From a virus: a stretch of DNA of 25,880 bases. The notes under the pieces were generated by a model. That model was not told the origin of the DNA. It did no database searches and worked only from the letters and a program-made list of their open reading frames with translations. The translations under genes were made by a program, and so were the position numbers. Numbering within the stretch: the stretch's first letter is position 1; the number at the start of each line of letters is the position of its first letter. Shown here piece by piece: positions 1 through 25,880 of this stretch. The stretch covers positions 1-25,880 of the IMG/VR virus record IMGVR_UViG_3300042558_000094; one strand, 5' to 3'.

Positions 1-163
1 CAGCGCTTTCGACGACGTCGTTCGGCAGGAAAAGCCCTGCGACGAGTGCCACAACCACCACGAGGATGACTGCCGACAGGGTTACAATGGCCACGCGGAC
101 CACGAACTCGACGGTGTCATTGACGCCCTCTTGCTTGCTTTCAAAGCCACTAAGAAAACTCAT
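1..163 (-). CDS. Small membrane protein, C-terminus cut by window edge
   Basis: Open frame from an ATG at 161-163 running off the left edge without a stop, so only the first 54 residues are visible. It starts MSFLSGFESKQEGVNDTVEF and continues into a strongly hydrophobic stretch (about residues 21-46, valine, leucine and alanine rich), a clear membrane segment, followed by a polar LPNDVVES end. The start overlaps the stop of the preceding gene as ATGA (160-163), which indicates translational coupling. The pair of small membrane proteins next to a small lipoprotein would fit a holin/lysis group, but no lysin is visible and no family was recognised. Function is inference only. Confidence 0.75.
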   Translation of the reverse strand, partial: MSFLSGFESKQEGVNDTVEFVVRVAIVTLSAVILVVVVALVAGLFLPNDVVESA

Positions 164-444
164 TGCTTATCCTCTTCCTCTTCCTTCGGTGCGGGCTTGC
201 CATTCATGGGGCCGCTGCCCTGCCCCGCCATCAATCCTGCCAATGCGCCGACTATGAATGTAGCAATCGGGTTAATCAGCTTAAAAAACTCTGCGTCATT
301 AGGTGCCTGTCCGTCCATCGGCTGCGACACGAAAATCAGCGAATACAGCACTGTCGCGACAATGAACATGAGTGTGATCGAGAGGACCACGCCCACGATA
401 AATCTCAGCAATTCCTCCGGTGTCCATTCATCTACTGGCTTCAT
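160..444 (-). CDS. Small two-segment membrane protein, possible holin
   Basis: 94 aa. Two hydrophobic segments are visible: about residues 14-40 (FIVGVVLSITLMFIVATVLY and onward) and about 58-73 (INPIATFIVGALAGLMAG), followed by a charged C-terminus with KEEEEDKQ. Small size, two membrane segments and a charged tail are typical of holins, but holins have no diagnostic motif and this is only a position- and topology-based guess. Its start lies inside the upstream lipoprotein gene (overlap 428-444) and its stop overlaps the start of the next membrane gene (ATGA), so the three genes are probably translated as a unit. Confidence 0.8.
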   Translation of the reverse strand: MKPVDEWTPEELLRFIVGVVLSITLMFIVATVLYSLIFVSQPMDGQAPNDAEFFKLINPIATFIVGALAGLMAGQGSGPMNGKPAPKEEEEDKQ

Positions 445-616
445 CTGTAGTCTCGTCGGTCGTAACCAGATACTCGGTGCAATAGCCAGACGCTACGCAC
501 TTAGGCTTCTGGCATTCGGGCACTTCCCAGTTATCTGGGTCTTGGCAATCATAGCGGTAGCGGTCTTGGCAACCAGTAATAGCTACCAAGACCAATAGCA
601 GACTAGCTACCCGCAC
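428..616 (-). CDS. Small putative lipoprotein
   Basis: 62 aa with a GTG start (the codon at 614-616 reads cac on the plus strand). The first 16 residues MRVASLLLVLVAITGC form a classic lipoprotein signal: a positive residue, a hydrophobic core and an AITGC lipobox, so the mature protein would begin at Cys16 and be lipid-anchored. The mature part is short and cysteine-rich (five further Cys) with a QDRYRYDCQDPDNWEVPEC stretch. Short lipoproteins with this kind of sequence are common near the lysis or tail genes of marine phages (recalled, not searched). An Rz1-like outer spanin is possible from position, but Rz1 proteins are usually proline-rich and this one is not strikingly so. Confidence 0.75.
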   Translation of the reverse strand: MRVASLLLVLVAITGCQDRYRYDCQDPDNWEVPECQKPKCVASGYCTEYLVTTDETTDEASR

Positions 617-619
617 GGT

Positions 620-781
620 TTAGTCCTGCTCGACCGCAGCTTCTTGTGCTGGTACTTGCGCTTCAGCCTGATGTTTGATTTTGACTACGAGGGGCCACGC
701 ACCGCTTGAGGTAGGCAGATTGCCCAATGTCTGCAGCACAGCGTTGATCTCGTCGACGGTTAGCTTAAGTTCGATTTCCAT
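620..781 (-). CDS. Conserved small hypothetical protein (53 aa)
   Basis: 53 aa from ATG at 779-781 to TAA at 620-622. It begins MEIELKLTVDEINAVLQTLG and has an SSGAWPLVVKIKHQAE segment, ending in an Ala/Gln-rich tail. A predicted amphipathic helix (residues 8-20) followed by a proline break and a second helix is all that can be seen. Small proteins of this pattern recur next to tail genes in many phages, always without a known function. The start shares one base with the stop of the upstream gene (TAATG), consistent with coupling. Spacing and frame support a real gene despite its size. Confidence 0.75.
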   Translation of the reverse strand: MEIELKLTVDEINAVLQTLGNLPTSSGAWPLVVKIKHQAEAQVPAQEAAVEQD

Positions 782-1110
782 TATGCACTCCAAGGAAGCG
801 GCGGCGATACCACCGGGGGATCAATCTGGTCGTTAATCTGCTGGGCCACATTGGCTTCATAGGCATCGACCTGTTCAGTGCCCATAGCATCTTGCACCCA
901 CCCAAGGACCTGCGCTTCGGTCAGATCGGCATAGGGTGTGAACGGCGCGTCGGGGTCGAGACCCACAGCCTGAGTACCGTAGACATAACCGGTGAACCCG
1001 GCTTCGCTGCCAGTCAGCGTCCAGTGGACGTTGAAGACCACATCGGTCTCGCCATCTTCTTCGGGGTATGCGTCCATCTGCACGACGGCCCAAGTGTTGG
1101 TAATAGCCAT
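781..1110 (-). CDS. Conserved phage protein following the tail fibre
   Basis: 109 aa starting MAITNTWAVVQMDAYPEEDG. The open frame extends 10 codons upstream (to 1140), but the ATG at 1108-1110 is chosen because it overlaps the stop of the fibre gene (TAATG) and is preceded by GGAG at good spacing. The central part (VVFNVHWTLTG, then GYVYGTQ, then FTPYADLTEAQVLGWVQDAM) resembles a small family found directly behind tail-fibre genes in many phages. No enzymatic motif is seen. The context suggests a fibre-associated or assembly role, but this is inference. Confidence 0.85.
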   Translation of the reverse strand: MAITNTWAVVQMDAYPEEDGETDVVFNVHWTLTGSEAGFTGYVYGTQAVGLDPDAPFTPYADLTEAQVLGWVQDAMGTEQVDAYEANVAQQINDQIDPPVVSPPLPWSA

Positions 1111-4100
1111 TAACTTACTCCTGCTCCGGAAATGACCCACACAGTCGACGTCACTTTGAGGACTGTGGCTACACCATATTGAGCCAAGGTGCGGCTCCCG
1201 GTATTAGCTGTCCCCGCCTGACGCAGTGTGTCGGTCGTGATACTTATAGTCTGATTGCTACCGCTGTTGTTAAAGATTGTAACTGCCGAGCCGATGGGGA
1301 ATGCGACCGAGCCATTAGCAGGGATGACCACACCACCAGTCGTGATGCTGATATGCTTACCCATGTCGGACAGAGCCAGTGTGTATGCAGCAGTCTGGCT
1401 GTTCTGCGGTAGACCCTTATAACCGACAGCGTCGGCCAAGTTCGAAGATGTAATGCCGCCTGTGGAGGTGATGCGGAAGTTCTCTACACCCGCCGCGCCA
1501 AAGGCAAGCTGGCTGCCGCCAAACTGGGCGATGATCGAGGTAAGGCCCGCTGTAGTGACAGGGTCAATAGCAACAGCAGTGGAGTTGGTTGCGTCGCTAA
1601 TCCGCGTTATCCCTGCGGCGTGTAGGCGCGAGGCGGGGGAAGTTGTGCCAATCCCAACGTCGCCGTTGGGATATTTTATCGTCAGACGCGCAGTGGTACC
1701 TGCTTCCAAAATCTGGAAATCATCGCCAACCGCCGACACGGTGTAGTTATAGTTCGTCGAAGAACATAGTTTTATGAAGCGGTTAGCGCCGTTGGTCGTA
1801 GCAATGTTGCCCGCGACGGTCAGCAGCTGGTCAGCAGTGGTAGTCCCAATAAGCAGTCGGCCCGTGGAGTCCATCCGCATACGCTCGCTAAACGTACCCG
1901 AGGCCATATGACCAAACCGGATAGTATCACTTGTACCCGTAAAAATCTGAAGCCCAGATGAAGCGGGTGTCCCCATGCCGTAATCAGCGGTGTAGCAGTA
2001 ATAAGAGTTGGTTATTGGTACGTAGGCGTTGCCGTTTACGTGCAGCCTGTGTGACGGGGAAGTGGTGCCGATACCCGTATTACCCGACGAGTCTATAACC
2101 TGCCGTATGGTACCACCTACGGTCACCGAATACCCGGCATTGGACACACCGGATATGTATGGGTTTATGTCTACCGCGTTGCCGCCGACATAGTTAGTAT
2201 TCAGGCGGAAAGCGACCGTACTACCCGCGCTTACGTATGTCTCAAGCTGCGCACCGGGAGCAGAAGTATTGATACCGACAGCACCTCCACTGGTCACGCG
2301 CATGCGCTCCGCACTGTTGGTGAGGAACTGAAGGGTGTTAGCCCCAGTCGCATGTAGTACGAGGTTCGTGGCGTTCGCCAACATCAAAAGGCCACTGCTA
2401 CCATGGATGTAGCCGACTGTGGCCCCCGCCTTACTGATATTTAGCAAGCCGCCATTAGTAGCGTTGTTGAGATCGAGTGTGGTGAAGTTGGTGTAGTTAG
2501 TAGGCGCGGTAGTCCCGATCCCGACATCGCCCGCTGCGGTGATGCGCATGCGCTCGACTTCGCCCGAACCACTGGCGTTGGTCTGGAATGCGAGGGTCGA
2601 TCCTGTGGCGTTATATGAGCCAAGGTTGGTAGCGCCACCAGTTGAGCGCATGGTGAGCACCGTGGCACCGTCTGCGCTGGACGCAATGTTACCAATTACT
2701 GCGAGTTTACCGTAACCAGCCGGTGCGGTAGTTCCGATCCCAACGTCACCCGCTGCGGTGATACGCATGCGCTCAGTATTGGCGGTCTGGAGCCTGAGTA
2801 TGGCGCTACCGCCGGTCGCAAAGGTAGCATTGATATAGGAACCCGAAGCGTCCGCACCCGAAACAAGCTGGTTAGCTCGGGTAGCGTCAGTTTCATGTAG
2901 GGTTAGTGTACCGCCGCTACCGACAGTAGTGCGGATATTTCCGTTTACGTCCAGCCTACCTGTGGGCGTAGTACCAATCCCAACGTTACCCGAGGCGTCG
3001 ATGCGCATACGCTCGGTGCCTACCAATGTAGTAGCAGTCGCAGCGGTGAAGAACTGGATAAGGGTAGCGGAGGTCATCGTCGAGACCCCGCCGCCAACAG
3101 TAATAGCATTAGCGCCTGAGCTTGAGGCAGACATAGCTATGGTAATAGGAGATTGCGCGTTCGTGTAATGGGCAGCGCCAACCACACCGTATTTGGTGGT
3201 CGCATCCGTCGTTACATCTTGCAGGCGAAGCTGGTCAGCGATAGATGAATTTACTACATGCAGCCGAGCAGCTGGCGCAGTTATACCGATCCCGACGTTG
3301 CCGCTGGAATTGATACGCATGCGCTCTACACCGTTTGTGTAGGAGGTTATAGACCTAGAAGGGTCCGCAAGTGTGCGTACCTCATTCGCATCCCAATATA
3401 GGTACCCAGCCCTTGTTGCGTTATTGCGGAACTCAATGCGTGTATCGGCGGAAGTGTTGCTTTCGAAAATGGCATTTATACCGCCCGCACCCCCGTTGGT
3501 ATGTAGCCGCGCCGCAGGTGAGGTGGTACCAATCCCAAAGCTGCCGCCACTGGTAAACTGAGCAATCTCAGTGCTGGAAGCAGATATACGCAGAGCGGTT
3601 CCGTCAAAGCGAAGGCCCGCACCCGCCGGAGCGCCCGTAACCAGTTCTGCTGCGTTACCAAGGTAGGCCGCGTTTGAACCCGCTTGGTCTATACGGACAA
3701 AATTACCGTTTACGTGCAGCCTTGAACTAGGCGAAGTCGTACCAATCCCAACATCACCTGCGCTGGTGATACGCATACGCTCGGCGTTACTGGTACGTAG
3801 CCCCAGAAAGCCACCTCTACGGTTGCCTAGCTCGACATCCGATAGGTTCATGGCGACAAAGAATTGCTCAGAGTCGTTGGTGGTGTTGATGTTGTATATG
3901 CTTATCTGTGAAGTACCGTCCTCCGTGCCATCCTTCACACGAAGCTCTCCAGTGGGTAGCGAATAAACACCAGTGGAATTTTCAGCGAGAGGAGCGCCGA
4001 CACTGAGAATACCCGCTGCGTCGATGCGCGCACGCTCGGAGCCTGCGGTTTGAAACCTAAGTATAGCACTGCCGCCAGTCACAAAGGTAGCATTGATATA

Positions 4101-6068
4101 GGAACCCGAAGCGTCCGCACCGGCCACCATAAGGTTTGCTCGGACAGCGTCCGTCTCATGCAGGGTTAGTGTACCACCGCTACCAACAACAGTACGGATA
4201 CCACCGTTAACACCGAGCCTATCTATGGGGGATGTAGTATTAATTCCGAGGTTGCCTGCGCTGTCGAGGCGCATGCGCTCGGTGTCGCTCCCGCCCCCAC
4301 CCGTCCTAAAGGTGATGAAACCACTATTGGTTGTCGCGCCGTAAGACCGTATCGAGGTCTCGTTGCTACCATATTGGAAAGCAGCTTTGTTCGTCTGCCC
4401 GACAGACAGCGTACCATTAACCATGAGCGCGCCAGCAACATCGAGCCGCGACCCCGGTGAGGTGATCCCGATACCAACGTCACCTGTGTTGGTGATGCGC
4501 ATACGCTCTCCGCGTGTGCTTCCGCTATAAGTGTATAACGCAAGTTCGCTAGCCACGCTGGTGGCAGCGCTATACACTGCCCCAATGCCGGGGCCTTGTA
4601 ATACAAACCCGCTCGTAAAATTGCTGTCTCCAAGGTATATTTGGGAACCAAGCGGAGAACCAACAGATGTCGGTGTGGCTAGTACAGAACGAATACCTGT
4701 TCCTACAACGTCCAACTTCGCACTAGGCCCAGTTGTGCCGATCCCGACATCACCTGCGCTGGTGATGCGCATGCGCTCTGTAGTGCCATTTGTCTGGAAT
4801 GTGAGGTATGAAGCCGTTAGACTAAACGGGATAAAAACTGACCCCGTGCGGTCGTAGGCTTGAATATTTGCGAAGCCCGCGCTTAACGGACTAAGTTCAA
4901 TTCCGTACCCGCCACTGTCGGAAACTTGAAATTTGCTCGCGGGTGATGTGGTGCCAACACCTACATTCCCTGCGCTGGTAATGCGCATGCGCTCGGTGTT
5001 GTTAGTAAAGAAAGCTGTAACGGTAGCCCCCGTGCTACCTATGGCAAGAGGGTTCGCGCCTGAGTTTATGTTAGCACCCGTGAGGAACGGTGTATCGGTG
5101 CTCAGGGTTAGTTTTGGCAGTACTACCGCACCTGTACCCTCAATACGCATGCGTTCGGCGCTATTGGTATCAAATATTAGCGGGAAAGCAGTGGTCGTGC
5201 GTAGGCGCAAAGAGCCGTCCGAAATGCCCTGCATGAAGCTGCCATTTGCGAACTGGAGGTAAGGGTTGCTGGTGCTAGTGTTAGTCAGGAGTATCGAAGC
5301 CGCACCGGAACCACTATTCACAGTGAGTTGCCCTGCACCGCTGGTTGCGTTGATTAAAAAATTGCCCCCGCTGTCGAGGCGCATGCGTTCTGTACCGCCG
5401 GTAAGAAAGGTAAAACCTCCGACGTTGTTACCAGTCGATGCAAGCTGCACGATGTTAGCTGTGGGGTCAGCAGATACCGCAAGTCCGTGCGAGTCTGTCC
5501 CTGCGACGTTAATAGCTTGAAGGACCGCGATCTCCGCCATCGTATCGCTGGCTGGGCTACGGACTTGGAACTGTGACCCGGGATCGACATTCACCCCAAC
5601 CCGGCCATTGCTGCGGATGCGCAGGCGTTCGACACCTGCAGTACTGAGCGCAACAAAGTCAGCGGCGGGGGAGAACATGCCGGTGTTCGTATCCCCAGTG
5701 AAGCTATAGCTGGGGGCTGTTACGGTGCCGAGGGCAGCTGTGATCGAGCCGTCCTGATATACCGCTTTACCGGCAGGGTAGTCGACGAACACGTCCTTGG
5801 TGCCAGCAGAGAAGGTAACCTTGGTCGTGCCGCCTGCGCTAGATGAAAGCACAGTATCACGAGATAGCGTAGTACCTGCAGCGGTGTAGGTGCCGATACC
5901 GACTTCCCACTCCGACCCGCCAGCGATGGTGTAGAAGGTATTGTTGCCGTTGCCGATGGCTGTGCCAAACGTCTGGAACCCAGTAGGTGCAGTCCCGCTG
6001 AGCGTTATGGTGCCGGTACCAGTGGTAGTGGTCGTTTCCCGGACGCGGTCAGCGACGACAAAAGGCAT
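1110..6068 (-). CDS. Giant repeat-built tail fibre / appendage protein
   Basis: 1652 aa, the largest gene. Residues 1 to about 110 (beginning MPFVVADRVRETTTTTGTGT) match the N-terminal module seen on many phage tail fibres, probably the virion-attachment part. The body contains about 19 units built round a motif of the type ERMRITSAGDVGIGTTSP, followed by a variable x-RLHVNG-like strand and then a unit-specific beta-rich insert; spacing is roughly 60-110 residues. The last 100 residues (from KGLPQNSQTAAYTLALSDMG) form a compact Ser/Thr-rich C-terminal domain also common on appendage proteins. No intramolecular chaperone of the endosialidase type is apparent at the C-terminus. The likely role is host receptor binding at the tail. 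The reading frame is intact throughout. It shares one base with each neighbour (TAATG at 6066-6070 and 1108-1112). Confidence 0.93.
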   Translation of the reverse strand: MPFVVADRVRETTTTTGTGTITLSGTAPTGFQTFGTAIGNGNNTFYTIAGGSEWEVGIGTYTAAGTTLSRDTVLSSSAGGTTKVTFSAGTKDVFVDYPAGKAVYQDGSITAALGTVTAPSYSFTGDTNTGMFSPAADFVALSTAGVERLRIRSNGRVGVNVDPGSQFQVRSPASDTMAEIAVLQAINVAGTDSHGLAVSADPTANIVQLASTGNNVGGFTFLTGGTERMRLDSGGNFLINATSGAGQLTVNSGSGAASILLTNTSTSNPYLQFANGSFMQGISDGSLRLRTTTAFPLIFDTNSAERMRIEGTGAVVLPKLTLSTDTPFLTGANINSGANPLAIGSTGATVTAFFTNNTERMRITSAGNVGVGTTSPASKFQVSDSGGYGIELSPLSAGFANIQAYDRTGSVFIPFSLTASYLTFQTNGTTERMRITSAGDVGIGTTGPSAKLDVVGTGIRSVLATPTSVGSPLGSQIYLGDSNFTSGFVLQGPGIGAVYSAATSVASELALYTYSGSTRGERMRITNTGDVGIGITSPGSRLDVAGALMVNGTLSVGQTNKAAFQYGSNETSIRSYGATTNSGFITFRTGGGGSDTERMRLDSAGNLGINTTSPIDRLGVNGGIRTVVGSGGTLTLHETDAVRANLMVAGADASGSYINATFVTGGSAILRFQTAGSERARIDAAGILSVGAPLAENSTGVYSLPTGELRVKDGTEDGTSQISIYNINTTNDSEQFFVAMNLSDVELGNRRGGFLGLRTSNAERMRITSAGDVGIGTTSPSSRLHVNGNFVRIDQAGSNAAYLGNAAELVTGAPAGAGLRFDGTALRISASSTEIAQFTSGGSFGIGTTSPAARLHTNGGAGGINAIFESNTSADTRIEFRNNATRAGYLYWDANEVRTLADPSRSITSYTNGVERMRINSSGNVGIGITAPAARLHVVNSSIADQLRLQDVTTDATTKYGVVGAAHYTNAQSPITIAMSASSSGANAITVGGGVSTMTSATLIQFFTAATATTLVGTERMRIDASGNVGIGTTPTGRLDVNGNIRTTVGSGGTLTLHETDATRANQLVSGADASGSYINATFATGGSAILRLQTANTERMRITAAGDVGIGTTAPAGYGKLAVIGNIASSADGATVLTMRSTGGATNLGSYNATGSTLAFQTNASGSGEVERMRITAAGDVGIGTTAPTNYTNFTTLDLNNATNGGLLNISKAGATVGYIHGSSGLLMLANATNLVLHATGANTLQFLTNSAERMRVTSGGAVGINTSAPGAQLETYVSAGSTVAFRLNTNYVGGNAVDINPYISGVSNAGYSVTVGGTIRQVIDSSGNTGIGTTSPSHRLHVNGNAYVPITNSYYCYTADYGMGTPASSGLQIFTGTSDTIRFGHMASGTFSERMRMDSTGRLLIGTTTADQLLTVAGNIATTNGANRFIKLCSSTNYNYTVSAVGDDFQILEAGTTARLTIKYPNGDVGIGTTSPASRLHAAGITRISDATNSTAVAIDPVTTAGLTSIIAQFGGSQLAFGAAGVENFRITSTGGITSSNLADAVGYKGLPQNSQTAAYTLALSDMGKHISITTGGVVIPANGSVAFPIGSAVTIFNNSGSNQTISITTDTLRQAGTANTGSRTLAQYGVATVLKVTSTVWVISGAGVS
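2807..2943 (-). repeat. Internal duplicated fibre segment, copy 1
   Basis: About 137 bases inside the fibre gene closely match 4067-4203. Within them, 2819-2858 is identical to 4082-4121 over 40 bases. The protein copies both read SGGTLTLHETDA followed by GADASGSYINATF and TGGSAIL. The offset is about 1263 bases (421 codons), so the frame is kept. Confidence 0.85.
4067..4203 (-). repeat. Internal duplicated fibre segment, copy 2
   Basis: Partner of 2807-2943. The two copies are nearly identical in the middle and diverge at the edges, which fits duplication or gene conversion of one insert domain between two repeat units of the fibre. Confidence 0.85.
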
Positions 6069-6430
6069 TACATAAGGTTCCGTAGTTTGTAGATAGCGGT
6101 CAGATATACACTCGTCACACCGTCTACGAGGTTGGCGACTGCGCGGTTACCCTTGCAAATTTTCTCGTGGTTCTTCTCGATCCAATCAGCATCCTCAATC
6201 AGGATCAGCAGGATTTCTTCCGCCTTGGTCTTCGGCGCTTTGATCGTACCGACAAGCTCGAAGGCACCTTGATACGTCTCTACTAGCGTATCTAGGGCGT
6301 CAATGACGCCCTCGTAGAACCCACCCAACGCCGTATGCCGCGCATAGGCACCGACGCCATTGGCCTGCCAGTGCTCAAAATGCGCAACATTGCGGGCGTA
6401 AAATACCCGGGCGATGAGTTCTTCGATCAT
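6068..6430 (-). CDS. Small all-helical phage protein, possibly ferritin/Dps-like (DUF5856-type)
   Basis: 120 aa starting MIEELIARVFYARNVAHFEH. It appears entirely helical: residues 1-25 (with HFEHW), 30-60 (HTALGGFYEGVIDALDTLVE), 68-90 (KTKAEEILLILIEDADWIEK) and 95-118. Regularly spaced His, Glu and Asp residues on successive helices, and the order helix with H-x2-HW, then a helix with ALGxFYExxID, recall the four-helix Dps/ferritin fold; a phage family of this kind is, from memory, DUF5856. Whether metal is bound is unknown. It sits directly upstream of the tail fibre and is coupled to both neighbours by one-base stop/start overlaps, so it may be a virion or assembly protein. Confidence 0.85.
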   Translation of the reverse strand: MIEELIARVFYARNVAHFEHWQANGVGAYARHTALGGFYEGVIDALDTLVETYQGAFELVGTIKAPKTKAEEILLILIEDADWIEKNHEKICKGNRAVANLVDGVTSVYLTAIYKLRNLM

Positions 6431-6903
6431 TAGGCGATCCGGATAATAGCGGTGGTGTTAGTGGCTGACGGGAAGATAACCGTGAAGTCACCAGCAGTCG
6501 AGGTACGATCCGCGCCAAAATCAAGCACCGCTACCGCAGCATTGGTCAGCGTGGTGTTCGCCGTGCCGTTAGCCGAGGGAGTGTTGTTGTAGATCAGAGC
6601 GCCACGAGCCGTGATGGTCGCGTTTGCCCAAGTCGTGTTGTTGAAGGTCGTGAAACCCGTACCCGCAGAGGCCGATGTATTCGAAGCCGTGACACCACCA
6701 TTGACGAGCGTGTTACCACCCGCTGTATAGTTCGTGCCGGTTACTTCGCTGGTCGTGGTGTACGACGTGGTGTTGGCGTCGATGTTAGCCGCCGAGGTGT
6801 ACAGCGCCATCTTGAAGGTGTCGCCACCCGTGTTACGAAAATCGTGCACGCAGAGCATGATCTCTGCCTTAAAGCTGGTGCACATCGCTTGTACGATAGG
6901 CAT
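6430..6903 (-). CDS. Conserved beta-rich virion protein
   Basis: 157 aa. It starts MPIVQAMCTSFKAEIMLCVH and continues with DFRNTGGDTFKMALYTSAAN, then a Thr/Asn-rich beta region (SEVTGTNYTAGGNTLVNGGV), WANATITARGALIYNN, and a C-terminal AVLDFGADRTS ... ATNTTAIIRIA. This arrangement is a very common phage protein found close to tail fibre and connector genes, usually unannotated or called a structural protein. No catalytic residues are evident. AAGGAG at about 6911-6918 lies over the stop codon of the upstream gene and supports the start. A virion role is inferred from position and composition. Confidence 0.88.
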   Translation of the reverse strand: MPIVQAMCTSFKAEIMLCVHDFRNTGGDTFKMALYTSAANIDANTTSYTTTSEVTGTNYTAGGNTLVNGGVTASNTSASAGTGFTTFNNTTWANATITARGALIYNNTPSANGTANTTLTNAAVAVLDFGADRTSTAGDFTVIFPSATNTTAIIRIA

Positions 6904-6914
6904 AAATAATCTCC

Positions 6915-7199
6915 TTAGGAGTCGATCAGTTTTACAAGCTCAGGGAAACCAGCTTGGGTAAACTTATTCGCCAGAGTCACGTTCCGCGAGCGCATAGCCT
7001 CACGCATGTAGTAGACCAGCACCTCGCGCAGGTTTTCACGGAAGGCACGGGCCTGATCCGCAATCACCGGGGGTGCATTGTCGCCCACACTGATAATCTG
7101 ATCCAAGGCACGCTCTGCGAGTTCTTCCGCAGAGAAACCACGCCCCTGCGTGGTCATGATCTTAACGGTGCCAATGGCGGATTCGATTTCTGTAATCAT
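6915..7199 (-). CDS. Conserved small helical phage protein
   Basis: 94 aa starting MITEIESAIGTVKIMTTQGR. The middle is helical (FSAEELAERALDQIISVGD, then PVIADQARAFRENLREVLV) and the end reads ANKFTQAGFPELVKLIDS. This pattern (ERALDxI, then a YYMREAM helix, then a short GxxELVKLID end) recurs in connector clusters of environmental phages without known function. Its start overlaps the stop of the upstream adaptor gene as ATGA (7196-7199). It is probably a head-tail assembly accessory protein; this is inference from synteny. Confidence 0.85.
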   Translation of the reverse strand: MITEIESAIGTVKIMTTQGRGFSAEELAERALDQIISVGDNAPPVIADQARAFRENLREVLVYYMREAMRSRNVTLANKFTQAGFPELVKLIDS

Positions 7200-7876
7200 T
7201 TGACGGGGTACCTCACTTGCTGTGTACGATACATATCCTGACGATTTTTACCTTCGCCCAGCTGTTTGAGCATGGACAGGGCTTCGTCGTATCGTTGCTG
7301 GTAGACCCCCATAACATCAGCTTCACCCTTCATAAAGGTATATGCTTCAAGGAGCGACCCGTAGAGCAATACACTGTCGAAATTATCCCCGAGCCACGTC
7401 GTACCGGCAGTCACAATGGACGGCGGGTAGTAGAAATAGTGCAATTCTACCGAGTAGTTTGAGTCCGGGGTAGGACCTAGGATGAAGGAGTTTTCGTCAA
7501 AATAGGCGTAGTGGGTGGGAAGCCCAGTGGCGCTCGGATTGGGAAACGACTCCCGGATGAAGCTGACATCCTTATTGAGGAGGAAGCTGTAGTTCCCAGA
7601 CCCGTCGATCACTGCCAGCGAGAAGTTAGCAAGCCAGTCGGTAGGTACCGACAGATACCGGTTCCCCGAGGTAACAAGGCCGGTCACATTTTTCCGCAGG
7701 TCCAGAAGCTGGACCATATTGAAGATGCGCTGCTCAGCCTGCTGGATGAACGTGTTAATCTGTTCGGGACTCGTGAACGTAACAGTCCCCGACCCAGCGG
7801 TGTCGCCCCACTGGGTATTCGGGAAGTCGTTTTCAACGTATCCCTTAATCGTCTCGAACAGAGTAGCGTAGTTCAT
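7196..7876 (-). CDS. Putative head-tail adaptor protein (SU10-adaptor-like)
   Basis: 226 aa starting MNYATLFETIKGYVENDFPN. It has an N-terminal helix, TFIQQAEQRIFNMVQLLDLR, a beta-rich middle (GNRYLSVPTDWLANFSLAV), FILGPTPDSNYSVELHYFYY, then LLYGSLLEAYTFMKGEADVM and a C-terminal helix. This order (AExRIxxxxxLxxLR, LPxD or VPxDW, YYxxPxxL, LLYxALLEAxxFMK) is that of phage adaptor proteins that sit beneath the portal in short-tailed phages such as SU10, as recalled. It would join portal and tail. It is coupled to the next gene by ATGA and to the upstream gene by TAATG. Confidence 0.88.
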   Translation of the reverse strand: MNYATLFETIKGYVENDFPNTQWGDTAGSGTVTFTSPEQINTFIQQAEQRIFNMVQLLDLRKNVTGLVTSGNRYLSVPTDWLANFSLAVIDGSGNYSFLLNKDVSFIRESFPNPSATGLPTHYAYFDENSFILGPTPDSNYSVELHYFYYPPSIVTAGTTWLGDNFDSVLLYGSLLEAYTFMKGEADVMGVYQQRYDEALSMLKQLGEGKNRQDMYRTQQVRYPVK

Positions 7877-8073
7877 TAGCCCATCTTCGTGCTATGGCCA
7901 TAACCCTTCGTGGCGAGCTTAGTGCCCCGAATACGCATGGTCTGTGTGTTGGCAACCTTGTTGGGGTAGCCTGTATTGTCCATAGGGACCGTGTAATCCA
8001 TTGGCTGCTGCCTACGCGACGGGAGCGGGTTAGCGCTTGCCGGGAGGAACGACCATTTATCTGAGTTAGCCAT
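7876..8073 (-). CDS. Small conserved hypothetical protein (65 aa)
   Basis: 65 aa starting MANSDKWSFLPASANPLPSR, ending in a basic TKLATKGYGHSTKMG tail. It is proline-, serine- and basic-rich, without obvious secondary structure and with no membrane segment. Its start lies within the 3' end of the 41-aa gene upstream (overlap 8066-8073) and its stop shares a base with the adaptor start. It may be a linker or connector accessory protein; function not recognised. Confidence 0.75.
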   Translation of the reverse strand: MANSDKWSFLPASANPLPSRRQQPMDYTVPMDNTGYPNKVANTQTMRIRGTKLATKGYGHSTKMG

Positions 8074-8191
8074 TTTTCACCACCTTACCCATGTCTTTCT
8101 TCGGCTTCTTGCCGCTCTTCTGGTTAGCGATTTTTGCCAGATTGCGTCCCATCTTCAGCATCTGTGCGTTAGTCTTACCACCTTTAGCCAT
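8066..8191 (-). CDS. 41-aa lysine-rich protein
   Basis: 41 aa from ATG at 8189-8191 to TAA at 8066-8068, reading MAKGGKTNAQMLKMGRNLAK and ending with SGKKPKKDMGKVVKNG. GGAG lies 6 bases upstream of the start (GGAGTAAGTC then ATG). Roughly a third of the residues are Lys or Arg. The MAKGGK start also occurs at an internal Met of the 79-aa gene at 9750-9989, so it belongs to the series of basic proteins in this part of the operon. The clean ribosome site and overlap with the next gene support it as real. Confidence 0.7.
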   Translation of the reverse strand: MAKGGKTNAQMLKMGRNLAKIANQKSGKKPKKDMGKVVKNG

Positions 8192-8200
8192 GACTTACTC

Positions 8201-8632
8201 CTACGTTTGCACCGTCACGGTGCCGATCTGACCTGTAGATAATAGCGTATTTGGAAGCCCAGTTAAACCCAAAGGATTACTAAGGCCAACAGGGTTCCAT
8301 CCCCACTGAATTACCCGGCTACCTTCACTGGGAGTACCGAAGGCCAGCACGTTAGCGGGAGGCCGTGAGAACTCTTCCGTGCGGATACCAGTCAAACCAG
8401 CCTGTTGGTAGCTGACATCTGGGCGCGGATTGCGCAGCGCCTGAGGATCGTCGACCGGATACATACCGATCTGAAGCTGCGGCTGGTCAGGTTCCCAGCA
8501 TGACGGACACACGAGGATGTTCGTCGACTTGGTTTTTATGGTAAGCCTGCGAAGCTCCTTGAGCTTATATTTGAACCCGCAACGGTCGCATATCGCAATG
8601 GCCTTCCTACCAGAGGCGAATGGATTAGGCAT
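8201..8632 (-). CDS. Zinc-ribbon phage protein
   Basis: 143 aa starting MPNPFASGRKAIAICDRCGF. The frame is open a further 27 codons upstream (to 8713), inside the neighbouring gene, but the ATG at 8630-8632 has AGGAG directly before it, overlapping the upstream stop codon. Two Cys pairs, CDRC (residues 15-18) and CPSC (about 42-45), about 23 residues apart, form a small zinc ribbon. It is followed by EPDQPQLQIGMYPVDDPQAL and an NPRPD stretch, then a Gly/Pro-rich C-terminus. Proteins with this exact plan are widespread beside the adaptor gene in phages. A zinc-stabilised virion or connector component is likely; a regulatory role is less likely given its position. Confidence 0.88.
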   Translation of the reverse strand: MPNPFASGRKAIAICDRCGFKYKLKELRRLTIKTKSTNILVCPSCWEPDQPQLQIGMYPVDDPQALRNPRPDVSYQQAGLTGIRTEEFSRPPANVLAFGTPSEGSRVIQWGWNPVGLSNPLGLTGLPNTLLSTGQIGTVTVQT

Positions 8633-8640
8633 TGCATCTC

Positions 8641-9357
8641 CTAGATAAACGACGGACGCGGAGCTATCCGCAGGGGAGCTTTTTCTCGATCTTCGTCTGC
8701 TGCCTGCTGCCAAGCCTCGTCATACATCTGCTTAAGCATCATGGTGCGCTGCATGGCGTCAGGAATTTTCATCGACAGGTGGTAGGCAAGGCCAGCCACA
8801 AGCGCCGGGAGCATACGGAACGGGATGTCCTGCGTGTTGACGCCGTTACCGGCGTCCTGAAGGCGGCGCAGCCGGTAGTAGAAGAATGTGTAGTAATTGC
8901 TCTGATCCGGAGCAGGCCACACGTTGATCTGCGGGTAAGCTAGGCCAGTCACCGGTTCGAGCGCACCTGACTGACGGTTGATCCACACCTGAATGGGGCG
9001 ACCCTGCGCGTTCTTATTCGGGATCGTGATGTAGGTGTCAGAACTGATGCGGTTGATGTTGATATCAAGCTGGTTCGACGTCGTGCCCGCATTCGTGCGG
9101 ATGACATGCTCCATCAGGTCGATGGTGTCCACAGGTAGGTCATAGGTGATCTGCCCCTGCACAAGAGGGATCGAGCCTTGCTCGATGGTCCACAGGTTTA
9201 TGCCTTTATTGGCCCACTCGATGGTCAGCAGGTTCAGACTGCGGCGCGCAGTCTTGAGGTCATAACCCGTGCGAAGCTCAGCACCGCAGCGCTCGAACGC
9301 CTCCTCGACAAGCTCGTTGAGGTTAAGGTTAAATGCTGTAGTGCCGGTCGTGGTCAT
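8641..9357 (-). CDS. Putative connector / tail accessory protein (P22 gp4-like)
   Basis: 238 aa starting MTTTGTTAFNLNLNELVEEA. N-terminal helices carry FERCG and ARRSLNLLTIEWANKGINLW, followed by a beta region (YDLPVDTIDLMEHVIR), NVWPAPDQSNYYTFFYYRLR, and a C-terminal helical part LPALVAGLAYHLSMKIPDAM ... MYDEAWQQAADEDREKAPLR. This order is that of phage head-tail connector or tail accessory proteins of the P22 gp4 type in short-tailed phages. It presumably docks on the portal and closes the DNA-filled head. It overlaps the next gene by ATGA (9354-9357). Family placement is from memory; similarity to the adaptor at 7196-7876 is in plan, not in sequence. Confidence 0.85.
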   Translation of the reverse strand: MTTTGTTAFNLNLNELVEEAFERCGAELRTGYDLKTARRSLNLLTIEWANKGINLWTIEQGSIPLVQGQITYDLPVDTIDLMEHVIRTNAGTTSNQLDININRISSDTYITIPNKNAQGRPIQVWINRQSGALEPVTGLAYPQINVWPAPDQSNYYTFFYYRLRRLQDAGNGVNTQDIPFRMLPALVAGLAYHLSMKIPDAMQRTMMLKQMYDEAWQQAADEDREKAPLRIAPRPSFI

Positions 9358-9749
9358 CTGTATCTCGCAGTCTTCTTGGCTATCGCCTTAGGCTGCTTCA
9401 CGAACTGCTGCCCCTTGGCTTTACCTTCACGCTTGGCCTTGGTTGTAGCAGCATATTCGGAAGATGTCAGCGCTTCCCGTGCTTTCTTGGGGAGGTACCG
9501 CTCACCTGTAGCTTTCGGCCCCTGTGTCGAGGGTTTGCCCGACTTGGTGCCCCACTTCTCATCCGTCCATTTGGACAGCGATTTCTGTGCTTTTGTCTTG
9601 GGGCCGGAATATCCGCCCCCAGACTTCTTATACTGCTGGGTGGCCAGCTGGGCTTTGCGCGCGGACCACTGACCCGGATCACCGCCTTTGCCGCCAGCCT
9701 TGACACTAGCAACTATGCGTTTCCATTTGGCCTCGTCCGTGCGCGCCAC
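9354..9749 (-). CDS. Basic phage protein (DUF5872-like)
   Basis: 131 aa from a GTG start (9747-9749, directly after the upstream TAG). It is highly basic, with VKAGGKGGDPGQWSARKAQL, a GGGYSGPKTKAQKSLSKWTD stretch, EKWGTKSGKP and ATGERYLPKKAREAL. This Gly/Lys/Trp pattern (GxWSARKAQL, KWTxEKWGTKSGK, GERYLPKKA) matches a family seen in phages and large DNA viruses recalled as DUF5872. The function is unknown; the charge suggests binding to DNA. It lies in a run of six basic genes. Confidence 0.85.
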   Translation of the reverse strand: MARTDEAKWKRIVASVKAGGKGGDPGQWSARKAQLATQQYKKSGGGYSGPKTKAQKSLSKWTDEKWGTKSGKPSTQGPKATGERYLPKKAREALTSSEYAATTKAKREGKAKGQQFVKQPKAIAKKTARYR

Positions 9750-9989
9750 CTACTTACCTTTCTTGAAGCCCTTCAGCAGCTGAGCGAAGCGCGCACGCTG
9801 GCCCAGCTTGCCGGGAGCCTTAGCAGCCTTGGCTAGCTTTCCTGCCGGGATTTTTTCACCCTTTTTAGCGCCAAGCTGCGCACGGAGTGCACCGGGCTTT
9901 TTGATCGCTTTGGAGATGTTGAGTTTGGCTTTGCCGCCCTTAGCCATCTTGGAAGCATTCATAATACCCATACCACGGGAGGGGCGCAT
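9750..9989 (-). CDS. Lysine/alanine-rich basic protein
   Basis: 79 aa, mostly Lys, Ala, Gly and Arg: MRPSRGMGIMNASKMAKGGK, then KPGALRAQLGAKKGEKIPAG, ending RFAQLLKGFKKGK. No acidic stretch or hydrophobic core is visible; histone-tail-like in composition. The first ATG is kept because it shares one base with the upstream stop (TAATG at 9987-9991), although Met10 or Met15 (giving the MAKGGK start also seen in the 41-aa gene at 8066) are alternatives. It is directly adjacent to the next gene (TAG then GTG). Confidence 0.75.
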   Translation of the reverse strand: MRPSRGMGIMNASKMAKGGKAKLNISKAIKKPGALRAQLGAKKGEKIPAGKLAKAAKAPGKLGQRARFAQLLKGFKKGK

Positions 9990-10960
9990 TAGCAGGTCTT
10001 GCAGTTGGTCTTGCCCTTACGAGCAATACCGTCAGCGCGAGAAGAGACCGAACCGCCCTTGGCGTAGCACTTGCCGCCACCGGCTTTCTTGACCATCATG
10101 CCCTTCTTAACTTTACCACCTTTTTTCATACCCAAATTCCCCATTTCTTTGGCGGTCGGCATGACCTTGGTGACGCCACCGGCTGCATATTTCGGCTTCT
10201 TTTTCACTGCGCCACCTGCAGCTTTATTAACTTCGCTTGGGTCCAAACGAGTCGCACGGTTTTCAAGGTAGCTGAAAGGATTCAGGTACGAAAGAGCCGC
10301 AGCCCCCCGCGCGCGTGCGCGCTCAGAGCCGGTTAGTCCGCGACCCGCTGCATCCATCCGGCTGGTGCCAGTGCCTTTTGTGTCCCCAGTCCTCAGACCT
10401 TTGGCTTCAAGTCGCTTGGCGGCTGTACCATCCGCAGCGGCTCCTGAGTGGCTTCCACCACGTACGTAGCGACGGTGCGTAGGCGCGTTTTCCCTGATCT
10501 TATCCATATCTTTTTTCTTATACGCAAAGCCTTGGTCGCCCATACGACTTGACCCACCCGAGGGGCTTTTCGCTTTCGCTTTCGCTTTCGGCGCAGGGGT
10601 TTTAGCTGCCATCTGCGGCTTCGGAACGGACTTCAACACGTCATCCGTAGAGCTAACTTTAGCTACATCATCCGCCTTTACAGCAGACTTCATTGCGCCG
10701 AACTTGCGGGTCATCGACAGATTGCGTTCGGCAGACTTCTCAGCCGCACGGGTCTGTGTGCGGTCACCGCCAGTGCGCTTAGCAAGGTCATCCTTCGCAT
10801 CAGCGATACGCTGGTCACGCTTCGCAGCAGCTACTTCCGCAGCGCGGCCAGTCTTGCCTTTGGACGCCTTAGCAAAATCTTTTTCAATATCAGCCATACG
10901 ACGGTCATAGCGCCCTTGAGCGCCGCCACCTGCCGAAAACTTCTTCATCTTCTTGCGCAT
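9989..10960 (-). CDS. Large basic low-complexity protein with C-terminal RADG-KGKT tag
   Basis: 323 aa starting MRKKMKKFSAGGGAQGRYDR. It is strongly basic and mostly low complexity. Residues 20-100 look helical (AEVAAAKRDQRIADAKDDLA), about 115-135 hold a Lys-Ala-Lys-Ala run encoded by a hexamer repeat, the middle has a YVRGGSHSGAAADGTAAKR segment and SYLNPFSYLENRATRLDPSE, and the C-terminus has four KKGGK/KAGGGK-type stretches followed by AKGGSVSSRADGIARKGKT and a Cys-containing end. The same tag ends the protein at 11477-11809. No enzyme motif is seen. A DNA-associated or ejected virion protein is possible; this is inference from charge and position. Confidence 0.8.
   Translation of the reverse strand: MRKKMKKFSAGGGAQGRYDRRMADIEKDFAKASKGKTGRAAEVAAAKRDQRIADAKDDLAKRTGGDRTQTRAAEKSAERNLSMTRKFGAMKSAVKADDVAKVSSTDDVLKSVPKPQMAAKTPAPKAKAKAKSPSGGSSRMGDQGFAYKKKDMDKIRENAPTHRRYVRGGSHSGAAADGTAAKRLEAKGLRTGDTKGTGTSRMDAAGRGLTGSERARARGAAALSYLNPFSYLENRATRLDPSEVNKAAGGAVKKKPKYAAGGVTKVMPTAKEMGNLGMKKGGKVKKGMMVKKAGGGKCYAKGGSVSSRADGIARKGKTNCKTC
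10567..10590 (-). repeat. Hexamer microsatellite within a basic protein gene
   Basis: Three to four tandem copies of a cgcttt-type hexamer encode alternating Lys-Ala. The unit is a multiple of three, so length change would alter protein length but not frame. Confidence 0.7.
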
Positions 10961-10961
10961 A

Positions 10962-11207
10962 TCAACCTCTCTTATTTAACCCATCGAGTTTGGCCTCAAG
11001 CCGCTCGAATGCCTTGTCAAACCGCTCACCGAGCTTGTCTACGGTGATATTCATTTCCGCACGCGTGACATGATCGCGTGCGACTTCCTCGCGGGTCTTG
11101 TTGAGGAGGATGCCTAGGCGGTCCAATTCCTCGATCTTCCCTTTAAGAAAGAAGCCCATAAGCCCCACCACCGCGCTGAGGACTATGTTCCATATCAAGA
11201 GTTCCAT
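10962..11207 (-). CDS. Membrane-anchored coiled-coil protein (81 aa)
   Basis: 81 aa starting MELLIWNIVLSAVVGLMGFF. Residues 1-21 form one membrane segment, followed by a long amphipathic helix (KGKIEELDRLGILLNKTREE, then KLGERFDKAFERLEAKLDGL) with heptad spacing. This layout, a short N-terminal anchor and a periplasmic or cytoplasmic coiled coil, is shared with many small phage proteins of unknown role and superficially with inner-membrane spanins. Lying among virion genes it may instead be a virion or ejection component. The stop is separated by one base from the next start, and the start abuts the upstream TAA. Confidence 0.8.
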   Translation of the reverse strand: MELLIWNIVLSAVVGLMGFFLKGKIEELDRLGILLNKTREEVARDHVTRAEMNITVDKLGERFDKAFERLEAKLDGLNKRG

Positions 11208-11477
11208 TTAACAGTTCCATGCCCTCAAGCTCTTGTTGATACGGCTGTTAGGATCGCTCGCGGTCTTGGCGCTGGTGAGCTTCGCCTTCATACCCTTCAT
11301 ACGTTTGCAGAATGACTTACGCCGAGACGCGTCTTTTTTCGTCTTCGGGTTAGGTGCTGGGGGCTTCAACCCGGGCTTACCCGGGTTGGCCTTATTGTAT
11401 GACGCGCGCCCCTTGGCATTCAGGCCACCCTTTTTGGATTTGCCTTCCGCGCGTTGCCAAGCGGGCGTCTTCGCCAT
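11208..11477 (-). CDS. Small basic phage protein (DUF6321-like)
   Basis: 89 aa starting MAKTPAWQRAEGKSKKGGLN, then AKGRASYNKANPGKPGLKPP, ASRRKSFCKRMKGMKAKL and a C-terminal INKSLRAWNC. The order TPAWQRxEGKxxxGGLNxKGR, then RRKSFCxRM, then a final WNC is highly characteristic of a small phage family recalled as DUF6321, whose function is unknown. It is very basic with two conserved Cys (SFC and WNC) that could bind metal or pair. It shares a TAATG overlap with the upstream gene. Confidence 0.88.
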   Translation of the reverse strand: MAKTPAWQRAEGKSKKGGLNAKGRASYNKANPGKPGLKPPAPNPKTKKDASRRKSFCKRMKGMKAKLTSAKTASDPNSRINKSLRAWNC

Positions 11478-11809
11478 TAGACAAACCTTCCTTTGGTCTT
11501 GCCCTTCGAGCAGCAGCCATCAGCGCGTTTGGAGGCAGAGCCGCCCTTGGCCATCTTCTTGACCTTGCCGCCCTTCTTCATGCCTTCGTCAGTGCTGCGA
11601 GCAGTGCTTCTACCCATCATAGCGTCGACATCACCGCGACCACCCATTGCTGGGCGATCTTCCATGCCGCGCTTTTTCTTGGCCATCATCAACCCAGCAA
11701 GACCCAGACCACCGTTACGGGCGATTTTGTTCATCATGCCGTCTTTGGACGCCGCAAGCCCAGCAACGCCAAACGCGCCTTTTTTTGCGAGATTACGTAA
11801 AAAAGCCAT
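11477..11809 (-). CDS. Basic protein with RADG-KGKT C-terminal tag
   Basis: 110 aa starting MAFLRNLAKKGAFGVAGLAA. The first half is amphipathic and Gly/Ala/Met-rich (NGGLGLAGLMMAKKKRGMED); the second half is basic (DEGMKKGGKVKKMAKGG) and ends SASKRADGCCSKGKTKGRFV. The last 25-30 residues align with the C-terminus of the 323-aa protein at 9989-10960 (KGGS-x-S-x-RADG-x2-x-KGKT). It is coupled to both neighbours by one-base overlaps. No function recognised; possibly a virion protein carried with the DNA. Confidence 0.8.
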   Translation of the reverse strand: MAFLRNLAKKGAFGVAGLAASKDGMMNKIARNGGLGLAGLMMAKKKRGMEDRPAMGGRGDVDAMMGRSTARSTDEGMKKGGKVKKMAKGGSASKRADGCCSKGKTKGRFV

Positions 11810-14442
11810 TATGCCTGTGCCTCCTTCCAGTTCAGACGGACACCGTTGAGGGTAACCGCTGCACCGCTGTTGTTCGAAACGACCAAGTAAAGGACGTCTG
11901 GGCCATCGGGGTAGAAGCCCGCGCGCGAGTTCGGAACGGTGTTGACCACACCCCCACCAAGGATCGAGTTGCCAAGATCACGGACGTTGCCAAGGCTGAT
12001 CGAGTTCACACCGCTGGAGTAGAGAGCCGTAACCGACTCACCGCCCGTAATCGTAGCCGTATTGCTGGTGTTCACCGCAATCTGGGCCAGCGACGAGGTA
12101 ACCTGAGTACCAATGGCAACGGAGCCGAATGCTCCGGTAAAGCCGGTGCAAAACCCGTTAAGGATGAGGTTGACGAGCAACGCACCCGAGGAAACTGCCG
12201 CCATGTCTTGAAGCTGCAGCTGGACACGGTTGATGACCTCTTTCACCCCTAGAAGTCCTATCGTACCGTTATCGGTCGAAGGAGCGACACGGATAGCAAG
12301 GATCGGGACCGTAGTGGCGTTGTTGATCGAGATCGGAGCAGTCGTACCATAGTTGAAGACCAACGACTTATCGTCGTCGAACTCGCCGTCCATGATGACC
12401 GACGAACCCCAGTGAGACAGCGAGGCGTTGGTATCCGGCGAGGAGAACTCAACTGGTACAGGTGCAGTAGCCGAGAACGTAAACGTCTGTGCAGCACCCT
12501 GACCCCCTGCCTGAGCACGGGCTACGACCCGAAGCGTAGTGTCATTGACGACCGTGTAAGAGATGAACTCCACCACACCAGTGGGGTCCGCTGCAGCAAT
12601 CCTGAGCGTACCGGTGGGAGCAAAACCTGCCGTGCTGGCCACGTTAATAAGCGTACCCGCACCCCCATTGCTAAGGGTAGATGTCAGGAATGTAGAAGGC
12701 GCAGTACCGTTCGACTCGTAGCGAGCGGGCAAGTTGCCCGAGCGCATATAGGCTTCGTACTGAATGTTGTTGTTCGTCTGCTGATGGACGTAGGTGATCT
12801 GGCCCCTACCGGTACGCATACCCCAGCGTACAAAGCCCGCACCGTACCACGAATAGTCGATGTAAAACATCTGCATGCGGGTGAGGTCGAGCGTGTAGCC
12901 AGACGGACCCCTACCATCGAGAGGGTCGAGCCACTGAGACTGAGGTACGCGCGTATCAACAGTTTTCGTGATGATGACGCCTGCACCAGTACCAGTGATG
13001 GATGCACCGCGATATTCCGGCGTAATATTCATCGCCGTATCGCTAGTGATATTCAACACCCGGTAGGACTGACCACGGATGACGATATAGTCACCCGGCT
13101 TCAGCTGGCTGCTGAACGCAGTGCCAGTACCGGTAACAGCGCTCAAACCGTTGGTTACCGTAGCAGTACCCGAAATCTGGAGGACGCTGCTGCGCCATAC
13201 GGCGTAAAGCTGCTGGCCATCATACTCGAAGAACAAGCCATTCTGCGTGTCGTAAAAACCGATACGGTTGGATGAACCGAACCAAGTGTTTGGGCTGACG
13301 CGCATCGGGAAACCCGTTGCAGGTGTGGCAGTTGGGACAGAGTTTGCTATATATGTCAGCGATGTGGAGGTAGGCGTTGTAGCCACCGTCCACGTACCGT
13401 TATAAGCAAACTGGTCACAGCCGGTGACAATAATCGTAGCACCGGGGGCCATGTTATGCGCATAGCGGGTGTTTACGGTTACCGTGGTACCAGAAGAGGT
13501 GATGCTCGTAACAAACAGCGTCGGCTTCAGCGACGTACCCGTCGAGAACTGGATGGCTTTACCCGACTGATAACGGAAATAGCGACGTGTCTGGCGGATA
13601 AGCTGCGAGTTAGGAACCACAGAACCTGCCGAGAAGGCGACACCGCCATCAAACGTACGCCCTTCCACATAACCCGGAGGACGTGAATACAGGGTGAGAA
13701 GATCAGCAACGTTGGTCAGCGTGCCCGAGGGAGCCACAGGAACGATGAAAGTGAAGGTGTTGTTGGTGGGCGTGGTCGCCACAATCCAAGCACCGTTGAT
13801 AGCACCGCCAGCGCTCGACGTCGTGTTGCGGACGTAAATCTGTGAGCCGGGGGCCAAACCATGAGCCGAGCCTGTCGTGCAGGTGATGGTCGTACCGACA
13901 TAGGTAAACGCGCTGGTAGAAGCCAGCGGGATACCGCAGTTGGAGTAGAACAGGCCCGTGTAAACATAGGTCAACGCCGGGTTGAAGCAGTTCGCCGCAG
14001 CCACAGCGTTGGCAGTGATGACGGTCATCGAGTTCGTACCGCCAGCGACAGTCCACCACCAGCCATTGGCATTGGGGTCACCTGCGTTCTGGATGTAAAT
14101 AGGCGTGTTAGCAGCGACTACGAAAGTACCCGCAATCGTCAAGGTCGTGCCCGAACCAGTGATCGACGAGATCGTCAGCGGCTGCTGGGGGGAGTAATAC
14201 ACCCCCTGCCGGTTGTTCTGAAGAGCGAGGGTTTCCCACTTTGTCGGCTGCGCGCCATACTCGAAGTCGGTGTCGATCAGCGATTGTGGCGTCGAGATAC
14301 GCATTTTACCGACTGGGTCCTGCGCAACAGGAGCCGGGACAATGTAAGGCGCACCAGTGGCTACCGACATACCCGCAGAGGCAGTACCCCCCACCGGCAG
14401 TGACTTGTTGGTGTTAATGTCAGAGACGGTCCATCCACTCAT
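11809..14442 (-). CDS. Large beta-rich virion structural protein
   Basis: 877 aa. Residues 40-80 carry KMRISTPQSLIDTDFEYGAQ and PTKWETLALQNN, a signature also seen in large structural or baseplate-type proteins of marine phages. Three related beta modules follow (about 89-148, 178-236 and 310-366), each of the type SGTTxTVxxxHxxAPGxxIxVxG ... NGxWxVATTPTxxxxTYI. A conserved core follows at about 395-420 (YDTQNGLFFEYDGQQLYAVW) and 500-575 (PQSQWLDPLDGRGPSGYTLD, DYSWYGAGFVRWGMR). The C-terminal third is beta-rich. No protease, lysozyme or other enzyme motif was found. It is probably a tail or head-associated structural protein, perhaps the main tail-hub component if the virion is short-tailed; inference. 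Confidence 0.87.
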   Translation of the reverse strand: MSGWTVSDINTNKSLPVGGTASAGMSVATGAPYIVPAPVAQDPVGKMRISTPQSLIDTDFEYGAQPTKWETLALQNNRQGVYYSPQQPLTISSITGSGTTLTIAGTFVVAANTPIYIQNAGDPNANGWWWTVAGGTNSMTVITANAVAAANCFNPALTYVYTGLFYSNCGIPLASTSAFTYVGTTITCTTGSAHGLAPGSQIYVRNTTSSAGGAINGAWIVATTPTNNTFTFIVPVAPSGTLTNVADLLTLYSRPPGYVEGRTFDGGVAFSAGSVVPNSQLIRQTRRYFRYQSGKAIQFSTGTSLKPTLFVTSITSSGTTVTVNTRYAHNMAPGATIIVTGCDQFAYNGTWTVATTPTSTSLTYIANSVPTATPATGFPMRVSPNTWFGSSNRIGFYDTQNGLFFEYDGQQLYAVWRSSVLQISGTATVTNGLSAVTGTGTAFSSQLKPGDYIVIRGQSYRVLNITSDTAMNITPEYRGASITGTGAGVIITKTVDTRVPQSQWLDPLDGRGPSGYTLDLTRMQMFYIDYSWYGAGFVRWGMRTGRGQITYVHQQTNNNIQYEAYMRSGNLPARYESNGTAPSTFLTSTLSNGGAGTLINVASTAGFAPTGTLRIAAADPTGVVEFISYTVVNDTTLRVVARAQAGGQGAAQTFTFSATAPVPVEFSSPDTNASLSHWGSSVIMDGEFDDDKSLVFNYGTTAPISINNATTVPILAIRVAPSTDNGTIGLLGVKEVINRVQLQLQDMAAVSSGALLVNLILNGFCTGFTGAFGSVAIGTQVTSSLAQIAVNTSNTATITGGESVTALYSSGVNSISLGNVRDLGNSILGGGVVNTVPNSRAGFYPDGPDVLYLVVSNNSGAAVTLNGVRLNWKEAQA

Positions 14443-15179
14443 TATGCGGCATCCTTCTGCGGGGGTACAATCATCGGATACAAGACGTCAGGGCCGAAAT
14501 GGCCTTCATATTCCTGCACACCCATGTGCCCAAGTTTAATGGTAGGGTCGATCCAGACCTCGAACCCATGTTCGCGGACCCGGTCACAGAAGAGGAAATC
14601 CTCTCCGATATACCCCTCATCGGTTTTCATGAAATCGAACATGCACGGCACAGTGCGCTTCGTGCGTTCGTCGTAGTAGCGCCACTCAGGGTGAGCGGCA
14701 TCCAGAGTCTCGAACACGTCTCGACGGACCATCATGAAGGCTGTGGCTACGCGCTGGGCACGGACAAGGCCCATGGCGTTCATCGTAAGCTCTTCATTTT
14801 CGTCGTAGTCGAGGGTGGCGATATATACCTTAGCAGTGCTGCGCGTGCGCGGCACACCTGCAACGATCCCCTTCTTGGGATCAGTGGTCCATGCCATGAG
14901 CCGAAAAATGTCCTCAGGCTCAAAGTTGATGTCAGAGTCGATGAACATGAGGTCCGTACAGTCGGAATCCAGCATGTCCTGCGCAAGCAGGTTCCGCGCA
15001 CGGGAGACAACAGAGCAGCCGCAAATGCTACCAATCTGAATGTCAATCCCGTGCTGCGGAGCAGCTTGGGCAAAACGAGCAAGCGAAACCGCCAGCTTCA
15101 AGGATACCTTAAAGTCGTACGCCGGAAGCGCAATAAATACGCTGCGTCCGGTTAAATCATAACCTTTTTCGTTCTGCAT
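14442..15179 (-). CDS. Phage glycosyltransferase (GT-A fold, GT2-like)
   Basis: 245 aa starting MQNEKGYDLTGRSVFIALPA. The IALPAYDF strand fits the first nucleotide-binding strand; SRARNLLAQDMLDSDCTDLM is followed by MFIDSDINFEPEDIF with the DSD metal-binding motif (residues 81-83). Later come GIVAGVPRTR, GEDFLFCDRVREHGFEVWID (residues 192-211) with the acidic ED likely acting as base or acceptor-site residue, and KLGHMG (His218, a common metal ligand). It would transfer a sugar from a nucleotide-sugar. Substrate cannot be told. Embedded among capsid and tail genes, it may modify a virion protein or host surface sugars rather than DNA. It has AGGTGGCAG before ATG as ribosome site and is coupled to the large structural gene by TAATG. 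Confidence 0.87.
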   Translation of the reverse strand: MQNEKGYDLTGRSVFIALPAYDFKVSLKLAVSLARFAQAAPQHGIDIQIGSICGCSVVSRARNLLAQDMLDSDCTDLMFIDSDINFEPEDIFRLMAWTTDPKKGIVAGVPRTRSTAKVYIATLDYDENEELTMNAMGLVRAQRVATAFMMVRRDVFETLDAAHPEWRYYDERTKRTVPCMFDFMKTDEGYIGEDFLFCDRVREHGFEVWIDPTIKLGHMGVQEYEGHFGPDVLYPMIVPPQKDAA

Positions 15180-15220
15180 CTGCCACCTATCACTAGTTGT
15201 AGAAGACCTACTCTTAGCTG

Positions 15221-15586
15221 TTAGTTAGCGCCAAATACAAGCACGCTGTAAGTAGCGGAAACAGGGTCAACCGGAGCCGCCGTGATGTTCGAAGCGCGAA
15301 CTGTGACTACGTTAGTAGCCGAGACAAACGCGTTGAAGATGATGCCCGCAGCTGGAGCAGCAGGGAGGGCCAAAGCAACTTCATCGCCAACCACAGCGCC
15401 AGTAACCGCAATAGTTAGGTCAGCCTGTGAAACAGCCGCAATCGACGGGAAATCCAGTGCTGCTGACGCCGTACGCAACCTTGTAAGCGTAGCACCAGTG
15501 GTAATAGCACCTGTAGTGGTGTTGGTTGTGATGATCTGGAAGCCGTTCTCTGAACGTACTGGACCCGAAAAGGTAGTGTTAGCCAT
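15221..15586 (-). CDS. Small Thr/Ala-rich virion protein, possible capsid decoration
   Basis: 121 aa starting MANTTFSGPVRSENGFQIIT, then a Thr-rich linker, then beta strands (SQADLTIAVTGAVVGDEVAL, GIIFNAFVSATNVVTVRASN). Small proteins with an N-terminal TTFSGPVRSENGF segment and a VGDxVxLxxPAxxxxGxxFxxFVSAxxxVTVR core follow the capsid gene in many phages, and are usually taken as decoration or head-fibre proteins. ACGGAG precedes the ATG. The gene lies behind the capsid terminator and a 26-nt-loop hairpin in its leader, so its expression may be set separately from the capsid gene. No function proven. Confidence 0.8.
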   Translation of the reverse strand: MANTTFSGPVRSENGFQIITTNTTTGAITTGATLTRLRTASAALDFPSIAAVSQADLTIAVTGAVVGDEVALALPAAPAAGIIFNAFVSATNVVTVRASNITAAPVDPVSATYSVLVFGAN

Positions 15587-15610
15587 TTTATGACTCCGTG
15601 TAGTAGCACA

Positions 15611-15653
15611 ATCTCATACCGTCTCTACTAAGTCCGCTAGGTCGGTCGGTATG
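15611..15653 (-). promoter_or_regulatory. Leader hairpin upstream of the small virion protein
   Basis: A 9-bp inverted repeat, CTCATACCG and CGGTATGAG, flanks a loop of about 25 bases on the minus-strand transcript between the capsid terminator and the next start codon. It may stabilise the 5' end of read-through or processed mRNA, or be an operator. A second, shorter 6-bp hairpin (gtaggt/acctac) lies at 15671-15687. No convincing promoter was found in this gap. Confidence 0.5.
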
Positions 15654-15690
15654 AGCAAAACCCTAGTTGCGTAGGTATACCACCTACAAA

Positions 15691-15720
15691 TAAAAAGGGG
15701 AAGAGGTTTCCCTCTTCCCC
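15691..15720 (-). terminator. Intrinsic terminator behind the major capsid gene
   Basis: Perfect 10-bp stem (15697-15706 with 15711-15720, GGGGAAGAGG/CCTCTTCCCC), four-base loop, followed on the minus strand by TTTTTA. It begins 9 bases after the capsid stop codon. It would lower transcription of everything to the left relative to the capsid gene. Confidence 0.88.
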
Positions 15721-15728
15721 CTCGGTCC

Positions 15729-16640
15729 TTAGGTAGAACCGGCGCTACCCCACACGCCAAGCGGGTCGGACCAGCCGAAGCTATAACGCTCACGAGCCTT
15801 ATAGCGGACGTTACCGGTGTCGAAGTCACCGTCCATGCCCGTGCTCATCGGAGTACGGACAAAGTGCTTCATACCATTGGGCACGTCGGTGGTCAGGAAC
15901 CAAGCGTTGGTATCGGTCAGGAAGTGGTTAACGGTGTAACCTTCCGGAACCGAGCCGTTGTTCTTGAGAGCGTTGATGTCGTTGTCAGCGGTGCCGACAC
16001 GCAGTTCCGTCTCAAGGAGGCGGGTTGCAACGAACATCAGCGCGGGCGGAACGATCAGCTTGCGCGGCTTAGCTGCAATCAGCAGGCCACGCTCGTCCTG
16101 CCAAGCAGCGATCTGAATGACAGCCGCTTCGAGCGACGTTTCATTCAAGTCGGCCTGAACCGTAGGACGGTTGCTGTTGACGCCACCCGAAACCAGCGGG
16201 TGAGCAGTCGAGAACAGCGGCTGACCATCGCCACCCGGATAGGAAGCGCTGAAACCGTTGTTAAGGACCGCAGCAGCCTTGGTCTGCTTGGTGTACGACA
16301 TGGCGCGGGCAAGAGCCTTGGTATAACGAGCCGAAAGGCTGTCATACAGGTTGTCTTCGATGGCTTCTTCCGTGAGCGAGAACCCGAGGGCAATCGTTTC
16401 ATGGGTATAGCGAGCCGTGTAGACTTCCTGACCGTTGTCGTATGCGATGGCCGAGCCTTCGTTCTTAACCGGAGCAGCCGAGAAGCCCGACAGCTTGGTT
16501 TCTTCTTCGAACGAACGTTCCGAGGTTTCCGTTTCGAAAATCTCTTTGTGCTCTTCGCCATAGCGGGCGTATTCGAGGCCGAACAGGGCGTTCAGGCCGG
16601 GCAGAAGCTCTTTGAGGAGCTGAGCGCGTGAAATTGCCAT
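15729..16640 (-). CDS. Major capsid protein (HK97 fold, Mu gpT-like)
   Basis: 303 aa starting MAISRAQLLKELLPGLNALF. The N-terminus is helical and charged (EEHKEIFETETSERSFEEET), followed by a long region typical of the P-domain spine helix (LSARYTKALARAMSYTKQTK), then GGDGQPLFSTAHPLVSGGVN, LLIAAKPRKLIVPPALMFVA and a C-terminal YSFGWSDPLGVWGS. The DGQPLFSTAHP segment and the KPRKLIVPPAL strand recall the Mu gpT major head subunit group. No N-terminal delta domain or fused protease is seen, and a separate scaffold is encoded upstream. AGAGGAG lies before the start. The gene is flanked by its own strong terminator, as expected for the most abundant virion protein. Confidence 0.93.
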   Translation of the reverse strand: MAISRAQLLKELLPGLNALFGLEYARYGEEHKEIFETETSERSFEEETKLSGFSAAPVKNEGSAIAYDNGQEVYTARYTHETIALGFSLTEEAIEDNLYDSLSARYTKALARAMSYTKQTKAAAVLNNGFSASYPGGDGQPLFSTAHPLVSGGVNSNRPTVQADLNETSLEAAVIQIAAWQDERGLLIAAKPRKLIVPPALMFVATRLLETELRVGTADNDINALKNNGSVPEGYTVNHFLTDTNAWFLTTDVPNGMKHFVRTPMSTGMDGDFDTGNVRYKARERYSFGWSDPLGVWGSAGST

Positions 16641-16654
16641 GTGTTAGACTCCTC

Positions 16655-17254
16655 TTATACGCCAGTTGGGTTGTAGTACGGGTGCATACCCTGATTCCAC
16701 TTGACGATAACCTCGGTAAACGAACCGGGGAAACCAGCAGGCGAAGTGTCGGGAACGACGTCGATGATACGGATCGGCAGCGTCGAAGTGGTAGCGCAGG
16801 TTGCGCTAACAGCTACGCGCGAGTCACCGTTGGCGGTGCTGCCAGCGTTCTGCACGAGTGCAGTGTTCTCACCAACGTTAGCACGAGTGATCGTACCGAT
16901 GGTGACGCCAGACGAAACCACAGCAACCTTATACAGCGAATCCGGATCGTCCTGCACGAATGCAACGACGTCGGTGATGTTCGTGGTACCGGGGTAGAAC
17001 TGGCGGAAGGTCTTACCGAACACCGGATCGGTGTAGGTGCAACCAAGGAAAACACCAATCGGGGTAGCAACGTTCGTACCAACGTCTTTCTCGAGCGTAC
17101 CGGTTGCAGCCAGTCGAACGACGTCACCAAAGAAAATGGCGGTCGACGAGTTGGTAGCAATCGGGATCGAACGAGTAGCGCTAGCAAAAACCTGCCCACC
17201 GATCAGATTAACCGGGATAAGGCCGTAAGGGCCATCAACAGTGGGATATGGCAT
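16655..17254 (-). CDS. Conserved head-region protein upstream of the capsid gene
   Basis: 199 aa starting MPYPTVDGPYGLIPVNLIGG, then QVFASATRSIPIATNSSTAI, FFGDVVRLAATGTLEKD, GVFLGCTYTDPVFGKTFRQF and DVVAFVQDDPDSLYKVAVVS. It is a beta-rich protein with no enzyme motif. The order YGLxPVNLIGGQxxxGSTR, then FxGDxVxL, GVFxGCxYT, VxDDPDxLFKVxV is a common partner of Mu gpT-type capsid genes in environmental phages and is usually labelled a structural protein. A capsid decoration or cement role is plausible. AGGAG precedes the ATG; 14 bases separate it from the capsid gene. Confidence 0.87.
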   Translation of the reverse strand: MPYPTVDGPYGLIPVNLIGGQVFASATRSIPIATNSSTAIFFGDVVRLAATGTLEKDVGTNVATPIGVFLGCTYTDPVFGKTFRQFYPGTTNITDVVAFVQDDPDSLYKVAVVSSGVTIGTITRANVGENTALVQNAGSTANGDSRVAVSATCATTSTLPIRIIDVVPDTSPAGFPGSFTEVIVKWNQGMHPYYNPTGV

Positions 17255-17269
17255 TTGAGAACTCCTAGT

Positions 17270-17719
17270 TTATCTGCCTGAGCCAAACGACGTTTTGGTG
17301 TTCCGTTCCTTGAAGAGCGGCATCCTAGCGTCATTCTCTCGCATGAAGTTGTTGTCCACGGACTCGCTCTGGGCTTGGGTCATACGCTCGAAATATTCGC
17401 GGCGTTGATCCATAAACTCAGACGGAATCTTGCACAGCAACAGTCCTGCGACTTCTACGTTATCCTTGAACCGGCTATCTGGATCAGTGATGCCCCGGAA
17501 CTTAGGCTGTTCTTCGATGCGAACAGGTTCCCAGCCCTCACGGAAAGCCGACGAGATATTACGGGCGTCATTCTGGCCTAATGTGGATACGCGCACCCAA
17601 CGGTACGAATAACCATCTTCCCTATCAGGCTCGGGCAGCGTCGAAGCTGGTTGCCAAGACTTAGGGCGTTCAGACAGTTCACGGGTTTGCACATCACGCG
17701 CGGTACGATTCTCAGCCAT
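17270..17719 (-). CDS. Conserved phage head-region protein
   Basis: 149 aa. Residues 20-45 read KSWQPASTLPEPDREDGYSY, then RWVRVSTLGQNDARNISSAF, REGWEPVRIEEQPKF, VEVAGLLLCKIPSEFMDQRR and a C-terminal SVDNNFMRENDARMPLFKER with TKTSFG. These blocks (WxPPxxLPxP, RWxRVSxxGxxDxxNISxxLREGWEPV, GGLLLCKxP, VDNxFMRExDPRMPL) define a phage family always found between scaffold and capsid genes; no function is known. Its constant place suggests a role in head assembly. It sits 2 bases from the scaffold stop. Confidence 0.87.
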   Translation of the reverse strand: MAENRTARDVQTRELSERPKSWQPASTLPEPDREDGYSYRWVRVSTLGQNDARNISSAFREGWEPVRIEEQPKFRGITDPDSRFKDNVEVAGLLLCKIPSEFMDQRREYFERMTQAQSESVDNNFMRENDARMPLFKERNTKTSFGSGR

Positions 17720-17721
17720 TT

Positions 17722-18633
17722 TTACATCTCCTTCGCAAGTTCCCGGGCATACTGCTCGGGGGTTAGACCCAACTTCTTGGCGATTGCCAATTGGGACTGT
17801 CTCAACACAATCTTTTTGGAGGCTGTGCTACGGGACGCTGGGGCGACAACGGCTGGTTTACTCGTGCGTGCAGTGGGCTTCGTGGCACTGCTATCAGGTT
17901 CAGAATCCCCGAAATACTCAGGAAAACGACGGCGCATCGTTGTGTCGATAGCGCTCCAATATTCGTCGGAACCCACATATTGCGGGCCACGTTCGCGTTC
18001 GAGCTTCTGGTGAAGCCCTAGAGCAGATGCCGTCATTTCCGGATCACTACCCCACCACGTATTGCGCTCTTGCCACGCAAGCGTTTTCTGGTCTGGTCGC
18101 GGAATTTGGACCTGCTGTTGAGGTATTTGTACCTCTTCTTCTACCCCTTGTAAAGTAGGACGATAATTCTTGATTTGCTGGAGCTTGTAATTGGCTGTAG
18201 CGAGCTTCTCCTGCGCGTCTGTGAGCTTGTCAGCATCACCTGACTCGTAGGCTTCCTTGAACTCCCGCTTGGCAGCAGAGACCTCAAACTCCGCATTCTG
18301 CAGGTAGCTGCCGATGAGTGACTGTTCACCCTCCGACATGGTGCTCTTCAGCTTGCGGTTCTCTTCGAGCAGGCGTTGTGCGGCAGCAAGGGCCTCGGCC
18401 TTTTCACGGGCCTCGCGTTCCTTCTCGCGGCGCTCGTCATGCCAGACCTTCTTCATCTGCTTCAGACGGAGCTTTACCTTCTCGGAATAGTCCTCAAGCT
18501 CATCAGCTTCGAGTTCGTCGACAATCTCCTTGGGCATCGGCTCTCGGCCTCGGTCGGCCTCCGGAGTATCGTCTTCTACCTCAATCTCGGCGTCTTCGAC
18601 TTCCCACTGGAAGTCGTCATTCTCTTCGTTCAT
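17722..18633 (-). CDS. Putative capsid scaffolding protein
   Basis: 303 aa. The first 50 residues are strongly acidic (MNEENDDFQWEVEDAEIEVE ...), residues 50-100 form a long charged coiled coil (VKLRLKQMKKVWHDERREKE), 105-165 continue helical (EFEVSAAKREFKEAYESGDA), then an RNTWWGSDPEMTASALGLHQ block, and the C-terminus is basic with a short helix-turn-helix-like end (RQSQLAIAKKLGLTPEQYAR). An acidic, helical, coiled-coil body with a basic C-terminal capsid-binding helix is the classic design of phage scaffolds, and the position just upstream of the capsid genes agrees. It would direct procapsid assembly and then leave or be cut. No protease is recognised in the window. Confidence 0.82.
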   Translation of the reverse strand: MNEENDDFQWEVEDAEIEVEDDTPEADRGREPMPKEIVDELEADELEDYSEKVKLRLKQMKKVWHDERREKEREAREKAEALAAAQRLLEENRKLKSTMSEGEQSLIGSYLQNAEFEVSAAKREFKEAYESGDADKLTDAQEKLATANYKLQQIKNYRPTLQGVEEEVQIPQQQVQIPRPDQKTLAWQERNTWWGSDPEMTASALGLHQKLERERGPQYVGSDEYWSAIDTTMRRRFPEYFGDSEPDSSATKPTARTSKPAVVAPASRSTASKKIVLRQSQLAIAKKLGLTPEQYARELAKEM

Positions 18634-18649
18634 TTGTGCCTCCTAGGCT

Positions 18650-19084
18650 CTATGCGCGCTTAATGCCGCGAGGGTCTTCGACCACCGCTTCGACAGCATC
18701 ATCGTTAATGATACGGAACTCACGTCCATGGATTTTGACACGGGTGCCTGCGTGCGTGCGTACGAGAATGAAGTCACCCTCCTTACACCACGGACCACTC
18801 GGGAACCGCGTCTCGTCCTTATAGGCATCCGGACCCACTTTCATGACGAACAGGACCACCGTGAGCAATTCCTCATGGTGGAGCGTGATGTCCGCCTTGA
18901 GAATGCCACCCTCAGTGACTTTTTCGACTTCCGGAACGGCACACAGGATGCGGTATCCAGACGGGTCAGGAAGCTGCTTGGGACGCTCTTCGAGGGGAAT
19001 CTCGGAGTCCGCCTCGATCTTCGGGATAGGCTGGCCGTCGAGGCCAACTAGTGCGGGTTTCTCGATACCAATGATCTCACTCAT
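18650..19084 (-). CDS. GroES-like co-chaperonin
   Basis: 144 aa. After an acidic N-terminal extension of about 40 residues, the Cpn10 fold is visible: SGYRILCAVPEVEKV (residues 42-56), the mobile loop region VTEGGILKADITLHHEE (about 56-72, with GGI where GroES has the GroEL-contacting GGI), VVLFVMKVGPDAYKDET, then the roof and last strands CKEGDFILVRTHAGTRVKIH, REFRIINDDAVEAVVEDP. This corresponds to GroES, in which a GGIVL loop binds GroEL and a short DI-x-A-I/V-x-E strand ends the barrel. It probably replaces or modifies host GroES so that GroEL can fold the capsid protein, as T4 gp31 does. It overlaps the small gene upstream by 8 bases and lies next to the scaffold gene. Confidence 0.87.
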   Translation of the reverse strand: MSEIIGIEKPALVGLDGQPIPKIEADSEIPLEERPKQLPDPSGYRILCAVPEVEKVTEGGILKADITLHHEELLTVVLFVMKVGPDAYKDETRFPSGPWCKEGDFILVRTHAGTRVKIHGREFRIINDDAVEAVVEDPRGIKRA

Positions 19085-19268
19085 CTTCCGCCTCCATACG
19101 TTCAGCGGTTTCCATGAGGATATTGTTAGCTACGAGAAGTCCACGGTAGATACCACAAGCGTACTTGTAGTCCCCGTAATCACCTGCGTTACCCATCGCC
19201 ATGTCTGTCTCAATGATTTTCAACTCGTCTTGTATCTTTTTTGAGAGATACTGGAGTAGGTTACTCAT
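19077..19268 (-). CDS. Small conserved helical protein (63 aa)
   Basis: 63 aa starting MSNLLQYLSKKIQDELKIIE, continuing MGNAGDYGDYKYACGIYRGL and LLVANNILMETAERMEAEDE. It is helical with a central DYxxYxxxCGIxRGL motif that recurs in a small phage protein encoded just downstream of portal genes. No function is known. It overlaps the portal stop (ATGA, 19265-19268) and the co-chaperonin start (19077-19084), so all three are probably translated together. Confidence 0.83.
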   Translation of the reverse strand: MSNLLQYLSKKIQDELKIIETDMAMGNAGDYGDYKYACGIYRGLLVANNILMETAERMEAEDE

Positions 19269-21760
19269 TTATCTTCCTTCTTGGTTGTAGGAGAAGCCGG
19301 AGCGGCTTCCTTTGGTTGCTGAGTCCGGTTCATGCTGTCGCGCGCTAGCTCGACACCAATCCTCAAACCCTCAGCCTCTTGTTTGGCGTCCAAGTTGTTC
19401 TTGTCCGTCGCAATTTTTGCGCCGACCTGCAGGCCAGCGATTTCTTTCTGAGCTTCGATACGCTCCTTCTCAAGCTCAAGCCGGTCGTTCTTCTCCGCAG
19501 CTTCCACCTGTAGCTTCTGCTTTTTGAGGTCGAGTTCGCCCTTCTTGATCTCAAGCTCCTGCATCTGCATCTGCACGATGGGGTCTTGGGCCATCTGCTG
19601 GTTCTGCTGCTGCTGAGCTTCAGCTTGGTTCTTCTGAAGCAGCTGCGACGAGGCAGCGGCTGCGAGGCGGGATATGGCCACCTCGGTATTCTCATCCATA
19701 TCTGCGTCTGGCGGAGGCAGCGGCACACCGGCCTGCTGCTCGATCTGACGGCGATACTCGAACGCCAAGTGCTCCGCTATATGCGCCTGCATAGCGGCCT
19801 GCATCGACTGCGCGTTGGGGTTTTGCCCTATAAGCGCTGCTACCTTGGGGTCCTGCATAGCGTTCATATGGACCATGATATGAGCCTCATGGTCTTGGTA
19901 GATAAACGCCTTGACCGGCTTGCCGTTGATGACGTCCATATTCTCGGAGATGGGATCACGCGGCTTCATGTCGTCGCCGTCTTTGAGCGGCACGAGCTTC
20001 TCGGCATTCTTAATACCCAGCACCTCCAGCATCTGGCGATGGAGGTAAGGCAGGTCATAAATCTGCGGCGCACCCTGCGCCAACTGGATAACAGCCTGAT
20101 ATTGGACGATTTTCTGCGCCATTGTGGCGGCGTTGGGGTCCGATACAGGGATAACCTCGACCATGTCATAGTCGGATTTCTTAGCTCTACGGCCACCTTC
20201 TTCAGGCTCGTAGCTATACTCATCGGGCGTATAGTCGCGGATGATGCCCTTCAGGAGCCGGAACTCCTGCTTCATCGCATAGTGCACGCGCGCCTGCACA
20301 GCCGACATAGTCTTGAGCGTGCGCTCTAGGATTGCCAGTGTGGTTCCTACTGGCGCGTTGGCTGACATATCGCTGATCTGGAGATCAGCAGCCCCGGCGA
20401 AGCGACGGCCTTCCTCTACGATGGTACCCAGAAGGCTATAGAGTACTTGGCTCGGCTCCTTGTACGGCAGCGGCATGATGTTATCGCGCATCGTGCCTGA
20501 CGCCACATCGACGTCTCGCCACTCGGCAGGAGCAATGGGCGTGTCATCACCCTTGACCCTCAACCCCTTAGTTTTGAAGCCACCGGGTAGATTAGACAGA
20601 GTGCCAGCATCGACAAGCTGACGAATAAGGCTGGTACCAGACTTAGCAAAAGCACCAATAAGGTGAATGAGGCCAAAAGCGTAGAACCCAAAACCCGGAA
20701 TATACGGGTAATGTACGAAGTGCTGGCGCTTGGCTTTGAGTTTCTCATCCGGGTCCCAGTTGCGACGGACAGACAGGATCGTCATCGTCGACTTCTCGAT
20801 GGTCACGATGTAAGGGAGGGCTATCCCCTCGTCTTCCTCGTCTCGGAACTTGTCGTCATCGAGCACAAGCTCGACCTGCATTTCGAGCAGCTTGTAGCGC
20901 TCGTCGGTCGACGCCCTAAAGCCCATCCTCTCGGCAATTGCCTTCTCGACTTCGTCGAGGGTATCGACTGGATCATCAAGTTCGATATCACGGTAGAACC
21001 CCGCTGCTTGTAGCTTCCGGACCTCGTTAGGCGTCTTACGCATGACGTGCGTGACGCGCGGGCTGGTCTCAAGGTTAGAGGCACCATAAGGCACCACGAC
21101 GTCTTCCGCAGGCACGTACATCGACGTCTGGCGACCGAGTGATGGGTCATAATAGACCTTCTTGAACGCATTACCTGAGAGGCCCAACCCCCACAGCATC
21201 CGCTCATGCTCAGGCCGATATTCCTGCATCACATCGGTCAACTGGTAATTCATATCCTCCTGCACGCGCGCCGCAGCATCGCGCTTCTCAGGGGTCTCTT
21301 TACCGATCAATTGGGTCCGAACCGGACCTTGTGCCGGGAACGTCTCCATCATGGTCTCGGCTTGGAATTTGACCAGCGCTTCGCTCATCAGCGGGTGATA
21401 CACACCGCATGCTCCGGGCCACGGCTCCGTCCGGTCGTCGACCTTCATACCCAGTAGCTCAAGCCCGTCCACGTAGGTCTGCATCCAGTCCTTGCGACTG
21501 GAGATGTCTTCCTCAAACTCACCGATGAGATCACCGGCAAGCTCTGTAAGCTGGCCCTCGTCTAGGACATCGGCCAAGTTCTCGTTGAACTCACCTTCCT
21601 CGTCATCATCACCGGGTTCGAGGATGATCTCCATATCCCCTGCGCCAATAGTGACGCTCTCCGGGTCCTCGATCTCAATCTCAAGCGCAGGCTCTTGGTC
21701 AAGCATAGCGTTCATGGGAAGGCCCAGCGGAGCCGGGTTCAGAGCCTTGTCGATTGCCAT
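19265..21760 (-). CDS. Portal protein
   Basis: 831 aa, long for a portal. Residues 1-80 are acidic; the core begins near WMQTYVDGLELLGMKVDDRT and contains GVYHPLMSEALVKFQAETMM, LTDVMQEYRPEHERMLWGLG, GNAFKKVYYDPSLGRQTSMY, VHYPYIPGFGFYAFGLIHLI and GTTLAILERTLKTMSAVQAR, all typical of the large portals of short-tailed phages. From about residue 690 to 800 there is a Gln-rich then strongly heptad-like coiled coil (QMQELEIKKGELDLKKQKLQ and onward), probably the barrel or crown that projects into the head. It forms the dodecameric DNA channel and terminase docking site. It shares one base with the terminase stop (TGATG). Confidence 0.92.
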   Translation of the reverse strand: MAIDKALNPAPLGLPMNAMLDQEPALEIEIEDPESVTIGAGDMEIILEPGDDDEEGEFNENLADVLDEGQLTELAGDLIGEFEEDISSRKDWMQTYVDGLELLGMKVDDRTEPWPGACGVYHPLMSEALVKFQAETMMETFPAQGPVRTQLIGKETPEKRDAAARVQEDMNYQLTDVMQEYRPEHERMLWGLGLSGNAFKKVYYDPSLGRQTSMYVPAEDVVVPYGASNLETSPRVTHVMRKTPNEVRKLQAAGFYRDIELDDPVDTLDEVEKAIAERMGFRASTDERYKLLEMQVELVLDDDKFRDEEDEGIALPYIVTIEKSTMTILSVRRNWDPDEKLKAKRQHFVHYPYIPGFGFYAFGLIHLIGAFAKSGTSLIRQLVDAGTLSNLPGGFKTKGLRVKGDDTPIAPAEWRDVDVASGTMRDNIMPLPYKEPSQVLYSLLGTIVEEGRRFAGAADLQISDMSANAPVGTTLAILERTLKTMSAVQARVHYAMKQEFRLLKGIIRDYTPDEYSYEPEEGGRRAKKSDYDMVEVIPVSDPNAATMAQKIVQYQAVIQLAQGAPQIYDLPYLHRQMLEVLGIKNAEKLVPLKDGDDMKPRDPISENMDVINGKPVKAFIYQDHEAHIMVHMNAMQDPKVAALIGQNPNAQSMQAAMQAHIAEHLAFEYRRQIEQQAGVPLPPPDADMDENTEVAISRLAAAASSQLLQKNQAEAQQQQNQQMAQDPIVQMQMQELEIKKGELDLKKQKLQVEAAEKNDRLELEKERIEAQKEIAGLQVGAKIATDKNNLDAKQEAEGLRIGVELARDSMNRTQQPKEAAPASPTTKKEDK

Positions 21761-23283
21761 CAGTAATACCCTCTATTGCGGTTCGACCGGAAATACTGGA
21801 TTTCGTCTGGTTCGTCTAGCACAGTAGTCACATAGCCTCCGCGCCTGAACCTGTGCATTGCCATTGATACAGTATCCACATAGTCGTCATGGGTACCTGC
21901 AGGAAACTCAGCTACCTCGTCGATAACTTCCTCGGCCCAGCGGGTAGCTGGTGCCCACACCCGCCCAGAGGCAAATATGTCAGCGACGGCGTTCAGACGG
22001 CTGATCTTGTCATTCCCGCGCGTGGGCGTGAACTCCTGCACCGGTATGCCCATAGACCGCATCTCGTAGATGAGAGGTGCACCTGATGCCTTTTTCTCGA
22101 TGATGACACTGTCCGGGTCCCAGTCGCGGTACTCCTCGATGGCCACCCGCTTCAGCTCGGGGAACTCCATGCGGTCCCGGAAGGCATTCAGGAGGATGAT
22201 ATTGGCCTGCTCGATCCCTGCGTCATCCGGATGGTAAAACACACCCCAAGTTGTACACGCCGAATAGTCGGCACGTTGCGTCTTCTCGAAGGCCGTATCC
22301 CAGCTTTGCAGGATGAAGTCACACTGGGGCGGACTGTCGTCGGGCCACTCCTGCCACCACTCTCTTTTGACGATAGCAGCAGACTCGGACACAGGGTTTT
22401 GCTGGTACTGCGCCATCCACTTGCTGTTAGGGACGTCGCGCTTGACCTTGAGCAGCTCCTCCAGCTCCCAGAACTCGGGCCATAGGGGCTTTTCAGACGG
22501 TAGGATTGCAGGAAACTCGATAACTTCCCACTCGCCAATGCTGTCATTAGCAGCCGCATCTTTGAGGATTTGACCGGTCAGGTCACGCTTGGACCAGCGC
22601 GTCATCACGATAACAATAGAGCCACCGGGCTGCAGACGCTGACGAGGACCGGATGTGTACCACTCGTAGGTCTTATCGTAGATATCTGGGTTAACTTCGG
22701 CCAGCGCAGCTTCCTGCTCCGAGTGCGGGTCGTCAATAATGAGCACGTCAGCACCCTTACCGGTCACCGCACCGCCTATACCAATAGCAAAATAGTCACC
22801 TTGCTTGTTGGTATTCCACCGACCGGCAGCTTTTGAGTCCGATGCCAGCGCCAGATCGGGAAAAATGGTTTTATACGCCTCTGTATCGACCAGATTTCGC
22901 ACTTTACGGCCAAAGCCGACCGCCAATTCAGCCGTATGGGAGCACTGGATGATCTTTTTGTGCGGGTATTTGCCTAAAAACCAAGCAGGAAGCAGATATG
23001 ACGCGAACTCCGACTTGGTATGGCGCGGAGGCATGTTGATAATGAGTCTTTTACACTCCCCGCGCGCCACGCGCTCGAACGCATCGGCCATTTTGGCGTG
23101 GTGTCGCCCTGCAATGAAGCTCGGCCAGACCTCTTGGACGAACTTGAGGAACCTATCTTGGGATAATTTGCGCCGTTTCAGCTCCGACAACTTGTCAAGC
23201 TCGGCTAATAGCTGCTCCTGCTCGTGTATGGGTAACTTATGCAGGATTTTGGGGATGTCAGTGAGGGCGATGTCCTTAATCAT
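21760..23283 (-). CDS. terL: Terminase large subunit
   Basis: 507 aa from ATG at 23281-23283, with GAGGAA seven bases upstream and an 8-base overlap with the small-subunit stop. A TTG 48 bases further upstream would add 16 residues (to 23331) but lacks a better ribosome site. ATPase part: Walker A variant NMPPRHTKSEF (about residues 83-93), Walker B VLIIDDPH (180-187), coupling motif VIVMTRWS (224-231). Nuclease part (RNase H-like): SWDTAF (Asp329), VIIEKKASG (Glu396) and GTHDDYVDT (Asp466/467/470), giving the expected acidic residues. It packages DNA into the procapsid through the portal and cuts the concatemer. All key motifs are intact. The PPRHTKS form of Walker A is common in phages of this group. 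Confidence 0.95.
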   Translation of the reverse strand: MIKDIALTDIPKILHKLPIHEQEQLLAELDKLSELKRRKLSQDRFLKFVQEVWPSFIAGRHHAKMADAFERVARGECKRLIINMPPRHTKSEFASYLLPAWFLGKYPHKKIIQCSHTAELAVGFGRKVRNLVDTEAYKTIFPDLALASDSKAAGRWNTNKQGDYFAIGIGGAVTGKGADVLIIDDPHSEQEAALAEVNPDIYDKTYEWYTSGPRQRLQPGGSIVIVMTRWSKRDLTGQILKDAAANDSIGEWEVIEFPAILPSEKPLWPEFWELEELLKVKRDVPNSKWMAQYQQNPVSESAAIVKREWWQEWPDDSPPQCDFILQSWDTAFEKTQRADYSACTTWGVFYHPDDAGIEQANIILLNAFRDRMEFPELKRVAIEEYRDWDPDSVIIEKKASGAPLIYEMRSMGIPVQEFTPTRGNDKISRLNAVADIFASGRVWAPATRWAEEVIDEVAEFPAGTHDDYVDTVSMAMHRFRRGGYVTTVLDEPDEIQYFRSNRNRGYY

Positions 23284-23887
23284 CGGATTCCTCGTCTTCT
23301 TCCTCGATCTCCTCGTAGTCAGCATCGACAATGGCGATGCCCAGTTCCTCGTCGAGGTCCATACCCAGTGGCTTCATATCTATAACATCCGCATTCAGCA
23401 GGCGTTTGACACGATCCTTGATCGCCTTTTCGAGGCTCTCGGGGCTGTTATAGTTGATATTGATCTCGCTACGCTCAGTGAACAGCCCGATATCCGAGTG
23501 CTTGCCCAGCAGCTCGATGGCTTTCAGCTCGTATTTTATCTCACCGCAGTCGGCTATCTCTAGCAGCTTATTGGTAAGCGCGGTGCGCACTTGAGCCGCG
23601 TCGACCGCCAAGCTACGTCCATATTCCTGCAGGAAACCTCGGGCAGCTGTTGCTGCAGCCGGACTGCGCAGAGCCGTCGCCTTCTTATCCTCGATGGCAC
23701 CTTTGATGAGTTTCTTCTCGCGCTCTAAGTCATCGCTGTCCACCTCAAGGGGTGCACCCAGCTGCTCAAGCAGCTCTGCCGTCATCGCAGTAATCGTCAC
23801 CTCATCCATGAAGGTCGAGGGTTTTTCTTCCTCGGTGGTGTAAGGCACCGGGTGCTCGTCGGTTGGTTCGACTTTAATAACAGGCAT
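23276..23887 (-). CDS. terS: Putative terminase small subunit
   Basis: 203 aa from ATG at 23885-23887. The open frame reaches 24076, but that extension passes through the promoter at 24048-24076 and the hairpin leader, so it cannot be part of the message. No strong ribosome site is seen before this ATG. The sequence has an acidic N-terminus, helices at about 70-125 (SPAAATAARGFLQEYGRSLA, VRTALTNKLLEIADCGEIKY) and the block AIELLGKHSDIGLFTERSEI (124-143) that is typical of small terminase or DNA-recognition proteins, followed by an acidic C-terminus with runs of Glu and Asp. It would recognise the packaging site and load the large subunit, the adjacent gene. The assignment rests on position and the LLGKHSDIGLF block. 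Confidence 0.82.
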   Translation of the reverse strand: MPVIKVEPTDEHPVPYTTEEEKPSTFMDEVTITAMTAELLEQLGAPLEVDSDDLEREKKLIKGAIEDKKATALRSPAAATAARGFLQEYGRSLAVDAAQVRTALTNKLLEIADCGEIKYELKAIELLGKHSDIGLFTERSEININYNSPESLEKAIKDRVKRLLNADVIDMKPLGMDLDEELGIAIVDADYEEIEEEDEESDD

Positions 23888-23958
23888 GTGCGCAGCGTCC
23901 GGTTTGAGGGAGCAGATGCGCCTTATAACTGCGAGAGCAGGAGGAAGTAAAGAGGGAA

Positions 23959-23992
23959 GGGGGCACCAGCTTAGCGACAAGCTAGCACCCCC
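23959..23992 (-). promoter_or_regulatory. Leader hairpin in the terminase transcript
   Basis: Arms 23959-23972 and 23979-23992 with a 6-base loop. On the plus strand three positions mismatch, but on the minus-strand RNA all 14 positions pair because those three become G-U wobbles. That strand bias points to a structure selected in the leftward RNA, between the promoter and the small terminase start. It may be a leader stabiliser, an attenuator or a protein-binding site; there is no U-run, so it is not a standard terminator. Confidence 0.6.
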
Positions 23993-24047
23993 AAGTTTCC
24001 GAGGGGAAAACCCAGAACCGATAAGCTCTCGGGAGGAAACGTCACAC

Positions 24048-24076
24048 ATAATACCCCCCGGGGCAAAAAGCGTCAA
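24048..24076 (-). promoter_or_regulatory. Sigma70-type promoter for the packaging/structural operon
   Basis: On the minus strand the -35 box TTGACG (24071-24076) and -10 box TATTAT (24048-24053) are separated by exactly 17 bases. Five of six positions match consensus in each box. Transcription would start near 24041 and leave a leader of about 150 bases before the small terminase gene. Confidence 0.75.
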
Positions 24077-24219
24077 GGTACCATTGACGGGGGGTCTCCC
24101 TGTGTGAGGGGGTGGGGGTGTATATTCTCAAAATTGTGTCGTCGGACGTGCAAAATAGTAAGTAGAAGGGAAGCGGCGGAGTCCCATACCAGCCTTGGGG
24201 GGTCGGGGGCCGGTGGGGT

Positions 24220-24240
24220 CAGCCGTGGCACGTGCCACGC
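24220..24240. repeat. CACGTG palindrome site, copy A
   Basis: Contains the perfect 16-bp palindrome CGTGGCACGTGCCACG (24224-24239) within 21 bases identical to copies at 25560-25580 and 25644-25664. It lies in the divergent region between the leftward promoter and the rightward gene. A dimeric DNA-binding protein would be the expected ligand. Confidence 0.85.
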
Positions 24241-24308
24241 ATAGCCACCCCATGTCATTGAAAACACTAGGTTTTCTGCGGCTTTCCAGCGTGTGACAAA
24301 GTTTAACA

Positions 24309-24337
24309 TTGTAAATCCATCCAGCCTAGGCCATAAC
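24309..24337 (+). promoter_or_regulatory. Weak candidate promoter for the right-end module
   Basis: TTGTAA (24309-24314), 17-base spacer, CATAAC (24332-24337), four of six consensus positions in each box, about 60 bases upstream of the first plus-strand gene. It is the best match found in this interval but is weak; a phage-specific activator or other sigma factor cannot be excluded. Confidence 0.3.
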
Positions 24338-24399
24338 AAAATGGTCAACGGGACATTCGGTTCCAGCGACACTCAACAATCCATATTGGAGTATATGTT

Positions 24400-25086
24400 A
24401 TGTCTACACGTAAAGCCGCTGCGCCTGCAGCATCTGTCGCAGCTCTTGCAGTTGCATCGCCCGAAATCACCATGGTTTTCGATCATGCTGCTATCATCAC
24501 GGAATTAAACGGAACTACATCCGCACAAGAACGGATGCTAGTCCTATCGAAATATACGATGGGTGAAGTTGCCGCTGTTGGCGGTCGACTGGCAAGCATG
24601 GTTGAGTCGGTATACGAAACGCTAAACCTCAAAATGGTCGAGCGGCACGGCGCTGACTGGACGAAAATCCATCGTGCATCGCCAAGCGAATTGCCGGATG
24701 CTGATAAGACGCGGCGCAAGGCAATAAACGCCTGTCTCGAATCCATCCGCGAGACAGTCAAAGCCAACAGCGGCGGCAACAATGACAAGGCGCGCGATGT
24801 ATTGCGCCGTGTCAAGGAATGGGGTGACGGAACACGCACTAACAAGGCGTCGAAACCCAAAGCCAATGCCAAAGATGACATTGAAACGTGGGCGGCCAAA
24901 TGGGACAATTTCCCCACTATGATTCGCCGCATCATGAACGATGATATGGATGGAGTATCGCCTGAACGCAGCGATGCACTAGGGGCTGTTGCGGATGCAA
25001 TGCTTTACTATTTCAAACTGCGTAACATCAGCGAGAGAGCAGTGCGCGATTGTTCCGGCAAAGCGGAATGGCCGCATAGCAAATAA
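24400..25086 (+). CDS. Unrecognised 228-aa protein
   Basis: Starts MSTRKAAAPAASVAALAVAS with GGAG eight bases before the ATG (24388-24391). After an Ala-rich N-terminus, the body looks largely helical: ERMLVLSKYTMGEVAAVGGR, LASMVESVYETLNLKMVERH, TRRKAINACLESIRETVKAN, ARDVLRRVKEWGDGTRTNKA, then a basic linker (SKPKANAKDDIETWAAKWDN) and DALGAVADAMLYYFKLRNIS at the end. No membrane segment, signal peptide or known motif was seen. It is on the opposite strand from the virion operon and heads a three-gene unit. It could be an early or regulatory protein, or a DNA-binding protein, but no family was recognised. Confidence 0.85.
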   Translation: MSTRKAAAPAASVAALAVASPEITMVFDHAAIITELNGTTSAQERMLVLSKYTMGEVAAVGGRLASMVESVYETLNLKMVERHGADWTKIHRASPSELPDADKTRRKAINACLESIRETVKANSGGNNDKARDVLRRVKEWGDGTRTNKASKPKANAKDDIETWAAKWDNFPTMIRRIMNDDMDGVSPERSDALGAVADAMLYYFKLRNISERAVRDCSGKAEWPHSK

Positions 25087-25093
25087 TAACCTA

Positions 25094-25120
25094 GGGGCCG
25101 CGCAAGCGGCCCCGCCTTTT
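25094..25120 (+). terminator. GNRA-capped hairpin, probable partial terminator or attenuator
   Basis: Perfect 8-bp stem GGGGCCGC (25094-25101) with GCGGCCCC (25106-25113) closed by a GCAA tetraloop, followed by GCCTTTT. The T-run is short and offset, so it probably reduces rather than stops transcription into the next two genes, or protects the 3' end of the first message. Confidence 0.6.
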
Positions 25121-25132
25121 GGAGTAAAGACA

Positions 25133-25363
25133 ATGACAATGGTATATCTCGCAAACGTCCCAAGCGCCGAAACGACTTGGGGCATTGAATGCTACACGCA
25201 ACACGCACACGTTTCGATTGATTTCCCTAGCGACGAAATCCCTAGCTACGCAGTCTTGATGCACTGGCCACAGCCGCGCGGCGGCTGGCCAGTCAGAACG
25301 TTCAAACGTTTTGATGACGCGATGGATTTCGCATCAAGCTTTCTCAAACAATCGGAGGCTTGA
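25133..25363 (+). CDS. Unrecognised 76-aa protein
   Basis: The frame is open from 24989, but the ATG at 25133 is chosen because GGAG (25121-25124) lies eight bases before it, just behind the hairpin. The protein starts MTMVYLANVPSAETTWGIEC and contains YTQHAHVSIDFPSDEIPSYA, HWPQPRGGWPVRTFKRFDDA and a final helix MDFASSFLKQSEA. It looks like a small alpha/beta domain with no known motif. It lies 46 bases behind the first gene of the module and two bases before the next ATG. No function recognised. Confidence 0.78.
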   Translation: MTMVYLANVPSAETTWGIECYTQHAHVSIDFPSDEIPSYAVLMHWPQPRGGWPVRTFKRFDDAMDFASSFLKQSEA

Positions 25364-25365
25364 CC

Positions 25366-25449
25366 ATGCAGATAGAGTTTTACGTTGTCGTGCTGCTATT
25401 CGCTTGCATGGCCATAATCGCGCTGGATGACATAGTCACCAAACGCTAA
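25366..25449 (+). CDS. 27-aa single-pass membrane peptide
   Basis: ATG at 25366-25368, TAA at 25447-25449, with GGAGG (25354-25358) seven bases upstream. The peptide begins MQIEFYVVVLLFACMAIIAL and ends DDIVTKR, that is one hydrophobic helix of about 16 residues with a short charged tail. A very small membrane peptide like this could modulate a host membrane protein, but nothing specific can be said. The excellent ribosome site and the terminator 8 bases after the stop support it as a real gene. Confidence 0.65.
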   Translation: MQIEFYVVVLLFACMAIIALDDIVTKR

Positions 25450-25457
25450 TCGCATCA

Positions 25458-25487
25458 CCCCACTGGTTTCGGCCAGTGGGGTTTTTT
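25458..25487 (+). terminator. Strong intrinsic terminator of the right-end module
   Basis: Perfect 9-bp stem CCCCACTGG (25458-25466) with CCAGTGGGG (25473-25481), loop tttcgg, followed directly by six T. It lies eight bases behind the stop of the 27-aa gene and ends the three-gene unit. Confidence 0.92.
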
Positions 25488-25508
25488 GTGTCCGCAATCC
25501 GCGCGGCC

Positions 25509-25524
25509 ATGACAGTTCCTTGAT
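25509..25524. repeat. 16-base direct repeat, isolated copy
   Basis: ATGACAGTTCCTTGAT, identical to 25587-25602 and 25671-25686. This copy lacks the palindrome in front and the following GAGGGGCCT, so it looks like a partial unit. Confidence 0.85.
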
Positions 25525-25559
25525 TAGGCGACTAGCGTGATAGGAGCAGGCGGATCAGC

Positions 25560-25611
25560 CAGCCGTGGCACGTGCCACGCGTAGCCATGACAGTTCCTTG
25601 ATGAGGGGCCT
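25560..25611. repeat. 52-base composite repeat, unit 1
   Basis: Palindrome CGTGGCACGTGCCACG at 25564-25579 followed at fixed distance by ATGACAGTTCCTTGAT and GAGGGGCCT. It matches 25644-25695 at 49 of 52 positions; the three differences lie between the palindrome and the direct repeat. Confidence 0.9.
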
Positions 25612-25643
25612 AGCCATACGTGGCTACCCATAGAAACGATACC

Positions 25644-25695
25644 CAGCCGTGGCACGTGCCACGCGTGACTATGACAGTTCCTTGATGAGGGGCCT
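25644..25695. repeat. 52-base composite repeat, unit 2
   Basis: Second full unit, palindrome at 25648-25663. Unit starts are 84 bases apart (eight helical turns), so bound proteins would lie on the same DNA face. Confidence 0.9.
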
Positions 25696-25715
25696 CTTGC
25701 GGCAGTGTCGCTCGG

Positions 25716-25744
25716 CGGTAGGCAGGACCTGCCTACCGTTTTTT
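25716..25744 (+). terminator. Second intrinsic terminator without an upstream gene
   Basis: Perfect 10-bp stem CGGTAGGCAG (25716-25725) with CTGCCTACCG (25729-25738), 3-base loop, then six T. No gene lies between it and the previous terminator about 230 bases upstream, so it may end a non-coding transcript starting in the repeat region. Confidence 0.85.
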
Positions 25745-25764
25745 GACCCCTTCGTCAACCCCCG

Positions 25765-25866
25765 TTTGTAATGTGAGTAAAATAGGGCTTTGTAAGTAGC
25801 TAATGTGAGAAACTTTCCTAGGATTTCTGCGCTTTGTATAAAGTGAGTAAAGGTTGAAGTGTGAAA
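25765..25866. repeat. Short GTGAG-type repeats in AT-richer DNA
   Basis: The core GTGAG occurs at 25773, 25805 and 25843 in the contexts AATGTGAGTAAA, AATGTGAGAAAC and AAAGTGAGTAAA, with a degenerate fourth copy AGTGTGAAAA near 25859. TTTGTA precedes the first and third at short distance. They could be iterons, operator sites or promoter elements. Confidence 0.5.
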
Positions 25867-25880
25867 AGCCGTAGCGGCTG

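Follow-up and report, generated by a model that had tools for sequence, protein, structure and literature searches.

A candidate early-region regulator in an exchangeable gene slot beside the terminase genes of metagenomic phages, and the palindromes that track it

The repressor of the temperate phage phiC31 has many palindromic inverted-repeat sites over the early region, and chromosomal ParB pairs with parS, a 16-bp palindrome with CACGTG at its centre. Silencing of early genes through distributed operators is known mainly from temperate mycobacteriophages. Passages of two reports on the cluster A phages, among them L5 and TipsytheTRex, describe one repressor with more than 20 sites through the genome, located at promoters and in short intergenic spaces, and site motifs that vary between phages together with the repressors (PMC9283540, PMC6550527). 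Each such site, or stoperator, is a 13-mer without symmetry that is oriented with transcription and binds a repressor monomer. We describe here a phage locus in which one kind of palindrome goes with one gene, and compare it with these systems; a literature search found no description of such a system.

The stretch of DNA analysed, hereafter the window, corresponds to an IMG/VR virus record that is linear, 25,880 bases long and ends at position 25880. Leftwards from 23887 its - strand carries a TerS-like gene, TerL, portal and major capsid genes, and three genes lie on the + strand, opposite to these structural genes: A (24400-25086, 228 aa), B (25133-25363, 76 aa) and C (25366-25449), a hydrophobic peptide of 27 aa (GRAVY 1.45). 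The ORF list gives longer versions of B and C with upstream starts; read directly, TGGAG, TTGGAG and CGGAGG closely precede the ATGs of A, B and C, which confirms an earlier note on this DNA in its account of three genes of these lengths with good ribosome sites. The strong terminator that it placed at the end of the unit is there too, as an intrinsic terminator with an 11-bp stem and a T run after C (25457-25482, + strand). A second terminator-like hairpin, GGTAGGCAGG-A-CCTGCCTACC followed by a T run, lies at 25717-25737 (+ strand), a similar one occupies the same position in contig L096 by eye, and terminator-like sites in 22800-25880 are above shuffles (8 against a shuffle mean of 2.9). The divergent promoter region of the earlier note was confirmed on the TerS side: a promoter-like site directed towards TerS, TTGACG-17-TATTAT, lies on the - strand (24048-24076, read from 24076 to 24048), and by eye L022 has a similar TTGACA...TATTAT, but promoter-like sites in 22800-25880 show no excess (4 against a shuffle mean of 2.6). 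The leader of A (24113-24399, + strand), read directly and compared by eye with L003, L012 and L090, presumably includes its promoter region; no promoter hexamers for A were identified in it. The neighbouring gene, which we take from its sequence to be TerS (23279-23887, - strand, 203 aa), has no TerS match in Pfam or PHROGs; it precedes TerL, its homologs adjoin TerL in relatives, and it is the constant neighbour of the position that A occupies, here called the slot. At the far end of the window, 1110-6068 encodes a probable tail fibre of 1652 aa, in which TERMRI and VGIGTTSP-like words recur in numerous diverged repeats.

Homologs of A, 49-59% identical to that of the window, are encoded by viral contigs L003 (with near-copies L005 and L092), L012, L090 and L096. 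None of A, B and C has a significant match in Pfam or PHROGs, and none matches a PADLOC defence model at E up to 1. A search of PDB sequences gave nothing convincing for A, the best rows being chaperonin fragments at E 0.64. The earlier note's description of the genes as unrecognised stands: Pfam, PHROGs and PDB sequences gave no significant match to a known protein of replication or virion structure. We set aside the idea that A is a structural protein, which is unsupported given the lack of a structural match and the opposite strand. The bacterial and archaeal genome collection holds no relative of A, and the ‘phages’ collection gave nothing by blastn of the region or by tblastn of A and its L003 homolog. 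In that collection the related Pelagibacter phage HTVC027P, phage 023Pt_psg01 and Phage DSL-LC04 (TerL 55-57% identical, genomes of 57.6-61.5 kb) show no A homolog by tblastn; 023Pt_psg01 has a GP88 protein in the region corresponding to the slot, and HTVC027P has one GTTTCACGTGAAAC in the stretch examined. The AlphaFold2 model of A is all-helical (mean pLDDT 75.7), with helices at 42-49, 54-63 and 68-83, and a helix-turn-helix reading of residues 42-83 of this model is only suggestive; the protein has 35 K+R against 31 D+E, a small net charge. Comparison of the model with PDB and BFVD folds gave no convincing match, nor did comparison of the large slot family described below with PDB folds, and for A this does not itself show a new fold.

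The hexamer CACGTG, which the earlier note had seen flanking the unit, is rarer in the window than chance would have it (3 copies against 9.1 expected), and we rejected it as an enriched motif; the flanking copies stand as parts of something larger, all three being centres of one perfect 16-bp palindrome, CGTGGCACGTGCCACG. The copies, at 24224-24239 (160 nt ahead of A's ATG), 25564-25579 (past the terminator) and 25648-25663 (the identical 16 bp), all lie in the last 2 kb; for the general class of CGTGGCACGTGCCACG, 0.0022 sites are expected in the window against the three found, and the 23.9 kb of structural genes hold none. A second repeat, TGACAGTTCCTTGATnAGG, is present beside the palindromes in three copies (25510, 25588 and 25672), and by eye similar copies follow the same terminator in L003, L090 and L096. 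A different palindrome, AAACCCTAGGGTTT, stands ahead of A in L003 (2600), L012 (1152) and L096 (4759) and, imperfectly, in the window near 24266. Beyond the unit, noncoding stretches (window 25769-25851, L003 1008-1330, L090 4930-5260) carry repeated GTGAGTAAA/TTACTAAC-like words and TTTCTGCG..TTTG elements, and are perhaps promoters or a replication origin.

The A-bearing contigs share one kind of palindrome, in the forms CGTGGCACGTGCCACG, CGTTGCACGTGCAACG, CGTGGTATATACCACG, CGTGGTACGTACCACG, CGTGGTGCATACCACG and CGTGGTACATACCACG, with the class consensus CGTKG-N6-CMACG, that is, CGT(G/T)G-N6-C(A/C)ACG. The arms covary among these contigs (CGTGG with CCACG, CGTTG with CAACG), and the six central bases alternate pyrimidine and purine in every copy except L090:6520, a match to the looser pattern that lies within an ORF; the looser pattern also matches L047 and L050 once each, inside the TerL match and again without alternation. 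Alternating centres of this kind would resemble operators that are read partly via DNA shape. A site lies 138-160 nt ahead of A in seven of the eight A contigs, the exception being L143. There A has a split reading frame (3622-4291) behind a short leader, through either mutation or an assembly fault, although four palindromes remain. The window has three sites and L090 and L092 six each, every one of them on the early side, which is only partly covered in these contigs; L012, L132 and L139 have a single site each in the stretch examined. In L090, four sites are followed by a called start codon at a distance of 20-38 nt, and one of these four falls within the last part of the gene before it; another site lies ahead of A and another after the terminator. 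Both L090 and L092 have one site that is more than 500 nt from any called gene start.

Among 45 TerS-bearing contigs, CGTKG-N6-CMACG sites were present in 8/8 with A and in 0/37 without it; at least 1.3 kb beyond TerS was required, 23 duplicate, near-copy or same-record loci were left out, and the 37 still include some near-copies. Three of the eight (the window, L012, L090, L092, L096, L132, L139 and L143) were found via the palindrome and five were not. As a prediction test, viral contigs were scanned for four exact palindromes, which brought in contigs not found through A: A is encoded by those that belong to this TerL clade and include the slot (L132, L139 and L143), and L140 ends in a partial A. 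Fifteen other stretches fetched in this way (13 new loci, L002 and L006) have one site each and no TerL, TerS or A in the stretch, and these single sites are probably mostly chance. The 52-kb record of L008, also found by palindrome, has CGTGG sites before what we take to be a MoxR-like gene and before another early gene, and has no A, TerS or TerL; since it starts 212 nt before its first site, its slot is probably not covered. L134 and L136 are two stretches of one contig; each has a palindrome, and neither has A or TerL. Judged by TerS the A-phages are close and may form one clade, so that A versus not-A amounts to about one contrast, and independent contrasts have to come from the other slot swaps. 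Among the phages compared A is confined to the CGTKG class, as are some other small ORFs.

The earlier note had treated A, B and C as a compact autonomous unit and proposed checking whether they always co-occur. Autonomy is not upheld, because the record stops at 25880 and in L090 and L092 the same strand runs on into about 10 kb of early genes with palindromes of this kind. Nor are the three genes a fixed set. B is present in five of the eight A-bearing contigs (the window, L012, L092, L096 and L143) and was not found in L090, and the sequence examined of L132 and L139 ends 0.3 kb past A; it also occurs, without A, near the gene of another slot family in L094, L095, L097 and L099. For C no homolog was found in any other locus examined, its 27 aa making a weak query.

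The slot beside TerS usually holds one gene of about 150-310 aa, from one of several families; L084 and the L095 record have two copies, and none was recognised in L037. The largest group, 23 ORFs of 22 loci, forms one blastp cluster whose subgroups are also linked by hhalign (members include L095, L097, L099, L075, L087 and L111:11676-12182), and two other slot groups, c16 and c19, are weakly related by hhalign. By sequence A may be a remote relative of this large slot family: the hhalign score is 23.2-24.5 depending on alignment mode (probability 5.5-8%, or 17% against the subgroup big3 alone), compared with 20.9 for the best of 60 column shuffles; none of six other slot groups scored above 16.3. 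Elsewhere the slot encodes an ArdC-type anti-restriction protein (L038, with ArdcN and MPTase-PolyVal domains, and L009 and L035, which cluster with it), a phrog_2554-type protein (L043) or a GP88 protein (L089), the last two of unknown function. The two slot-gene copies of L084 are diverged (174 and 169 aa), each with a CGTTAC-N3-GTAACG palindrome some 120 nt upstream. An ORF of 117-138 aa, presumably of HNH-endonuclease style, lies between TerS and the slot in L003, L012, L022, L096 and L143 and is missing in the window.

TAAC sites (TAAC-N3-GTTA or TAACATGTTA, two or more) occur in 16/21 large-family contigs against 1/20 others, the sole outsider being L034, with a c16 slot gene and two TAAC matches. 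The large-family members without them are L028 (1.5 kb examined), L084 and the subgroup big3, in which the palindromes are TAACC-N2-GGTTA (L041 and L042) and TCTCAC-N4-GTGAGA (L066). Members of c19 differ from one another, L061 having GAGACGTCTC and L019 CTTAC-N4-GTAAG, six copies each. With the ArdC-type, phrog_2554-type and GP88 slot genes (L009, L035, L038, L043 and L089) no palindrome family of at least three copies was found, in 17-18 kb for L038 and L043 and 1.8 kb for L035. On a TerS+TerL tree the palindromes follow the slot gene over descent in several places: L061, L064 and L071 are nested among TAAC phages and have other slot genes and no TAAC sites (1.4 kb for L071), and L066, a divergent large-family member, is also without TAAC sites. 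The tree label ‘none’ is no proof of absence, since 12-mers or 6-base arms missed the palindromes of L023, of which five-base arms found six; for L003 the label was set by the TAAC pattern, and L003 has CGTGG sites. The position of L016 beside the window in the tree depends on a long branch. When 23 phages were compared over the first 3.0-7.5 kb of their early regions, the large slot family proved to be the only family present in all 10 TAAC-class phages and absent elsewhere, that is, from the CGTKG, GAGAC, CTTAC, CTCAAC, GTAAC and GCTAA classes and from site-less phages. Some contigs fit poorly, namely L034, L084, L066 and family c16.

Three contigs of 60-64 kb (G003, G005 and G006, the records of L095, L097 and L099) contain 19, 17 and 14 TAAC-N3-GTTA matches; one site of G005, in the terminal repeat, is counted twice, leaving 16 distinct. 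Within the 11.6-kb early region beside the slot lie 18/19, 14/16 and 14/14 of the distinct sites, against 0.12-0.15 expected, and their spacing is regular (mean 584-703 nt, CV 0.24-0.36) in these three related, not independent, contigs. Called ORFs contain 8/18, 7/14 and 8/14 of them, and the N3 centres occur in both orientations to transcription (AAA 4-6 and TTT 2-3 per contig). Depending on the phage, CGTGG, TAAC or GAGACGTCTC sites stand before the MoxR-like gene, and in L030 CTCAACCAGTTGAG does; L064 has two unrelated hairpins, one before this gene and one before another early gene, and the MoxR leader of L066 has no palindrome of its own class. In L090 (7383-9696) the presumed MoxR-like ATPase is followed by a 411-aa protein with what we take to be a von Willebrand-like motif, an arrangement kept in five long records compared. 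Integrase (PF00589) was found in 0/9 records, several of them fragments, and in 14/14 control genomes, so that classical lysogenic immunity would lack a lysogeny gene here. PF00940, the T7-like RNA polymerase, considered as a source of repeated promoter-like sites, was found in 0/9 records, a negative that carries no weight, as the control also found none.

That relatives with A carry matching palindromes, while relatives with other slot genes mostly have different palindromes or none, points to A as an early-gene regulator. What is observed is that the sites exist, where they lie and that they covary with the slot gene; from this we draw a reading that we hold with middling confidence: A would be a sequence-specific DNA-binding regulator of the phage early region, acting at many operators in stoperator-like repression, shut-off or immunity. 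We infer that A, probably as a dimer, recognises CGT(G/T)G-N6-C(A/C)ACG and that, once bound, it would keep early transcription from starting or from proceeding, in the manner of a stoperator repressor. The sites ahead of A suggest autoregulation, and those before and inside early genes suggest early-region silencing; the late genes examined showed no site. The outcome would be an early-to-late shut-off and/or an infected cell's immunity to phages that share these sites, and immunity fits the joint exchange of slot gene and site class, the slot presumably being swapped between related phages, usually with its site class, as an immunity cassette would be. A broader and more tentative possibility, to which we lean less, is that this one fixed locus is an immunity-like cassette occupied by several hitherto unrecognised DNA-binding families with palindrome classes of their own across the early region (perhaps ten, several of them with two or three copies only), which would divide close relatives among these phages into many incompatible immunity or early-silencing groups.

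The earlier note had favoured an accessory or exclusion role, a fair guess given the lack of a known-protein or PADLOC match and an exchangeable slot that includes an ArdC-type protein. The exchangeable slot and its ArdC-type occupants bear out part of that guess, and the palindromes point elsewhere: they track the slot gene, and this strongest signal favours a protein that regulates the phage's own early genes over one that acts in defence. We therefore think it quite unlikely that A is an accessory host-takeover or anti-defence protein and that the palindromes are operators of some other regulator; a position shared with ArdC-type, phrog_2554-type and GP88 proteins fits this alternative, but the contigs with those proteins lack a palindrome family of at least three copies, which A contigs and most large-family contigs have, and this ties the sites to A and the large-family slot proteins. 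Ribbon-helix-helix (RHH) proteins bind inverted repeats, and a 59-aa protein in the early region of A-phages L090 and L092 is presumably RHH by sequence style, so another slot-linked phage protein of this sort could bind the palindromes while A does otherwise; several other small ORFs are likewise confined to L090 and L092 among the phages compared. We examined the 59-aa protein as the binder and set it aside, as it was seen at first only in A-phages and then across site classes: it has homologs in TAAC-site phages (48-52% identity) and in G013 and G014, which have no repeated sites, and G009 has CGTGG sites and no RHH-like homolog in the 52 kb examined. Since early families found in more than four phages cross site classes, the large slot family excepted, a binder other than the slot protein seems to us quite improbable.

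Two further alternatives take the palindromes out of transcriptional control. The sites could be RNA hairpins in leaders, acting in translation control or mRNA stability, with A unrelated or RNA-binding; many end about 10-50 nt before a start codon, a CGUGG/CCACG stem can fold by eye, and the two different, unrelated hairpins before two L064 genes leave room for an RNA role. We nevertheless consider this very unlikely, since the central bases too are palindromic in most copies, TAAC-N3 centres face both ways relative to transcription, TAAC sites often lie within called ORFs (the 8/18, 7/14 and 8/14 above), and L090 and L092 each have a site more than 500 nt from starts. Alternatively the palindromes could form a centromere-like or chromatin-like set serving partition, DNA organisation or replication, with A a ParB-like or nucleoid-like protein. 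The regular spacing (CV 0.24-0.36) inside one 10-kb region would suit such a set, as would the CACGTG centre of parS and the GTTTCACGTGAAAC of HTVC027P; but neither Pfam nor PHROGs gave A a match to ParB or a similar domain, and the sites of A-phages are often near start codons (4/6 and 3/6 within 60 nt), and we regard a partition-like role as unlikely.

If A is indeed an early-region regulator, distributed-operator silencing would extend to phages known mostly from metagenomes, in whose records no integrase was found; new protein families with exchanged specificities would supply new repressor/operator pairs, and the site classes would predict which related phages can co-infect one cell. The sites resemble stoperators in being numerous and near-identical, but number 3, 6 and 6 here, in incomplete early regions, against the more than 20 given for L5 in the passages cited. 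Unlike stoperators, they are perfect or near-perfect palindromes and lie on the early side, in phages with no integrase found; the one comparison made of A with the stoperator repressor, the PDB sequence search with A, listed no such chain. CGTGGCACGTGCCACG and parS have the CACGTG centre in common and differ in their outer bases. The likeness to the phiC31 repressor system, as generally described rather than by sequence comparison, lies in many palindromic sites spread over the early region.
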